DNA from: Verrucomicrobiia bacterium
Lineage (GTDB): Bacteria > Verrucomicrobiota > Verrucomicrobiia > Limisphaerales > Pedosphaeraceae
Length of the DNA: 64,000 nt
Direction: 5' to 3'
Assembly: GCA_036268055.1 (NCBI GenBank)
Contig: DATAUW010000009.1
Location: forward strand, 1-64,000
Every line of letters starts with the position of its first letter. Position 1 is the first letter of the stretch. Below are positions 1 to 64,000 of the stretch, piece by piece. Both the position numbers and the translations under genes were made by a program. The notes below the pieces were generated by a model, which saw nothing but the letters and a program-made list of their open reading frames with translations, ran no database searches and was not told the origin of the DNA.

Positions 1-1042
1 GCGTTATCAGGCGGCGTTGATCTCGCGTATCAAGGTCATGTCCGGCATGAACATCGCCGAGAAGCGCTTGCCGCAGGACGGGCGCATCAACGTCCGCATC
101 AAAGGCGAGGAAATCGACATCCGCGTTTCCACGGTGCCGACGGTTTATGGCGAGAGCGTGTCGCTTCGCTTGCTGACGCGCGGCAAGATTTTCCTGAGCT
201 TGGACAAGCTGGGCTTCTCGCAATTGGAAGAGAACGCCATCCGCGATATTATTCTCAAGCCGCACGGAATTTTCCTCGTCACCGGCCCGACCGGTTCCGG
301 CAAATCCACTTCGCTTTACGCGTTTCTCAGCAGCATCAATTCCGTCCACAAGCGCATCATCACGATCGAGGAGCCGGTGGAATATGAATTGAAAGGCATC
401 AACCAGATCGCCGTGCGCGCGGACATCGGGCTGACATTCGCGATGGGCTTGCGCCATATTTTGCGCCAGGACCCGAATGTGATCATGGTCGGGGAAATTC
501 GCGATCTTGAAACGGCGGAAATCGCCATCCGCGCGGCGCTGACGGGTCACTTGGTTTTTAGCACGCTCCACACGAACGACGCGCCGAGCGCATTCACGCG
601 TTTGATTGATATGGGCATCGAGCCGTTCCTGGTGGCATCGTCCGTCGAGGCGGTCATGGCGCAACGCCTTGTCCGAAATATTTGCCAGCATTGCAAGACC
701 GAGCAAAAGGTGGAGCGCGATTATCTCAAGCGCATCGGTTTTCCGGCGGCGGACATCGAGACGGCGAAGTTCTGGCGCGGCGCAGGCTGCGAGGAATGCC
801 GCCAGCTTGGTTATCAGGGACGCCAGGGCATTTACGAATTGCTGATCTTGAATGAGACGTTGCGTCCGCTGATTTTGAATCGTTCCGCGGCCTCGACCAT
901 CGCGCAAAAGGCGATGGAAAACGGCATGCGTACTTTGCGGACGGATGGCTGGAACAAGGTCAAAACGGGCAAGACCACCATCGAGGAAGTGTTACGCGTC
1001 ACGCAGATCGAAGAACACATGGACGCGCTTTCGGACGACTGA
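1..1042 (+). CDS. gspE: Type II secretion / type IV pilus assembly ATPase (GspE/PilB family), 3' part only
   Basis: The hexameric ATPase of this family powers pseudopilus or pilus assembly at the inner membrane. The frame is open to base 2 and reads RYQAA upstream of the TTG at 17, so the N-terminal part lies outside the window. Visible after that TTG are the family block [11 protein letters not shown], a Walker A GPTGSGKS (about residues 90-97 from 17), the Asp-box stretch ITIEEPVEY, a Walker B-like IMVGEIRD, the His-box STLHTND and the four-cysteine zinc motif (CQHC...CEEC). The next gene begins about 90 bases downstream on the same strand. The family is certain; whether the machine is a secretion system or a pilus cannot be told from this gene alone. 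Confidence 0.95.
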
Positions 1043-1133
1043 AAAAGTTTAACCCAATGATCATCGGTCTTAATCAACGTCGTCCTTCTGCGCCACCGGT
1101 GCGCGACAAAATCGCGAAAAATTTTTCTTTCCG

Positions 1134-2921
1134 ATGAGCGCGCATAAACCCACCCCCCGCTGGTTGTCAGTGTTGTGCCTCACACTCGGGCTGATTTTTG
1201 TCCTGGGCGCGCTTTACGGCATGACGGACACTGGCATGAAGGGATATGCGCTGTGGAAAAAAGCGCACGCTCCGGTGGCTGCGGTCACACCGCCACCCAA
1301 GACTCCGGTAAATCCGAAAGCGCCGAAGACCGCGTCTCCCGCCGCGCCCGCCCCCAAAGTCCATATCTCAATGGATGCCATCGCTCCGCTCGCGGAATAT
1401 TTTATTGCGGAACTGGTGATGTTTTTCATCGGTGTTCGACTTCTGCAAGTTCCCGGCAAAAAAGCGAAGGCCGCGAAAGAAGCCGCAGCGTTCGGTGAAA
1501 CGTCGCCGGTTTCTGCCGTGGCGGCGAAGACCGCGCGGGCATCGGCGAAACGCTGGCAGTCGTCAAATGTGTTGCAGGTCGGCGCGGAATCGCGGCGTCT
1601 GTGGTCTTTTGGCGCGGCCAAGGGCGGTTTCACTTTGGCGCAGGATCAAAATATTCCCACCGCCGCGCCATTGCCTCCGAACGTGGTGGGACGCGATTGG
1701 ACCGCGCTCTTTCAACCCAAGCTGAACATCGCGTGGCTGCCGGTTGAGCAAGTGTTCCTGCGCGTCGCGCAACTGCCGATCGCGGATTTTGACGAGACGC
1801 TTTCGATGGTCGAGTTGCAACTGGAAAAACTTTCGCCGCTGCCCGTCACACAAATTGTCTGGAGCATTCAAGTCCTGCCGCAACGCGTGGACAATCTGCA
1901 AACGATCATCGTCATCATCATGGCGCGCGATCTGGTGGAAAAATTTTTAGGCGAACTTGAAGGGCAGGGGTTTCTTGCCGACCGCTTGGAGTTGCCGATC
2001 CTCGACCAGATGCAAGCAACGGCGGTGAAGGCGGACGGCGCGTATATTTATCCTGATGCGACCACGGGAAAATTATCCGCGCTGGTCGCGTGGTGGTATG
2101 GCGGCACGTTGCGGAATCTTGGTTTGTTGCACGTTCCCGCTGGCGAACGCCGCGAAGCGGTTCTGCGCGAGCAACTCACGCAAATGGCCTGGTCCGGCGA
2201 ACTCGAAGGCTGGCTTACGAGCGCGCCGCGCTGGTTTCTTGTCGCGGATGAAGACACGGCCGTGACGTGGGAGCCGTTGTTCCGGTCGTGGCTGGGGACG
2301 AATCTGGAAGTGTTGCGGCCAGCGCCGCCGACGCAACTCGCCACGTTGAACGCCAATCGCGCCGCGCGGGCCGAGTCCGGCGCGGGCATTCTCCCGCCGG
2401 AATACGCCACACGTTACCAACAGGAGTTCGTGGACCGCCTTTGGATGCGCGGTCTGGGTGTGGTGCTGGCGGCGTATCTGGGCGGAGTGACGATCTATCT
2501 CGCGGGCGCGGCGGTGCAGAGTTATCGCGCGGAAACTTTGGTGGAAGAAGTCTCGAGCCATAGCCGCGCCTACACGAATGTGCTGCAACTCAAGGCGCAG
2601 TTGGGAATTTTGCAGAACCGGCAGGCGCTTAAATTTGCCTCGCTCGATTGCTGGAAAAAAACCGCGGAATTGCTGCCGGAAAATATTTCCATCGGCACGC
2701 TGGAATTCAAGGACGGCAAACATTACAGCTTGAGCGGAACCGCGCAGGCCGATCAAAGCGGCGCGCTGACAGATTTTAACGAGGCCTTGCGCAAGGCCAC
2801 GCTCGACGGCGAGCCGATGTTTGAAACCCTGAGCCTGCCGCAAATCAAATTAAATCCCGGCGGCGCGACGCTGTCATGGAGTTTTAACGGGGACCTGGCC
2901 CGTGCGGAGGAGGCGAAATGA
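1134..2921 (+). CDS. GspL/PilM-PilN-like inner-membrane assembly protein
   Basis: Predicted 595-residue membrane protein. It has an N-terminal hydrophobic segment (about residues 12-32), a Pro/Ala-rich linker, a second hydrophobic stretch near 86-102, a mid region that resembles the actin-like cytoplasmic part of GspL/PilM, a clear transmembrane helix around residues 440-460, and a C-terminal domain with the PilN-like pattern LLPENISIGTLEF. In the family this protein couples the ATPase to periplasmic partners. Its place between the ATPase and a PilO/GspM-like gene supports the role. The two extra N-terminal hydrophobic segments are unusual for GspL. Its stop overlaps the next start as ATGA, suggesting translational coupling. 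Family assignment is by context and weak similarity. Confidence 0.7.
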   Translation: MSAHKPTPRWLSVLCLTLGLIFVLGALYGMTDTGMKGYALWKKAHAPVAAVTPPPKTPVNPKAPKTASPAAPAPKVHISMDAIAPLAEYFIAELVMFFIGVRLLQVPGKKAKAAKEAAAFGETSPVSAVAAKTARASAKRWQSSNVLQVGAESRRLWSFGAAKGGFTLAQDQNIPTAAPLPPNVVGRDWTALFQPKLNIAWLPVEQVFLRVAQLPIADFDETLSMVELQLEKLSPLPVTQIVWSIQVLPQRVDNLQTIIVIIMARDLVEKFLGELEGQGFLADRLELPILDQMQATAVKADGAYIYPDATTGKLSALVAWWYGGTLRNLGLLHVPAGERREAVLREQLTQMAWSGELEGWLTSAPRWFLVADEDTAVTWEPLFRSWLGTNLEVLRPAPPTQLATLNANRAARAESGAGILPPEYATRYQQEFVDRLWMRGLGVVLAAYLGGVTIYLAGAAVQSYRAETLVEEVSSHSRAYTNVLQLKAQLGILQNRQALKFASLDCWKKTAELLPENISIGTLEFKDGKHYSLSGTAQADQSGALTDFNEALRKATLDGEPMFETLSLPQIKLNPGGATLSWSFNGDLARAEEAK

Positions 2922-3664
2922 AACGCTTTCTTGCCGGCTTGACCACGCAGGAACGCCGCTGGCTCGTGGGCATTGGCGTCGTGCTGTTCCTGATCATCAA
3001 TTATTTTTTTGTCTGGTCGCATTTTCACGACTGGGCGCGGAACACGATGCTCATGCAGCGCACGGAAAAAACGAACGAGGTTTATAGCACGGAACTTCGT
3101 CATCAGGCGGAATACCAGCGCAAGATCAACGAACTGCAATCAGACGGTTCCTCCGTGCTACCGGAAGACCAGGCGATTGATTTCGTGCATTTCTACAACA
3201 GCCGCGCGATCAGCAATAAAATCATCGTCGTCAACCAGGGCGCATTGGTGACGCACACGAATGAATTTTTTCTCGAGCAGCAAATGGGCATCACCATCCA
3301 GGCGGATGAAACCAATCTCGTGAAATTTTTGTACAGTCTCGCCGCGGGTAATTCGATGATGCGCGTGCGGGCGATGAGCCTGCATCCCGATCCCAGCCAT
3401 CGTGAACTCAGCGCGAACGTCACACTCGTGGCGAGTTACCAGAAAAAAAAGCCGGTGCGTGGAGCAACCCCCACTGCGCCGCATACCGTGGCGGTGGCGC
3501 CGAAGCCCGCGCCCGCTCCCATCGCCCAAAAACCACCGACGCCACCGGTTGAGCCGCCAACGGCCAATGTGCCGCCGCGCGAACATAGCAATCACATGTC
3601 CAATCCCTTTTCCCGACTCCTCGGCACCAATAAAACGGCATCGCTTAAATCAAACAGACCGTGA
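2918..3664 (+). CDS. GspM/PilO-like assembly protein
   Basis: Predicted 248-residue bitopic protein with a short cytoplasmic N-terminus, one transmembrane helix (about residues 14-32), a periplasmic coiled-coil-like stretch and a ferredoxin-like PilO/GspM-type domain to about residue 175. A Pro/Ala-rich tail follows. GspM and PilO form the inner-membrane platform with GspL or PilN. It starts inside the stop of the preceding gene (ATGA) and its own stop overlaps the GTG of the secretin gene (GTGA), so the three are one tightly coupled operon. Sequence identity in this family is low, so the call rests on topology and position. Confidence 0.7.
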   Translation: MKRFLAGLTTQERRWLVGIGVVLFLIINYFFVWSHFHDWARNTMLMQRTEKTNEVYSTELRHQAEYQRKINELQSDGSSVLPEDQAIDFVHFYNSRAISNKIIVVNQGALVTHTNEFFLEQQMGITIQADETNLVKFLYSLAAGNSMMRVRAMSLHPDPSHRELSANVTLVASYQKKKPVRGATPTAPHTVAVAPKPAPAPIAQKPPTPPVEPPTANVPPREHSNHMSNPFSRLLGTNKTASLKSNRP

Positions 3665-5943
3665 AAACCATTCTCCTCATCCTTTTCGTCGCTTGCGCGA
3701 GCGCACTTGCGCAAACGCCGGCCATCACCGATTCCACCGATCCGGCCACGCGCGATGCCATCATGCGAAATGCGTTGCGCACCGCGATGGGCCTCACTAA
3801 TTCCAATACTGTGACCGCCTCCGCGCCAGTCACGCGAAGCCCGGCGGTTCCACCCGCCGCGGCGACGCCCTCGTCAACGCCGCCGACCATCATTGCACAA
3901 GCCAATCCGCCTGCCTTGACCAATCGCACGACTCCCGCGTTTCCCGCATTCCCAACACTCCCGGCTGCGGGCACGCGCGGACGTCCACGCCCGACCCGTG
4001 CTGATATGAATGCCGCTGCGGCCAACGCAGTGAAGGGGGCAAATGTCCCGCCGCTTGGGACAGCCACCGAGACCGAAGGCAAGTCCGCAGAGACGATTAT
4101 TCCGCCGGGCGACATTGATTTTCCAGCGGTGAGCATCGAACAGGTCTTGCCGATTTACGCGGAACTGGTGGGCCGGACAATTTTGCGCGCGCAAATTCCC
4201 CCCATCACGATCAGTTTGAAAACGCAAACGGCACTGACGAAAACCGAGGCCATCCAGGCTTTCGACAGTGTGCTGGCGATGAATGGCATCACCATGATCA
4301 ATGTCGGTGACAAGTTTGTGAAGGCAGTGCCAATGAATCTTGCCGCCGCGCAAGCCGTACCGTTTGGAACCAATTCGGATTCGGAGATTCCTGAGTCTGA
4401 TCAATACATCACGCACATCACGCAGTTGCAATACGCCAAGCCCAGCGAAGTGGTGCCGGTATTGACGCCGCTGGCGCAAATTCCGAACAGCATCCTCGCG
4501 ATTGACAGCAGCGGTATTTTAATCATCCGCGATTACGCTTCCAACGTGAAACGCATGCTGGAATTGATCAAGCAAATAGATGTCACGGCGCCGTCGGAAT
4601 ACGACTCTGAAGTTATTCCCATCAAATATGCGCAGGCGCAGGACATCGCGAGCGCGTTGAGCAGCTTGAGCGGTGGCGGAGGCGGCGGCACGACGATCGG
4701 CCATAGCGGAGGGGGCGGAACACATACCGGCACGACGGGAGGGTTGGGAGGACTTGGGGGTGGAATCGGAGGAGGCATAGGAGGTAGCACCGGTTACGGC
4801 GGATCGAGCGGGTTTGGAGGTTCCACTGGTTTAGGCGGTTCCACTGGCGCGACCGGGGGGCGCACTTCGAGTTTCACGGACCGGTTGAATCAGGTGATTT
4901 CCAAGGCGGCCGGGCAGGGAGATTTCCAGGTGCTGGGCAAAACCAAGATCATCGCGGATCAACGCACGAATTCGCTATTGGTTTTCGCGAGCAAGGAAGA
5001 CATGGCGATGATCAAAAAGATCGTGAACCAACTGGACGTCGTCCTCGCGCAAGTGCTCATCGAAGCCATCATCATGGAAGTCACGCTGGACAACAGCCAG
5101 TCGGTCGGCGTCAGTTACAATCAATTAAATCCAAGCCAGCCGGGAAATTATTTTAGCGGCATCGGCGGTATCAACAACGGGACCTTTCTCAATCAGCAAA
5201 GTTTCGCCGCATCCGCCGGTTCCAACTTGGTTTCTCAAATTCCCGGTGGCCTGAGCTACGCCGCGCAATTCGGTGGTGATTTTGACGCCACCATAACCGC
5301 GATCGCAGCCAACGACCGCATCAATGTGTTGTCGCGTCCGACTATTCAAACCTCCCACGGTGTCGCAGCTTCACTGCAGGTGGGCGATACCGTTCCCGAA
5401 GTGTCGGGCACTTATTTCGGCGGCATCAACGGCCAGGCGAGTTCGCAATATCAACAGACGTTCGTCGGCATCAATTTGCAGGTGACGCCGCTGATCAATC
5501 CAGACGGACTCGTGGTCATGGATATTTTGCAGGATGTCCAGCAGCTTGGGCCGAGCACGATCATTGACGGCAACCCCGTGCCGACCACGAGCAAACGCAC
5601 CGCGCAGGCGACGGTTTCCGTCCGCGACCGCGACACCATCATCCTCGGCGGCATGATCAGCACGAGTAAATCCACCAGCCGTTCGGGGGTGCCGTTCCTC
5701 AAGGACATTCCCGGGCTCGGTTATCTTTTCCGCAGCACCGTGGATTCGAGCAAGCGCGTCGAACTCATCGTCCTGATTCGTCCAACCGTGCTGCCGACTC
5801 CTGAAGCGGCGGCGCTGGTGGCGGCACATCGGCGCGACAAGATGCCGGGCATCAAAGCCGCTGAACGCGAAGAGCGCTTGGATGCCAACGAACGGTTGAA
5901 ACAATCGGACAAACTCAAGATGCCGAAAGAGACGGATTATTAA
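3661..5943 (+). CDS. gspD: Type II secretion system secretin GspD-like outer-membrane channel
   Basis: This 760-residue protein forms the outer-membrane exit pore. It starts at a GTG that overlaps the previous stop and has a clear signal peptide (MKTILLILFVACASALAQ). A Pro/Ala-rich segment leads to N-domains: a secretin/TonB-type domain at about 150-230, then KH-like N1/N2 domains at about 240-330. A long Gly-rich insert (about 338-400) follows, then another N-domain and the C-terminal secretin beta-barrel domain with the hallmark VPFLKDIPGLGYLFR. The C-terminus is Lys/Glu-rich. No lipobox is visible. It is the last gene of the secretion operon present here and is about the usual length for GspD. 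Confidence 0.93.
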   Translation: MKTILLILFVACASALAQTPAITDSTDPATRDAIMRNALRTAMGLTNSNTVTASAPVTRSPAVPPAAATPSSTPPTIIAQANPPALTNRTTPAFPAFPTLPAAGTRGRPRPTRADMNAAAANAVKGANVPPLGTATETEGKSAETIIPPGDIDFPAVSIEQVLPIYAELVGRTILRAQIPPITISLKTQTALTKTEAIQAFDSVLAMNGITMINVGDKFVKAVPMNLAAAQAVPFGTNSDSEIPESDQYITHITQLQYAKPSEVVPVLTPLAQIPNSILAIDSSGILIIRDYASNVKRMLELIKQIDVTAPSEYDSEVIPIKYAQAQDIASALSSLSGGGGGGTTIGHSGGGGTHTGTTGGLGGLGGGIGGGIGGSTGYGGSSGFGGSTGLGGSTGATGGRTSSFTDRLNQVISKAAGQGDFQVLGKTKIIADQRTNSLLVFASKEDMAMIKKIVNQLDVVLAQVLIEAIIMEVTLDNSQSVGVSYNQLNPSQPGNYFSGIGGINNGTFLNQQSFAASAGSNLVSQIPGGLSYAAQFGGDFDATITAIAANDRINVLSRPTIQTSHGVAASLQVGDTVPEVSGTYFGGINGQASSQYQQTFVGINLQVTPLINPDGLVVMDILQDVQQLGPSTIIDGNPVPTTSKRTAQATVSVRDRDTIILGGMISTSKSTSRSGVPFLKDIPGLGYLFRSTVDSSKRVELIVLIRPTVLPTPEAAALVAAHRRDKMPGIKAAEREERLDANERLKQSDKLKMPKETDY
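4672..4860 (+). repeat. Gly-rich low-complexity insert inside gspD
   Basis: A GGN-rich stretch that encodes poly-Gly and repeating G-G-S-T-G / G-S-S-G-F type units between N-domains of the secretin. GspD proteins usually have only a short disordered loop here; this one is about 60 residues. It is likely flexible and prone to length change. Confidence 0.85.
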
Positions 5944-5992
5944 TTGAAGGCTGATTAAATTTTATCGCTGCTTTAAATGCAGCCCCTGACTT

Positions 5993-8839
5993 ATGAGTAA
6001 TCCATTTGATGTTTTTAAAATGCGCCTGGCGCAATGGATGGTTTGCGGATTTGCGCTGGTTGCGATGATGTTCGCGCGCCCCGCTGCGGCGCAAAATCCG
6101 CAACCGGTGGTTATCACGCGGGCCAACGTGAATGATCTGCAAACGGCGCTGGGTTTTCGCGGCCTGACGACGACTCAGTTGGTTCTGTGCGAATTCAACG
6201 GCACGATTGTGTTGAACGGCTTGCAGTCCATCGCAGGCAATATCATTTTGGAAGCGCAAACTAATTTCAACGTGACGATCCAGGGGCCGACGAGCAGCCG
6301 CACGGCCAGCCATATGTTCCAGGTTCAATCGAATGTCACATTCACGATGGAGAATTTGATCATTAGTGGCGGCGTAAGCCGTGGCACAAACGGCGCAAAC
6401 GGCGGACCGGGCGTAAATAATTCTTTTAAAGTTGGCGGCAACGGAACCAACGGCACGAGTGGCGGCTTCGGTTTCGGTGGAGCAGTTTATAATTTGGGCA
6501 CCAACATCGTCATTAATTGTATTTTCCTTACGAACAGCGCGACGGGCGGCAATGGCGGCAATGGCGGCGGTGGCGGAAGCAGCGGCGTTTCGACTGGCGG
6601 GAATGGTGGTTCCGGTGGCAATGGTGGCTTCGCCTCAGGCGGTGCGATTTATAATCTTGGCACGCTGGTGCTGAGTAATTGCACTTTCGCTGGCAATGGA
6701 ACCATCGCCGGCAACGGCGGAACGGGTGGCACGAATGGAGCGGGTGGGACTGCTTATGCCGGCGGCGGCGGCGGCGGCGGGCTGGCACTGGGCGCGGCGA
6801 TTTACAATCAAGGCAAGGCGTTCATTCAAGCCTGCACTTTTGATTTCAATTTTTGTGAAGGCGGCAATAGCCAGACTGCGGGTGGCGCTCCCGGAGGAAA
6901 TGGAAACGGCCCGGCCGGCGCCATCGGCGGCAGCGCCGACGGAGCGGGAATTTATAGCGTTGGAGCCAGTGCGAACATCCAAATGATCAACTGCACTTTC
7001 AGCCAAAATGTTGCCATTGGTGGCGGCGGTGGCAATGGCGGCGTCGGGACGGTGTTGGCGGGTGCGGCAGGCAATGGCGGCAACGGGGCCGGTGCAGCAG
7101 TTTTTAACGACACTGGATCTGTAGTTGCCGCAACCAACTGTACTTTCGCGGAGGGTTCCGTGTTTGGCGGGACAAATGGCAATATCGGAGCTTCGGGTCT
7201 TACCGGAGGTGTTTTCACCGGTTTGATCGGTGAGGAAGTGGGCGGCAATATCGTGAACGTGGGCACGTTCGTGCTCGCAAATTCGATTCTCGCCTACGTG
7301 ACCAACGGTGGAAACATTTACGGTAATATCACCGACGCCGGTTTTAACATCAGTGACGACGGGACGCCCGTTATCCATAATGCCACCACGCAGGTTAATC
7401 TCGATCCCATCCTGTTTAATCTTTCCACGAATGGCGGTCCGACTTCGACTTACTATCTTGATTCGAGCAGTCCCGCGATTGATGCCATCACCAACACCAA
7501 CACGGCATTTCCCGCGTTCGACCAGCGGGGCTTTCCGCGTCCCATCGGACAATTCGCCGACATCGGCGCGGTGGAGTTCGGCACACCGAGTTATAGCATC
7601 AGCGGGCAAATCCTGCCCGCAGTGGGCAACTTTGTGCTCAATGAATATACGAATGTGACGATCAATGCCGTGGGAAGCGGGCTCACGTATACGGCCATGC
7701 CTAATGCAGTTGGAGTGTATAGTTTTCCAAACCTGCCTCCGGATATTTATACGGTGACCCCGCAGCCGACGAACGGATTTAGTTTCAATCCCCTCAATTT
7801 TACGGTGACCCTGGCCAATACCAATCCGATCGTCACTGGGAGTAATTTCCTGGCCACGCCTTCCTTTACACTTGGGGGAATTATTTCCAACCTGACCAGC
7901 ACCGCGACGGTGGCGTTGTACGTGACCAATAATGGGAACAATACGTTTTTTGCGCAGACGACCACCGCGCCGAACGGCATATATATGTTCACTAATGCGC
8001 CCACGCAAAATTACATTATCACCCCGGTTCCCAGTTCGACGACGTCCTTCAGCCCCCCAAGTTTATTTGTCTCAAATCCGACCGCTGACAATACCAACTT
8101 GAATTTCAACGCCGTGCTTCCGACCTATCTGGTCACTGGATTGATCACCAACAATGGCGGCGCGATCATTACGGTGAATGCCAATTCCAGCGTGTCAGCA
8201 ACCACCCACACAGATGCCAATGGCAATTATGCCTTCAACCTCATTGCGGGAACTTACGTGGTGACTCCCCAAGCTGCCGGATTTACCTTCTCGCCACCGA
8301 GCATTCAGGTCAGCGTACCACCAGCGACGAATCTTTCCGTCTTCACCGCGCAAGGAAGCGCGACGAGCGGGGCCATCACCGGCCAGGTGATGCTGGGAAC
8401 TACTGGCTCGCGTGCTTACGCCAACGCCATGGTCATCGCGACGAGCGGGACGAGTTCGTATCTCGCAATGACGGATTCCGGCGGCAATTATACCATCAAT
8501 GGTTTGCCATCGGCGAGCTACGTGGTGAGCGCGCAACCGGCGGCGCTTTTCAGCCCGAGCGGCACGAGTGTGCCGTCGCTTTCCGGCACAGTCGGGAATA
8601 TCAATTTTCGATTGATGGAGACCAACAGCAGTCTGGCGATTGCGCGCGGGACAAATACCGGTTCCATGAACCTAAGCTTCGAAAAATGGATCCCGTTCCA
8701 GAAGTATCGAATCCAATCTTCCGTCAATCGCACAAATTGGCAGGACTTTTCTACGAACACGCCGGGGACGAATACAGCGGTTGTTCCCATTCCTTTAGAT
8801 ACCACGACGAACCATTTCTTCCGCGCGGTAACGCCTTGA
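5993..8839 (+). CDS. Large secreted parallel beta-helix protein with carboxypeptidase-regulatory-like repeats
   Basis: Predicted 948-residue exported protein with a signal peptide ending around PAAAQ (about residue 34). Residues about 40-520 are a right-handed beta-helix of the choice-of-anchor Q type, with very Gly/Asn-rich turns and repeated G-A-(A/V)-[IVF]-Y/F-N rungs. The characteristic closing block DQRGFPRP...DIGAVEFG lies near 505-530. Three or four carboxypeptidase-regulatory-like beta-sandwich repeats follow (about 535-870; patterns such as G-x-Y-x-F-x-x-[LI]-x-x-G-x-Y-x-V-x-P). The last about 55 residues read YRIQSS...W...FFRAVTP, resembling the C-terminus of the protein at 53110-57681. 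It sits 49 bases after gspD on the same strand and may be a substrate of that system (inference). The ligand is unknown. Confidence 0.85.
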   Translation: MSNPFDVFKMRLAQWMVCGFALVAMMFARPAAAQNPQPVVITRANVNDLQTALGFRGLTTTQLVLCEFNGTIVLNGLQSIAGNIILEAQTNFNVTIQGPTSSRTASHMFQVQSNVTFTMENLIISGGVSRGTNGANGGPGVNNSFKVGGNGTNGTSGGFGFGGAVYNLGTNIVINCIFLTNSATGGNGGNGGGGGSSGVSTGGNGGSGGNGGFASGGAIYNLGTLVLSNCTFAGNGTIAGNGGTGGTNGAGGTAYAGGGGGGGLALGAAIYNQGKAFIQACTFDFNFCEGGNSQTAGGAPGGNGNGPAGAIGGSADGAGIYSVGASANIQMINCTFSQNVAIGGGGGNGGVGTVLAGAAGNGGNGAGAAVFNDTGSVVAATNCTFAEGSVFGGTNGNIGASGLTGGVFTGLIGEEVGGNIVNVGTFVLANSILAYVTNGGNIYGNITDAGFNISDDGTPVIHNATTQVNLDPILFNLSTNGGPTSTYYLDSSSPAIDAITNTNTAFPAFDQRGFPRPIGQFADIGAVEFGTPSYSISGQILPAVGNFVLNEYTNVTINAVGSGLTYTAMPNAVGVYSFPNLPPDIYTVTPQPTNGFSFNPLNFTVTLANTNPIVTGSNFLATPSFTLGGIISNLTSTATVALYVTNNGNNTFFAQTTTAPNGIYMFTNAPTQNYIITPVPSSTTSFSPPSLFVSNPTADNTNLNFNAVLPTYLVTGLITNNGGAIITVNANSSVSATTHTDANGNYAFNLIAGTYVVTPQAAGFTFSPPSIQVSVPPATNLSVFTAQGSATSGAITGQVMLGTTGSRAYANAMVIATSGTSSYLAMTDSGGNYTINGLPSASYVVSAQPAALFSPSGTSVPSLSGTVGNINFRLMETNSSLAIARGTNTGSMNLSFEKWIPFQKYRIQSSVNRTNWQDFSTNTPGTNTAVVPIPLDTTTNHFFRAVTP

Positions 8840-8918
8840 GACTAGAAGTTTAACTGAGTTGATAAAAGACTCGATGATGCTTATCCATCATTGAGATTGG
8901 GCGAAGCGCCAACTGTTG

Positions 8919-9959
8919 TTAGTGTTTAAGCGTGCCAGTACTGAAAGAACCGGGCAGCGGTGGCGGAGCCGGAGGCGATATTGAACCGCCGACACCAGTC
9001 TCATTGCCGGTTCCAGCAGAACTTCCACTACTTCCAGGAACTACAAAAGGCGGCGGCAATGGAGGGAAAGGAACTCCAGCATTATCCGCCGCCTGCTTTT
9101 GCAAATTCAAAATAGCGCCGGTCACTTCCGGCGCCGCCGCTTCGGGGGCCGGAACCATCGTTTGCGTCGGTGCAGAACTGCCAAAACCTGGAATCGCCAA
9201 GCCGGGAGTGTTTGCGGACGCCACACCACCGCCTGCGACTCCGCCAAAACCGCCGCCCGCATATCCGCCATTATAACCGCCTTGATTGTAGTTTGCGCCT
9301 TGCGGGGTGTAGGCTCCATTGCCGCCGCCGCCGGGGCGCATTACCCGGGCGGGCATCGGCACGCCACCGGCGGGATTGAAACCTGGCGGATTAAATCCCG
9401 GCGAACGCGGAATACCTCCGACAGGCAAAGTGCCAACTCCCGGAGCGCCGCCTTGCGGACCGATGGCGACTTGATTTGTTTTAAAAGTAATGGTCGAAAC
9501 CAAGTCGGATACCTTGATCCTGACGGTCTTGGCCTTGGGACTGATTTCCAGGACTTCCAATTCACCCTGCCGCTGGCCTTCGGTAAGGATGTAAGATTCC
9601 GGCTTGCCCGCCGGTTTGCCGGGTCCTCCCGATTCCTGAACCATGAACAAGGCCCGCTTCGTGCCTAAAAGTGTGGTGATGCCGGTTAATTCCACATTGG
9701 GCGGCGGTGTATTCGTCGCAGTTGTCGGCGGCGGGGGTGGGGGCGCGGGTTTCAGGTCAAAAACATTGCGCAACCAGATCGCGCTATAAGGACTATCAGG
9801 ATTCTCAGTGCTATCGGAATTGTCCGTGGCCTTGGCGTTGTCCTCTGAAGTTGCCGGAGCAGATGCAGGCGCATCATTCACCACGGCACGGACTTTTGGG
9901 GTCAGCGCAATGATGCAAAGCAGACAAATTAAAGTCTTTCCACCGCGTCTCATGCTCAT
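8919..9959 (-). CDS. GspC/PilP-like periplasmic protein with Pro/Gly-rich C-terminal half
   Basis: Predicted 346-residue exported protein on the opposite strand to the secretion operon. It has an N-terminal signal peptide or anchor (about residues 8-26), an acidic linker, then a block NVFDLKPAPPPP...VELTGITTLLGTKRALFMV that resembles the homology-region domain of GspC/PilP, followed by ILTEGQRQGELEVLEI typical of that beta fold. The C-terminal 170 residues are Gly/Pro/Asn-rich and look disordered. The role would be to connect the inner-membrane platform with the secretin. Two ATG starts are possible (9959 and 9953). The opposite strand is also open here, but only this reading has a signal peptide and a recognisable domain. 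Confidence 0.65.
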   Translation of the reverse strand: MSMRRGGKTLICLLCIIALTPKVRAVVNDAPASAPATSEDNAKATDNSDSTENPDSPYSAIWLRNVFDLKPAPPPPPPTTATNTPPPNVELTGITTLLGTKRALFMVQESGGPGKPAGKPESYILTEGQRQGELEVLEISPKAKTVRIKVSDLVSTITFKTNQVAIGPQGGAPGVGTLPVGGIPRSPGFNPPGFNPAGGVPMPARVMRPGGGGNGAYTPQGANYNQGGYNGGYAGGGFGGVAGGGVASANTPGLAIPGFGSSAPTQTMVPAPEAAAPEVTGAILNLQKQAADNAGVPFPPLPPPFVVPGSSGSSAGTGNETGVGGSISPPAPPPLPGSFSTGTLKH

Positions 9960-10098
9960 TCAATATACTGGCTCTTCAAACAAACACCACCATCAAATTT
10001 AAGTTGCGCTAAGATTCGAGCCATTCCTGTGGGCCGAAAAACCCGTATTTCAAGCTTGCGTTTTTAATTCCAGAACGGATGATTCACGGCCCTAACTT

Positions 10099-10815
10099 AT
10101 GGATAATGATGTAGCGCGGACAGCGGAATTCTATCAATTAGTCAAATGGTATCATGCCAACCGGCAGCGAGTCATCTCGGTCTCGGTGGGTGTGCTGGTC
10201 ATCGGCGCCGCGATTGGCGGTTTCATCTCGCACAAGCAATATGTCGAGTCCCAGGCGGCCGAGGCTTTTTCCAATGTGAAACTTCCTCCGACCGCGCAAG
10301 CCGCCGCGAATCCCAGTGCTTCCGATGCGCTTCCGTACATCAAGGTCGCCGACGATTATTCCGGCACGCGCAGCGCCGCGCGCGCTTTGCTCATCGCCGG
10401 CAGCATTCAGTTCGACGCGGGCCAATTCGATGCCGCTCAGAAAACTTTCCAGCGGTTCATGTCTGATTATTCCGCAAGTCCGCTGGCGAATCAGGCGCTG
10501 CTGGGCATCGCTTCAAGTCTGGAAGCGCAAGGCAAGGTAGATGCCGCCGCCGCCGCTTATGATGACTTGATCAAACGCCACCTTGCGGATTCCACCACGC
10601 CCCAAGCCAAGTCGGCGCTTGCCCGCCTTTACGTCGCGCAAGGCAAGCCCGAGCAGGCCATGCATCTTTACGAGGAATTGGCGCGCGCCAATAACAACGA
10701 CACTTGGAGTGCCGAAGCCGGAATTCAATTACAGGAATTGCTCGCCAAGTATCCTAACCTGACCAAACCTGCGGCGGCGCCAAAGCCTTCTGCGACTCCT
10801 CTTCCTTTAAAGTAG
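10099..10815 (+). CDS. Membrane-anchored TPR protein, YfgM/TPR_21-like
   Basis: Predicted 238-residue protein with a short cytoplasmic N-terminus, one transmembrane helix (about residues 25-46) and a periplasmic region built of tetratricopeptide-like helical pairs (patterns such as AAQKTFQRFM...SPLANQALLGIASSLEAQGK and ALARLYVAQGKPEQAMHLYEEL). It ends in an Ala/Pro tail. This is the arrangement of the YfgM family, which associates with the Sec translocon and periplasmic chaperones. No Shine-Dalgarno sequence is visible upstream of the ATG. The molecular role in this phylum is not known. Confidence 0.8.
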   Translation: MDNDVARTAEFYQLVKWYHANRQRVISVSVGVLVIGAAIGGFISHKQYVESQAAEAFSNVKLPPTAQAAANPSASDALPYIKVADDYSGTRSAARALLIAGSIQFDAGQFDAAQKTFQRFMSDYSASPLANQALLGIASSLEAQGKVDAAAAAYDDLIKRHLADSTTPQAKSALARLYVAQGKPEQAMHLYEELARANNNDTWSAEAGIQLQELLAKYPNLTKPAAAPKPSATPLPLK

Positions 10816-10903
10816 CGCCAATAGTTTCACTGCCGCCGGTAAGGTGATCGCGCAATACCCGTTAAAATCTTGGCCTGATGCTTTTCGGACTCCTTAATAA
10901 TTT

Positions 10904-12193
10904 ATGAAGCTGACGATCATTGGAACTGGTTATGTTGGTTTGGTCACCGGCGCGTGCTTTGCCGAAGTCGGCCACAACGTCATTTGTGTTGATCGCGACG
11001 AAGCCAAAGTCAAACTGTTGCAGGGCGGGGGAATACCCATTTACGAACCGGGCCTCGAAGAGTTGGTCAAAAAACAAGTTGGCGCCGGTCGCCTTAGCTT
11101 CACCAGTTCAACCAAGGAAGGCGTCGAGAAATCCGACGTTATTTTCATCGCTGTGCCCACGCCGCCGCAAGCGGACGGCTCGGTGGATTTGAGCTTCATC
11201 GAAACAGTTGCGCGCGACATCGCGGCCTCCATGACGAACTACAAGATCATCGTGGACAAAAGCACGGTTCCGGTGAAGACCGGTGATAAAGTTGCCGAAA
11301 CGATCAAGCGTTATTGCAAAGCCAAGGTGGAATTCGACGTCGCGAGCAATCCTGAATTTCTCCGCGAAGGTTTCGCCGTGGATGATCTCATGAAGCCGGA
11401 CCGCATCGTCATCGGCGTGCGTTCCCCACGCGCGGTGCAGGCGATGAAGGATATTTATACTCCGTTCAATGCGCCTATCATCGTGACAGACATCAACTCC
11501 GCCGAGTTGATCAAGCACGCCGCAAATTCATTTCTCGCGCTGAAAATTTCCTACATCAACGCCATCTCCGTCATCTGCGAAGCCACCGGCGCAAACGTCC
11601 AGGAAGTCGCCAACGGCATGGGCATGGATGAGCGCATCGGCCGCCGTTTTTTAGATGCGTCGCTCGGCTTCGGCGGCAGTTGCTTTCCGAAAGATCTCAG
11701 CGCGTTCATCAAAATCTCCGAGCAGCTTGGTTACAATTTCGGTTTGCTCAAGGAAGTTCAGCGCATCAATTCCGAGCAGATGGATCGTTTCGTCAAAAAA
11801 ATTCAGGAGACGTTGTGGGTGCTCAAGGATAAAAAAATCGGCGTGCTCGGACTCGCGTTCAAGCAGAATACAGATGACATCCGCCTTTCGCCCGCGATTG
11901 ATCTTTGCCAGCGTTTGCAAAAAGAGGGAGCCATTCTACGCGTCCACGATCCCAAGGCGATGGATAAGGCCAAAGCTGTCCTGCAAAATGTGACTTATGT
12001 TGACGATATGAACGACGTCGCCGACGGTTGCGATGCCTTGGTGATTGCGACCGAGTGGCCCGCCTTCAAAAAGCTCGACCTTGAGCGAGTTCGCAAATCA
12101 TTGACGCATCCGATTCTTTTCGATGGCCGCAATCTTTTCGAAGTTGAACAGATGGAAAGCCTCGGATTCATTTACAAGAGTATTGGCCGTTAA
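10904..12193 (+). CDS. ugd: UDP-glucose 6-dehydrogenase
   Basis: Oxidises UDP-glucose to UDP-glucuronate in the cytosol, with two NAD+ used, supplying precursors for exopolysaccharide or LPS. The 429-residue protein has the N-terminal Rossmann motif GTGYVGLVTG, the catalytic-cysteine block GFGGSCFPKDL (about residues 255-265) and the C-terminal UDP-binding domain with GLAFKQNTDDIRLSP. Length and motifs match the family along the whole protein. A related UDP-ManNAc or GDP-mannose dehydrogenase is less likely but cannot be excluded by eye. A NUDIX gene follows 34 bases downstream. Confidence 0.93.
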   Translation: MKLTIIGTGYVGLVTGACFAEVGHNVICVDRDEAKVKLLQGGGIPIYEPGLEELVKKQVGAGRLSFTSSTKEGVEKSDVIFIAVPTPPQADGSVDLSFIETVARDIAASMTNYKIIVDKSTVPVKTGDKVAETIKRYCKAKVEFDVASNPEFLREGFAVDDLMKPDRIVIGVRSPRAVQAMKDIYTPFNAPIIVTDINSAELIKHAANSFLALKISYINAISVICEATGANVQEVANGMGMDERIGRRFLDASLGFGGSCFPKDLSAFIKISEQLGYNFGLLKEVQRINSEQMDRFVKKIQETLWVLKDKKIGVLGLAFKQNTDDIRLSPAIDLCQRLQKEGAILRVHDPKAMDKAKAVLQNVTYVDDMNDVADGCDALVIATEWPAFKKLDLERVRKSLTHPILFDGRNLFEVEQMESLGFIYKSIGR

Positions 12194-12227
12194 AAATTGC
12201 GACGTTATTGCGTTGGGCAACTGAAAT

Positions 12228-12677
12228 ATGTCTGCTGATGTGCCGCAATCTGGAACGCCGCAGACAAAAAGAAAGTTGATTGAAGTCTCCGCCGGTGTGA
12301 TCTTTCGTCGCGGCCTGCTGCTCATCACTCAACGCCGGCCGCAGGACCATCTCGGTGGCTTGTGGGAATTCCCTGGCGGCAAACGTGATCCGGACGAGTC
12401 GGACGAAGCCTGCCTGCATCGCGAACTTCTCGAAGAACTCGACATTGAAGTGACCATTCATGGTTTGATACAAACGCTCACACACGAATACCCCGGGAAA
12501 CTCGTCCAGCTAAAATTCTTTCATTGTGACTGGCTGCAGCGCGAGCCACGCGCCCTCGCAGTGCATGATATAGCTTGGGTGCGCCGCGAAGAATTGGTAA
12601 ATTACACTTTTCCAGAAGCCGACGCGCAACTGCTCCAAAAGCTTCAGGCGACGCCAGAGTTTTGGATTGGGAAATAG
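12228..12677 (+). CDS. NUDIX hydrolase, MutT-like
   Basis: Predicted 149-residue cytosolic hydrolase of nucleoside-diphosphate-linked substrates. It has a complete NUDIX box, GGKRDPDESDEACLHRELLEEL, split across residues about 48-69, which holds the GX5EX7REUXEEXGU pattern with Leu-Asp in the last positions. The start VIFRRGLLLITQRRP and the W-E-F-P-G-G entry are typical of MutT (8-oxo-dGTP diphosphatase). It follows ugd closely on the same strand. The exact substrate cannot be told from sequence. Confidence 0.87.
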   Translation: MSADVPQSGTPQTKRKLIEVSAGVIFRRGLLLITQRRPQDHLGGLWEFPGGKRDPDESDEACLHRELLEELDIEVTIHGLIQTLTHEYPGKLVQLKFFHCDWLQREPRALAVHDIAWVRREELVNYTFPEADAQLLQKLQATPEFWIGK

Positions 12678-12855
12678 TAGGCGTTGCTTCGGCCATTACA
12701 TTAATCATCCAATTATTGCCCGTAGAAACCGTGGGTGAGCGCCGATTTCAATCGAACAATTTCTGCCGCGTCTTTGGATTCTGCCAAACGATCCATTCAA
12801 TATCATATGATGACATTAAGCGCAATCACGCCTTTGAGTGGCTATAGAATATTCC

Positions 12856-14028
12856 TCAAATCTTCCCGTAAAACTCCTCGACCACCTTACGGAAATTATT
12901 CTCGGCCACACGAATGATGCCCAACTCGCGTTGCGCATTTTCCTCCGAGTCACTCGCGTGCGCGGCATTCACCATGATCGTCTGGCCGAATTCGCGGCGG
13001 ATGGAACCGGGCGGCGCCTTGGAAGGATCGGTCGGTCCAAGCACGTCGCGAATCTTGCGCACCGCTTCCACACCTTCATAAACCAGCGCGATACATTTTT
13101 CCGTGCCCGGCTGCGTCATTTGAACGGCATCGCATTCGGAAGGAGCGCGGCCGGACATGAACGCCACAATGTTCTCGAATTGATTGTCGCCAAAGGTCGG
13201 CCCGAGAATTTCGCCCAGTTGTTTCTCTTCATGAGGCGGCACTTTGAAACCAAGTTCTTTTTCGATGGCCGCCTTCGCTTTCGCCGCGACGACATCTTTT
13301 AACTTCGTGCGCAACACTTCCTTCACCGGCCCATAAAATTCCATCGCCTCGGCCACGCTCATGCGATGCACTTTGATGCCCACGATGTAAAGTCCCGTGC
13401 GCGAAAAGAAATCGATGACGTTGCCCGGCCGTCCCGTTGGGAACCGAAAATTATCCGGCTTGATCAACACCAATGTCCGCTGCGGCTTCTCGCCGGGCGG
13501 ATACGTATTGGTGTTCTCCACGATGCCACCGTCCGCATCGGAATATTGCGCCCAAAGCTTTGCCTTGATCTCGGCTTCTTCGACGTTCGGAGCCGCCAGC
13601 ACGGCGGGCTCAAAATATTTCACCTGATCTTTATCATCAATGATGAGGTCGCCGTAAGTATCGCGAATCGTTTCACCACCGCGGCGTTCCGCGCTGATAT
13701 TGCCGATGACCGAACGCGTCTTGCGCACGGCGTCATCGCCCTTGAACAAAAGCATCATCAGGCGGCGGCGGCGGCCGGTCTTGGGATCGGGCGCGAGGTT
13801 GTGAATGATATAATCGTAAATCAATTCCTGGATGCGCCGATCCTGCGGGTCATTCGTAGAGACAATGGCCTGAGAATATTTCGTGACCAATTCCAGGCTC
13901 GGCGCGAACATGCGTGCTCCCGCCAGTTCCAATCCCGTGCGGGTGATCAGGCGGCTGAGGATTCCGCCTGTGCGCGACTTGTGCAGCGAGTAAGGCGTGA
14001 TGATGACATAAGCAAGTTGTTGGGACAT
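12856..14028 (-). CDS. ndk: Nucleoside-diphosphate kinase, tandem two-domain form with a degenerate first domain
   Basis: NDK transfers the gamma-phosphate between nucleoside tri- and diphosphates through a phospho-histidine. This 390-residue protein is more than twice the usual length (about 140-150) and holds two NDK folds. The C-terminal half has the substrate lysine in TLVLIKPDNF and the catalytic histidine in NAAHASDSEEN (His about 357). It also has an insert of about 70 residues after FYGPVKEVL. The N-terminal half aligns to the same fold (YVIITPYSLHKS) but has Thr in place of the KPD lysine, and after ETIRDTYGDLI it reads VKYFEPAVL where the NxxHxSDS motif should be, so it cannot be catalytic. 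A DUF5679 gene lies just upstream on the same strand. Confidence 0.9.
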   Translation of the reverse strand: MSQQLAYVIITPYSLHKSRTGGILSRLITRTGLELAGARMFAPSLELVTKYSQAIVSTNDPQDRRIQELIYDYIIHNLAPDPKTGRRRRLMMLLFKGDDAVRKTRSVIGNISAERRGGETIRDTYGDLIIDDKDQVKYFEPAVLAAPNVEEAEIKAKLWAQYSDADGGIVENTNTYPPGEKPQRTLVLIKPDNFRFPTGRPGNVIDFFSRTGLYIVGIKVHRMSVAEAMEFYGPVKEVLRTKLKDVVAAKAKAAIEKELGFKVPPHEEKQLGEILGPTFGDNQFENIVAFMSGRAPSECDAVQMTQPGTEKCIALVYEGVEAVRKIRDVLGPTDPSKAPPGSIRREFGQTIMVNAAHASDSEENAQRELGIIRVAENNFRKVVEEFYGKI

Positions 14029-14055
14029 AATGGAGTTCTAAATCTTAATCAAAAA

Positions 14056-14250
14056 TCAGTTTGTGCCTGTCGGATTCGTTGGCGGAGCGGCGGCGGGCGT
14101 TGGAGCCTTGCCGCCAAGGATCTTAAACATCACCGTTCCGCAAGTCGGGCATTTGCCCTTGATCGCGCGCCGTCCGTTCTTCATGACTTCTTCCACCGCA
14201 TCCACGATTTCCTTTTTGGCTTTGCATTTGACGCAATATCCTTCAGGCAT
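14056..14250 (-). CDS. DUF5679 zinc-ribbon mini-protein
   Basis: 64-residue protein with two CxxC knuckles (YCVKCKAKKE and CPTCGTVMFKI), the pattern of the DUF5679 family seen in many bacteria, usually as a stand-alone small protein. A Pro/Ala/Thr tail follows the domain. Zinc binding is expected from the cysteines; no role is established. It is 27 bases upstream of the NDK gene in the same direction, so they may be cotranscribed. No Shine-Dalgarno sequence is seen. Confidence 0.85.
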   Translation of the reverse strand: MPEGYCVKCKAKKEIVDAVEEVMKNGRRAIKGKCPTCGTVMFKILGGKAPTPAAAPPTNPTGTN

Positions 14251-14420
14251 AAAAATTGGCCGGCACAGCGCCTCATGCGCCGAGCCAGTTAATGCAAATA
14301 CCTTACGGTTCGCGCCTCCCCAGCGTCAACTGGTAAAGGGAAAATCGTCGAAAACCGAGAAACTAAATTTTAACAAGCCACTAAATGCTAATTACTTGCA
14401 GATAATCGAGCCGAGGCGTC

Positions 14421-15941
14421 TCAGGTCGCTTGCGGCTCGGTTTTTGTGGATCCTTCACCCTGCGCCGCCATGTCACGCAAGGTGGTTTTAAGAATCTTTC
14501 CCGTTGCATTTCGCGGCAACGCCGGTAAAAAAATCACCCTCCGTGGCACTTTGTAGTCCGCCAATTTCGAGCGCACGAATTGTAACAAAGCTTTCTCATC
14601 CAACGTCGCGCCCTCACACGCCGCGACAAACGCCAATGGCTGTTCACCTTTGCGCGCATCGGGCACACCGATGACCGACACTTCTTTCACGCCGGGAAAT
14701 TGATACATGACTTCCTCCACTTCGCGCGGATAAACATTGATGCCATTGACGAGCAGCATGTCTTTTTTGCGATCAGTAATGAAATAAAATCCGTCTTCGT
14801 CGCAATAACCAATATCTCCCGTCAACAGCCAGCAACCGCGCATCACTTTTGCCGTCTCCTCCGGCTGGTTCCAATAACCCATCATCACATTACCACCCTT
14901 GACGCACACCTCGCCGATTTCTCCAGCGGGCAGAAGATTCCCCGCATCATCCTGAATGCTCACTTCCACATTTGGAATGGGCTTGCCGATCGAGCCAGCC
15001 TTGCGCGGTCCGTTCAATGGATTTTTGGTCACCACCGGGCTCGCCTCGCTCAAGCCGTAGCCTTCGATCATCGGAAAAGAAAATTTCGCCGCAAATTCAT
15101 TCAGCACTTGCACCGGCAACGGCGCTGCGCCGCTAATGGCCATGCGCAACGAGGGCAGGGGAATCGTTGCGGGCGCGCTGACCATGCTGCGAAAAAATTG
15201 TGGGATCGCCGGCAAAATGGTCGCCTGCCGCTGGATGATTTCCTGAAACACATTTCGCGGCGGATGCAACGATCGAATCAAAACCATTGAGCCACCCACC
15301 AGCAGCGGCAAAAAAACTCCCACCATCAGCATAAAACTGTGAAACATCGGCAGTAACACCGCCATGCGATCTTCATTCACGCATTGCAGCACGAGACGGC
15401 AACTTTCCACATTGTGAAGCAGGTTGCCGTGCGAGAGCATCGCCCCCTTCGGCCGTCCCGTCGTTCCCGACGTATATATAATAACCGCCAAATCCGTCTC
15501 CACTCGCAGCGGCGGCTCCGGCTGTTTTACTTCGAGCGAGCCCTGCGCAAAAATCTCTACCTGCACGCAACGCAAATCCGGCCGTAAATCCGAAATCGCC
15601 GGCAAAGCCTCCGCCAATGCCGCGTCGGTCACCAGCACATCCGCGCCCGCATCGGCCAAAATGAACGCGACCTCGGGCGCCTTGAGAAAATTATTGATCG
15701 GCACCACGACGCCGCCCGCCTGCAAAATCCCGAACAGCACCGGCACAAATTCCGGGCAATTTTTCAGCCAGAGCGCCACTCGATCGCCCGGTTGCACACC
15801 CACGACGTGCTGCAAATATCCCGCCACCCGCGAAGTCTCGTTCAGCAATTCTTCGTAAGTATATTCGCGGTCGCCCCAATACAACGCCGTCTTATGCGGA
15901 TTCGACCGCACGACCTCTTCAAATTTAGTCGCTAAATTCAT
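14421..15941 (-). CDS. AMP-dependent acyl-CoA synthetase / long-chain fatty acid-CoA ligase
   Basis: Adenylates a carboxylic acid with ATP and transfers it to CoA. The 506-residue protein has the ANL-superfamily motifs in order: P-loop YTSGTTGRPKGAM, YGLSEASPV, TGDIG, the hinge region ITDRKKDMLLVNGINVYPREVEE and the C-terminal catalytic lysine in RNATGKILKTTL. The residues after the hinge fit fatty acyl-CoA ligases of the FadD/LcfB type. I start it at the ATG at 15941; an in-frame TTG at 15959 would add six residues. Chain-length preference cannot be read by eye. It is a single gene with about 100 non-coding bases on the upstream side. Confidence 0.88.
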   Translation of the reverse strand: MNLATKFEEVVRSNPHKTALYWGDREYTYEELLNETSRVAGYLQHVVGVQPGDRVALWLKNCPEFVPVLFGILQAGGVVVPINNFLKAPEVAFILADAGADVLVTDAALAEALPAISDLRPDLRCVQVEIFAQGSLEVKQPEPPLRVETDLAVIIYTSGTTGRPKGAMLSHGNLLHNVESCRLVLQCVNEDRMAVLLPMFHSFMLMVGVFLPLLVGGSMVLIRSLHPPRNVFQEIIQRQATILPAIPQFFRSMVSAPATIPLPSLRMAISGAAPLPVQVLNEFAAKFSFPMIEGYGLSEASPVVTKNPLNGPRKAGSIGKPIPNVEVSIQDDAGNLLPAGEIGEVCVKGGNVMMGYWNQPEETAKVMRGCWLLTGDIGYCDEDGFYFITDRKKDMLLVNGINVYPREVEEVMYQFPGVKEVSVIGVPDARKGEQPLAFVAACEGATLDEKALLQFVRSKLADYKVPRRVIFLPALPRNATGKILKTTLRDMAAQGEGSTKTEPQAT

Positions 15942-16048
15942 TGATAAAATGAGTCGCAAAAACTAACTCGCCCGCCCGCCCTTCGCCAAGCCTTAACCGC
16001 TTTGCCGAGGAATATTTCGTTCGTGCAAAAATTCATTTGCTCAAAAGA

Positions 16049-16526
16049 TTATTTTTCGTCATGCGCCTTTCTCATGGTCGCGATGTCCAGCTTCACCATT
16101 TTCATCACCTCGCGCATGACGCGATTCGAGGCGGCGGGATCACCGCACAACAACTCCGGCAGAATGGCCGGCACGATTTGCCACGACACACCAAACTTGT
16201 CCTGCAACCATCCACATTGAATCTCTTTGCCGCCACCACCGGAAAGCTTTTCCCAATACTCGTCAATCTCTGCCTGCGAATCGCAATTCACGACAAATGA
16301 AATCGCCGGCGAAAACGTGAACTGCGGCCCGCCGTTCAAAGCACAAAACTCCTGTTCTTCGAGCAAAAATGAAACCGTCATGACGCTTCCTTTCGGCCCC
16401 GGTCCCGTGTCGCCGTAATGTGACGTGTTCACAATCTTCGAATTCTTAAAAATCGAAACATAAAAATTCGCCGCCTCTTCCGCCCGGCCATTGAACCATA
16501 AAAAAGGGAGTAATTTTTTGAATCAT
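16049..16526 (-). pseudogene. PhnB-like VOC family protein, broken by a one-base frameshift in a homopolymer
   Basis: From an ATG at 16526 the reading is MIQKITP. The family sequence then continues only after dropping one base: FLWFNGRAEEAANFYVS...NTSHYGDTGPG and onward to the stop at 16049. The extra base lies in a run of six T on the minus strand (16500-16505 on the plus strand); five T would give an uninterrupted protein of about 158 residues, the usual size for PhnB-like VOC proteins. An AGGA sits about 9 bases before the ATG, which is rare in this window and supports that start. Domain features such as the final WQIVP and the ANFYVSIF helix match the family. This is either a sequencing error or a young inactivation or phase-variable site. 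The enzymatic role of the family is mostly unknown. Confidence 0.8.
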
Positions 16527-16726
16527 GCAAGCATCCTAGTTCAATCAATCCAGATTTCCCAGTTTCCATTTTGCGGTCTTTTAAAATCAGCGTTAAAATA
16601 CGTGTTCCGTGGTGGCTAATTTTCATGCCTTCGCAGCCCTCCGCGCCTCCGTGTCTCCGCGGTTAGTTTCTGCGCTCAAAATTATTGCAACTTGAACTTT
16701 GACTTAAAAACATGACATTTATGTAA

Positions 16727-17782
16727 GTGATTGATAATGACGTAAAACTAACCGAACTTTCAGCCCGCCTGCGTGCCGCGCCGTGGGTCGCGCTCGATAC
16801 CGAAGCGGACAGTCTTCACGCCTATCCCGAAAAGATTTGTCTCATCCAAGTCACCACGCTCGATGGCGATGAACTCATTGACCCGCTCTCCGGCATTGGT
16901 CTCGCGCCGTTTCTCGAAGAGCTTCGCACGCACCGGCTCATCATGCACGGATCGGACTACGACCTGCGACTCTTTCGCAAGCACCACGAGTTCGTCCCGA
17001 CCAGCATCTTCGACACCATGCTCGCCGCGCGGTTGCTCGGCATCACGCAATTCGGCCTGACCCACCTCGTTGCCCAATACCTCGGCGTCACGCTCGACAA
17101 AGGTTCGCAAAAAGCCGATTGGGCCCAGCGCCCATTGACCGAGCGCATGGAAGCTTACGCCCGCAACGACACCCATTATCTCAAGCCATTGTCCGACCGC
17201 CTCAAAGCCGAATTGGAAGCCAAGGGCCGCCTCAGTTGGCAGGAAGAATCCTGCGCGCGCCTCATCGCCGACTGCGCTGAATTGCATCCGCCCGATCCTG
17301 ATCAAGTCTGGCGCCTCAAAGGCAGCAGCAATCTCAGCCCCGCCAGCCTCGCCGTTCTGCGCGAACTCTGGCGCTGGCGTGAAACCGAAGCCACCGCTGC
17401 GAATCGTCCGCCCTATTTTATCCTTCGCCACGAAAGCCTGATTCAACTCGCCATCGCCGCCGTTGCCGGGCAGCCGCTTGAACCATTGCTTCCGCAAAAA
17501 TTTTCCGACCGACGCCGTCATTCCGCCCTCGCCGCCATCCGCCACGGCCTGGCCGTGCCACGCAATGAATTACCCCAGCCCATTCGCCACACCTTTCGCC
17601 GCGTGAGCGACGCCCATAAACGCCGCGCCGCCGACCTTCAACAGCGCCGCGACACCCGCGCCCAGGAACTCGGCATAGACCCCACCCTCATCGCCAGCCG
17701 CGCCACCCTCCTCGACCTCGCCGAAGACTGGGACAAACACCAGGCCACCCTCATGTTCTGGCAACGCGAACTTTTAAAATAA
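16727..17782 (+). CDS. rnd: Ribonuclease D
   Basis: 3'-5' exoribonuclease of the DEDD family that trims tRNA and other stable RNA 3' ends. The 351-residue protein has the exonuclease motifs in order: VALDTEADSL (Asp24/Glu26), HGSDYDLRLF and YARNDTHYL, then an HRDC domain with SLAVLRELWRWRE. A stop codon (TAA) directly precedes the GTG at 16727, so this is the earliest possible start. Arg/Ala-rich helical C-terminal sequence follows. It stands alone with about 150 non-coding bases downstream. Confidence 0.92.
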   Translation: MIDNDVKLTELSARLRAAPWVALDTEADSLHAYPEKICLIQVTTLDGDELIDPLSGIGLAPFLEELRTHRLIMHGSDYDLRLFRKHHEFVPTSIFDTMLAARLLGITQFGLTHLVAQYLGVTLDKGSQKADWAQRPLTERMEAYARNDTHYLKPLSDRLKAELEAKGRLSWQEESCARLIADCAELHPPDPDQVWRLKGSSNLSPASLAVLRELWRWRETEATAANRPPYFILRHESLIQLAIAAVAGQPLEPLLPQKFSDRRRHSALAAIRHGLAVPRNELPQPIRHTFRRVSDAHKRRAADLQQRRDTRAQELGIDPTLIASRATLLDLAEDWDKHQATLMFWQRELLK

Positions 17783-17937
17783 CACCAAATCTCGCGAAAC
17801 TCCGAAAATTTTTCCCACGTTCGCGCATATACGCACCCATTCCCACTCAGTAGCCCGCATTCCAAAGGATTGCCCCGCTTTTCCCCTCCGTGTTCCATCC
17901 GTGGCTAAAACATTCGCCCTCAACCCCATCCACACAG

Positions 17938-19197
17938 TTACCGCACCACCTCAAACGCAAACCCCTTCAAATACTCTGTCTCCGAAATCGCCGGGATGAT
18001 CGGATGATCCGGCGATTGGCTGTAAGTCGCCACCCGGCGCAACGTCCGCCGCGCATCATACGCCGCGTCCAAAATCACCGATTGAAACATATTCGCATCC
18101 ACATGATGCGAGCAACAGAACGTCGCCAGCGTCCCACCCGCGCGCAACAGCTTCAACGCCCGCAAATGAATCTCCTTGTAACCTCGCATCGCGTCCGGCA
18201 CCGCCGCGCGACTCCGCGTGAACGACGGCGGGTCCAGCACGATCGCGTCGAACCGCGGGATCACGCGCTCATGCGGCTTCACCGCCGTGTGCGCCTTGAG
18301 CCAGTCAAAAACATTCACCGTCTCAAACGAACAGTTGCCTGAAAGCCCATTCGCGGTCGCATTCCGCGTCGCCGCCGCCACCGCATCCGCGCTCTGGTCG
18401 AGCATGTGAACGTGCGCCGCCCCCGCGCGCGCCGCGTGCAAACCGAACCCGCCGAGAAAACTAAAACAATCCAGCACTTGCCCGCCCTTAACCAACTCCG
18501 CCACCTGCTGATAATTCACCTGCTGATCCAAATACAAACCCGTCTTGTGTCCGCCCAAAATATCCACCTCAAATTTCAGCCCGTTCAATTTAATGCCCAC
18601 CGGCCCATTCAATTCGCCCGACAACATCCCATTCGCATCCGCCAACCCCTCGAATTTGCGAAACGCCGAGTCATTCCGTTCCACGATGCAGCGCGGCGAA
18701 AAAATCTCCTGCAACGCCGCGACGATCATCGCCTTCCGCTGGTCCATTCCTAGCGCCGAAGTCTGCACGACCAGCACATCCTCATATTTATCCACGATCA
18801 ACCCGCTCAGAAAATCGCTCTCCGCATTCACAACGCGAAACGACGTTGCCTCCGGCAAATGTTTCTTGCGCACCGCCAGCGCCGCGCGAATCCGCTCTTC
18901 AAAAAACGACGCGTCCACCGTCACGCGCTCCGGCGAAAGCAGCCGCACCAAAATTTTCGAGCGCGAATTATAAAAACCCACCCCAAGAAATCGTTGGCGA
19001 TGGTCCTTCACCTGCACCAGCGCGCCCTCCGCCGCCTGCTGCGTCACGCGCAACACCGACCCGCTGTAAATCCACGGATGCCCCGCCACCACGCGATCGG
19101 CCTCACCGGGACGCAGCAACACCGTCGGCAATGAAGAATTTGGAGCAGAACCCTCCGGCTCAGTCGAAAGGGCAGGGGACGAATCGGTTTTTTTCAT
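17938..19197 (-). CDS. rlmI: RlmI-like class I SAM-dependent rRNA (cytosine-C5) methyltransferase
   Basis: Predicted to methylate a cytosine of 23S rRNA. Of its 419 residues, the N-terminal part is a PUA domain (VVAGHPWIYSGSV...). A connecting domain contains NSRSKILVRLL. The Rossmann methyltransferase domain has motif I VLDCFSFLGGFGLHAARAG, motif IV LDPPSFTRS and a cysteine pair in TFCCSHHV where the catalytic Cys of RlmI-type enzymes sits. A 30-residue Ser/Pro/Glu-rich extension precedes the PUA domain. The family is certain; the exact target position (C1962 in E. coli numbering) is assumed from homology. Confidence 0.88.
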   Translation of the reverse strand: MKKTDSSPALSTEPEGSAPNSSLPTVLLRPGEADRVVAGHPWIYSGSVLRVTQQAAEGALVQVKDHRQRFLGVGFYNSRSKILVRLLSPERVTVDASFFEERIRAALAVRKKHLPEATSFRVVNAESDFLSGLIVDKYEDVLVVQTSALGMDQRKAMIVAALQEIFSPRCIVERNDSAFRKFEGLADANGMLSGELNGPVGIKLNGLKFEVDILGGHKTGLYLDQQVNYQQVAELVKGGQVLDCFSFLGGFGLHAARAGAAHVHMLDQSADAVAAATRNATANGLSGNCSFETVNVFDWLKAHTAVKPHERVIPRFDAIVLDPPSFTRSRAAVPDAMRGYKEIHLRALKLLRAGGTLATFCCSHHVDANMFQSVILDAAYDARRTLRRVATYSQSPDHPIIPAISETEYLKGFAFEVVR

Positions 19198-19399
19198 AAT
19201 TTTTGTAAACAGTAATTTGTATGCCTCGCTTAAACGCGAAACAGCCGGCCACTATAACTCACCCACTCAACAATGAAAGACCATTGTCAGCGTATAACAA
19301 CAAACCTAAAGCCGCCTCGTTAAGTTGGCTTCCAACCAAATTTGTAGGAACGAAATATTTCAGGGCGGACAAGTCGGAACTGCCGCTCCGCCATCCGAA

Positions 19400-19479
19400 G
19401 TCCCGCAGGGACGGCAGATCTTAGCCCAGCAATTTATTGCTGGGTTCCAATCGCTCCCATTCCAAGTCCCGTAAGGGAC
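19400..19479. repeat. Cluster of three short perfect hairpins, dispersed-repeat type
   Basis: Three perfect inverted repeats in 80 bases: GTCCC-GCA-GGGAC (19400-19412), CCCAGCAA-TTTA-TTGCTGGG (19425-19444) and GTCCC-GTAA-GGGAC (19466-19479). The outer two are near copies with the flanks AAGTCCCG and GGGACG. This looks like a unit of an intergenic repeat family; a related unit with a different hairpin is at 29434-29505. Confidence 0.7.
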
Positions 19480-19636
19480 GAAAGAAAACCTCCCAAACAC
19501 AAAACCGATTCAGCCTCAAGCAAGCCATCCTCAATCAGTGCTGACGGTGCCTTCCAAATAATTTAACGAACGGTGGTACACTGACCATATCCAAATCTGT
19601 AAAACTATGTTCAAACCACCCAACACTTCTCATTAA

Positions 19637-19656
19637 CCCCCGGCTTCAGCCGGGGG
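19637..19656. repeat. GC-rich hairpin with TTCA loop
   Basis: Perfect 8-base-pair stem CCCCCGGC / GCCGGGGG around a TTCA loop. No T run follows on either side, so it is not a standard intrinsic terminator, though it lies 115 bases past the rhomboid gene stop and could still slow transcription. Confidence 0.6.
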
Positions 19657-19770
19657 AACTCGACTCCTCATCAAACCCACTATTCCGAGCGCAGCGAGGC
19701 AAGCCCGTACGCCACCACCAAAATCCAATCACCACAAGTCTCTCCCCCTTAAACCCACCACACAAAAAAC

Positions 19771-20709
19771 CTACCCCCGCCTCACCGCCGCCAACCACGT
19801 CGCCGTTACCATCGCCACCAAACCAATTACACAAACAAAATTCACCCGCTCACTTCGCGCCCATCCTTTTGGAATAAAAACCAATCCCGCCCCCAGCGCC
19901 AGCCCGCCAATAAATCCTCCCAGATGCGCCGCCGTATCCGCCTCTGGCGAAACCCCAAATAAAATAAACAACATCACTCCCGCCGCCACGCCGCCGAGCG
20001 CATATTTCACAGACCCGCGCCCCCAATTTTCGCGCCGCAACGATTGTGCCGCCAGCAACCCCAGCGCGCCCATCACCATCCCCGACGAACCCAGTCCCAC
20101 GAACGGATGCGCGTTCAGCGCGAGCGACGCCAGATTTCCCATCGCCCCTGCCAGATACGCCGCAAACAATCCCGTGCCCGTTCCATAAACACCCATGGTC
20201 AATCCGACCAGCACAATTCCCAGTGATAAATTTTCCGCCAGATGCGCCATGTCCGCGTGCAACGTCATCGCCGTAAAAATTCGCCACCATTGTCCGCCCG
20301 AAACTTTCGCGCTATTCATCACGCCGCTGTTTTCGATTGCCGGAAACTGCACGCTTAACCAATAAAATAAAATCATCACCGCCGCCCACGCAATACAACC
20401 CCAGCTAAAATAAGCCTCGCCGTTCGGCAACACTTCCCGCCATGGCCATCCACGATTTTCGATGCGATACAGCCGCAGCGTCTTGAGCGCGCGCTCCATT
20501 TCTTGGCCGGAAACTTCGAGCATCCAACCTTCATCACCAGCGGGAGAGAGCACCGTCGCCTCAATGCCCTGGCTCAACAGCACCAGGCTCCAGTCCATCG
20601 CCTGCCGACGCGACCGCACGGGAATTCTTCCCGCGCCATAAGCCGGAGCCATTGCTTGATGAAAATCCTGCACCTGCGCCAACGTAATCCTCCTCCAAAA
20701 AATTTCCAA
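19771..20709 (-). CDS. Rhomboid family intramembrane serine protease
   Basis: Cleaves membrane proteins within the bilayer by a Ser-His dyad. The 312-residue protein has a soluble N-terminal domain of about 95 residues, as in GlpG-type rhomboids, then six predicted helices. Key motifs are TLHADMAHLAEN (HxxxxHxxxN of helix 2), GLGSSGMVMG (catalytic Ser in GxSG of helix 4) and DTAAHLGGFIGG (catalytic His of helix 6). All expected catalytic residues are present. A seventh hydrophobic segment at the C-terminus follows IPKGWARSERV. Physiological substrates are unknown. Confidence 0.92.
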   Translation of the reverse strand: MEIFWRRITLAQVQDFHQAMAPAYGAGRIPVRSRRQAMDWSLVLLSQGIEATVLSPAGDEGWMLEVSGQEMERALKTLRLYRIENRGWPWREVLPNGEAYFSWGCIAWAAVMILFYWLSVQFPAIENSGVMNSAKVSGGQWWRIFTAMTLHADMAHLAENLSLGIVLVGLTMGVYGTGTGLFAAYLAGAMGNLASLALNAHPFVGLGSSGMVMGALGLLAAQSLRRENWGRGSVKYALGGVAAGVMLFILFGVSPEADTAAHLGGFIGGLALGAGLVFIPKGWARSERVNFVCVIGLVAMVTATWLAAVRRG

Positions 20710-20745
20710 TTCATTACAAGAGCCAAATTATTTTAAGTCTTCCTG

Positions 20746-20778
20746 AACTGAAAACTTGAAACTTGAAACTGAAAACTT
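20746..20778. repeat. Tandem heptamer repeat upstream of the rhomboid gene
   Basis: Nearly five head-to-tail 7-base units: AACTGAA, AACTTGA, AACTTGA, AACTGAA, then AACTT. It lies between the marR stop and the rhomboid start, so copy-number change could alter spacing upstream of the rhomboid gene. Confidence 0.75.
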
Positions 20779-20782
20779 CTTC

Positions 20783-21220
20783 TCACTCCCCCAACTTCTT
20801 CAACACCCCCGCCAACTTCGGCCCGACCCGTTTTAATTGCCGGCTATGCGCCCACGAAAGTTTCGCCAGCACACCTTCGCCCCGCGGTGTCAATCGGATG
20901 ATCACGCGCCGCCGATCTTCCGCCGAAGGCCGCCGCACCACCAGCTTCTCTGCCACCAGCCGGTCCACGAGCCCGACTGTGCTGTGATGTTTTAATTGCA
21001 AACGCTCCGCGAGTTCACCCACCGTCACCGCCTCGCGTTTCGGAAATCCTTTGATCGCGAGCAGTGCCTGATGCTGCTGCGACGTGATGCCCGCGTCGTG
21101 CGCCGCGTTTTCGCTGAAATGAATGAATCGCCGCAACGCGTAACGAAATTCCGCGAGCGCCTCATATTCTGCCTTGCCAAGCTGCTGTTTGATTCGTGCC
21201 ATGCGCAAACAAGATAACAT
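20783..21220 (-). CDS. MarR family transcriptional regulator
   Basis: 145-residue winged-helix dimeric repressor. The core VTVGELAERLQLKHHSTVGLVDRLVAEKLVVRRPSAEDRR, shown here only by its ends and length, is the typical helix-turn-helix plus wing of MarR; the DRRR wing tip and LTPRGEGVL are present. It is divergent from a ClC-type channel gene, with a perfect palindrome between them. It probably controls that gene and itself. An internal ATG at 21202 is an alternative start. The ligand is unknown. Confidence 0.9.
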   Translation of the reverse strand: MLSCLRMARIKQQLGKAEYEALAEFRYALRRFIHFSENAAHDAGITSQQHQALLAIKGFPKREAVTVGELAERLQLKHHSTVGLVDRLVAEKLVVRRPSAEDRRRVIIRLTPRGEGVLAKLSWAHSRQLKRVGPKLAGVLKKLGE

Positions 21221-21247
21221 GAACGATTAAGGGAGGCTACACTGTAA

Positions 21248-21283
21248 TTGACATATATCGTGGCACGATATATTGTCATTCTG
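21248..21283 (+). promoter_or_regulatory. clc promoter with overlapping palindromic operator (probable MarR site)
   Basis: A consensus -35 TTGACA (21248-21253) and a -10-like TATTGT (21271-21276) are spaced by 17 bases. The spacer and -10 are covered by a perfect inverted repeat: arms ATATATCGTG (21253-21262) and CACGATATAT (21264-21273) around one G, extended by TGAC / GTCA with a one-base bulge. Binding here would block RNA polymerase directly. The expected transcription start falls at about the GTG start of clc (21283), implying a leaderless mRNA. Promoter function and MarR binding are inferred. Confidence 0.75.
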
Positions 21284-23094
21284 TGTTAACACAAACAGAG
21301 ACACTTGATCCTGCGGCCGCGACCCCTCGTCCTGCAGATGTTGAAATCGGGGCTGAATCGGATCTTCGCGATTTTACCACCAACCGCCGCGTTCTCACCT
21401 TGTCTGCGATGGCCTTGGTCATCGGCTCCATAAGTGCGGTCGTAGCTTACGTCCTGATCTGGCTGATCGCCGTCATCACCAATCTTTCCTTTTATCAAAA
21501 ATTTTCCTCCGCCTCGGCGGTGCCCCAGGGAAATCATCTCGGCGCGTGGGTGATCATTGTCCCGGTCATCGGCGCTTTGATCATCGGCGTGATGGCGCGT
21601 TTCGGTTCCGATAAGATTCGCGGTCACGGCATCCCGGAAGCGTTGGAGGCTATTCTTCTCGGGCGCAGCCGCATCCAGCCCAAAGTCGCACTTTTAAAAC
21701 CGATTTCCGCCGCCATCTCCATCGGCACCGGCGGCCCGTTTGGCGCGGAAGGCCCGATCATCATGACGGGCGGCGCGCTCGGTTCGATCTTCGCGCAGCA
21801 ATTTCACATGAGTGCCGCCGAGAGAAAAACCTTGCTCGCCGCCGGTGCGGCGGGCGGCATGGCCGCTATTTTTGCAACTCCGGTCGCCGCGGTCTTGCTC
21901 GCCGTCGAGCTTCTGTTGTTCGAGTGGAAGCCGCGCAGTTTTATTCCGGTCACTGTGGCCGCTGTGATGGCCTCCGTATTGCGCGTGCCGCTGCTCGGCG
22001 CGGGGCCGATTTTCCCGGTGCCACCTCACCTTGCATTGTCCGGTAATGAACTCCTCGTTGCGGCGGGCCTTGGCATTGTCACTGGATTTGCCTCCGGCCT
22101 TGTCACCAGCATCGTTTACGCCTGTGAAGATTTCTTTCACAAAATTCCGATTCATTGGATGTGGTGGCCCGCCATCGGCGCGGTCTTCGTCGGCATCGGC
22201 GGCTATATTGAACCGCGCGTCCTGGGCGTCGGTTACGATACGATTCACAGTCTTTTGAACGGCGACCTCATCGGCACGGTGGTGATCAGTCTGCTGGTTG
22301 CCAAGGCGGTTGTCTGGGCAATCGCGCTGGGCTCAGGAACCTCCGGCGGCGTTCTCGCGCCATTATTGATCATCGGTGGCGCGCTCGGCGCATTGCTCGG
22401 AAAATGGATTCCCATCGGCGACGCCGGTTTGTGGGCGACGATTTGCATGGCCGCAATGATGGGCGGCACAATGCGCGGTCCGTTGACTGCGGTAGTCTTC
22501 GCGGTCGAACTGACGCACGACTTCAATATCCTCCCCGCCTTGCTCATCGCTTCGGTGGCCTCGCTGGGCGTCACGGTTTTGTTGATGCGCCGTTCCATTC
22601 TCACCGAAAAACTCGCGCGCCGTGGCCAGCACGTCACTTGCGAATACAGTATTGACCCCTTCGAATTCGCGCGCGTTGGCGATGTCATGGAACGCGATGT
22701 TCCCACCGTGCCCGCGACTATGCTGCTGACCGAACTTTCCGATCGCATTGCCCAGAACGACCCCGCGCTGACCCGCCGCCAGGGCACGCTGGTGACGGAC
22801 GAGCAAAATCGTTTATACGGCATCATCACCCGCGGCGACATCGTCCGCGCCCTGCGCCAAAACGAAAATTCCACGATGACCGTTGGCGAGGCTTGCAGTA
22901 GCAATCTGGTCGTCGCTTATGCGGATGAACCTCTGCAAAACGCGCTGACCAAAATGCTCGACCGCAACATCGGCCGCCTTCCCGTCGTTGGCCGCAGCCA
23001 GCCGTCGAAAGTCATCGGCTATCTGGGCCGCGCCGCGATTCTCTCCGCTCGCCGGCGTCTGCACGAAGAGGAAAATATTCTTCAACGCGGCTAA
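21283..23094 (+). CDS. ClC-family chloride channel/antiporter with C-terminal CBS pair
   Basis: 603-residue integral membrane protein that moves chloride or a related anion. It has the ClC selectivity motifs RGHGIPEA, GGPFGAEGP (gating glutamate present) and GTSGGVLAPLL, spread over about 11 helices (residues about 38-430). A cytoplasmic CBS-domain pair follows (about 465-590; VMERDVPTVPAT and RNIGRLPVVG). The glutamate after GPFGA is that used by both gated channels and H+-coupled exchangers, so the mode is undecided. A start GTG lies next to the operator-promoter. The divergent MarR gene suggests control by an effector, possibly a toxic anion or acid stress. Confidence 0.92.
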   Translation: MLTQTETLDPAAATPRPADVEIGAESDLRDFTTNRRVLTLSAMALVIGSISAVVAYVLIWLIAVITNLSFYQKFSSASAVPQGNHLGAWVIIVPVIGALIIGVMARFGSDKIRGHGIPEALEAILLGRSRIQPKVALLKPISAAISIGTGGPFGAEGPIIMTGGALGSIFAQQFHMSAAERKTLLAAGAAGGMAAIFATPVAAVLLAVELLLFEWKPRSFIPVTVAAVMASVLRVPLLGAGPIFPVPPHLALSGNELLVAAGLGIVTGFASGLVTSIVYACEDFFHKIPIHWMWWPAIGAVFVGIGGYIEPRVLGVGYDTIHSLLNGDLIGTVVISLLVAKAVVWAIALGSGTSGGVLAPLLIIGGALGALLGKWIPIGDAGLWATICMAAMMGGTMRGPLTAVVFAVELTHDFNILPALLIASVASLGVTVLLMRRSILTEKLARRGQHVTCEYSIDPFEFARVGDVMERDVPTVPATMLLTELSDRIAQNDPALTRRQGTLVTDEQNRLYGIITRGDIVRALRQNENSTMTVGEACSSNLVVAYADEPLQNALTKMLDRNIGRLPVVGRSQPSKVIGYLGRAAILSARRRLHEEENILQRG

Positions 23095-23179
23095 AATTTA
23101 ATGCGATTGCCAAAATCGGGCGGCCTCTGGCCGCCTGAATTTACTCGCCAATTTTTCACGCCCAATTACACTTTCACCG

Positions 23180-23251
23180 ATGTTCAAGATCATTCTGATA
23201 AAATTGTTGATCGCCGCGATTTCCGGCACGGTGATTCTCTGGGCGCTTTGA
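23180..23251 (+). CDS. 23-residue hydrophobic peptide, candidate small membrane protein
   Basis: ATG at 23180 opens a 23-codon frame, MFKIILIKLL followed by a hydrophobic run to the end WAL. It is one predicted transmembrane helix with two N-terminal lysines. The stop (23249-23251) is one base before the ATG of the next membrane-protein gene, so translation would be coupled. The ClC gene ends 85 bases upstream. No strong Shine-Dalgarno sequence is seen. At this length chance cannot be ruled out; it needs conservation to be believed. Confidence 0.4.
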   Translation: MFKIILIKLLIAAISGTVILWAL

Positions 23252-23252
23252 C

Positions 23253-23645
23253 ATGCGGCCGTTTCTTTATTTTCGCGATCCACTTTTCCTCATCGGTTGC
23301 GCTGCCTACGCCCTCAATCGCTTCGTCGTCAAACACTACATCCATCGCGGATTTTTCCACGACCACTTCAACGATTGCTGGCTGATCCCGTGCGCCTTGC
23401 CGCCCGTTCTCTGGCTGCATCAACGCCTTGGTCTTCGCCCGCACAACGCGCCGCCGCAATTTCTCGAAATCTTTGCCCACCTGATTTTCTGGTCTCTGCT
23501 CTTCGAGTGGATTGGACCAAAATTTGTTCACGGAACCACCTCCGACCCGATGGACGTGGTCGCTTATTTCACCGGTGGCCTCATCGCCTGGATATGGTGG
23601 CAGCGAGATAGCTGGCTCAAGGCTCGTCCCGCCCATGAGTTTTGA
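23253..23645 (+). CDS. Small multi-pass membrane protein of unknown function
   Basis: 130 residues with about three hydrophobic segments (near 8-20, 42-55 and 72-90, and a weaker one at 105-118). It has a His-rich loop HYIHRGFFHDHFND, a block LIPCALPPVLW and a late motif TTSDPMDVVAYFTGG. I recognise this pattern as a small uncharacterised bacterial family but cannot name a function. It overlaps the methyltransferase start by 11 bases, so the two genes are almost certainly cotranscribed. Confidence 0.7.
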   Translation: MRPFLYFRDPLFLIGCAAYALNRFVVKHYIHRGFFHDHFNDCWLIPCALPPVLWLHQRLGLRPHNAPPQFLEIFAHLIFWSLLFEWIGPKFVHGTTSDPMDVVAYFTGGLIAWIWWQRDSWLKARPAHEF

Positions 23646-24291
23646 CACCCTTGCGCCGTATTATCGCTGGATGGAAATGGTCCTCGCCGGACAAACCATG
23701 CACCGCTGCCGCACGGCTTTTCTCGACCAGGTTCCTACCGCGCGAAATATTCTTCTCCTCGGCGAAGGCCACGGTCGCGCGCTCGTCGAATGCCGCCGCC
23801 GTTTTCCCGCTGCGCAAATCACCTGCGTTGATGCCAGCCATAAAATGCTCGATCAGGCGCGGCGAAATATAGCTCGCCACCAATTATCTTCAGCCCGCAT
23901 CGAATATCTCCCGGTTGATGCTCTCGCCTGGCAGCCTCCCGCAAAAAACTACGACCTCATCATCACCAACTTTTTCTTCGATTGCTTCCCTGCGGAGCAA
24001 TCAAAAATTCTCGTGGAAAAACTCGCCGCTGCTTCCACCGAAGACGCCAATTGGCTCGTCGCCGATTTTCAAATTCCAACGCAACGCTTAAAACGGCTCC
24101 GCAGCCAGCTAATCGTCTGGATGCTCTATCGTTTCTTCCGCATCGCAACTCGTCTGTCCGCGCGCGCTCTTACTCCACCCGATGATTTTTTGCGCGCTTC
24201 CGGCTTTAAACTTTCGCGCCGCCTCGAAAACGACTGGGGTCTTTTCCGCAGCGATTGGTGGCAGCGCGATCCTCAATTCCTCAGCGCTTAA
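23635..24291 (+). CDS. Class I SAM-dependent methyltransferase
   Basis: 218-residue Rossmann methyltransferase. Motif I reads ILLLGEGHGRALVECRR, followed by ITCVDASHKMLDQARR (acidic end of strand 2) and the post-motif YDLIITNFFFDCF. No target-recognition domain is seen, so the substrate (small molecule, lipid or protein) is unknown. The ATG at 23635 lies inside the 3' end of the upstream membrane-protein gene. The stop overlaps the stop of the convergent fucosidase gene by 11 bases. A longer frame upstream exists but lies over the membrane-protein gene. Confidence 0.82.
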   Translation: MSFDTLAPYYRWMEMVLAGQTMHRCRTAFLDQVPTARNILLLGEGHGRALVECRRRFPAAQITCVDASHKMLDQARRNIARHQLSSARIEYLPVDALAWQPPAKNYDLIITNFFFDCFPAEQSKILVEKLAAASTEDANWLVADFQIPTQRLKRLRSQLIVWMLYRFFRIATRLSARALTPPDDFLRASGFKLSRRLENDWGLFRSDWWQRDPQFLSA

Positions 24292-25840
24292 ACTTGATCA
24301 CGAAGACCACGGCGTCTTTCGCGGGCCACGAATGCGCCGGTTGAATCACTAGCGCGTCCGGTGTTTGCTGCCATTGCAATTTTTCCCGGCTTCCCAGCAA
24401 AGTCACTTCAGTCACGGCCTTGTCCGCCGCGCCGCTCGCGAGGCCCAATGATTTTATTCGCAGCGCATCGCTGGGCACACCCAGCGCAATGGCATAAAGC
24501 GTTTTCCCGCGCGTGGTGAAACGAATGTCATTCGCATTGAACGCATAATTTTCCTTAAAGTTTCCGCCCGCCACGACCGTCGGCCCTTCGCCATAAATTT
24601 TCCACGGACGCGTTTTGAAAATCGCTTCGCCATTCACCTTCATCCACGCCGCCATCTCTTTCAGAAAAACTTCCATTTCCGGCGGCAAACTTCCGTCGGG
24701 ATATTGGACGACGTTCAAAAGCAAATTTCCATTTTTGCTCACGATGTCCGCCAACAGATGGATCACTTGCCCGGTCGTCTTGTATTGATCGTTCGTCCGA
24801 AAAAACCAATCGCCCGTTGAGGTATCCGTCTGCCACGGGTAAGGCTGAATATCGTGCATTCCTCCGCGCTCCACATCCTGCACGCACGAACTGTCAATGA
24901 ACTCGCCCGAATTAACTTTTTTACAATTATAAACCGCCTCCAACCGGCCGTGATGCCGAAGCATATTCGCATTATAAAATTGAGCCACCAGCGTGCGGCC
25001 CACGTCCCCGAACGGCATTCCGCCATCGCTATAGAGCAGGTCGGGATGATATTGATCCACGACATCATAAATGCGCGCAAACCATTCCTGATGCCATTCG
25101 GAATTGGTCGAATACCATGCTTTATCGCCCGTATCCGCAAGCGGATGATAAAGGTCCTGATACTTCGGGTCTGCGCCATCATAAGGCACACCAGCAAACG
25201 GACCAGTTTTGTCCGAGCGATGGCTGGCTTGAAACCACGTGAAACTCGCGCCGAGATGTTCCGAGACGCCAAAACGCAGTCCTTGTTTCAACGCCTCCTT
25301 TTGCCAAAGTCCTACAATATCTTTATGCGGCCCCATCTCCACGGCATTCCACTTGTGATATTTTGAATTCCAGTTATCAAAATTATCGTGATGCACCGCC
25401 TGTGCGACGAAATAATGCGCGCCCGCCTTTTTATAAAGCTCCATCAATCGCGCCGGGTTCCATTTTTCTGCATGCCATTGAGGAATAATGTCCTTGTAAC
25501 CATTCGTCGAAGGATGCCCGTAATCCGCGAGATGAAATTTATAATCCGGGCTGCCTTCCTCGTACATGATTCGCGCATACCAATCGCCATGTTCGGGAAC
25601 TGCCTGCGGTCCCCAATGCGCCCAAATGCCAAACTTCGCGTCACGAAACCAATCCGGACATTGGTACTCCTTTAGCGAATCGGTGGACGCCGTAAACTTT
25701 CCCTGAACCAAAGGAAGCTGCCCCGGCGCCGGAATCAAACGCGCGTTCGTCTCCGGCGGATACGCCGCCTGTGCGGCAGTTGCCAAAACGACAAAAGATA
25801 AAATCGCCGCGAGCACGCAAGCTGATGAATTTGTGGGCAT
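24281..25840 (-). CDS. Secreted alpha-L-fucosidase, GH29
   Basis: 519-residue exported glycosidase expected to release L-fucose from glycans by a retaining mechanism. A signal peptide occupies about residues 1-27 (ends ATAAQAA). The GH29 fold begins at FRDAKFGIWAHWGPQA, with later family blocks YFVAQAVHHDNFDNW, LLYSDGGMPFG (nucleophile Asp) and GNLLLNVVQYPDGSLP. A C-terminal beta-sandwich follows. The frame stays open far upstream to 26767, but that part lies opposite the HlyD gene; the ATG at 25840 with its signal peptide is the real start. It differs from the GH29 at 57896-59710 in the nucleophile context (YSDGG here, WFDGN there). Confidence 0.9.
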   Translation of the reverse strand: MPTNSSACVLAAILSFVVLATAAQAAYPPETNARLIPAPGQLPLVQGKFTASTDSLKEYQCPDWFRDAKFGIWAHWGPQAVPEHGDWYARIMYEEGSPDYKFHLADYGHPSTNGYKDIIPQWHAEKWNPARLMELYKKAGAHYFVAQAVHHDNFDNWNSKYHKWNAVEMGPHKDIVGLWQKEALKQGLRFGVSEHLGASFTWFQASHRSDKTGPFAGVPYDGADPKYQDLYHPLADTGDKAWYSTNSEWHQEWFARIYDVVDQYHPDLLYSDGGMPFGDVGRTLVAQFYNANMLRHHGRLEAVYNCKKVNSGEFIDSSCVQDVERGGMHDIQPYPWQTDTSTGDWFFRTNDQYKTTGQVIHLLADIVSKNGNLLLNVVQYPDGSLPPEMEVFLKEMAAWMKVNGEAIFKTRPWKIYGEGPTVVAGGNFKENYAFNANDIRFTTRGKTLYAIALGVPSDALRIKSLGLASGAADKAVTEVTLLGSREKLQWQQTPDALVIQPAHSWPAKDAVVFVIKFKR

Positions 25841-25845
25841 GAAAA

Positions 25846-25875
25846 ATATTAATCGAGAGCCGGGCGGTAAATCAA
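25846..25875 (-). promoter_or_regulatory. Candidate promoter of the fucosidase gene at 24281-25840
   Basis: On the minus strand TTGATT (25875-25870), an 18-base spacer, then TAATAT (25851-25846), five bases before the ATG at 25840. Both hexamers match consensus at four of six positions. It would give a nearly leaderless mRNA. Weak by itself. Confidence 0.35.
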
Positions 25876-25969
25876 TCCCGGCCTTGCGCCAATTAATTCG
25901 CAATGATGTTGATAAATTCCGCCACTGAAGCATCCTATGGCGTGGCGTACGCGCCTCCATCCAACACCG

Positions 25970-26827
25970 ATGAAGAAACTTTTTATTTTGATACTGATCG
26001 CCGCGGCGGTTGCCGGCGGCATTTATTATAACGAAACGCACCAACCCACGGCGATTGTACTGACCGGCATCGTCACCACCGATGAGACGATTGTAAGTTC
26101 GGAAATCCAGGGCCGCTTGCAACAACTTCTCGTCAAGGAAGGCGACGCCGTCACCAACGGCCAGTTGCTCGCGGTCATTCAGTCGCAGATGCAACAGGCG
26201 GACGTCGCCTATTACGCCAGCAGTGAACAGGAATTTGCGGCGCAGGTTGCTCAAGCCCAGGCCGACCTCGAAAACGCGAAGTTGACTTACGACCGCGAGG
26301 AGGGGTTGCACAAACAGGACGTCGAATCCCAGCAGGCTTACGACCAGGCGCGCACCGGTTATGCAGGAGCGAAAGCGCGCGTGGATGCCCTCGCCCGCGG
26401 CGTCGAAGCCGCCCGCGCGCAAAAACAAAAAGCGGACGTCCAACTCGGCCACACGCAAATTTTCGCGCCGATCACCGGCATCGTGGACACTCGCGCCGCC
26501 TTGCAAGGCGAAGTTGTCAATCCCGGGCAGGCGATTGTCACGCTGATTGATCAGGACAATTTTTGGGTCCGCGCCGACGTCGAAGAAACTTACGCCGACC
26601 GCATTCATCCGGGCGATAAATTGCCGGTGAGATTGCCTTCGGGTGTCGAGCGTGACGGCACGGTTTTCTATCGCAGCGCCGATGCCGATTACGCCACCCA
26701 GCGCGACGTCAGCCGCACCAAGCGCGACATCAAGACCTTTGAAATCCGCCTCCGCTGCGACAACCACGACCGCGCGCTGGCGCTCGGCATGACCGCCTAC
26801 GTCACCTTGCCCCTGGCCAAACCGTGA
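25970..26827 (+). CDS. HlyD-family periplasmic adaptor (membrane fusion protein) of an ABC exporter
   Basis: 285 residues with an N-terminal membrane anchor (MKKLFILILIAAAVAGGIYY), a lipoyl-like half (VSSEIQGRLQQLLVKEGDAVTNGQLLAVI), a coiled-coil hairpin of about 90 residues rich in Ala/Gln/Glu, then the second lipoyl half (FAPITGIVDTRAALQGEVVNPGQ) and a beta-barrel domain. It bridges an inner-membrane transporter to an outer-membrane duct; no outer-membrane component lies in the window. The ATG at 25970 is preferred to an upstream GTG-type start because the anchor begins there. Its stop overlaps the ABC gene start as GTGA. Confidence 0.88.
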   Translation: MKKLFILILIAAAVAGGIYYNETHQPTAIVLTGIVTTDETIVSSEIQGRLQQLLVKEGDAVTNGQLLAVIQSQMQQADVAYYASSEQEFAAQVAQAQADLENAKLTYDREEGLHKQDVESQQAYDQARTGYAGAKARVDALARGVEAARAQKQKADVQLGHTQIFAPITGIVDTRAALQGEVVNPGQAIVTLIDQDNFWVRADVEETYADRIHPGDKLPVRLPSGVERDGTVFYRSADADYATQRDVSRTKRDIKTFEIRLRCDNHDRALALGMTAYVTLPLAKP

Positions 26828-27819
26828 GCACCTTCGACATCGAAGTAAAAGATCTGGTGAAAAAATTCGGCGACTTCACCGCCGTGAGTGGACTGAATTT
26901 TAACGTCGCCCACGGCGAAGTCTTCGGACTGCTCGGTCCCAACGGCGCCGGCAAATCCACGCTCATCCGCATGCTCACCACGTTAGTGCCGCCGACCTCC
27001 GGCACGGCGTTGATCAATGGCTTCGACATCGCCCGGCAGGCGACCGACGTGCGCCAATCCATCGGCGTCATACCGCAGGCGATGACTTCCGACCTTGATT
27101 TGAGCGCGGTCGAAAACATGACCATCTTCGCCAAGCTCTACGGCATCCCGCGCGAAAAACGCAACGCGACGATCAAACAACTCCTCAAGGAAGTGGACCT
27201 CGAAAAGTGGGCCGACAAACCGGTGAAGAACTTTTCCGGCGGCATGCGGCGGCGTCTTGAAATCGCCCGCGGTCTCGTGCACGAGCCGAAAATATTCTTT
27301 CTCGACGAACCGACCACCGGCCTCGATCCCGTCTCGCGCGTCGCCGTGTGGGAGATGCTGGTTCGGCTCAAGCGCGAGCGCGACTTGACGATTCTCGTGA
27401 CCACGCATTACATGGATGAGGCGGACAAACTCTGCGACCGCATCGCCATCGTGGATCACGGAAAACTCGTTGCGCTCGATTCGCCGTTGCGATTGAAAGC
27501 TTCCATTCCCGGCAAAAATATTCTCGAAGTCAGTTTTGGCCATGTGCCCGAACATTGGACGGAAACTTTGAAAACCTTGCCGGAAGTCGCCGAAGTGAAA
27601 GCCGATCAAAATATTTTCCGCATCGCATCGCATAACGGCCCGCGAACCACGATCGCGTTGATGGAAGCTTCGCGCGATGCGAATGCTCCCATCACGTCGC
27701 TATCCGTCCAGAGCACCACGCTCGACGATGTTTTTGTGCACTACACGGGCCATCAACTTCGCGACTCGTTGCAGGCGGCCACCGCGGCCAACAGTCCGTT
27801 CCTCATGCAACGCGGATAA
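26824..27819 (+). CDS. ABC transporter ATP-binding protein, DrrA/YhhF type
   Basis: 331-residue cytosolic ATPase of an ABC-2 exporter. Walker A is GPNGAGKST, the signature is FSGGMRRRLEIA, Walker B is IFFLDEPTTGLDP and the H-loop is TTHYMDEADKLCD. The C-terminal part with STTLDDVFVHYTG is typical of the DrrA group that works with one permease. It starts at a GTG overlapping the HlyD stop, and the permease start follows four bases after its stop. The set (HlyD, ATPase, permease) is likely a drug, lipid or polyketide exporter; the substrate is unknown. Confidence 0.92.
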   Translation: MSTFDIEVKDLVKKFGDFTAVSGLNFNVAHGEVFGLLGPNGAGKSTLIRMLTTLVPPTSGTALINGFDIARQATDVRQSIGVIPQAMTSDLDLSAVENMTIFAKLYGIPREKRNATIKQLLKEVDLEKWADKPVKNFSGGMRRRLEIARGLVHEPKIFFLDEPTTGLDPVSRVAVWEMLVRLKRERDLTILVTTHYMDEADKLCDRIAIVDHGKLVALDSPLRLKASIPGKNILEVSFGHVPEHWTETLKTLPEVAEVKADQNIFRIASHNGPRTTIALMEASRDANAPITSLSVQSTTLDDVFVHYTGHQLRDSLQAATAANSPFLMQRG

Positions 27820-27823
27820 TTTT

Positions 27824-28936
27824 ATGCATCGAGTTTGGGCCATGATTGAACGAGATTTGCGGCGCTTCCGGCGCAGCCCGGTTCTCGTCGTGGTGTCCAT
27901 CATCATGCCGCTCGTGCAACTCGTCGTGCTCGGTTATGCGTTCGGCGGAAAAATAAAAAATCTCCACGTTGGCGTCGTTGACCAGGATCACGGTGTGCCC
28001 GCGATCAAGCTCAAGGAAATGTTCCAGGCCATCTCCGTCAACGCGCGCACGTTTGACCCCGTTCCTTACGCCGACCTGGCGAGTGCCATGTTTGATTTGC
28101 GCAACGGCAAAATCAACGGCGTGCTGGATATACCGCCGCTGTTTTCCCGCAAGCTTCTCGCCGGCGCGAATCCGCGGATTGCGCTCGCAGAAGATAACAC
28201 CGATCAATTTTCCGCCTCCGCCTTGGAAGGAAGTTTTTCCTCGATGCTCGGCACGTACAATGCGCCGCGCGTTCCCGGACGCACGAGCGGCGCGGCGACC
28301 CTTTCCGTCGTCGAAGTCTATCCTTACGTGCCCTACATCCAATACCTGCTGCCGGGCACGATCGTGCTTGCGATTTTTGTGTCAGCGATGATCGGCGGCG
28401 GAATTATTTTCATTGATGACAAAGCGCGAGGCTTGCACGAAGGCTACCTCGTCACGCCGATTCGTAAATTTGAATTGATCCTCGGCTTCACCCTCTCCGG
28501 CGCGGCCAAGGCGATCATCGCCGGGTTGGTGCTGATCACCGTTGGCTCGATCATCGCCGGAATTCCCGATCCCTTGAATCCATTGCGGATGGCGCGAATG
28601 TTTTTGCTGGTGATGGCGACCTCCATGGCGCTTATCAGCATGATGTTTCTCATCATGGTTCGCATCAGCGATCCGCTCGTGCCGCGCGCGATATTCGGCA
28701 TGCTCAATACCGTGTTGTATTTTCCGAGCGGTGCCGTTTATCCCGCCGAATCCTTTCCGGCCTGGATGAAAGTCATTTCCGTGGTGGACCCTTTTACCTA
28801 CGCGGTGCACGGCTTCAAAGAACTCGTGCTCAAAAACACCGACCTCATGGCCATCCGTTACGACCTCGCGTTTCTCGTCGGCTTCACGATGCTAACCATG
28901 GCCTTGGCGACGCTGCTTTTTAAGAGAACATTGTGA
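27824..28936 (+). CDS. ABC-2 type transporter permease
   Basis: 370-residue membrane subunit. It begins MHRVWAMIERDLRRFRRSP, the amphipathic start of ABC-2 permeases, followed by a first helix, a large extracytoplasmic domain (about 60-180), and five C-terminal helices with the family block LHEGYLVTPIRKFELILGF and YFPSGAVYPAESFPAWM. The ATG at 27824 is preferred; a frame extension upstream lies over the ATPase gene. With a large periplasmic domain and a HlyD partner it resembles YhhJ/YbhS-type systems. Confidence 0.9.
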   Translation: MHRVWAMIERDLRRFRRSPVLVVVSIIMPLVQLVVLGYAFGGKIKNLHVGVVDQDHGVPAIKLKEMFQAISVNARTFDPVPYADLASAMFDLRNGKINGVLDIPPLFSRKLLAGANPRIALAEDNTDQFSASALEGSFSSMLGTYNAPRVPGRTSGAATLSVVEVYPYVPYIQYLLPGTIVLAIFVSAMIGGGIIFIDDKARGLHEGYLVTPIRKFELILGFTLSGAAKAIIAGLVLITVGSIIAGIPDPLNPLRMARMFLLVMATSMALISMMFLIMVRISDPLVPRAIFGMLNTVLYFPSGAVYPAESFPAWMKVISVVDPFTYAVHGFKELVLKNTDLMAIRYDLAFLVGFTMLTMALATLLFKRTL

Positions 28937-28974
28937 CGGAAGTCGCGATATCTACTGTGCGGCATCAAGAAGAT

Positions 28975-29205
28975 TCACGCTGCACTCAACTCACGCGCGT
29001 GAGGGATGTCGTTTGTTTGAAGGGGACGAACTTGGTCGCGTTCTAAAGTAAGCAGCGCAACCGTATGCCCGCCATAAGCGACAAATTCCACTTCAAAAGC
29101 TAATCCCTGGCGATAAACTAGCACAACCGCACCCACGTCACCGCGAGTCAGCCTGTAATTAGGCAAATCGCAGGTCAAAGCCACTGCGTCTAATTCTTTA
29201 ATCAT
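28975..29205 (-). CDS. DUF4926 domain protein
   Basis: 76-residue protein that matches the DUF4926 pattern: IKELDAVALTCDLP near the start, GDVGAVVLVY, and YEVEF-like FEVEFVAYGGHTVALLTL with conserved spacing. The fold is probably a small beta-barrel. DUF4926 genes are often single or lie next to small toxin-like genes; no partner is seen here. It is convergent with the exporter permease, 38 bases away. Function unknown. Confidence 0.8.
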   Translation of the reverse strand: MIKELDAVALTCDLPNYRLTRGDVGAVVLVYRQGLAFEVEFVAYGGHTVALLTLERDQVRPLQTNDIPHARELSAA

Positions 29206-29433
29206 GCTCGTAGTCTCGTAGATAAGATATTCCTTTGAACGAAGGCATTTAACACATTGGTTCTAAATTCAGACACCTCGCGCGCATCTCAATTTCTGCT
29301 CCTAACGAAACGTGCAGAGCAAAAAGTCTTACCGTGCCGCTTTTCCAAAACCTGGCCATTGTCGAAACTGATTCTATAAACATGACGCGTCTGCCGGAGC
29401 TTTAGAGGAACAGACAAGTGCGTTTTATGGTTC

Positions 29434-29505
29434 CAAGCTCCGTTAGGAGCGCCATGTTTATAATATTATTTACGTTAATCTCCCAAGCTCCAGAGGAGCG
29501 GCATC
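29434..29505. repeat. Two imperfect copies of a short hairpin repeat
   Basis: Units CCAAGCTCC-GTTA-GGAGCG (from 29433) and CCAAGCTCC-AGA-GGAGCG (from 29483) share the CCAAGCTCC/GGAGCG arms and are 50 bases apart. A diverged third unit (GGAGCTTTAGAGGAAC) is near 29396. The arrangement of short GTCCC or GCTCC stems with an AAG lead is like that at 19400-19479, so both may belong to one dispersed family. Confidence 0.65.
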
Positions 29506-29880
29506 TACCGAAATGTGCCCTTTCGAACTTGTAAGAAACTCAGTTGCGCTTAATCAGATTCACGTAAATCAATTACCGAGCGTTTAAAGATACCGCACAC
29601 GAGGTTGACTTTTCACGCCTTCTGAAGAACATTTACCGGCAAGGAAGCGCGGGCGCAACTCAGGCGTTCGCAAGGCCACCTTCGCACGACATTCAAGTCG
29701 CATTTGATTACTCGTTCCGTGTGATTTTGCCGACTTGAAGTCAGCGTTGATTTTACGGCCAAAGCCCCTTGAGAAATCCTGTTTCAGGACAACGCCCAAA
29801 AAACCCAATATGTCTGGTAGAGTCAAGTTAAAACCCCCAACTAATGGTGTTTTCTCGCTCAAAAAAACGACAAATAATCG

Positions 29881-29909
29881 TTGTGTTTAAGTGCGTTTTT
29901 TCCTATTGT
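29881..29909 (+). promoter_or_regulatory. Candidate gyrB promoter
   Basis: TTGTGT (29881-29886), a 17-base spacer, then TATTGT (29904-29909). The predicted start near 29916 gives a leader of about 44 bases. The -10 hexamer is identical to that of the clc promoter. The -35 match is weak. Confidence 0.35.
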
Positions 29910-29924
29910 TTGAGCATCAATTTT

Positions 29925-32499
<2,575 letters not shown>

Positions 32500-32500
<1 letters not shown>

Positions 32501-33078
32501 TGCCGACCCTGCATGTCATTGCCGGACCCAACGGAGTCGGAAAAACGACCTTCGCGGACCGGCATTTGCCGCAGACCATACGGGAACTGGAATTTGTGAA
32601 TGCTGATTTAATAGCGCGTGGATTGTCGCCTTACGATCCCGACTCCGTTTCGATGGAGGCGGGGCGCATCGCACTGTTGCGCATACGCCATTTGATCGCG
32701 GAACGCCGTTCCTTTACGTGGGAAACGACGATGAGTGGCAGGAGTGCTGTGACGTGGTTGCAAGCCGCGCGAAAATCGGGTTACGAATTAAAATGTTATT
32801 TTCTTTGGGTGCGCGATATTCAGACCACTCTGGATCGAATTCAGCAAAGAGTTTCGGAAGGCGGGCACAATATTGAACCGAGCGTTTCCAAGCGCCGCTT
32901 TTATAAGACCATTCAAAATTTCTTTGCGATCTACCGCCCATTATTTGATGCGTGGAAACTGATTCAGATCGAGAACACCGGCACTCGTCTGCTTGCGGTT
33001 GGCAAGAACGGTCGAGAAGCTATCCGTGATCAAAAATCCTTCGACAAAATCGCTTTAGAGGCAGGCTTGGATTTATGA
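32500..33078 (+). CDS. Zeta-toxin-like P-loop kinase
   Basis: 192-residue protein of the zeta-toxin / small AAA kinase group. It opens with Walker A IAGPNGVGKTTF (Gly9-Thr16), then FVNADLIARGLSP, WETTMSGRSAVTWLQAARKSGY and a Walker-B-like region, patterns seen in zeta-type kinases that phosphorylate UDP-GlcNAc. The basic stretch RRFYKTIQNFFAIYRPLFDAW is the usual lid part. The ATG overlaps the gyrB stop, and its own stop overlaps the next gene's ATG. In classical epsilon/zeta pairs the antitoxin comes first, so toxicity here is unproven; many chromosomal relatives have no known role. Confidence 0.82.
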
Positions 33079-33371
33079 AAAAGGAATTTGAACTATTCGA
33101 TGAATCCACAATGGATGTGGAAGACCTTCAAGTGGAGCGCGACGCCCAACTTGCCGGGGTTGATGCCATTCGCCGCGCGCGCCGTTTTGGCACGTTCTAT
33201 GTCATTTGTGAAGACGACAAGACAAAAAAGATTCCTCCTGACCAAACGGTTCCCTACGAAGAAAACCTCCTCGCCAGCGCCGCCCGGCTTGACCGCCGCA
33301 TCGCTGAACTCCAGCAATCACAATCATCCGCTGCCGCCTTGAACGACCGTCCGCTGACCAACAATAGTTAA
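33075..33371 (+). CDS. Small acidic protein, possible partner of the zeta-like kinase
   Basis: 98 residues beginning MKKEFELFDES, acidic in the first 25 residues, with a mid block RRARRFGTFYVICEDD and a helical Gln/Ser-rich C-terminus. It starts inside the kinase stop (ATGA) and ends seven bases before the gyrA ATG. I recognise no named family. The overlap suggests that it and the kinase are made in matched amounts, which is compatible with an antitoxin or an accessory role, but nothing in the sequence proves this. Confidence 0.72.
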   Translation: MKKEFELFDESTMDVEDLQVERDAQLAGVDAIRRARRFGTFYVICEDDKTKKIPPDQTVPYEENLLASAARLDRRIAELQQSQSSAAALNDRPLTNNS

Positions 33372-33378
33372 TATTCCC

Positions 33379-36048
33379 ATGGCTGATTCCAATAATCCCA
33401 ACGACCCGCAAAATCCTGATCAACGTCCTCCAGGCGCGACTCCGCTATTCGCCGCCAACGAAAAAGTCGCGAAAATCAACGTCGCCGACGAAATCAAAAA
33501 TTCGTTCCTCGACTATTCGATGTCCGTGATCATCTCGCGCGCTTTGCCCGACGTGCGCGACGGTTTGAAGCCTTCACAGCGGCGCATTCTTTTTGCGATG
33601 CACGACCTTTCGCTTTTTCCGAATCGCCAGCATCGTAAGTGCGCGAAAATTTGCGGCGATACCAGCGGTAATTACCATCCTCACGGCGAAGCGGTGATCT
33701 ATCCGACCCTGGTACACATGGCGCAACCGTGGGCCATGCGCGAGCGGCTTATTGATGGCCAGGGAAATTTCGGTTCCGTCGAAGGCGACCCGCCCGCCGC
33801 CATGCGTTATACCGAAGCCCGCATGACCCATCTCGGCGCCGCCCTGATGGAAGACATGGACAAAGACACCGTTGATTTCGTCGCCAACTATGACGAGACA
33901 CGCACGGAGCCCACCGTTTTTCCCGCCGCGTTTCCAAACCTGCTCATCAATGGCGGCACCGGCATCGCCGTCGGCATGGCCACCAACATGGCGCCGCACA
34001 ATCTCGGCGAAGTCGTGGACGGCATTTGCGCGCAAATTGATAATCCGAACATCACGCTTCCGCAGTTGATGAAATTTATCAAGGGGCCGGACTTCCCGAC
34101 CGGTTGCACCATCTGTGGCCTTGAGCCGATCAAAAAATATTTCGAAGACGGTCGTGGCAGCGTCAAGGTTCGCGGCAAAGTGGGCGTCGAACAATTAAAA
34201 GGCGGGCGCGAACAAATCATCATCACCGAAATTCCTTATAACGTAAACCGCGCGATCCTCGTCGAACGCATCGCCGAACTGGTCAACGAAAAGACCATCA
34301 CCGACATCACCGCCATTCGCGACGAGTCGGATGAAAACACGCGCGTGGTGATCGAGTTGAAGCGCGACGCCATCGCCAAGGTGGTTATCAACAATCTCTA
34401 TCAATTCACCGCGCTCGAATCCAGTTTCGCCGTCAATGCGCTCGCCATTGATCATGGCCGTCCCAAGACCCTTGGCCTCAAAGCCATTATCAGTTGTTAC
34501 ATCGAGCATCGCCGCGAAGTTGTGCTTCGCCGCACGCGCTTCGAGTTGCGCAAGGCTGAGGACCGCGCCGAAACGCTCGAAGGCTATCTCATCGCGCTCG
34601 CGAACATGGATGAATTCATCCGCATCATCCGCGGTTCGGCGAATCGTGAGGAAGCGCGCGTGAAACTGCTCGCGTTCGAATTTACCCGCGCGCAAGTGGA
34701 ACAACTCGGCATTCTTATCCGCAGCGAAGCCCGGCTGACTGGCGGGCGTTATGCCTTCAGCGAAGCCCAGGCCAATTCCATTTTGGAACTTCGTCTCTAT
34801 CAGTTGACCGGTTTGGAAATTGACAAGGTTCGCGCCGAATATGGACAGCTTATCGAGCGCATCAAGGACCTGCTCGATATTCTCGCCAAGGAATCGCGCG
34901 TGCTCGCGATCATCAAGGCCGAACTTCAAACCATCAAAGATAAATACGCCTCGCCGCGCCTGACCGATCTTGTTCCCGATGAAGGTGAAATCGCCATCGA
35001 GGATTTGATCGCGAACGAAGGCGTCATCATCACCATCACGCACAGCGGGCTTATCAAGCGCACCAATGTCAGTTCGTATCGCGCGCAACGGCGCGGGGGC
35101 AGGGGAGTGATCGGCATGACTACTCGCGAAGGTTCGGCGGGCGAGGGTGAGGCGGATGATTTCATCGAGCATCTTTTCACCGCCAGCACGCACGATTACC
35201 TGATGTTTTTCACGAACACCGGGCGCGTCTATGTCGAGCGCGTGCATGAGATTCCCGACATGGGCCGCGCCGCGAAAGGCCGCAGCATTGCCAACCTGCT
35301 CGAATTGAAGGCCGACGAAAAAGTTGCCGCGCTCATCCGAGTTATCTCCCGCACCGGCCCGAACAAGGAAGACGTCACCTGGCAGCAACCAGAGTTCCTA
35401 TTTTTTGCGACGCAACAGGGAACCGTCAAGAAAACCGCGCTCGGAGAATTCAGCAACATGCGCAAGGGCGGCATCATCGCCATCGGCATTGACCCGGGTG
35501 ACGCGCTGATCGCCGTCAAGCTCACCAGTGGCAATAACGAAGTTGTTCTCATCACGCGCGAAGGCCAAAGCATCCGCTTCTCTGAAGCAGACGTTCGCTC
35601 GATGGGCCGTCCCGCTGCCGGCGTTCGCGGAATCACGCTGGAAAAAACCGACGCCTTGGTGGCGCTGGAAGTGGTCGTGCCGAATGCCACCTTGCTTGTG
35701 GCCGGTGGCAACGGCGTCGGCAAACGCACCGACTTCGGTGAATATCGCGTTCAATCGCGCGGCGGCAAGGGCATCATCACCATGAAAACCACCGACAAAA
35801 CGGGCGGCGTCGTCGGCGCGCTCACGGTACAGGATTCCGACGAGATCATGCTGATCACCGTCGGCGGACAGATGGTGCGCATCCCGGTCGCGGGCATCCG
35901 TGAAGCGGGCCGCAATACCCAGGGCGTAAAATTGATCAATCTCGATGCGAACGACAAACTCCAGGCGATCGCGCCCGTGATCAACGAGGAAAAAGAGGTC
36001 GCGGACAATGGCGAGCCCGGCGAACCGACTCCGCCACCGGCTGGTTGA
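33379..36048 (+). CDS. gyrA: DNA gyrase subunit A
   Basis: Breakage-reunion subunit of gyrase. In 889 residues it has the winged-helix and tower domains with catalytic tyrosine in AAMRYTEARM (Tyr144), and a C-terminal beta-pinwheel opened by the GyrA box QRRGGRG (about residue 570), which identifies it as GyrA and not ParC. The quinolone pocket reads HPHGEAVIYPT: at the positions of E. coli Ser83 and Asp87 it has Ala105 and Pro109. A Glu/Pro-rich tail ends the protein. It follows the kinase pair by seven bases. A strong hairpin after its stop ends the transcript. Confidence 0.96.
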   Translation: MADSNNPNDPQNPDQRPPGATPLFAANEKVAKINVADEIKNSFLDYSMSVIISRALPDVRDGLKPSQRRILFAMHDLSLFPNRQHRKCAKICGDTSGNYHPHGEAVIYPTLVHMAQPWAMRERLIDGQGNFGSVEGDPPAAMRYTEARMTHLGAALMEDMDKDTVDFVANYDETRTEPTVFPAAFPNLLINGGTGIAVGMATNMAPHNLGEVVDGICAQIDNPNITLPQLMKFIKGPDFPTGCTICGLEPIKKYFEDGRGSVKVRGKVGVEQLKGGREQIIITEIPYNVNRAILVERIAELVNEKTITDITAIRDESDENTRVVIELKRDAIAKVVINNLYQFTALESSFAVNALAIDHGRPKTLGLKAIISCYIEHRREVVLRRTRFELRKAEDRAETLEGYLIALANMDEFIRIIRGSANREEARVKLLAFEFTRAQVEQLGILIRSEARLTGGRYAFSEAQANSILELRLYQLTGLEIDKVRAEYGQLIERIKDLLDILAKESRVLAIIKAELQTIKDKYASPRLTDLVPDEGEIAIEDLIANEGVIITITHSGLIKRTNVSSYRAQRRGGRGVIGMTTREGSAGEGEADDFIEHLFTASTHDYLMFFTNTGRVYVERVHEIPDMGRAAKGRSIANLLELKADEKVAALIRVISRTGPNKEDVTWQQPEFLFFATQQGTVKKTALGEFSNMRKGGIIAIGIDPGDALIAVKLTSGNNEVVLITREGQSIRFSEADVRSMGRPAAGVRGITLEKTDALVALEVVVPNATLLVAGGNGVGKRTDFGEYRVQSRGGKGIITMKTTDKTGGVVGALTVQDSDEIMLITVGGQMVRIPVAGIREAGRNTQGVKLINLDANDKLQAIAPVINEEKEVADNGEPGEPTPPPAG

Positions 36049-36084
36049 TCCGCCGGATTATTTTGCTCCGCAATTTTAAATCAC

Positions 36085-36118
36085 AAACGCGCGGCTGCTT
36101 AAAACAGCCGCGCGTTTT
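36085..36118. terminator. Bidirectional intrinsic terminator between gyrA and the PagL-like gene
   Basis: Perfect 13-base-pair stem (36085-36097 with 36105-36117), arms AAACGCGCGGCTG and CAGCCGCGCGTTT, loop CTTAAAA. The A/T ends supply a short U run in either direction. It sits between two convergent genes. Confidence 0.9.
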
Positions 36119-36132
36119 GTTTACGCAATCGC

Positions 36133-36753
36133 TTAAAAGAAAAAAGAGACGCCCACTGCCGGGCCGGTTGCATTCACGCCGATATTACGGTCCCACAAGT
36201 CCGCGTTGGAAATATGTTGAAAGCGGTATTCGGCATTCAACGCGCAGCGCGGCGCGATGAAGTAATGAAAACCGAGCGCGGCATCCAGGTTGAAATTAAA
36301 ATCCTTGCCGTCGTAATTGTGCGGAATATCGAGCGTCGTGCCGCCGCCACCGAGTTCGAGATACGGAACGAACTTCCAGTCTTGCGGGACGAAATTATAG
36401 CGGAACCAAAGTGTCGCGCCCGCGATATAACTTCCCGGCCCCTGATGAATCGTGGCTCCAAAAATTTCCGGCACCAATTCAAAGCTGCCGCGAAAAAAAC
36501 TGTCGCCCTTGGGTTCCGTGACCATGAAGCCGGCCTCCGCGTAACCCATCGCGTAATCGAGGTTCGGCCGGTTCGAGCCGCGAATCACGTTCGCGTAAAA
36601 ACTCGCGCCGCCCAAAGTGAATTCATGCCAGCCAAAACGAAAATTATCGTCAACGGAGTAAGTGGAAGACGAGTCCGCCTGGGCGAACAATGGCGCCGCC
36701 GCAGCCGCCATCACCAATAATTTCAAGCTATAGTTTTTTACAGTCCGTTTCAT
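36133..36753 (-). CDS. Acyloxyacyl hydrolase / lipid A deacylase, PagL-like outer-membrane protein
   Basis: 206-residue predicted beta-barrel with a signal peptide (cleavage after about AAAAAPLFAQA, residue 26). The late motif YRFQHISNADLWDRNIGVN contains the His-Ser pair of PagL-type enzymes, which remove the 3-O-linked acyl chain of lipid A in the outer membrane. Alternating aromatic strands and a C-terminal FFF are typical of outer-membrane barrels. It is convergent with gyrA across the terminator. Lipid A of this organism is not known, so the substrate is inferred. Confidence 0.82.
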   Translation of the reverse strand: MKRTVKNYSLKLLVMAAAAAPLFAQADSSSTYSVDDNFRFGWHEFTLGGASFYANVIRGSNRPNLDYAMGYAEAGFMVTEPKGDSFFRGSFELVPEIFGATIHQGPGSYIAGATLWFRYNFVPQDWKFVPYLELGGGGTTLDIPHNYDGKDFNFNLDAALGFHYFIAPRCALNAEYRFQHISNADLWDRNIGVNATGPAVGVSFFF

Positions 36754-36885
36754 GTGCGCAAATTATATTTATCCAATTTTGTGGAGCTAGAAAAAAATGT
36801 CTGCCTAACGTCTCCGACATTAAAGCCTTACGAATTCCCGGAACAAAGTGAAAGTGTGCCGCCAATTTGAAATTTGTCAAATGCG

Positions 36886-37536
36886 TCACGGCGAAAGCCG
36901 TTCGATCAGCCAGGCTTGGCCGGGTTGGCGAACGTAACAAAAGCGATCATGCAGGCGGTTTGGACGTCCCTGCCAAAATTCAACCCGCGTTGGCGTTACG
37001 CAAAAACCACCCCAATACGGTGGCAGCGGCACGGTCTCACCGGGATATTTGGCCTCGAGTTCCGCAAGTTTTTTCTCGAGCGCAGCCCGGTCGGCAACCG
37101 CCTCGCTCTGATGCGAAACCCACGCGGACAGGCGGCTGCCCTTGGGGCGGCTGTTGAAATAATGCTCCGACTCCTCCCGCGAAACTTTGCTCACCGTGCC
37201 GGCGATGCACACCTGACGTTCCAGTTGCGGCCAAAAAAAAGTGAGCGCGGCATTTGGATTCGCATCCAGCTCGCGGCCCTTGCGGCTGTCGTAATTCGTG
37301 TAGAAAATGAATCCCCGCGCATCGGTATTTTTTAGCAGCACGATCCGCGACGAGGGACGTCCGTCCGCATCGGCGGTGGCGAGCGTCATGGCATTCGGTT
37401 CAGGAACGGCGGAAGCCACCGCCTGTTGAAACCATCTTGAAAATTGCGCAATGGGATCGGCGTCGAGGTCGGCACGACGCAAGCCCGCGAGCGTATATTC
37501 GCGGCGGTAGTCGGCTAAAGGCTTTTCTCCTGACAT
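36886..37536 (-). CDS. pdxH: Pyridoxine/pyridoxamine 5'-phosphate oxidase
   Basis: FMN-dependent last step of pyridoxal 5'-phosphate synthesis. 216 residues covering the whole family: start YRREYTLAGLRRADLDADPIAQF, substrate and FMN blocks RIVLLKNTDARGFIFYTNY and FFWPQLERQV, and the C-terminal end DRFCYVRQPGQAWLIERLSP. It is a single gene with about 130 non-coding bases on the upstream side of the pagL-like gene and 40 bases after the GH20 gene. Confidence 0.93.
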   Translation of the reverse strand: MSGEKPLADYRREYTLAGLRRADLDADPIAQFSRWFQQAVASAVPEPNAMTLATADADGRPSSRIVLLKNTDARGFIFYTNYDSRKGRELDANPNAALTFFWPQLERQVCIAGTVSKVSREESEHYFNSRPKGSRLSAWVSHQSEAVADRAALEKKLAELEAKYPGETVPLPPYWGGFCVTPTRVEFWQGRPNRLHDRFCYVRQPGQAWLIERLSP

Positions 37537-37576
37537 ATTTTAATAAGCGAATTATGGCGCCGATCTGAATCAAAAA

Positions 37577-39517
37577 TCAATCCGCGCTGGTCGAGCGGCG
37601 ATCCACGCCCGCAATCTCCGGAGGAAAGGCCAGCGTACCGCGCCGATAATCCTTAATGCGCCATTGCAGGCACGGCCAGTATTTTTTGTGATTGCCCTGG
37701 TTGCGAGTTGGCCAATAAGTGTAAAACTCGCGATCAAGTTGTTGCAGTTCCGCAATATTCTTTTTCGCGTCGCGCTTCGCGGTGGCCGATTGTCCCGCGG
37801 CAAGCGACTGCTGCCATAACATAAATTTGCAAGAGTGCGCAGCCATGCGTGCGGCGAGATTCAATTCGGTTTTTAACATCTTTCCACTAGCGGAAGATGG
37901 CCGTGCTTGCTGAAGAATGGAAAGTTGTTTTTCCATTTCAGCCAAGGCGGCGCACACATTGTCTGGCGCGATCCGCGCGTAATATTTCAATCCATCGCGG
38001 CAAAACAGTTCGAGCAATTTTGGCGGCGGCGCTGCAATCGTCGCACCGAAAGGAGTGACGTTGGGAGCAAAATATTTAAATTTAGTGTGCGCGAATCCCA
38101 GTGCAAATGCAGCCTCGCCAGCTTTGCCACTCGGGTCTTCAAAAATGTCGCGATTAGCGACGGGCACGAGCAAATTTTCATCATAACTCGCCGCGCACCA
38201 ACTCAAGGCGGCACCGGCAACATACGGAATGTAGCTCGCGGCCAGCGGTTGCATGTGGCCACCGTCGCCCCAATCGGTGTTGAGATAGCCGATGGCCCCG
38301 TGCTTGCGTCCCACGAGCGCGGCGGCTTTGAGATTGGCGAGCGCGGTGTCGTGACGTCCGATCAAAGTCATCCACGTGGACGTGCCGGGACAGACGTAAA
38401 AAGGAACCTTCGAGCGGGCAAAAATTGCGGCTTCTTTTTCAAAAGGATGATTCGCCTCGTAACCCCAATTCAGCGCGACGACATCGCGCGGCAATTCTTT
38501 TACCAATTCGGGATAATGCAAAATAATATCACCCCAAAAAAGCATCTGCTTTTTGCGCGCACGCGTTTCGCGATAAATCTTTTTTAAGAAATCAACATAG
38601 ACCTGGCCTTTGCCAATTTTTTTGCACAAGGCTTCGCTTTGACCGCGGCCAAGATCCCAGGTTTCATCACAACCCACGTTAAAACGGTTGCTCGTAAAAT
38701 TGGGAAGCAACTCATCATAGAGGCTGCGAAGAAAGGGCAGCGTGCCTGGATTATTTGACGCGAGCGTCGCGGGTTGACGCAGAAATGCGCCGCCCTGATC
38801 GGGCCACGCAGCGGAAGTTTCGGCGAGGCGTTTGAGCGGGGGATAAGCGAGCCAATAGCGGAGATGGCCGAACGAATTTTGGTTGGGAACAAGTTCGATG
38901 CCGAGTTTGCGGCAATGGGCATCCAATTTTAAAATGTCCTCACCCGTTAGCGCGCCCCAATCGCGCCACACCTCGGAATAATTCCGATAGGCAAATGTGT
39001 GCTCGGTGTAGAGTTGAAATTCATTGATCTTGAAATCGGCGAGCTGGCTGGCCAACTCGAATAAAGTTTCCAATCGCGGCACGCGTCCGCGCGAGACATC
39101 CAGCATCACGCCGCGATGCGGAAAATCCGGATAATCATGAATGATCGCACAAGGGATGCGTCGCCCATATTCACGAAATAATTGGCGCAGCGTCGCCACC
39201 GCCGCACGCAAACCTTCCTCATCGTGATAACCAATTTTAATTCCGTCCGCCGCGACCGTCAGCGAATAACTACCGGCAGATTTTGGCGCATCAAATTTAG
39301 GCGACGCCTGAATAGTCGGCTGAAAACCTTTTGGAACCGCAACCGCCAATTCAAGCTTAACACCAATCGCTTCCGCAGCGGATTGCAACCGAGCAGCGAT
39401 CGGCAAAAGGACGTTGTCCCGTGGCAATGCGGGGTCGAGCAGCAACGTGGCATGCGGAGGCAACTCCAACGTGCCGGACCGACGTTTAAGCGACCGAGGG
39501 TAGGGGAGAAGTTTCAA
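37577..39517 (-). CDS. GH20 beta-N-acetylhexosaminidase-like protein, apparently cytoplasmic
   Basis: 646 residues. The N-terminal part (about 1-115) is a GH20b domain (IGYHDEEGLRAAVATLRQLF), and the TIM barrel begins at PDFPHRGVMLDVSRGRVP. The catalytic Asp-Glu pair is in FNVGCDETWDLG, used in substrate-assisted removal of terminal GlcNAc or GalNAc. A C-terminal helical region of about 130 residues is longer than in small GH20 enzymes. No signal peptide is seen, so it may act on imported sugars. A TGA lies 18 bases upstream in frame, so the TTG at 39517 is the first possible start. It follows leuD by 15 bases. Confidence 0.87.
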   Translation of the reverse strand: MKLLPYPRSLKRRSGTLELPPHATLLLDPALPRDNVLLPIAARLQSAAEAIGVKLELAVAVPKGFQPTIQASPKFDAPKSAGSYSLTVAADGIKIGYHDEEGLRAAVATLRQLFREYGRRIPCAIIHDYPDFPHRGVMLDVSRGRVPRLETLFELASQLADFKINEFQLYTEHTFAYRNYSEVWRDWGALTGEDILKLDAHCRKLGIELVPNQNSFGHLRYWLAYPPLKRLAETSAAWPDQGGAFLRQPATLASNNPGTLPFLRSLYDELLPNFTSNRFNVGCDETWDLGRGQSEALCKKIGKGQVYVDFLKKIYRETRARKKQMLFWGDIILHYPELVKELPRDVVALNWGYEANHPFEKEAAIFARSKVPFYVCPGTSTWMTLIGRHDTALANLKAAALVGRKHGAIGYLNTDWGDGGHMQPLAASYIPYVAGAALSWCAASYDENLLVPVANRDIFEDPSGKAGEAAFALGFAHTKFKYFAPNVTPFGATIAAPPPKLLELFCRDGLKYYARIAPDNVCAALAEMEKQLSILQQARPSSASGKMLKTELNLAARMAAHSCKFMLWQQSLAAGQSATAKRDAKKNIAELQQLDREFYTYWPTRNQGNHKKYWPCLQWRIKDYRRGTLAFPPEIAGVDRRSTSAD

Positions 39518-39532
39518 TTTGCCGCGCCCGCA

Positions 39533-40087
39533 TCAACCTTGCGCCGGGATCATTCCCGATTGGCGGGCGTAATTGAAAAGACCGCCGGCGTCCACTACCG
39601 GCCGCACATCGCCGAGCGGTTTGAACGAACACACTTTGCCGGTCGCCTTCACCGTGACGCTCGAGGCATCAAGATCAACCGTGACGACATCGCCCGTCTT
39701 GAGGACGTCGCAAAGCCGGTCTTTGCACTCGCAAGGATAAAGCTCGCCGGTGGCAACGCAGTTGCGGAAAAAAATCCGGGCAAAACTTTCGGCTAGAATA
39801 ATCCTGCAAGCGGCCGATCCCAGGGCAATCGGCGCGTGCTCGCGGGAACTGCCGCAGCCAAAATTGCGCCCGCCGACGACAATGGGATATTCGCTATCAA
39901 GCTGGCCGTCCTTGACAAAACGGGTCGGATACAGCGATTCGGGCAAACCGCACAACGCATAAGCGCCGAGCTTGATATATTCGTCGGGAATGGTCGGGAC
40001 GAGGTTCAGGTATTGCGCGGGAATGATTTGATCGGTGTCAATGTTGTCGCGCACCACATAAACCGGACCAGTAAAAACTGTTTGCAT
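39533..40087 (-). CDS. leuD: 3-isopropylmalate dehydratase small subunit
   Basis: Small swivelling subunit of the leucine-pathway isomerase. The 184-residue protein has NIDTDQIIPAQYL, the substrate loop NFGCGSSREHAP and IILAESFARIFFRNC, all characteristic of the archaeal/bacterial short LeuD type. It works with LeuC, which is not in the window; the two subunits are often adjacent, so here they appear separated or LeuC is elsewhere. The GH20 gene follows with a 15-base gap. Confidence 0.93.
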   Translation of the reverse strand: MQTVFTGPVYVVRDNIDTDQIIPAQYLNLVPTIPDEYIKLGAYALCGLPESLYPTRFVKDGQLDSEYPIVVGGRNFGCGSSREHAPIALGSAACRIILAESFARIFFRNCVATGELYPCECKDRLCDVLKTGDVVTVDLDASSVTVKATGKVCSFKPLGDVRPVVDAGGLFNYARQSGMIPAQG

Positions 40088-40150
40088 GCGGACAATTTGA
40101 CCCGTCGCGCGTGAGTTTTCAACCAGATTTAATTCGCGAGACGATTTGAC

Positions 40151-40324
40151 CTATCGCCGCCCGCCGCGGCGTCGCTGCTTCTTGGCCCGATTCTTCAAAT
40201 GACCATCAATCAACACCGCGGCGATGAACACGACCGTTATCAATACGATCACCATCAGCACGGCAATGGCAGGATTCTCTTCGATCGCGCGTTCCCACCG
40301 CAAAATTTCGGTATGCATGTCCAT
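40151..40324 (-). CDS. Small single-pass membrane protein
   Basis: 57 residues from the ATG at 40324 (another ATG is at 40318). A helical lead MHTEILRWERAIEENP is followed by one strongly hydrophobic helix (about 18-42) and a basic tail HLKNRAKKQRRRGGRR. The positive tail suggests that the C-terminus stays in the cytoplasm. I know no family for it. It lies upstream of leuD with a 63-base gap, in the same direction, and is divergent from serS. Confidence 0.6.
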   Translation of the reverse strand: MDMHTEILRWERAIEENPAIAVLMVIVLITVVFIAAVLIDGHLKNRAKKQRRRGGRR

Positions 40325-40418
40325 GCCTGTGCTGAACGCTCTTATAAAGAGAAACTTAAACGGCGTCAACCCTGCGGATTGCGCCACAGCCAAAAGCATT
40401 TTCTGAATCGAATCCCGC

Positions 40419-40452
40419 TTGCCCTGTGAAGGCGGCTTCCTATAATCGCGCG
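40419..40452 (+). promoter_or_regulatory. serS promoter, leaderless layout
   Basis: TTGCCC (40419-40424), a 16-base spacer, and a perfect -10 TATAAT (40441-40446), followed by six bases and the ATG at 40453. Transcription is expected to start at or next to the A of the start codon. No Shine-Dalgarno sequence precedes the ATG. Confidence 0.7.
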
Positions 40453-41754
40453 ATGTTGGATATCAAATTGATCCGCGAACAAACGGATAAGGTCCGCCAG
40501 CGGCTCGCCACGCGCGGGGCAGGGGACGAGACCAAGCTTGACGAAATTTTGAAATACGACGAGCAGCGGCGCAAGCTGCTTGTCGAAGTCGAAGGTTTGA
40601 AGGCGCAACGCAACCGTGTGTCCAAGGAAATCGGCGCGTTGATGGGCCAGAAAAAAAATGCTGAAGCCGAGGAAAAGAAAAAGGAAACGCGCGATCTTGG
40701 CGACAAAATAACGGACCTCGACAAACAGGCCGCGGCCGCTGAGGCCTCGCGCGACGATTTGATGTTGCGCCTGCCGAATGTTCCGCACGATACGGTGACG
40801 GTTGGCAAAACTGCGGAAGAAAATCCCGAAATGCGCACGTGGGGCGCAAAGCCGGATTTTGCTTTCAAGCCGAAATCGCACACGGAATTATGTGAGAGTT
40901 TGAAGCTGGTGGATTTTGCGCGCGGGGCAAAGCTTTCCGGCAGCGGATTTTTGCTTTACACAAATTGGGGCGCGAAGCTCGAACGTGCGCTGATTCAATT
41001 TCTGCTGGAGTTGCACACGAGCCAGCACGGTTACACGGAAGTTTCACCGCCCTACATCATCAGCCAGGAATGCATGACCGGCGTGGGGCAATTCCCAAAA
41101 TTTTTCGACCAGGCTTACGCGGTGCAGGAAGGCCAGGACAACTCCACGCTCGGAAAACTTTATTTGCTGCCGACCGCCGAGGCGCCGGTGGCAAACATTC
41201 ATCGCGAAGAAATTTTGCCGGAGAAACAATTACCGATTCAATATTGCGCCTACAGTCCATGCTTCCGCGCGGAAGCGGGCGCGGCGGGCGTCGGCACGCG
41301 CGGGATGATTCGCGTGCATCAGTTCGACAAAGTCGAACTCATCAAAATCACGAAACCCGAGCACGGCTATAATGAATTGGAAAAACTCGTCGCGAACGCC
41401 GAACGCGTGTTGCAAATGCTCGGTCTGCATTATCGTGTGATCATGCTATGCACGGGCGACATGGGTTTCACCAGCGCGAAGACTTACGACATCGAGGTTT
41501 GGGCGCCAGGGCAGGGACAGTATCTCGAAGTTTCAAGTTGCTCCAACTGCGAAGATTTCCAGGCGCGGCGCATGGGCCTGAGATTCAAGACCGAGACGGG
41601 CGAAAATAAATTTCCACACATTCTCAACGGCAGCGGAACCGCGCTCGCGCGATTGTTCGTCGCCTTGCTCGAGACGTATCAACAGGCGGACGGCAGTGTG
41701 CTCGTGCCGGCGCCGTTACAACCTTTCCTCAAAACCGATCGCATCAAGAATTAA
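40453..41754 (+). CDS. serS: Seryl-tRNA synthetase
   Basis: Charges tRNA-Ser. From the ATG at 40453 (433 residues) it starts MLDIKLIREQTDKVRQRL, the standard opening of the N-terminal antiparallel coiled coil (to about residue 105). Class II motifs follow: motif 2 in YSPCFRAEAGAAGVGTRGMIRVHQF and motif 3 in NGSGTALARLFVALLE. Frame upstream of 40453 (to 40426) is open but holds the -10 element, so the internal ATG is chosen. Length is normal. Confidence 0.95.
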   Translation: MLDIKLIREQTDKVRQRLATRGAGDETKLDEILKYDEQRRKLLVEVEGLKAQRNRVSKEIGALMGQKKNAEAEEKKKETRDLGDKITDLDKQAAAAEASRDDLMLRLPNVPHDTVTVGKTAEENPEMRTWGAKPDFAFKPKSHTELCESLKLVDFARGAKLSGSGFLLYTNWGAKLERALIQFLLELHTSQHGYTEVSPPYIISQECMTGVGQFPKFFDQAYAVQEGQDNSTLGKLYLLPTAEAPVANIHREEILPEKQLPIQYCAYSPCFRAEAGAAGVGTRGMIRVHQFDKVELIKITKPEHGYNELEKLVANAERVLQMLGLHYRVIMLCTGDMGFTSAKTYDIEVWAPGQGQYLEVSSCSNCEDFQARRMGLRFKTETGENKFPHILNGSGTALARLFVALLETYQQADGSVLVPAPLQPFLKTDRIKN

Positions 41755-41790
41755 CGGATATTTTCTCCCCGTCGCGCCGTTAAATCCAAA

Positions 41791-43230
41791 ATGAAAATCC
41801 TGCTCGCCAGCAGCGAAGTCCATCCCTACTCGAAAACGGGCGGCCTCGCCGACATGGTGGGCTCGCTGGCCAAGGCCCTCGCCAGCGCGGGTCATCAAGT
41901 GGGAATCGTCACGCCGCTGTATCGCGGCATTCGCGAGCGGTTTCCGCGTATTCGCAAAATGGATTGGGCGATGGAATTGCCGCTCGGCACGCGCAAGGTG
42001 CAGGCCGAAGTGTGGAAATCCGAACCGGAACCTGGCCTGACAATTTATTTCATCAACCAGCCGGATTTTTATAATCGCGGCGGATTGTATCTCGACAGCA
42101 AGGGCGACTACGCGGACAACGCCGACCGGTTCATTTTTTTCTCCAAAGCGGTGGCGCAGCTCGCGCGTTTTTTGCCGTGGCAACCGGAAGTGGTTCACGC
42201 CAACGATTGGCAAACGGGATTGGTGCCGCTGTTGATGCTGCATCAAAAACTTCACGAAGGCTGGATCAACATTCCCAAGACCTGTTTCACGATCCACAAT
42301 CTCGCGTATCAAGGCTATTTTTCCGCTGCGCAATATGAACTGACCAATTTGCCCAAGGAATATTTCAACCAGCACGGCGTGGAATCCTACGGGCAGATGA
42401 ATTGCCTCAAGGCAGGCATCGCGTTCGCTGATGTTATCACAACGGTGAGCCCGCGCTACGCGCGCGAAATCACCACGCAGGAATCCGGCTGCGGCCTCGA
42501 TGAATTATTGCGCCGTCGGCAAAAATCGTTGTTCGGAATTTTAAACGGTGTGGACTACGCGGAATGGAACACGACGGATAACTCGTTTTTGCCGTTCCCA
42601 TATTCGTGGCGCAGCCTCGCAGGAAAAGCGAAGGACAAACTCGAGTTGCAAAAGGAACTCGGCTTGCCAATCGCGGCAAACGTCCCATTGTTCGGCAGCG
42701 TAACGCGGCTGGCAGACCAAAAAGGACTCGATATTCAATTGGGCGCGCTCGAGGAAATGTTGAGCACGAACATGCAGTTCGCCTTGCTCGGCAGCGGCTC
42801 ACCGATTTTTGAAAAAGCGTATCGCGATCTTCAAGTGCGTTATCCCGGCAAAGTTGCGGCACGAATCGGATTCGACCAGGGGCTGTCGCATCGCATCGAG
42901 GCGGGTTGTGATTTTTATTTGATGCCGTCGAAGTTTGAGCCGTGCGGGTTGAACCAGATGTATAGCCTGCGTTACGGGACGATTCCCATCGTGCGCATGA
43001 CCGGCGGCTTGGATGATTCAGTGGTGGACATCGTGGAAAATCGCGACCGCGCCACGGGCATCAAATTCGAGGAATATTCCGCGCGCGCGCTGGCCAAGGC
43101 GATGCGCAAGGCGCTCGTCCTATATGGCGAGCCGAAGCTGCTGCGCCATTACCAGCGCAACGCCATGCGCGCCGATTTTTCCTGGGACAGCATGGTTGGG
43201 CGTTATCTCGAAGCTTACCGGGCGGGCTGA
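41791..43230 (+). CDS. glgA: Glycogen synthase (ADP-glucose), GT5
   Basis: Extends alpha-1,4-glucan from ADP-glucose. The 479-residue protein has the ADP-glucose motif SKTGGLADMVGSLAKAL at the start, VVHANDWQTGLVPLL, and the C-terminal retaining GT block PSKFEPCGLNQMYSLRYGTIPIVRMTGGLDD. Length is normal for bacterial GlgA. It follows serS by 36 bases on the same strand. No other glycogen genes are in the window. Confidence 0.95.
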   Translation: MKILLASSEVHPYSKTGGLADMVGSLAKALASAGHQVGIVTPLYRGIRERFPRIRKMDWAMELPLGTRKVQAEVWKSEPEPGLTIYFINQPDFYNRGGLYLDSKGDYADNADRFIFFSKAVAQLARFLPWQPEVVHANDWQTGLVPLLMLHQKLHEGWINIPKTCFTIHNLAYQGYFSAAQYELTNLPKEYFNQHGVESYGQMNCLKAGIAFADVITTVSPRYAREITTQESGCGLDELLRRRQKSLFGILNGVDYAEWNTTDNSFLPFPYSWRSLAGKAKDKLELQKELGLPIAANVPLFGSVTRLADQKGLDIQLGALEEMLSTNMQFALLGSGSPIFEKAYRDLQVRYPGKVAARIGFDQGLSHRIEAGCDFYLMPSKFEPCGLNQMYSLRYGTIPIVRMTGGLDDSVVDIVENRDRATGIKFEEYSARALAKAMRKALVLYGEPKLLRHYQRNAMRADFSWDSMVGRYLEAYRAG

Positions 43231-43282
43231 GCCGTTTGTAAATGTGCTTTTCGGCGGGCCGCGATTTTGATTTCATGGGGGC

Positions 43283-44314
43283 ATGTCCGATGCTGTGATT
43301 CGACGTTGTCCGCGCTGTGGGCGAAAGGCCCATGACCGGATGCTTTTGCAATGTCCCGACTGCCGCGTGCCGTTCGTCTTCGAGGAGGAAACTTTTGGCG
43401 GCCTCACCCAGGAACAACTCCGACTTATCGCCGGACAAATTTTCGGTTCGTGGAAATTCTGGGCGGTGCTCATCGTGCTCGTGGGCTCGGCGTCATGGGC
43501 GGTCGTCACTGTGGCGGACCGGGTGATTGACGCGCGCGCCAAACAATATCTCAACACGCTCGAACAAAACGCCACCAACCACATCGGTGCCGCGTTCGGA
43601 CAAATCTCGAACCAGATCGCGCTGGAATTTCGCCAGCCGCGCATCCGCAACACGATCGAGCAAGTCGCGCGCAACCGGGCAGGGGACATCCTCACCAATG
43701 GCGTGCGGCCAACGCTCGAAGCTTTTCAGGATGCGCTCGATTCCGCGACCAGCGCGCTCCAACGGTCGAGCAACGCCATCGCCAAACTCGAAGCCGACGC
43801 CCTCGCTGCGCAACGCCGGATTCCCCCGCCCGCGCCGGTCGTGCCCGTGACGGCTCCCATCGCGGTCGTTCAAACCAACGTCGTCGCACCACCCGTTGTA
43901 ACCACCTCGCAATCTCCCGCCACACCGACTGCGCCGCCGACCGTCAAATTAGCCTTGGCCAACCGCACCATAACCCAGGCGGGGCAGCATTATATTCTCA
44001 CGCTCTTTTTTCGCGCGACCTTCGTGAACGGCGCGACCAGCGGCATGGTGGACGTCGCGGCGGGAACCTACAATCAAACCGCAAAAATTCTAAACTTTGC
44101 GTCCATGACCTCGAGCCCCAGCGAAGCCGCCTCGATCAACGCCGAGGCTGACGTAGCCCGGCTGCGCTTCGGCGTCTCCGACCGCGAAACCCCGACCCTG
44201 GTCATCGAATTCTCCGGCCCGACCATCGTCCGCCTCGTCAGCGATTCGTTGGACACGGATTTAACTATTCCAATCGCGGCGGACAAGATGCCGATTGCGC
44301 CGGTGGCCAAATAG
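43283..44314 (+). CDS. Membrane protein with N-terminal zinc ribbon, unknown function
   Basis: 343 residues. A double CxxC zinc ribbon (CPRCGRKAHDRMLLQCPDC) opens the protein, followed by a transmembrane helix (about 54-76) and an amphipathic helical region of about 110 residues that may form a coiled coil. A Pro/Val linker and a C-terminal beta-rich domain (about 220-335) come last. The ribbon is predicted on the cytoplasmic side and the rest outside. I know no function; the architecture occurs in other Verrucomicrobia-like genomes. Confidence 0.75.
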   Translation: MSDAVIRRCPRCGRKAHDRMLLQCPDCRVPFVFEEETFGGLTQEQLRLIAGQIFGSWKFWAVLIVLVGSASWAVVTVADRVIDARAKQYLNTLEQNATNHIGAAFGQISNQIALEFRQPRIRNTIEQVARNRAGDILTNGVRPTLEAFQDALDSATSALQRSSNAIAKLEADALAAQRRIPPPAPVVPVTAPIAVVQTNVVAPPVVTTSQSPATPTAPPTVKLALANRTITQAGQHYILTLFFRATFVNGATSGMVDVAAGTYNQTAKILNFASMTSSPSEAASINAEADVARLRFGVSDRETPTLVIEFSGPTIVRLVSDSLDTDLTIPIAADKMPIAPVAK

Positions 44315-44324
44315 ATTTGCGTTT

Positions 44325-44480
44325 ATGACTAAGCCTCGCCGCAAATACGCTTCAAGAAAGCGAACAGAAAGCTCAAAGGTTAAACTTATTCTCACTCCGG
44401 GCAAAATGCCTGTTTTCTCAGTCCCGGGAGGAATTAAGCAGCTTACGCCAAATGCTGTGAAACGTATAGCTGAAATCTGA
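44325..44480 (+). CDS. Small basic protein of 51 residues, hypothetical
   Basis: ATG at 44325 begins MTKPRRKYASRKRTE, a very basic lead, followed by SSKVKLILTPGKMPVFSVPGG and an ending KRIAEI. It starts 10 bases after the zinc-ribbon gene stop and precedes the methyltransferase gene by 63 bases, so it could belong to either. The DNA becomes more AT-rich from here on. It is too short for a fold call; R-M controller proteins are larger and have a helix-turn-helix, which is not evident. Confidence 0.4.
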   Translation: MTKPRRKYASRKRTESSKVKLILTPGKMPVFSVPGGIKQLTPNAVKRIAEI

Positions 44481-44543
44481 CGTATCGCGGCTGGCAAGTA
44501 GGGTGAGGCGGCGATATTCGTGAATTGACCAAACATTGACGAG

Positions 44544-45557
44544 ATGAGACCTTTTCGCACGTTAATGACATTGAAAACAGACATTATCCTGGGCGATTGC
44601 CGGGACATTTTGAGGCAATTTCAACCAGCGACTTTCGATCTCATCGTCACATCTCCGCCTTACGCAGACCAGAGAAGCAAAACCTATGGAGGGATTAAGC
44701 CTGACAAATATGTGAGTTGGTTTTTGGAATGCAGCGCGGAGTTTCGCCGGGTGCTGAAACCGTCCGGGACTTTTATTTTAAATATCAAAGAAAAGGTGCA
44801 AGAAGGTGAACGGCACATTTACGTTTTGGAATTGATATTAGCGCTTCGAAAACAAGGCTGGCTTTGGACGGAGGAATTTATTTGGCACAAACGAAATTGT
44901 CATCCCGGGAAATGGCCAAATCGCTTCCGTGATGCTTGGGAACGCTGCTTGCAATTTAATATTCAGCGCGATTTCAAAATGTTTCAGGAACAAGTGATGG
45001 TGCCAATGGGCGATTGGCGGCACGCTCGATTAAAGAATCTAAGCGAGACGGATAAGAGGCGCGACAACTCGAAAGTCGAAAGTGGTTTTGGAAAAAGAAT
45101 TGCCAACTGGGTCGGTCGCGATCTCGCATATCCGTCGAACGTGCTCCACTTTGCAACCGAATGTAGTAATAAAAATCACTCGGCGGCATTTCCCAAGGCG
45201 CTTCCAGAATGGTTTATAAAGTTATTTACGCAATCCGGAGATTGGGTTCTCGACCCATTCGCCGGTTCGGGCACCACAAATGTTGTGGCTCGCGAACTTG
45301 GCAGAAACTCGGTGGGAATTGACAAAATGACGGAAAACGTCATCCTCGCAAAAAAATATTTAGACCAAACAGATCGGATACCCAATGGCACTGGTCAGCA
45401 TAACGGAAATCACAAAGTTCGTAGAGGCAAACATCCCAAACTTTCACAATTCAAAGTTGGAACGATTGAAGCAACTCCCGCTTCTGAAAGTGCTCTCACG
45501 CAAGAATCCCTATTTATTGAAAGCAAAGGGCCTCGCTACACCTCGAAATCTCGTTAA
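44544..45557 (+). CDS. Site-specific DNA methyltransferase (beta-class, N4-cytosine or N6-adenine)
   Basis: 337 residues that modify DNA to protect against the downstream nuclease. Motif IV TSPPYADQR comes first (about residue 36) and the SAM-binding motif I, LDPFAGSGTT, comes late (about 236), the order of beta-class enzymes. TSPPY is common in N4-cytosine enzymes. The last about 60 residues (after LAKKYLDQTD) lack family features and overlap the nuclease gene in another frame. An internal ATG at 44565 is an alternative start. Lower GC than the neighbours suggests transfer. Confidence 0.9.
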   Translation: MRPFRTLMTLKTDIILGDCRDILRQFQPATFDLIVTSPPYADQRSKTYGGIKPDKYVSWFLECSAEFRRVLKPSGTFILNIKEKVQEGERHIYVLELILALRKQGWLWTEEFIWHKRNCHPGKWPNRFRDAWERCLQFNIQRDFKMFQEQVMVPMGDWRHARLKNLSETDKRRDNSKVESGFGKRIANWVGRDLAYPSNVLHFATECSNKNHSAAFPKALPEWFIKLFTQSGDWVLDPFAGSGTTNVVARELGRNSVGIDKMTENVILAKKYLDQTDRIPNGTGQHNGNHKVRRGKHPKLSQFKVGTIEATPASESALTQESLFIESKGPRYTSKSR

Positions 45558-46128
45558 AGCCATTTTAGATGCGCATTTGTCGTCTCAGGAGGAAACCATA
45601 CTTGGTGGATTCCTCGAAGATTTGGCGATTTTTATTTGCACAAAGGCCTACAAAGCGCACGGAAAATCTACAACGACTGGATTGGATCTCGAATTCGACA
45701 AAGATGGAAAGCGTTGCTTGGTGGCTATTAAATCTGGCCCCGCCTGGGGCAATAGCAGTCAGATCGAAAAAATGAGATCGGATTTTAAAACGGCTGCGAA
45801 GGTTTATCGCCAAAATAGAGCTGCGCTTCCGGTAATGTGTGTTAATGGATGCTGTTACGGGAAGCAGGCCAAAAGCGTTGAAGATAAAGGTGACTACGTA
45901 AAACTTTGCGGACAACGATTTTGGGCGTTCATTTCAGGAGACTCGCAACTTTATATCAAATTAATTGAACCAATCGGTCACAATGCGACGGAAAGAAACG
46001 CGCAATTTTTAGCACAGTACGAATTGGTTGTTGATGAATTTACAGATTTATTTCGGAAGAATTTTTGCGATAAAGATAATAATATACTTTGGGAAAAGTT
46101 GACTAAAGCCTCGTCTCAAGCCCCATAA
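45385..46128 (+). CDS. Type II restriction endonuclease, probably PmeII-like
   Basis: 247 residues that pair with the upstream methyltransferase. The nuclease core shows a PD-(D/E)xK type arrangement: GLDLEFDKDGKRCLVAIKSGPAWGN is represented here by its Asp and the AIKSGP strand, about 18 residues apart, and the block SSEET-like SSQEETILGGFLEDLA precedes it. The KSGP-x-WGNS-x-Q pattern recalls the PmeII family; recognition from memory, not from a search. The ATG at 45385 lies within the methyltransferase gene (173-base out-of-frame overlap), and the N-terminal FHNSKLERL...KNPYLLKAKGL looks genuine. Recognition sequence unknown. Confidence 0.82.
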   Translation: MALVSITEITKFVEANIPNFHNSKLERLKQLPLLKVLSRKNPYLLKAKGLATPRNLVKAILDAHLSSQEETILGGFLEDLAIFICTKAYKAHGKSTTTGLDLEFDKDGKRCLVAIKSGPAWGNSSQIEKMRSDFKTAAKVYRQNRAALPVMCVNGCCYGKQAKSVEDKGDYVKLCGQRFWAFISGDSQLYIKLIEPIGHNATERNAQFLAQYELVVDEFTDLFRKNFCDKDNNILWEKLTKASSQAP

Positions 46129-46144
46129 GAGATTGCGACAAAAT

Positions 46145-46164
46145 ATGTTAGATATAACTAACAT
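46145..46164. repeat. AT-rich hairpin after the restriction gene
   Basis: Perfect 7-base-pair stem ATGTTAG / CTAACAT around ATATAA, 17 bases after the nuclease stop and before the convergent signal peptidase gene. Weakly stable and without a clear T run; perhaps a terminator remnant. Confidence 0.35.
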
Positions 46165-46221
46165 TGTGCGCATATAATATATTCTGATAACGGAGCCATT
46201 GGAATGATTCATTTGATAATC

Positions 46222-47448
46222 TTACTTAATCCCACACCCAAACCGCTTGCTGAATGGCCAATAGACGAAGAAATATTTGCCGATGACGTTAGTGCGGCTG
46301 AAATCGCCCCAGGCGCGGGAGTCGAAGCTGTTGGCGGTGTTGTCGCCCATGACCATGTAATGATTGGCCGGCACGGGATACACGGTGTTCTGGTCGGGAA
46401 ATAATGGCAGGCTGTTGGCCAGTTGAAATTCGCCCATCTGGTCGGCCACGGTCTGGTTCAAATGGCCGGAATAATGGCTGTCGTTGGCCCGGACTGTCGG
46501 ATCGAAAGAATAGACGTTCTCAAAGTGCGGCGTGTCCTTGTCCAGCCGTTTGCCATTGATGATCAGGTGGCGGTCGTTGCCGATTTGAACATTTTCGCCG
46601 CCCATAGCCACCATGCGCTTGATGTAAAATTGATCCGGCGGAAGCTGGAAGTATCCGTTGCCGATGCCCTTGGTTTCAAAAACAATGATCTCGCCGCGTT
46701 TCGGGTGGCGAAAATTATAGGACATGCGGTCCACGAACAAATGGTCTCCGGCGGTTTCCTTGAAATCAATGATGGCCTCGCCTTTCTTAAACTTCTGGCC
46801 TTTTTCAATGCCAATGTGATCGCCGGACGCGCGGCTGATGAAGCCATCGTCGGGCGTCATCCAAAAAGTATAAACCTTATCGCCGCTCGGATAATGGACG
46901 AGGATGCTTTGCTTATTGAAAAATTTCAGGAAATGATCCGGCTGCCCGATGCCCGCCAATTCACCGCCGTCTTCCTCGCATTCCTGGTAATGATAAAATG
47001 AGCCGAAGACGCACGCCTCATAAATCCGTTCAAACACACCCGGCGGTTTGACGCCCGGTTGCTCGCGAAAATTTTGATACGTCACGCCAAAAAGCGTCGG
47101 CTGCATCGAGCCGGTGGGAATCTTGAACGGCTGCGCGACGAACGTGCGGATGCCCATCGCAACCGCCAGCGCGACCAGAATGACTTCGATATTTTCGCGG
47201 ATGCCCGCGTTGGGATACGGCTTGAGCTTGGCGTTGGCAATCGTTTCAAGCTCGGCTATGCGCTGCTTGATGATCTCATCACCAGCGTGCTGGGCAACGG
47301 CGGTCTTGGTTTCGCGCAGGGCAGTTTCCACGGCGTCCACAGCCTCGGGCGAAAGCAGGTCGCGCTGGGCAGCGAGGATTCGTTTGACGTGCTTGCACAA
47401 ATCCTCCGCCGTGCGCACTGTCTTTGACGCGAACCATTTCAAACTCAT
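46222..47448 (-). CDS. lepB: Signal peptidase I, long form
   Basis: Removes signal peptides at the outer face of the inner membrane by a Ser-Lys dyad. At 408 residues it is longer than the E. coli enzyme (324). An N-terminal helical region of about 75 residues leads to the anchor helix (about 85-105). The catalytic Ser is in IPTGSMQPTL and the Lys in FYIKRMVAMGGENV; the signature block GDNTANSFDSR closes the fold. Extra inserts of about 150 residues lie between Ser and Lys. The gene follows lepA by 31 bases, the conserved lepA-lepB order. Confidence 0.93.
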   Translation of the reverse strand: MSLKWFASKTVRTAEDLCKHVKRILAAQRDLLSPEAVDAVETALRETKTAVAQHAGDEIIKQRIAELETIANAKLKPYPNAGIRENIEVILVALAVAMGIRTFVAQPFKIPTGSMQPTLFGVTYQNFREQPGVKPPGVFERIYEACVFGSFYHYQECEEDGGELAGIGQPDHFLKFFNKQSILVHYPSGDKVYTFWMTPDDGFISRASGDHIGIEKGQKFKKGEAIIDFKETAGDHLFVDRMSYNFRHPKRGEIIVFETKGIGNGYFQLPPDQFYIKRMVAMGGENVQIGNDRHLIINGKRLDKDTPHFENVYSFDPTVRANDSHYSGHLNQTVADQMGEFQLANSLPLFPDQNTVYPVPANHYMVMGDNTANSFDSRAWGDFSRTNVIGKYFFVYWPFSKRFGCGIK

Positions 47449-47479
47449 AAGCAGATAGACACAAAAACCGAAGGCCCGT

Positions 47480-49270
47480 TCACGCTTTCAACACCTCGAT
47501 GAAAGCTTCCTGGGGAATGTTGACCGAGCCGAAGGCCTTCATACGTTTCTTGCCTTCTTTTTGTTTCTCGAGCAATTTGCGCTTGCGCGAAATATCGCCG
47601 CCGTAACATTTCGCGGTGACATCCTTGCGCATGGCACTGACGGTTTCGCGCGCAATGATTTTTCCACCGATCGCGCCCTGGATGGCCACGACGTATTGCT
47701 GTTTGGGAATGACTTCCTTGAGCTTCGCGGCGAGCGCGCGTCCCCTGCTCTCCGCCTTGTCGCGATGGACGATGCATGAAAACGCATCCACGGATTCGCC
47801 GTTGACGAGCATATCGAGCTTGACCATGTCCGACTCCCGGTAAGCGGCATGCTCGTAATCCATCGAACCGAAGCCGCGCGTGATGCTCTTGATGCGGTCG
47901 TGAAAATCAATGAGGATTTCGTTAAGCGGAATCAGGCTCGTCAACATCACGCGGCGCGCATCGAGCGTTTCCGTGTGGTCCACATTGCCGCGTTTCTCGG
48001 AGATCAATGCCATCATGTCGCCGATATATTCATTCGGACAAATGACGAAGGCCTTCACCATCGGCTCCTCGATTTTCAAAATGTAATTCGGCTCGGGCAT
48101 AAACGCCGGATTGTCCACCTCCTTGAACGTACCGTCGCTCAAGGTCAAATGATACACCACGCTCGGATACGTCGCGATGATGTCCATGTCGTACTCGCGA
48201 CGCAAACGCTCCTGGACAATTTCCAAATGCAGCAACCCAAGAAATCCACAGCGAAAACCAAAACCCAGCGCAACGGAACTTTCCGCCTGATATACAAACG
48301 CGGAATCGTTGAGTTGCAACTTGCCGAGATTCGTTTTGAGATGTTCGTAGTCGGCGGTATTGATCGGATAAATGCCGCTGAACACCATTGGATTAATTTC
48401 CTGAAACCCGGGCAGCGCCGGCGAAGGATTGCGCGCGTCGGTGACGGTATCGCCCATTTTCACTTCCTTCGAGCTTTTGATATTCGCCGTGAAATAACCG
48501 GTTTCGCCGACTTCAAGTTTCTCGCGGATGTACGGCTTGGGATTGAAGCTGCCGACTTCCTTGACTTCGACGTTCTTGCCCGAGTGCAGCAACTTCACCT
48601 GCATGCCCGCGCGCAATTCGCCGTTGAAAACTCGCACGTGCGTGACGACGCCTTTGTAGGTGTCAAAATAAGAATCAAATCCGAGCGCTTGCAATGACGG
48701 CGCGTTGGTTGGTTTCGGCGGCGGAATCCGCTCGACAATCGCCTCGAGAATTTCCTCGATGCCGATGCCTTCCTTGGCGCTGCAAAGCATGGCGGTATCA
48801 CCGGGAATCGCGAGAATGTCTTCGAGTTGAGTCTTAGCCAGCGCCACGTCGGCGTGCGGCAAATCAATCTTGTTGATCACCGGAATGATGGTGAGTTCCT
48901 GCTTCATCGCGAGATGGACGTTCGCGACGGTTTGCGCCTCGACGCCTTGCGCGGCGTCAATGATCAGCAGCGCCCCTTCGCACGCGCTCAAGCTGCGCGA
49001 AACTTCGTAGGAAAAATCCACGTGGCCGGGCGTATCAATCAGGTTCAACTCGTAGGTCTCGCCGTTCTTGGCCTTGTAATTCATCGTGACCGGGTGGGCC
49101 TTGATGGTGATGCCGCGTTCGCGTTCGAGATCCATCGAGTCGAGCAACTGCGCCTCCATATCGCGCGTGGCGATGGTTCCGGTGCGATGCAACAGCCGGT
49201 CGGAAAGCGTCGTTTTCCCATGATCAATATGGGCGATGATGCTGAAATTTCTAATATGTGCGGCGTCCAT
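47480..49270 (-). CDS. lepA: Elongation factor 4 (ribosomal back-translocase)
   Basis: GTPase that moves stalled ribosomes back. The 596-residue protein from the ATG at 49270 reads MDAAHIRNFSIIAHIDHGKTTLSDRLL, with G1 HIDHGKTT, G3 DTPGHVDF and G4 NKIDLPHAD, then EF-G-like domains and the LepA-specific C-terminal domain with AKCYGGDISRKRKLLEKQKEGKKRMK. In-frame TTG codons up to 49279 could add three residues. It is in the lepA-lepB order with the long signal peptidase gene downstream. Confidence 0.96.
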   Translation of the reverse strand: MDAAHIRNFSIIAHIDHGKTTLSDRLLHRTGTIATRDMEAQLLDSMDLERERGITIKAHPVTMNYKAKNGETYELNLIDTPGHVDFSYEVSRSLSACEGALLIIDAAQGVEAQTVANVHLAMKQELTIIPVINKIDLPHADVALAKTQLEDILAIPGDTAMLCSAKEGIGIEEILEAIVERIPPPKPTNAPSLQALGFDSYFDTYKGVVTHVRVFNGELRAGMQVKLLHSGKNVEVKEVGSFNPKPYIREKLEVGETGYFTANIKSSKEVKMGDTVTDARNPSPALPGFQEINPMVFSGIYPINTADYEHLKTNLGKLQLNDSAFVYQAESSVALGFGFRCGFLGLLHLEIVQERLRREYDMDIIATYPSVVYHLTLSDGTFKEVDNPAFMPEPNYILKIEEPMVKAFVICPNEYIGDMMALISEKRGNVDHTETLDARRVMLTSLIPLNEILIDFHDRIKSITRGFGSMDYEHAAYRESDMVKLDMLVNGESVDAFSCIVHRDKAESRGRALAAKLKEVIPKQQYVVAIQGAIGGKIIARETVSAMRKDVTAKCYGGDISRKRKLLEKQKEGKKRMKAFGSVNIPQEAFIEVLKA

Positions 49271-49468
49271 CAGTAACAATTCTCAAGCTGCAATCTAGCG
49301 TAATTCGAGGCATTTGCCTAGAACCCATCCACAATGGGAAACGAAAAGATAACGGCGCGCCAAGTTAAAGAAAGCCGAAAATGAGGCGAATGGGTTCATG
49401 CCACTATGTTGGCTGAACGGAATTGTCGTCCCACCACCCCTCCCCTGCTCTTCTAAATGAACAAATGG

Positions 49469-50242
49469 CTATTTCTCCAAAGATTCCAGCACCACCCGCA
49501 ACGCCGCCACTTCCGCTGCCACGCGAGTTTTGAGTTCGTAATCCGATGGCGCTTCGACGGTGTAGGACAGCCGGGTTTTGTACATCAACAAATAAAGTGC
49601 TTCCGGCCAATCCGGTCGCGTTTGCGGAGTGATGATGGGGCTGATGATGCCGCGGACGGCGTCGCGCCCCTCGATCATCTCCGAAAGATCGATCGGGCAG
49701 ATTTCTGCCACCCGATCAATAATGCGTTGCGCCAGCGACGGCTGATGGTCGGGATTCAATTCGTAAAGATAAAATCCTTGAGACTCCCAATCTTCATGAA
49801 GGCAAACGCACAGGTCAAAACTCGGCTGACGCTCGAGCCAGTTAATATGCGCGCGCGTTTCTTCGGCGGTGGGATTCAAATACTGTCGGTTGAGGTCCAC
49901 GCCGTTGGCATTCTCGCGCGCGTTGCGGGTAAAACCCGCCGGGTTCAGGCACGGGCAAAGCCAGATGTCCACGTCCGCCGGCCAGCGATTTTCTTGCAGT
50001 AATTGTAAAACCGCGAGCGGTCCGGCGGGTTCATCTCCGTGAATGCCCGTCGAAATGTAGAGACGTTTTTTTGGATTCGCAACTCGGCGGGTTAATGCGA
50101 GCAGTGGATGATTTCCGCTCGCATGAAATTTTTCGATTTGCCAGCCGTGAGTTTGCGCGGCGATTTCAATATCGCGAAGAACGCGTTCGAGGTCCAATCC
50201 TTCACCCAAATATTTCCCGATATTTTTACCAAGCCGCTGCAT
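49469..50242 (-). CDS. M14 family zinc carboxypeptidase, MpaA-like
   Basis: 257 residues from the ATG at 50242. The M14 zinc ligands are visible: HGDEPAGP (HxxE), the third His in CLHEDWES, and the catalytic Glu in SYTVEAPSDYE; NGVDLNRQY lies between. Short M14 proteins of this kind remove C-terminal residues from peptidoglycan-derived or other peptides. There is no signal peptide, so it is probably cytoplasmic and involved in murein peptide recycling (inference). A TTG at 50293 would add 17 residues rich in Cys and His, which do not look family-like. It follows bioB closely. Confidence 0.85.
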   Translation of the reverse strand: MQRLGKNIGKYLGEGLDLERVLRDIEIAAQTHGWQIEKFHASGNHPLLALTRRVANPKKRLYISTGIHGDEPAGPLAVLQLLQENRWPADVDIWLCPCLNPAGFTRNARENANGVDLNRQYLNPTAEETRAHINWLERQPSFDLCVCLHEDWESQGFYLYELNPDHQPSLAQRIIDRVAEICPIDLSEMIEGRDAVRGIISPIITPQTRPDWPEALYLLMYKTRLSYTVEAPSDYELKTRVAAEVAALRVVLESLEK

Positions 50243-50305
50243 CCGCTGAATGTGCCCTAAATGTCCACAGGCGCAAGTCGGTGATTCACCCAAAACAAAC
50301 TTCGC

Positions 50306-51397
50306 TCACGCCGTGGCGTGAGTCGCACAACCTTCGGACGAGCAACCGCAGCCAGCCTCATCCTGGTCGGCAAAATCATGGTTGTCCCAGCTCGGATCGA
50401 GGCCAAGGTCTTTGAGCATCTGCAAATCTTTTTCCACTGGCTGATTCAAAGTGGTGAGATAATTCCCCACCATCAGTGCGCTTGCGCCCGCCGTGAAGAT
50501 CATGCTCTGCATGTCGCGTAAATTAATCGTGCGCCCGCCCGCAATCATGATTTCTTTCTTCGGCAGCACGAAACGAAAACACGCGATGGTCTTCAATATT
50601 TCCATCGGCGGCAGCGGTGGATTTTTCTCGAATGGCGTGCCGGGAATCGGATTGAGAATATTGATCGGCACCACATTCGCGCCGACTTCTTTAAGAGAAA
50701 ACGCCAGGTCACAACGGTCTTCGCGCGTCTCACCCATACCGATGATGCCGCCGGAACAAATCTTGATGCCCGCTTTTTTCAGGTAACCGATGGTTTCAAT
50801 GCGGTCCTCGTAACTGTGCGTGGTGCATTGGCTCGGGAAAAAGCGTCGCGATGTTTCAAGATTATGGCCATAGCATTCGAGCCCGGCTTCCTTGAGGCGA
50901 TCGGCAACTTTTTGGCTTTTGATGATGCCCAGCGAGGCGTCGGGGCGCGTCTTCCCGCTTTGGGCAAGATCACGAATCCGGTCGCACACTTCGTCCAGCA
51001 TCGGTCCTTCATTCAAACCCTTCCACGCAGCCACCAACCCGACTGCGGTGACACCGTGTTTGTTGGCTTCATCCGCCGCGTCCAAAACCGGCTCTGGATC
51101 AACGAATCCATAGCGCGGTGAACCCGTTTGATGAAACGACGATTGCGCGCAAAAACTGCAATTCTCAGAACAAGCGCCCGCCTTGGCGTTGACGATGGAA
51201 CAGAGATGGATTTTGTTGCCTTTGAAATGCTCGCGGATGCGATTAGACCACGACATCAAATCAAAAATATCCCCGGCGCTTTCGAGGCTGAAAAGCCAAA
51301 GCGCCTCGTCACGGGTGACTTGGCCGCCGTTAAGAACGCGGCGTCCCAATGCGGCCAATCGGTCGTGATTATTTGCGTCAATCAATGTTCCGCTCAT
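50306..51397 (-). CDS. bioB: Biotin synthase
   Basis: Radical SAM enzyme that inserts sulfur into dethiobiotin. The 363-residue protein has the [4Fe-4S] motif CSENCSFC, the downstream YGHNLETS, CSGGIIGMGE and GGRTINLRDMQ blocks. The C-terminus ends in a short tail with GCGCSSEGC, four clustered cysteines not needed by the core enzyme. I chose the ATG at 51397 because a promoter places the transcript start near it; an ATG at 51409 would overlap the -10 element. The M14 peptidase gene is downstream in the same direction. No other biotin genes are in the window. Confidence 0.95.
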   Translation of the reverse strand: MSGTLIDANNHDRLAALGRRVLNGGQVTRDEALWLFSLESAGDIFDLMSWSNRIREHFKGNKIHLCSIVNAKAGACSENCSFCAQSSFHQTGSPRYGFVDPEPVLDAADEANKHGVTAVGLVAAWKGLNEGPMLDEVCDRIRDLAQSGKTRPDASLGIIKSQKVADRLKEAGLECYGHNLETSRRFFPSQCTTHSYEDRIETIGYLKKAGIKICSGGIIGMGETREDRCDLAFSLKEVGANVVPINILNPIPGTPFEKNPPLPPMEILKTIACFRFVLPKKEIMIAGGRTINLRDMQSMIFTAGASALMVGNYLTTLNQPVEKDLQMLKDLGLDPSWDNHDFADQDEAGCGCSSEGCATHATA

Positions 51398-51432
51398 GGT
51401 TGACAGCATAACGAAATAGCGTGGGAAGGCAA
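51398..51432 (-). promoter_or_regulatory. bioB promoter, near-leaderless layout
   Basis: On the minus strand TTGCCT (51432-51427), a 16-base spacer, TATGCT (51410-51405), then seven bases before the ATG at 51397. Same -35 core (TTGCC) and spacer as at serS. Confidence 0.55.
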
Positions 51433-51447
51433 GCTAAACGCGGTTGC

Positions 51448-51481
51448 AAAAAAAAGTCCCGGACCGTGATGCGGCCCGGGA
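51448..51481 (-). terminator. Intrinsic terminator of the second signal peptidase gene
   Basis: Read on the minus strand: stem of TCCCGG, CCG paired with CGG, CCGGGA (one internal mismatch), loop CATCA, followed directly by a run of eight T. It lies 39 bases after the stop at 51520 and separates that gene from the bioB promoter. Confidence 0.88.
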
Positions 51482-51519
51482 TTGTGCTCGTAACTAAAAC
51501 TATGATCCGCCTTCGAAAA

Positions 51520-52134
51520 TCAGTGCTTCACCAAACCTAAAATATCCTCACGCGAAACCGGGCCGTAAGAGCGGCTGTCAATGCTCCGCAAACGGTTGTC
51601 ACCGAGGACGAAGTACTGTCCTTTGCCGCAAGTGATGAATTGCTCTTTCGCCTGCGAGTAAGTGAAGGTGTGGGTGCGGGGCAGCAGATATTTTTCATCG
51701 AGTTTTTTGCCGTCCACATATACCTGCCCTTCCTTGAACAAGATGGATTCGCCGGGCGTGGCGATGATGCGCTTGACCGAAAGGCCGTGGTCGCCCGGGT
51801 CGCGGATGACGACGATTTCCTCGCGTTGCGGATCGCGGTTGCGGAAGGCCCAAAGGTTCAGGAGGTAATGATTATGTTCGCCGAGGGTGGGCACCATGCT
51901 CACGCCCACGACTTCGACTGACTTCACGAAATATTTGCTGACGAGGTAATAGGACCCCAGGCTCAACATGGCCATCACGCACACCAGACCCACTTGTTGC
52001 ACGAAGCGGATGATGGTGTAGGTGGAGACATTGAGGCGTGAGCCGCTGACCCTGACCGGGCGGACCGGCTCGAGCGGAGCGGATTCCATTACCAGCGGAA
52101 TACTCATCTGTTTTTCAGCAATCTGATTATTCAT
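51520..52134 (-). CDS. lepB: Signal peptidase I, short form
   Basis: 204-residue second type I signal peptidase. A 50-residue Pro/Val-rich lead precedes the anchor helix (about 47-70). The catalytic Ser is in VVGVSMVPTL and the Lys in LSVKRIIATPGE; GDNRLRSIDSRSYGPV is the closing signature. It is half the size of the enzyme at 46222-47448 and lacks its inserts. The ATG at 52134 is preferred over upstream frame codons that lack family sequence. A good terminator follows it. Presence of two paralogues suggests a split in substrates. Confidence 0.92.
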   Translation of the reverse strand: MNNQIAEKQMSIPLVMESAPLEPVRPVRVSGSRLNVSTYTIIRFVQQVGLVCVMAMLSLGSYYLVSKYFVKSVEVVGVSMVPTLGEHNHYLLNLWAFRNRDPQREEIVVIRDPGDHGLSVKRIIATPGESILFKEGQVYVDGKKLDEKYLLPRTHTFTYSQAKEQFITCGKGQYFVLGDNRLRSIDSRSYGPVSREDILGLVKH

Positions 52135-52320
52135 GCGTGAGTAACGATTGCATCCTTTTGAGTCGGAACAAAGTTGAATCATTACGGAGCGGCATCGGGT
52201 CGGATACGGACGAATTCACAACGGGTAATACTGACGAGCATTTGCGCGCTCAACAAAGCTTTTGGCAAGTGCGGAGGCATCGGTTACGTTCAAATCGAAT
52301 CGCGCGGAAAAATTTATTTT

Positions 52321-52863
52321 ATGCACAACGTCACCTCAGTCGAACTCAAACGGGATTGCGAAGCGGTGCAAATTCCCGCGGGCACGGTCATCACCCTGCC
52401 CTCCGGCACATCGGTGGATATTACTCAAACGCTGGGCGGCACGTACACCATTCACGCTCGCGGGGGGTTGTATCGCATCCATTCCAAAGACGCTGACGCA
52501 CTCGGCCTCGAGTCCGCACAATCACCTGCGCCAGGAAAATTGGAAGGCCCCGCGGATGAAAAATTGATCTGGGAAACTTTGAAGACCTGTTACGACCCGG
52601 AGATTCCGGTGAACATCGTGGACCTCGGCCTGGTGTACGACATGCATCTTGAAGCCTTGCCCAGTGGCAACAGCATCGTGTCCGTCAAAATGACTTTGAC
52701 GGCGCCGGGTTGCGGCATGGGCGCAACCATCGCCGGAGACGCCCAGCAGAAATTACTTTATCTGCCCGGCATTGAAGAAGCCATTGTGGAAATCGTATGG
52801 GACCCGCCGTGGCATCAATCCATGATCACCGAGCAGGGACGAAAGATTTTAGGAATAGATTAA
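52321..52863 (+). CDS. sufT: Putative Fe-S cluster assembly factor SufT (MIP18/DUF59 family)
   Basis: 180-residue protein that helps Fe-S protein maturation. An N-terminal domain of about 75 residues is seen in SufT but not in short DUF59 proteins (IPAGTVITLPSGTSVDITQTLGG). The MIP18 domain has IWETLKTCYDPEIPVNIVDLGLVY, the conserved TLTAPGCGMG cysteine and WDPPWHQSMIT. ATG at 52321 chosen; upstream open frame has no family sequence. No other suf genes are in the window. The tRNA-Ala gene is 87 bases downstream. Confidence 0.9.
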   Translation: MHNVTSVELKRDCEAVQIPAGTVITLPSGTSVDITQTLGGTYTIHARGGLYRIHSKDADALGLESAQSPAPGKLEGPADEKLIWETLKTCYDPEIPVNIVDLGLVYDMHLEALPSGNSIVSVKMTLTAPGCGMGATIAGDAQQKLLYLPGIEEAIVEIVWDPPWHQSMITEQGRKILGID

Positions 52864-52950
52864 GCGCTTCTTCGTCGCGGCACTTGCACAATTCGGACAA
52901 ATGGTTTGACAAATGAGCGGCGCATTCATAAGTTTTCGCCGCAATCGGAT

Positions 52951-53026
52951 GGGGTCGTAGCTCAGTTGGTAGAGCACCACAATGGCATTGTGGGGGTCGC
53001 AGGTTCGATCCCTGTCGGCTCCACCA
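52951..53026 (+). tRNA. tRNA-Ala (GGC), CCA encoded
   Basis: Complete cloverleaf of 76 bases. The acceptor stem GGGGTCG / CGGCTCC has the G3-U70 wobble pair, the main identity element of tRNA-Ala. D arm GCTC...GAGC, anticodon stem CCACA / TGTGG with loop ATGGCAT (anticodon GGC, reading GCC), T arm GCAGG-TTCGATC-CCTGT, and a 3' CCA in the gene. A terminator follows directly. Confidence 0.97.
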
Positions 53027-53033
53027 TCTTATG

Positions 53034-53077
53034 AAGCCCGCAGATATGGCAACTTGCTAATATTTGCGGGCTTTTTT
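53034..53077 (+). terminator. Terminator after tRNA-Ala
   Basis: Inverted repeat AAGCCCGCA / TGCGGGCTT (9 base pairs) with a 26-base loop, ending in a run of T. It lies 7 bases after the tRNA. Confidence 0.8.
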
Positions 53078-53109
53078 CTGCTTAAATATTGATACTGTTC
53101 CAACTAATG

Positions 53110-56100
53110 CTACGGCAGCCAGACGGCGCGATAAAACATCACCGGCGCATTGGTTAACGGCCCCGAAACAACTTCATTGAAACCGCTGTTGGTGATGGTG
53201 TTGGTGCTCATGGGAGTCCAGCCTCCGCTCATCAACGAAGGACGGCTCTGAATTTGATAAACCGTCCCGGTGGTTCCAGTCAGGCCGATGCCTCCGACAC
53301 TGTTGGCCACGAGCATGGGGCCCACAACTGTGTAGAATGCGCGGAAAGTGCTGATATTGCCGGGAACCAGGGCCACGGCTTGATTGGCCGGCAAATTCCA
53401 GCCGGGAACCGATTTGAATTCTATCACAGCGTTGGTCGAGGACACCGCTCGGGTATAATTGGAACTGGTGGAATAAGCCGAATCGCCTTGCAGCCGCCAC
53501 GCCGCTCCCGCCGCCACGGCTGCCGCCGGCTGGATTTGAAATTGCAAGAAGCCCGGCTGGCTCGCACTGATGGTCTGGTTGGCCACAACCGTAACCACTC
53601 CCCCGCCCGTGTGATTGGTGCCGCTATCGCCCAACACCGCCGCGTTCGTGATCAAGCCCACGACTTCGCTATCAATCGCCCGAACCAGCGAGGCGTAAGG
53701 CGTGTTGCCGCTGTACAATGTTCCCAAATAGATGCCCGCCGGATAATAATAGCCATTGAATTGTGCGTACACCGGGCCGCCGCTGTTGCCGGGATAACTC
53801 AAAAACCACGGTGCCAGATAAACTTTCTGTTGCTCGTTGACCGGGTCGGTCGCCAAACTTAGCGGGAAAGGTTGCGGGGCGGTTTGATACATCAAACCCG
53901 GCAAAATAGACGCATCGCCAAACTGCGAACCATCTACCGGATAACCCACCAGCATTTTTAAACTATCGCCGGTCAGCCAGGGATTGGGCACATCGTCTGA
54001 CGGCAGGTAGCCGCCATACCCGCCATCGGCCACAGGAGAATAAAAATAGACAGCGGCGACATCCAGATTCCGCGACTCTGGTGTGGATTCGTCGGGACCG
54101 TACAATCCACTTAACAAATTAGTGGTTCGTTCGGTCGCATAACCGCCCAACACATACCAGCCGCGAGCAGCGATAGGCTGCGGCTGAGAAATCCCCGTTT
54201 CCTCCTGAAAGTACCAATAGACTTGGCTGACGTACGCGAGAGTCTGGTCATTGAAAACCAAGTGCGCGGCGGTAAGCACGACGTTGGTCTCCACTGCCAC
54301 ACCACTCCCAAAACCCGTATCAGATTGCAACTGGCCATTGAAGCCAAACGGAAAATTCGCCACGTCACGAATGCTCGCCGGAGGCACGGGGATGGGCAGA
54401 ATCACGTTCTGCGGGGCCGCAGCAGCCAACGGATAATTCTCGGACAAAATCGTGGGCAATCCGGTCGAGACCTGCACTGATAAATTCGGCGGCGTCGCGC
54501 GACCGCTGAACGGTCCCTGAAATTGAATCAAATACGTACCCGGCACCAGATTGGTCGTGTAGCCGGACGGAAAAAAAGCGCCGGTATCGCCCAGAAAGCG
54601 CCAACCCGCTCCTAGCGGCGGACTGGGGCCCAGATTGACAGTAAGCGAGCCCATGCTGTTTGTGTCCCCGGTGATGGCCGTCGGAAAATATTGATTGGTA
54701 ATAAGCCTTAGGTCGCCGGGAGTCACCTGCACTGAAGGCAGGCTTGAAGGAATCGGCAGCCAACCGGGCTGGCTGCGGAAATCCACTTCGTAATTACCGG
54801 ACGCCAGGTTGGAGATCACGTCTCCGCTGTTATGCCAGCCGATTTCCCACGGAAACCGCCATTGTCCGCCCGCCTCGCCTGGGAGCAAAGTCACCTGCAA
54901 ACTTCCGTTCATCGCTGGCGGAAGAAAAGCCACCTGGCTGGCCGAACTGAATGCGGTGAAGGTTCCTTTGCGGATCGTATTGTTGTCTGAATCCGAAACG
55001 TAAAGATTGCCTGCACTGTCCACGGCGATTCCAACAGGTTGATTAAATCGTGAGGCACTGCCCGCACCGTCAGCGCTGGCGTAATCTCCGGCCAGCCCGC
55101 CAACCGTGATGACCACCCAGTTGCTTCCCACAGGTGAGACCTTGCGAATGGTGGAATTAAACTGGTCCGCCACATACAAATTTCCCAAACCGTCTTCCGT
55201 TAAGCCAGCGGGCCCTAAAAAGCGCGCATTGGATCCCACGCCATCGGCGTTGCCAGTGACAAATCCCAGACCGGCAACGGTAGTCACGATGTCGTTGGTG
55301 TCAATTTCACGAATCGCTTCATTGTCGAAATCCGCAACATAGATATTTCCATTCGCATCCACAGTCAGCCCTTCGGGAGTATCAAATTGTGCGGCTGCAC
55401 CCAGGCCATCAATGCAGCCGAGTGGATTTGAGGCCGAACCGGCGATGGTTGTCACTGTCCATGTAGTTATAAATTGGCCCCCAATAAAACGAGACCGCGG
55501 TGTTACTTTCCGAATCGTATTGTTTCTGGTGTCCGAGACAAAAATAATTCCAGCATTGTTGACGGCGATACCTCCCGGACCATTGAAGCGTGCCGCGCTG
55601 CCGACGCCATCGGCACTGCCAGTAACTCCCGGCGCGCCTGCAATGGTGGTGACCACTCCCGCTTGAGTTACCAATCGAACCGCATCGTTATCCACTACGT
55701 AGAGAGTGCCGCTATTGTTGACGGCGATTCCCCCAATACCGGTAAATCGTGCGTTATTGCCCACACCGTCATTGGTGCCCGGCGCGCCCGCCGTGCCGGC
55801 AATCGTGGTGACTTCGCCGGCTGGTGAAACTATCCGAATGGTTTCGCCGCCGTCCGCCACATAAATATTGCCCGCGCTGTCCGCCGCCATTGGCCCGGGA
55901 AAATTAAACCGCGCCATGTCGCCAGTGCCGTCCGTGCTGCCCGAAGGCACGGTAAAACCAGCCAGAGTGGCCACCACTCCGGCTGAAGTGATTTTGCGGA
56001 TTTCCACGTAATCGGCCACATACAGATTTCCCGCGGCATCCAAACCGACGCCATCAGCACTGGAAAAAAGCGCGGAAGTCCCGGTGCCGTCACTTGAGCC

Positions 56101-57681
56101 GCTAGTGCTGGATGAACCGGCAAGGGTGGTCACCACGCCCGCAGAAGTGATCTTTCGAATGACGATTCCATCGGTAACATAGATATTCCCGATCGCATCC
56201 AGCACGAGACCTTTGGGACTGGAAAATTTCGCAGCAGTGCCTGTTCCGTCCGCGTAACCCGGCGCGGTCGAGCCAGCCAAAACGCTTGCCGTCCAACTTC
56301 CACCATTGGGAGTAATTTTAAGAATATGCGAGGCGTCTGCCACATAAAGATTGCTGGCGGTATCCACGGCGATTCCGTAAGGAAACTGGAAGGTCGTTCC
56401 TGCCGCGACGGTGCTGACTACCCAACCGTTGGTTCCCACCGGTTTGAGTTCGCGAATAAGGGCATTCCTGCCGTCAGTCACATAAATATTTCCCGCGCTA
56501 TCCAAGGCAATTTTCTGCGGCAGATTAAACTGCGCATTTGTTCCCGGACCATCTACATAACCTCCGCTGGGCGGGCAACTATCACAGTTACCGGCGAATA
56601 TCGAACCGGAACCCGCAATCGTGGTTACCATCCAATTAGTTCCCACGGGTGTCATTTTTCTAATGCGATTGTTGTCGGTGTCGGCCACGTAAAGATTGCC
56701 GGAATTATCCATGGCAATTCCTTCGGGATCGAAAAATCGCGCGTTGCTGCCCACGCCATCGTTCGTGCCTGAATTCCCGGCAAAACCCGCGATAGTGCTG
56801 GATACTCCCGCACGCGTGATCTTTCGAATCGTGCTGTTGACGGAATCCGTCACATAGACATCGCCAGTGGCCGAGTTCACTGCCACACCGGCGGAGCGCC
56901 CGAATTGCACTGCGCTACCCACGCCATCCTGGCTGCCGGTGAGCGAACGGCCTGCAAGCGTCGTCCAGGTATAGGCAGAATTGATATTGGTCTGTGCCGC
57001 CGCCAAGGGTGCAACCGGTTGGATTTGAAAGCCGTTGATGTCACCCTCCGTCGTGCGAGTTCCTTGGAACATAATAACGAGATTTCCCGAGGCATCGGAT
57101 AGAACCGATGGAAAGTCCGCGTAATCAACGTCCAGACTTAAAGCGGAGTTGGTTCCATCCCACGAACCGGCTTGTCGGTAATCCTGGTTGTCTGGATTAA
57201 TTGAAAAATAAGTGATGCGCCCTGCGGCTGCGCTGTCTGCGGCATTATACAGGACCACCTGGTAAGTCGCGTTTGTGGCCAGACCAGAAAGGGTAATCGT
57301 TGGGAAGGTATTCGCGGTGGCGACAATATAATCTTCCACCAAGGCGTCATAAGGAGTGCCCGCCAGCGGCGTGGAGCCGCTGAAACTTCTTACGTCGTAT
57401 CCGCCACCCGAGGTAAAGGTCATCGTCACGGGTGACGCCGTGCCATCGGCGTAATTCAACGAAATATTGCTGCCGGTGTTGGCACTGATGGCATTCCACT
57501 GGTCGCCCGCGGAACCGAGCACGGCAGCGCCGGACATGGTCGGGCCCACACTCGGGCCGCCGTTCGCCGCGCCAAAACTATCGTTATTGAAATCCACATT
57601 AATCAACTGGGCTTGAGCCGGGTTGCCAAGGGGAAAAATAATTCCAGCCAGGAAAATACGGAGGATTCGGAGCGACTTCAT
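53110..57681 (-). CDS. Secreted 12-NHL-repeat protein with a trypsin-like serine protease domain
   Basis: 1523 residues from the ATG at 57681 (a GTG at 57696 is possible). Signal peptide to about residue 25 (NPAQA). A beta-sandwich domain follows (about 25-215). I count 12 NHL-type repeats of the form F-x-x-P-x-G-[IL]-A-V-[DN]-x-x-G-N-[IL]-Y-V-[AS]-D, enough for two six-bladed propellers (about 230-930). Two related Ig-like segments then lead to a protease domain with the triad blocks VVLTAAHLVF (His), NLDVAAVYFY (Asp) and GNSGGPVY (Ser) at about 1125-1360. The C-terminal end YQIQSRP...FYRAVWLP is shared in style with the protein at 5993. Role: perhaps surface binding and processing of polymers or proteins. 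Confidence 0.88.
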   Translation of the reverse strand: MKSLRILRIFLAGIIFPLGNPAQAQLINVDFNNDSFGAANGGPSVGPTMSGAAVLGSAGDQWNAISANTGSNISLNYADGTASPVTMTFTSGGGYDVRSFSGSTPLAGTPYDALVEDYIVATANTFPTITLSGLATNATYQVVLYNAADSAAAGRITYFSINPDNQDYRQAGSWDGTNSALSLDVDYADFPSVLSDASGNLVIMFQGTRTTEGDINGFQIQPVAPLAAAQTNINSAYTWTTLAGRSLTGSQDGVGSAVQFGRSAGVAVNSATGDVYVTDSVNSTIRKITRAGVSSTIAGFAGNSGTNDGVGSNARFFDPEGIAMDNSGNLYVADTDNNRIRKMTPVGTNWMVTTIAGSGSIFAGNCDSCPPSGGYVDGPGTNAQFNLPQKIALDSAGNIYVTDGRNALIRELKPVGTNGWVVSTVAAGTTFQFPYGIAVDTASNLYVADASHILKITPNGGSWTASVLAGSTAPGYADGTGTAAKFSSPKGLVLDAIGNIYVTDGIVIRKITSAGVVTTLAGSSSTSGSSDGTGTSALFSSADGVGLDAAGNLYVADYVEIRKITSAGVVATLAGFTVPSGSTDGTGDMARFNFPGPMAADSAGNIYVADGGETIRIVSPAGEVTTIAGTAGAPGTNDGVGNNARFTGIGGIAVNNSGTLYVVDNDAVRLVTQAGVVTTIAGAPGVTGSADGVGSAARFNGPGGIAVNNAGIIFVSDTRNNTIRKVTPRSRFIGGQFITTWTVTTIAGSASNPLGCIDGLGAAAQFDTPEGLTVDANGNIYVADFDNEAIREIDTNDIVTTVAGLGFVTGNADGVGSNARFLGPAGLTEDGLGNLYVADQFNSTIRKVSPVGSNWVVITVGGLAGDYASADGAGSASRFNQPVGIAVDSAGNLYVSDSDNNTIRKGTFTAFSSASQVAFLPPAMNGSLQVTLLPGEAGGQWRFPWEIGWHNSGDVISNLASGNYEVDFRSQPGWLPIPSSLPSVQVTPGDLRLITNQYFPTAITGDTNSMGSLTVNLGPSPPLGAGWRFLGDTGAFFPSGYTTNLVPGTYLIQFQGPFSGRATPPNLSVQVSTGLPTILSENYPLAAAAPQNVILPIPVPPASIRDVANFPFGFNGQLQSDTGFGSGVAVETNVVLTAAHLVFNDQTLAYVSQVYWYFQEETGISQPQPIAARGWYVLGGYATERTTNLLSGLYGPDESTPESRNLDVAAVYFYSPVADGGYGGYLPSDDVPNPWLTGDSLKMLVGYPVDGSQFGDASILPGLMYQTAPQPFPLSLATDPVNEQQKVYLAPWFLSYPGNSGGPVYAQFNGYYYPAGIYLGTLYSGNTPYASLVRAIDSEVVGLITNAAVLGDSGTNHTGGGVVTVVANQTISASQPGFLQFQIQPAAAVAAGAAWRLQGDSAYSTSSNYTRAVSSTNAVIEFKSVPGWNLPANQAVALVPGNISTFRAFYTVVGPMLVANSVGGIGLTGTTGTVYQIQSRPSLMSGGWTPMSTNTITNSGFNEVVSGPLTNAPVMFYRAVWLP

Positions 57682-57895
57682 AAAGTTACCAAACACTCTA
57701 GCTTAATTTCATTTTTTTCAAAACTTTTAAGGTCGCTAAAGTGAAGTTTAAATGCGTCTCACTATTAATGGGAAACGTATTGGCGCAGGTCATGGCCATA
57801 AACGGCCAAAGGCTTTCGGAACAGAAAACATTTACGCTTTCGCTCAGAATTTTTGCCCAAGTTATCGAGCGACTAACAGGCAAACGCCCGCGTTA

Positions 57896-59710
57896 TTATT
57901 TGGCCGCGACTGGTGTGAGCGAGACGGATTTGAAATTGGTGGGCGACCAATTTTCCTTCACCGCTTTCACCGTTAGCTTGACGCTGCCCGGCGTGGGAAT
58001 ATCCAAAGTTCCATTCAATTTTGTGGTCTGGAATTTAGCATAATCCCCGGTATTGGGCGCAGTGCCGGAAATTTTTTGGCCGCCGGCCGAAATCTCAAAA
58101 TTGCTTTCCGCCTGCCCTGCGGTTTGAACGGCTACCTGAAATTTCCCGGGCTGGTTCACTTTAAATGTCCAGCCGGCGAAATCATCCGCGTCCGTCCAGT
58201 AACCGATATTATCCTTGCCGTTGCCGCTTTCATATTGCAACCCGCCATGCATCTCCGCGTCCGCCGCGTGAAGCTCGATTGAACCGTCGGCATTTTGTTT
58301 CAAGGCCGAGGCTTCGACTTCCGGCGCGCCCTTGATTTTCAAAACGATGGTCGAAGAAATCGAATCCGGCGCGGCGGTGGGAACTGCGATCACGACCCCG
58401 TCTTCATCTGCCGAAGTTTTTAATTTCTTTCCGGTTGCGAGCAACCTCGCGGATTGGACGGAATTTTTGAGCCCCGGCACGAGCAGTTTTCCGTCGTTCG
58501 GCCACTTCCAAACGTGCAAATAAAGCGTCGTGCTTTTTCCATTAGCGATTTGTGTGCAGCGTCCCCACGGCAATTTTTTGAACGGACTCGCGCTCGTATC
58601 ATAGATCGCGGCGCCATTCACTTTCATCCATTGGCCGATTTCACGCAGCCGGTCGAGTTCCGGCCCCGGTATGAGGCCCGCACTCGTCGGTCCGACGTTG
58701 AGCAGGTAATTTCCGCCTTTGCTCGCGCAATCAATCAGATTGTGCACGAGTGTTTCGGTGGATTTGAAATTCTGGTCGGCTTTGTTGTAACCCCAGTGAT
58801 CATTCATCGTCATGCACGATTCCCAATAAACTCCCGGGCCAAAACCGGTCGGCGGAATCGTCTGCTCCGGCGTGCCGTAATCGCCGACTTCGCCCGTCTT
58901 CGCAAATCCGCCGCCCGGCGTGTTCTCCGGTTTGCCCACGCGGTTGTTGACGATGACTGACGGCTGCACGCTGCGGACGTAATCGTAAATTTCCTGCCCG
59001 CGTTTCGCCGTCCACGGCGATTCCCAATTACCGTCAAACCAAAGCAAACCCAGCGGCCCATAGCTGGTGAGTATTTCATGCAACTGGCCCTTCATGTAAT
59101 CTTCAAACCGATCCATGTCCGGCGGATGCCCCGATTGCGCGGCCACATCGTTCCACGGACGGCGGACTCCCCAATCGGCGCTGTGCCAATCCATGATGGT
59201 GTAATAAAGGCAAAAATGAATGCCTTCCTTTTTGCAAGCGGCGGCGAGTTCAGCGAGCGGATCGCGTTTGAACGGCGTGCGGCTGATGCTCCAATCGCTT
59301 AATTTTGTCGGATACATCGCGAAGCCGTCATGGTGCTTGCTGGTAATGACAACGTATTTGACGCCCGCATTTTTGGCCGCCCGCGCCCAAGCCAGCGCGT
59401 CGAAATTAGTAGGATTAAATTGATCCGCAAATTTTTCATATTGGCTGACCGGCATGTGTGTCTCCTCCAAAAACCATTCGGCATAATTCGTCTTGCCCTT
59501 CCATTCGCCGGCGGGAACAGAATAAACACCCCAGTGAATGAACATGCCGAACCGGCCGTCGCTCCACCATTTCAGCCGGGCGGCTTTTTGTGCCGGCGTC
59601 TCATTAAGTGAAGCTGAGTCGCTTTCAGCCGCGAGCAGAAAATTTCCCGAAAATAAAATGACAAATAAGAACGCCACAGCGGCGCGAAGAAGGGCTGGCT
59701 TAAATTTCAT
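57896..59710 (-). CDS. Secreted alpha-L-fucosidase, GH29, with C-terminal beta-sandwich
   Basis: 604 residues with a signal peptide ending about residue 27 (FSGNFLLAA). GH29 blocks: WWSDGRFGMFIHWGVYSVPAGEW, YVVITSKHHDGFAMYPT, LLWFDGNWES (nucleophile Asp), NVGPTSAGLIP. A C-terminal module of about 130 residues (from about 470) is a carbohydrate-binding-like beta-sandwich with KFQVAVQTAGQAESNFEIS. AGGATGAAGG precedes the ATG, one of the few clear Shine-Dalgarno-like leads in the window. It belongs to a same-strand group with the DUF4965 and NHL genes, though gaps of 160-200 bases suggest separate transcripts. Confidence 0.93.
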   Translation of the reverse strand: MKFKPALLRAAVAFLFVILFSGNFLLAAESDSASLNETPAQKAARLKWWSDGRFGMFIHWGVYSVPAGEWKGKTNYAEWFLEETHMPVSQYEKFADQFNPTNFDALAWARAAKNAGVKYVVITSKHHDGFAMYPTKLSDWSISRTPFKRDPLAELAAACKKEGIHFCLYYTIMDWHSADWGVRRPWNDVAAQSGHPPDMDRFEDYMKGQLHEILTSYGPLGLLWFDGNWESPWTAKRGQEIYDYVRSVQPSVIVNNRVGKPENTPGGGFAKTGEVGDYGTPEQTIPPTGFGPGVYWESCMTMNDHWGYNKADQNFKSTETLVHNLIDCASKGGNYLLNVGPTSAGLIPGPELDRLREIGQWMKVNGAAIYDTSASPFKKLPWGRCTQIANGKSTTLYLHVWKWPNDGKLLVPGLKNSVQSARLLATGKKLKTSADEDGVVIAVPTAAPDSISSTIVLKIKGAPEVEASALKQNADGSIELHAADAEMHGGLQYESGNGKDNIGYWTDADDFAGWTFKVNQPGKFQVAVQTAGQAESNFEISAGGQKISGTAPNTGDYAKFQTTKLNGTLDIPTPGSVKLTVKAVKENWSPTNFKSVSLTPVAAK

Positions 59711-59874
59711 GCCTTCATCCTAAGCAGAATTAAAAATAATAAAACTACAGAATTTTCAGCAGGAAAATTTACTTGAACATTCGAGTTTTCAAGCCGCGCA
59801 TGCGGCTGCGATAACCTCGAATGTTAAATACCTGGGCCTGCGGCGACAACAAACCGATTGATTTGAGCCGGCGC

Positions 59875-62460
59875 CTATTCGGGTTCAACGCTCATGACGT
59901 TCGCCAAGCCGACGTCAATATCCTGGCCACCCTCGGTTTGATGGCAGTGAACGGCGAGCATCACTTTTGCGCCGGGCTTCAAGAGTTGTTTGGCTTCGTT
60001 GGAAATTTCCAGCGGCAGATAACTGCCGTTGAATCCTGATTCAGACGAAGCGAGGACACCGTTAACATAAATTTCCACGTCTTCATCGTGGTAGGTGAGA
60101 AATTGCAGATTGTTGAACTTTCCCGAAGGAATTTCCACTTCCCGGCGCAGCCAAATATTTCCCGTGTTCCAAGTCGTGCCAATGACGGCGCCGGGCGTGC
60201 CGCGCGTGCCGAAGCCGCCGGGGCCTTGCTTCCAGGATGAATCATCAAAGTCCGGCTTCGTCCAGCCTTCGCCGGGCTTTTCGGTGGTGTAATGCCAAAT
60301 GGCGGGAGTCTCGCGCGAAGTGGCGATCACTTCCGTGACTTGCGGCGGCTTGGGCAGCGCCGCCCAGTTCGCGGGGTTTCCGTGATCGCGATGGGCCCAC
60401 TTGTCCCACATCTCACGGTCGGTCAGCATTTTGATAAACAATCCGCCAACGACCGGACGGGCGTGCATGCCCCGGCTGCGGACGCGATCGGTTTGGTAAG
60501 AGTCAGCGATGGGATCGCGAGAGGTGGTCTGATTCAAGTAATCATAAATCGGAGAAATCATGGCTTCGAAATCCGCCTTGTCCGTGGCCATGGAAGCGCT
60601 CCACAACGACCAATCGGTCTTGGTCAAATGCGTGCGCGAATCCAGTGGCACGCCGAAGGGCTGCAGCTTGCTCTTATAAAAAGCGACTTCCTGCTGCGCG
60701 ACCATTGGCGGAAAAATATCGAGGCCGAGAATCTTGTCCCAAACCAGATTATATTTTTGGCTCCAGGTATTTGGACGATCAAAGGCGAGCAGATAATGGT
60801 CGCCCGCTCCCGCCACTTTCACCCAATGTTCGGCATCCACTTTCGCGAGTTGTTTATACTTGTCGGCATTGGTCGCATCGCCACGCATCCGGCAAAGATC
60901 ACCGTAAGCGGCCAACCCCAAAATCGCCTTTACGGAAAGATTGGCGTTGTGCGCGAGATGCCCCATGAAATCGTCCGTGCATAATTGGTTTTCGGGATCG
61001 AGGCCGTATTGCTCAAGGTAATGCGCCCACTGCGTCAACTGCGGCCACCACGGAGAAACAAAATTCGCATTGCCATCTTCCTGCGCAATCGCGTCGCACA
61101 GGATCAATAAATTCCCACTCTCTTCAACCGGCATGCCTTCGCCGCCGTCATCCGTGCCACGCGCGATAGGATAAGTGCCAAGGTCGTGCGGCGCATTCGG
61201 AAATTTCCAGTGCGACGATGCGGCGTAACTCAAGATGGGCACGATGGACGCCTTGGCGAGCGTCGGGCTCAACAGAATCAGTTGCGGAGCCATCGGAAAA
61301 ATAACATCCACGGTCGCGATGTCGCCATTGCTGGTATTTTCCTTCGTGAAAAACAATGGCTGGCCGTTCGCATCAGCCGCAAGTCCGCAGGCGGCGATAC
61401 ACTCGCGGTAAGCCAGCGCGCAAATCTGCGCATATTTTTCGCCGCCAATCTTTCGCGCGTCCGCCATGAGTTGATCGTCAAATTCAATGCAGCGCTTCAA
61501 AAGTTTCGCGTAATCGTGCGACGCCTTCTGCAACATGTCCGTGGCCGAGGCGCCGTTGCGACGCCAGTACGGGCGAAGTTTTCTGCCGAAATATTTGATC
61601 GAATAGATTTCGTCGTACGCGACCATCACCTGCCGGGTCACTGGTTTCTTGGAAATTTTTCCGAGGTCGAAAACGAAGGCCATTGCCGGTTGATCATCGG
61701 TCACGGCGCGCGGCATGCGAGTGTCATCCTGAATGGGCACAGTTCCATTGGTGACGAACTGGCTGATGAGGACCGCGCTTGAGCCGATGGAAGATTTTGA
61801 TTCTTTGGTGGATGCCGCGGCATAAGCGTAACCCCAGTTAATGCGGTGATCGTCACCGGAAGAACCAAGTATCGGCTGGCTGTGGGTTCCGACGCGCAAA
61901 GCCGTTAAATTGCCGGCCTTCTCACGCGCCCAATCCACCGTTTCGCTGGTCCGGTTCACCACGAGTTGCGAACTGGTGCTGTCGTAAATCTGTACCGAGT
62001 GAGACTGACCGTCCACGGCGTTGACTTCCCAGGTGAGATAACTCAGCGGCATGGACAAGGCGTTCAGATCATCCGGCAGCGCCGCGGTCATGAACGTGAG
62101 AGTCACGTGAACGTGGCTATCGTCAAATTGATAAATGCTGCGGGTGGGCTTTACCTCAACGCTGATTTGGGGCATCGCGGGAGCGTCCGAAGGCTCGCTG
62201 CCCATCAGGCGCAAAGTCTTTCCATCCACGCGAATCAAACTAATGAGCGAATGATCGCGATGCGTCCAATGTTTGGTCGCCTGGTCAGTCAGCTTGTCGG
62301 ACTCGGACCAGATGCTGAGATACGGATCGCTCGTGACCAGCGGAACCGCCGGAGGGCGAAAAGCGCCTTCGGCAGCGGCGGCAGTTTTAACTATCGGGAA
62401 TAAAAAAATTGAAGCACACGCGGCGGCTGACAAAAGACGTTTCGGAAAAATTCGTTTCAT
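59875..62460 (-). CDS. Secreted DUF5127/DUF4965/DUF1793 protein (glutaminase-A-like) with jelly-roll C-terminus
   Basis: 861 residues from the ATG at 62460, with a signal peptide (MKRIFPKRLLSAAACASIFLF...). The opening FRPPAVPLVTSDPYLSIWS is typical of this family, whose central DUF4965 and alpha-helical DUF1793 parts contain GTYPIARGTDDGGEGMPVEESGN and GDHYLLAFDRPNTWSQKYNLVWDK. The last about 140 residues form a galactose-binding-like domain (WKQGPGGFGTRGTPG...). Fungal members are called glutaminase A, but bacterial ones sit in glycan-degradation loci, so a glycosidase or glycan-binding role is more likely here. An upstream in-frame start at 62520 gives no signal peptide. Confidence 0.88.
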   Translation of the reverse strand: MKRIFPKRLLSAAACASIFLFPIVKTAAAAEGAFRPPAVPLVTSDPYLSIWSESDKLTDQATKHWTHRDHSLISLIRVDGKTLRLMGSEPSDAPAMPQISVEVKPTRSIYQFDDSHVHVTLTFMTAALPDDLNALSMPLSYLTWEVNAVDGQSHSVQIYDSTSSQLVVNRTSETVDWAREKAGNLTALRVGTHSQPILGSSGDDHRINWGYAYAAASTKESKSSIGSSAVLISQFVTNGTVPIQDDTRMPRAVTDDQPAMAFVFDLGKISKKPVTRQVMVAYDEIYSIKYFGRKLRPYWRRNGASATDMLQKASHDYAKLLKRCIEFDDQLMADARKIGGEKYAQICALAYRECIAACGLAADANGQPLFFTKENTSNGDIATVDVIFPMAPQLILLSPTLAKASIVPILSYAASSHWKFPNAPHDLGTYPIARGTDDGGEGMPVEESGNLLILCDAIAQEDGNANFVSPWWPQLTQWAHYLEQYGLDPENQLCTDDFMGHLAHNANLSVKAILGLAAYGDLCRMRGDATNADKYKQLAKVDAEHWVKVAGAGDHYLLAFDRPNTWSQKYNLVWDKILGLDIFPPMVAQQEVAFYKSKLQPFGVPLDSRTHLTKTDWSLWSASMATDKADFEAMISPIYDYLNQTTSRDPIADSYQTDRVRSRGMHARPVVGGLFIKMLTDREMWDKWAHRDHGNPANWAALPKPPQVTEVIATSRETPAIWHYTTEKPGEGWTKPDFDDSSWKQGPGGFGTRGTPGAVIGTTWNTGNIWLRREVEIPSGKFNNLQFLTYHDEDVEIYVNGVLASSESGFNGSYLPLEISNEAKQLLKPGAKVMLAVHCHQTEGGQDIDVGLANVMSVEPE

Positions 62461-62861
62461 AAAAAGTGATGGCAGAAGTCTAGGGCGCAGTTGATTCGAT
62501 ACAAGGCGGTAACCGGTCAATATTTATAGAATTTACGTCGAGAAAATATTTTTGCGATTCATTTTCGATTTGTAACTGAGTTACTCGGTATCTCGCGTGC
62601 AGGGCGGACTTGAAATCGGACGGAACGGCGCCGACGGGTTGCCATTGGCTTTCCGTTGCTCCAAAACCATAAAATAATGACCGGTTATCCTATTCAAAAT
62701 TCGCCAATTTGCGGGGATAATGTTATATATTGAACAATGTCCTTTTTATCGTCGCAGCCGCTCCTTTGAGTTGCCCGCTCCTTTTTTAAAAATTTCACAG
62801 GTTTTAACAAATTAAGTTGTGCCATACCAGTAAGGATAGAATCGTATCGGTAGCAGAAATT
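62461..62861. other. 401-base divergent intergenic stretch
   Basis: Lies between the divergent DUF4965 and LamG-like genes. It is AT-richer than the neighbours and must hold both promoters. I see no repeat, RNA gene or strong operator. A 112-codon minus-strand frame at 62694-63032 runs over the LamG gene start and looks spurious. Confidence 0.55.
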
Positions 62862-64000
62862 ATGATGGTGTCTCATTTGAATCTCCGTGATTTGACGGCT
62901 CGTTTCCGCCAAATATTTTCGCGCAAGAAGTTGCCCCTCTTTTTCCGATTGCCAGCGCTCTGTCTCCTGTGTTTTTTGTTTGTTCCAATTCAAGGTCATG
63001 GGCAAAGTCTCACGAGCGGCCTGGTCAGTCAATGGGTGGGTGACGATTATGTATCAGGCAATAACTGGACGGACCGAATCAAGGGAACGGTCGCGGCGGC
63101 GGACGGATCACCGGCGCCCCTCGCGGTGGCGAATGCCTTCGGGACGCATCGCGGAGTTACGCGCAGTTCCGGCACGACTGGCAACGGCGGATTCAGCATT
63201 CCGGCGACCAATGCGCCCACTGGACTTTTTAATTATACCATCGCGGTGACCTTTGAAGCGTCGGCAGCGGGGCCAACCACCAGCAGCGCGTATTACAATT
63301 CGCAAATTATTTTCGGTTACGACATCAGTGGCACGGGACAACCGGATTGGGGAATTTCCTGGGGCGGCAGCGGCGTTCGCATCGGCGAGGGAATCTACGC
63401 GGGCATCGGTCGCTCTAGTGGCGATTCAGGGTTGCAATCCAGTTCTTCGCCACTGGCTTTGAACACGTGCCATACGGCGGTGATGCAGGTCAACGGCGTT
63501 GCCGGGACGATGACTTTATATGTGGATGGAATTCAAACCGGCCAATTTACCAGTCTCACCATCATCGCGCCTACGAACAGTAATGGAACAAAAATGATTC
63601 CCCTTATCAGCACTGTGAACGCTGCGATTGGTAATGCGTTTCCGGGCTCGCTGGCCGAAGTGCGGGTTTATAACAACGCGACCGTTGATGGAGTCGCCTT
63701 GTGCAATTATCTGCAAAATCTTTATCAAGGGATTGCGCCGATCAGTTTGGCGGCGAACCCGGCGATTGTTGCCGCCGGCGGCACGGTCAATGTGCAGGTG
63801 TCCATTCCCGCAGTGGCCAGCCAGAGCGGACCGTTCACTGTTACGTTGACCTCGGACGAAACTTCCGTGGTGGCGAGTACGAATGTTGTCTTCGCAACCG
63901 GAGTTACTAATACAACTATTGCACTGCCCGTTATTGGCGTGGGCACGGCGAATATTACGGGCACGGGCATGGGAGTTCCTACGTCTTCTTCACTGGCGAT
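62862..64000 (+). CDS. Secreted LamG/concanavalin-like protein, 3' end outside the window
   Basis: An open frame from the ATG at 62862 (or 62865) to the window end, at least 379 residues, with no stop. A Lys/Arg-rich lead and hydrophobic stretch form a long signal peptide (about 1-47, ending IQGHGQS). Then comes a LamG-like beta-sandwich: LVSQWVGDDYVSGNNWTDRI at the start, MQVNGVAGTMTLYVDGIQTGQF and AFPGSLAEVRVYNNATVDG near 260. After about 295 an Ig/cadherin-like beta domain begins (ISLAANPAIVAAGGTVNVQVS). It is likely a large surface or secreted protein that binds carbohydrate. The family call rests on the paired VDG and EVRVYN patterns; the rest is unseen. Confidence 0.82.
   Translation, partial: MMVSHLNLRDLTARFRQIFSRKKLPLFFRLPALCLLCFLFVPIQGHGQSLTSGLVSQWVGDDYVSGNNWTDRIKGTVAAADGSPAPLAVANAFGTHRGVTRSSGTTGNGGFSIPATNAPTGLFNYTIAVTFEASAAGPTTSSAYYNSQIIFGYDISGTGQPDWGISWGGSGVRIGEGIYAGIGRSSGDSGLQSSSSPLALNTCHTAVMQVNGVAGTMTLYVDGIQTGQFTSLTIIAPTNSNGTKMIPLISTVNAAIGNAFPGSLAEVRVYNNATVDGVALCNYLQNLYQGIAPISLAANPAIVAAGGTVNVQVSIPAVASQSGPFTVTLTSDETSVVASTNVVFATGVTNTTIALPVIGVGTANITGTGMGVPTSSSLA

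Follow-up and report, generated by a model that had tools for sequence, protein, structure and literature searches.

The window analysed here covers positions 1-64000 of contig C9, one of 41 contigs in a 5.1-Mb Verrucomicrobiota genome, probably of the Limisphaerales (G000 in all counts). It contains serS, encoding seryl-tRNA synthetase, at 40453..41754 (+; Pfam Seryl_tRNA_N and tRNA-synt_2b). Its ATG (40453), which begins the peptide MLDIK, follows a promoter-like sequence (40419..40446, +) with a -35 element TTGCCC at 40419-40424 and a -10 element TATAAT at 40441-40446, giving the full layout TTGCCC-16-TATAAT-6-ATG at 40419-40455 (+). The gap, here and below, is the number of nucleotides between the end of the -10 box and the start codon. 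The biotin synthase gene bioB (50306..51397, -; Pfam BATS and Radical_SAM) is preceded by TTGCCT (51432-51427) and TATGCT (51410-51405; promoter 51405..51432, -), arranged as TTGCCT-16-TATGCT-7-ATG at 51395-51432 (-). Two further genes have comparable upstream sequences: clc, encoding a CLC chloride channel, with TTGACA-17-TATTGT-6-GTG (21248..21285, +; GTG 21283), which can also be read as TTGACA-15-TATATT-8-GTG, and an alpha-L-fucosidase gene with a putative promoter TTGATT-18-TAATAT-5-ATG (25838..25875, -; ATG at 25840). A first-pass annotation had proposed these four layouts, and all of them match the sequence exactly; the four gene identities were confirmed by Pfam. It had not included a LeuD-like gene (39533..40087, -; Pfam Aconitase_C), whose family and length suggest the small subunit of 3-isopropylmalate dehydratase. 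The predicted promoter of this gene (40095..40122, -) consists of TTGAAA (40122-40117), 16-17 nt, TCAAAT (40100-40095) or CAAATT one base on, and 6-7 nt before the ATG at 40087. The gaps of serS (6), bioB (7) and the LeuD-like gene (6-7) are those expected of leaderless genes.

Conservation of the promoter layouts

The serS, LeuD-like and bioB layouts recur within the order. For serS, found in 37 genomes, 30 order-level loci were compared, G000 included. Of these loci, 18 have TATAAT and 20 have TANNNT ending 5-7 nt upstream of the start, other three-position windows holding 0-2 of 30, and TTGC, TTGG or TTGA lies within -40 to -27 in 29/30. The LeuD-like gene has a match at E <= 1e-30 in 39/40 genomes, from which 30 loci were taken; one was too short to score, and the best site of the remaining 29 has a gap of 6-9 and a score of at least 5 in 28. 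bioB was matched at E <= 0.001 in 40/40 genomes, though the weakest hits are only distant homologues, and 30 order-level loci were aligned by tblastn; of the 27 that were scored, G000 among them, 25 have their best -10 element at a gap of 7. Conservation over 30 loci each strongly supports the predicted promoter layout of all three genes. Because their layouts recur in relatives, those of serS and bioB are each far beyond chance taken singly, and the best reading of both is transcription that is leaderless or yields a leader of 0-3 nt, as the first-pass annotation had held in placing the transcript start on or beside the start codon.

That proposal had extended to clc and the fucosidase gene, where it fares differently. 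A leaderless clc, with its exact promoter string, is plausible in the window genome, but in three of the compared loci (8 of 10, G000 included), the relatives L186-L188, a similar promoter is followed by a likely ATG 13-16 nt after the -10 box, so the length of the leader drifts and is not conserved. The fucosidase start was also picked by a gene finder that uses coding potential and no upstream signal, and its promoter string is exact, but 0/10 other loci align at that start. Judged from these alignments, clc in relatives does not stand as a conserved leaderless gene, and the fucosidase gene lacks comparative support as one. The first-pass annotation had the correct mechanism for two of its four genes and overlooked one further conserved gene, the LeuD-like one.

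If the start codons were misplaced, translation would begin at a downstream in-frame codon and the transcripts would have ordinary short leaders. The likely ATG of the clc relatives, two or more codons further on, fits such a reading, as does the approximate nature of the start calls. It is opposed by M/V-LDIK at the aligned serS start in 24/30 rows (the 30 include L017 and L023, taken in the wrong orientation), by an ATG or GTG right behind the operator half-site described below in 25/30 bioB loci, and by the opening codons of the LeuD-like gene, which recur in most rows. We give misplaced starts hardly any credence, and retain the leaderless reading for these three genes.

The clc promoter is itself overlain by a perfect inverted repeat with 10-bp arms, ATATATCGTG-G-CACGATATAT (21253..21273), which outer TGAC/GTCA tetramers (21249-21252, 21275-21278) flank with an offset of one base. 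A TATCGT-NNN-ACGATA-like core is present before clc in 6/8 loci, G000 included. The repeat lies between clc and a divergent gene for a MarR-family regulator (20783..21202, -; Pfam MarR_2; start by gene finder, longest ORF to 21220) and is a probable operator of this MarR gene.

Predicted promoters at start codons and Shine-Dalgarno use across genomes

The genome-wide sample comprised 830 kb, that is 766 kb in stretches plus the 64-kb window, a non-random 16% of the genome. Its 541 genes were called from coding potential alone, with upstream signals unused, and the 533 with a called upstream neighbour were classified as leading or operon-internal. Gene starts obtained in this way are approximate; at serS, GTG 40426 was chosen instead of ATG 40453. 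Within the window by itself, a search for the generic layout gave 9 matches with ATG or GTG, which is not significant against 4.5 +/- 2.2 in 30 shuffles, and 4 with ATG only (2.5 +/- 1.6 in shuffles). A search for TANNNT before start codons against shuffled controls, as suggested in the first-pass annotation, yielded 34 of 345 leading genes whose box ends 4-8 nt upstream of the start, compared with 20.5 +/- 4.4 after shuffling (maximum 38 in 200 runs). The enrichment of TANNNT alone in the 830-kb sample is weak; as a genome-wide test it was dropped for a joint -35/-10 score, with which the enrichment at 5-8 nt is clear. The leading genes of G000 show further excesses of TANNNT at gaps 1 (15 genes) and 13 (12 genes), where about 4 would be usual for one position. 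An exact consensus pattern searched over the whole genome gave 4 matches, including serS, against 1 for a reversed-pattern control, and was set aside as evidence.

The joint score is sigma70-like, with a match threshold of at least 6 in the genome-wide counts, and was applied to 406 leading or near-leading genes and to 127 operon-internal genes. A -35/-10 pair at gaps 5-8 was found in 39 of the 406, compared with 12.9 +/- 3.3 (maximum 26 in 200 runs) when columns were permuted among genes, a procedure that keeps the base composition of each position. The matches number 4, 13, 18 and 8 at gaps 5, 6, 7 and 8 and peak at 6-7 nt, whereas gaps 20-69 supply a background of 3.34 for each position (n=406 throughout); the Poisson probability of at least 31 matches at gaps 6-7 is 7e-12. 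The operon-internal genes contribute 1 match at gaps 5-8 (n=127). When the upstream part was swapped among genes, 24.0 +/- 3.8 (maximum 36) were obtained at gaps 5-8, so the -35 and -10 elements go together in the observed 39. The difference between 39 and 12.9 corresponds to about 26/406 genes (6%) of the leaderless type beyond expectation, and about one third of the 39 candidates are expected by chance. The candidates start mostly with ATG (37/39, versus 291/367 other genes; Fisher p=0.017). Pfam was run on 20 of the 39 together (3 without a family) and on bioB, the LeuD-like gene and the fucosidase gene. The domains found among these candidates of the sample genome include those of DNA polymerase III alpha, glucose-6-phosphate dehydrogenase, glycine dehydrogenase, enoyl-ACP reductase/short-chain dehydrogenase, tyrosine recombinase and GreA/GreB.

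These counts bear on whether the -10-like boxes reflect chance or composition, A+T-rich DNA near start codons yielding TANNNT while the real promoters lie upstream. The TANNNT result (34 versus 20.5 +/- 4.4, with shuffles up to 38), the generic count of the window, about 2 sd above its shuffles, and a fucosidase site without comparative support would all sit well with this explanation. It does not account for the surplus of 39 over 12.9 +/- 3.3 under a permutation that preserves composition, nor for a peak placed at 6-7 nt, and with the geometry kept across the order it becomes highly improbable at serS, bioB and the LeuD-like gene. As a general explanation we find it very improbable, and we keep to promoters located at the start codon.

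The excess is seen in some genomes and absent from others. With the joint score at gaps 5-8, G007, of the same family, gave 5/71 against a permuted mean of 1.7, an observed value surpassed by at least one of 100 permutations (maximum 6). In the same class, G060 gave 12/94 (permuted 2.5, maximum 8) and G057 5/108 (0.7, maximum 3). There was no excess in G174, from the same phylum and another class (1/105; permuted 3.4), or in Escherichia coli K-12 (0/106; permuted 2.3).

Shine-Dalgarno (SD) 4-mers were counted in the same genomes. They precede 19/345 leading genes of G000 (5.5%; background 7.6%), which is no enrichment, and the leading genes of G007 (7.0%; background 8.5%), G060 (7.4%; 10.3%) and G057 (7.4%; 10.5%) show no excess either, in contrast to those of G174 (35%; 5.7%) and E. 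coli (30%; 5.0%). Before operon-internal genes there is a mild excess in G000 (16/127, 12.6%, versus 7.3% background) and, in small samples, in G007 (3/15) and G057 (3/22), with none in an equally small sample from G060 (1/30). As the first-pass annotation stated, none of the four starts it named has an SD sequence upstream, but leading genes generally lack SD enrichment, and a missing SD sequence before a gene is non-diagnostic of leaderless transcription here. The 16S sequence of the window genome is partial (model positions 9-873), and the anti-SD was therefore read in relatives. CCTCC occurs at the 3' end in 11/11 order-level relatives with a complete 16S, from which the anti-SD reads as intact in the order.

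A broader set of 80 named serS loci was divided into 33 taken as Verrucomicrobiota and 46 from other phyla, L042 being dropped because its start was missing; L034 and L065 were counted as Verrucomicrobiota although their titles do not name the phylum. Among the 33 Verrucomicrobiota records, the best site has a gap of 5-8 and a score of at least 6 in 17 and a gap of 9-10 in 6 more, and an SD sequence precedes serS in 0/33. In the 46 loci from other phyla, serS has a gap 5-8 site in 2 cases and an SD sequence in 36. Outside the class, SD was found in 22/27 and a gap 5-8 site in 0/27. In the other families of the class, a gap 5-8 site scoring at least 6 was found in only 1/13 representatives, with SD in 0/13, which counts against a simple class-wide story. 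The serS genes in three records titled 'Akkermansia muciniphila' (L040, L048 and L049) are 77, 58 and 57% identical to that of the window, and at least L040 seems unreliably titled.

The bioB start region and its putative BirA-type operator

In bioB, the start codon lies within a putative BirA-type operator, GTCAACC-N14-GATTGAC (51377..51404, -), a pattern conserved at the bioB start. The left half is located between the -10 element and the ATG, the right half occupies the last base of codon 5 to codon 7, and the centre is 4 nt downstream of the start codon. GTCANNN-N14-NNTTGAC is found in the start region of 27/30 order-level loci. The ATG or GTG is immediately 3' of the left half in 25 of the 30, and in two other loci an ATG stands 3 nt further from it. 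Residue 6 varies in the 27 loci (Val 19, Ile 4, Phe 3, Leu 1), yet 28/30 loci, including L179, have T as the last base of its codon and GAC as the next one, 27 of them by requirement of the pattern; GTT makes up just 17% of the Val codons of the sample, and GAC 47% of its Asp codons. Selection on the DNA would be the best reason for the maintenance of codons 5-7. The genome has a second copy of GTCAACC-N13-15-NNTTGAC (2 in total), which was set aside as it lies inside a long unrelated coding frame.

The published BirA operator consensus is TTGTAAACC-N14/15-GGTTTACAA, and the Geobacter sulfurreducens bioB site is given as TTGTcAACC-N14-aGTTgACAA (PMC545781). The bioB palindrome follows this form, with a 14/15-nt spacer and TTGTnAACC-like halves, although the outer TT reads CT in G000. 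Its half-sites and N14 spacing are those listed, as GTCAACC/GGTTGAC, for bioB and bioF of Geobacter (PMC545781), and the window genome encodes a BirA-like biotin protein ligase (L277) with HTH_11 and BPL domains, the helix-turn-helix expected of a repressor of this kind being present. The position is different: the predicted site stretches across a leaderless start codon, whereas the Desulfuromonas and Geobacter sites listed there lie at -63 to -182, with one Desulfovibrio vulgaris site listed at 6 (PMC545781). Among the open-licence PMC papers listed for BirA, the biotin operator, bioB and Verrucomicrobia, no title concerns such an operator.

The element touches both the -10 box and the start codon, and could accordingly be imagined as a signal for leaderless translation or for the start of transcription instead of an operator. 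Such a signal would be hard to reconcile with its absence at serS and the LeuD-like gene, with an inverted repeat that has the 14-nt spacing and half-sites of published BirA sites (PMC545781), and with a right half kept at the DNA level, where codon 6 preserves T-GAC in 28/30 loci whether it encodes Val, Ile, Leu or Phe. We regard a non-operator role as quite unlikely. An operator spanning the -10 element, the start codon and codons 5-7 means that BirA carrying biotinyl-AMP would block the bioB promoter. With a BirA site across the bioB start, the repressor site would dictate codons 6-7, and the signals for repressor, polymerase and ribosome would share one stretch of DNA.

Leaderless transcription within the phylum

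Some of the operon-leading genes, an excess of about 6% in the sample, are highly likely to be transcribed from sigma70-type promoters into leaderless mRNAs that initiate without SD pairing, bioB being blocked by BirA. In this scheme, ordinary sigma70-type promoters with a -10 element ending 6-7 nt before the start codon would direct RNA polymerase to begin at the first base of the start codon or about 3 nt from it, and the ribosome would accept the leaderless mRNAs without SD pairing. serS, bioB and the LeuD-like gene would be conserved cases of this kind within the order, and BirA-biotinyl-AMP would act at the bioB promoter. Transcript starts, ribosome behaviour, BirA binding and the occlusion by BirA of the -10 element and transcript start are what we infer from sequence.

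Leaderless transcription is already known by experiment in this phylum, and the suggestion in the first-pass annotation that it had not been noted there fails. In a Cappable-seq study, about 10% of high-confidence starts in Akkermansia muciniphila coincide with annotated gene starts, compared with 15% in Bifidobacterium pseudolongum and 0.4% in E. coli (PMC4782308). A. muciniphila resembles the window genome in phylum and in having a -35 element and TATAAT upstream of such starts (PMC4782308); it differs in that leaderless starts were measured there and are predicted here, that it belongs to another order, and that conservation among orthologues is shown here. In the Deinococcus-Thermus group, the average proportion of leaderless genes is given as 39% (PMC3160421) or about 30% (PMC12340547), against about 6% of leading genes beyond expectation for the layout described here. 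The leaderless genes reported for that group and for Actinobacteria share with ours a TANNNT -10 element about 12 nt before the start and the lack of SD (PMC3160421, PMC12340547), whereas in the window genome a recognisable -35 element accompanies the -10. The word "Verrucomicrobia" is absent from the main text of PMC3160421, and "verrucomicrobi" from that of PMC12340547. Among open-licence PMC papers, judged by title and abstract opening, there was no other study of leaderless genes in Verrucomicrobia or Akkermansia, and no paper was found for leaderless together with 'Limisphaer'. Akkermansia is described as SD-scarce with a conserved CCUCC (PMC10783764), a condition similar to leading genes without SD enrichment and CCTCC kept in 11/11 relatives; in the part of that source at hand, Akkermansia and Verrucomicrobia bacterium IMCC26134 are named and Limisphaerales are not (PMC10783764).

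The conserved cases in Limisphaerales housekeeping genes (serS, bioB and LeuD-like) suggest that leaderless transcription is under selection there, and the genes with DNA polymerase III alpha, glucose-6-phosphate dehydrogenase and glycine dehydrogenase domains stand alongside them as unconfirmed candidates. Starts in such genomes may be misplaced by gene finders guided by SD sequences.

We take the class of the window genome to be Verrucomicrobiae, and presumably Akkermansia is placed in the same class. On that assignment, we consider it rather probable, with less assurance than for the leaderless promoters as such, that Limisphaerales bioB fuses a leaderless sigma70 promoter, a start codon and a BirA operator within about 55 bp and, at the same time, that leaderless transcription and SD loss form a trait of the class that is absent in other classes of the phylum. 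If so, the switch would have taken place inside the phylum. What deserves further attention is how the operator is arranged at bioB and where the boundary runs at class level, and comparison with a phylum member that uses SD sequences offers a place to study their loss while the anti-SD is kept.

Elsewhere in the window, at 44544-46128 (+), an ORF with a DNA methylase domain is followed by one that overlaps it and belongs to the EcoO109I restriction endonuclease family; both are absent from the coding-potential gene calls. They are probably a type II restriction-modification pair. On the opposite strand, 19399-19444 (-) matches the Rfam family Acido-Lenti-1 RNA.
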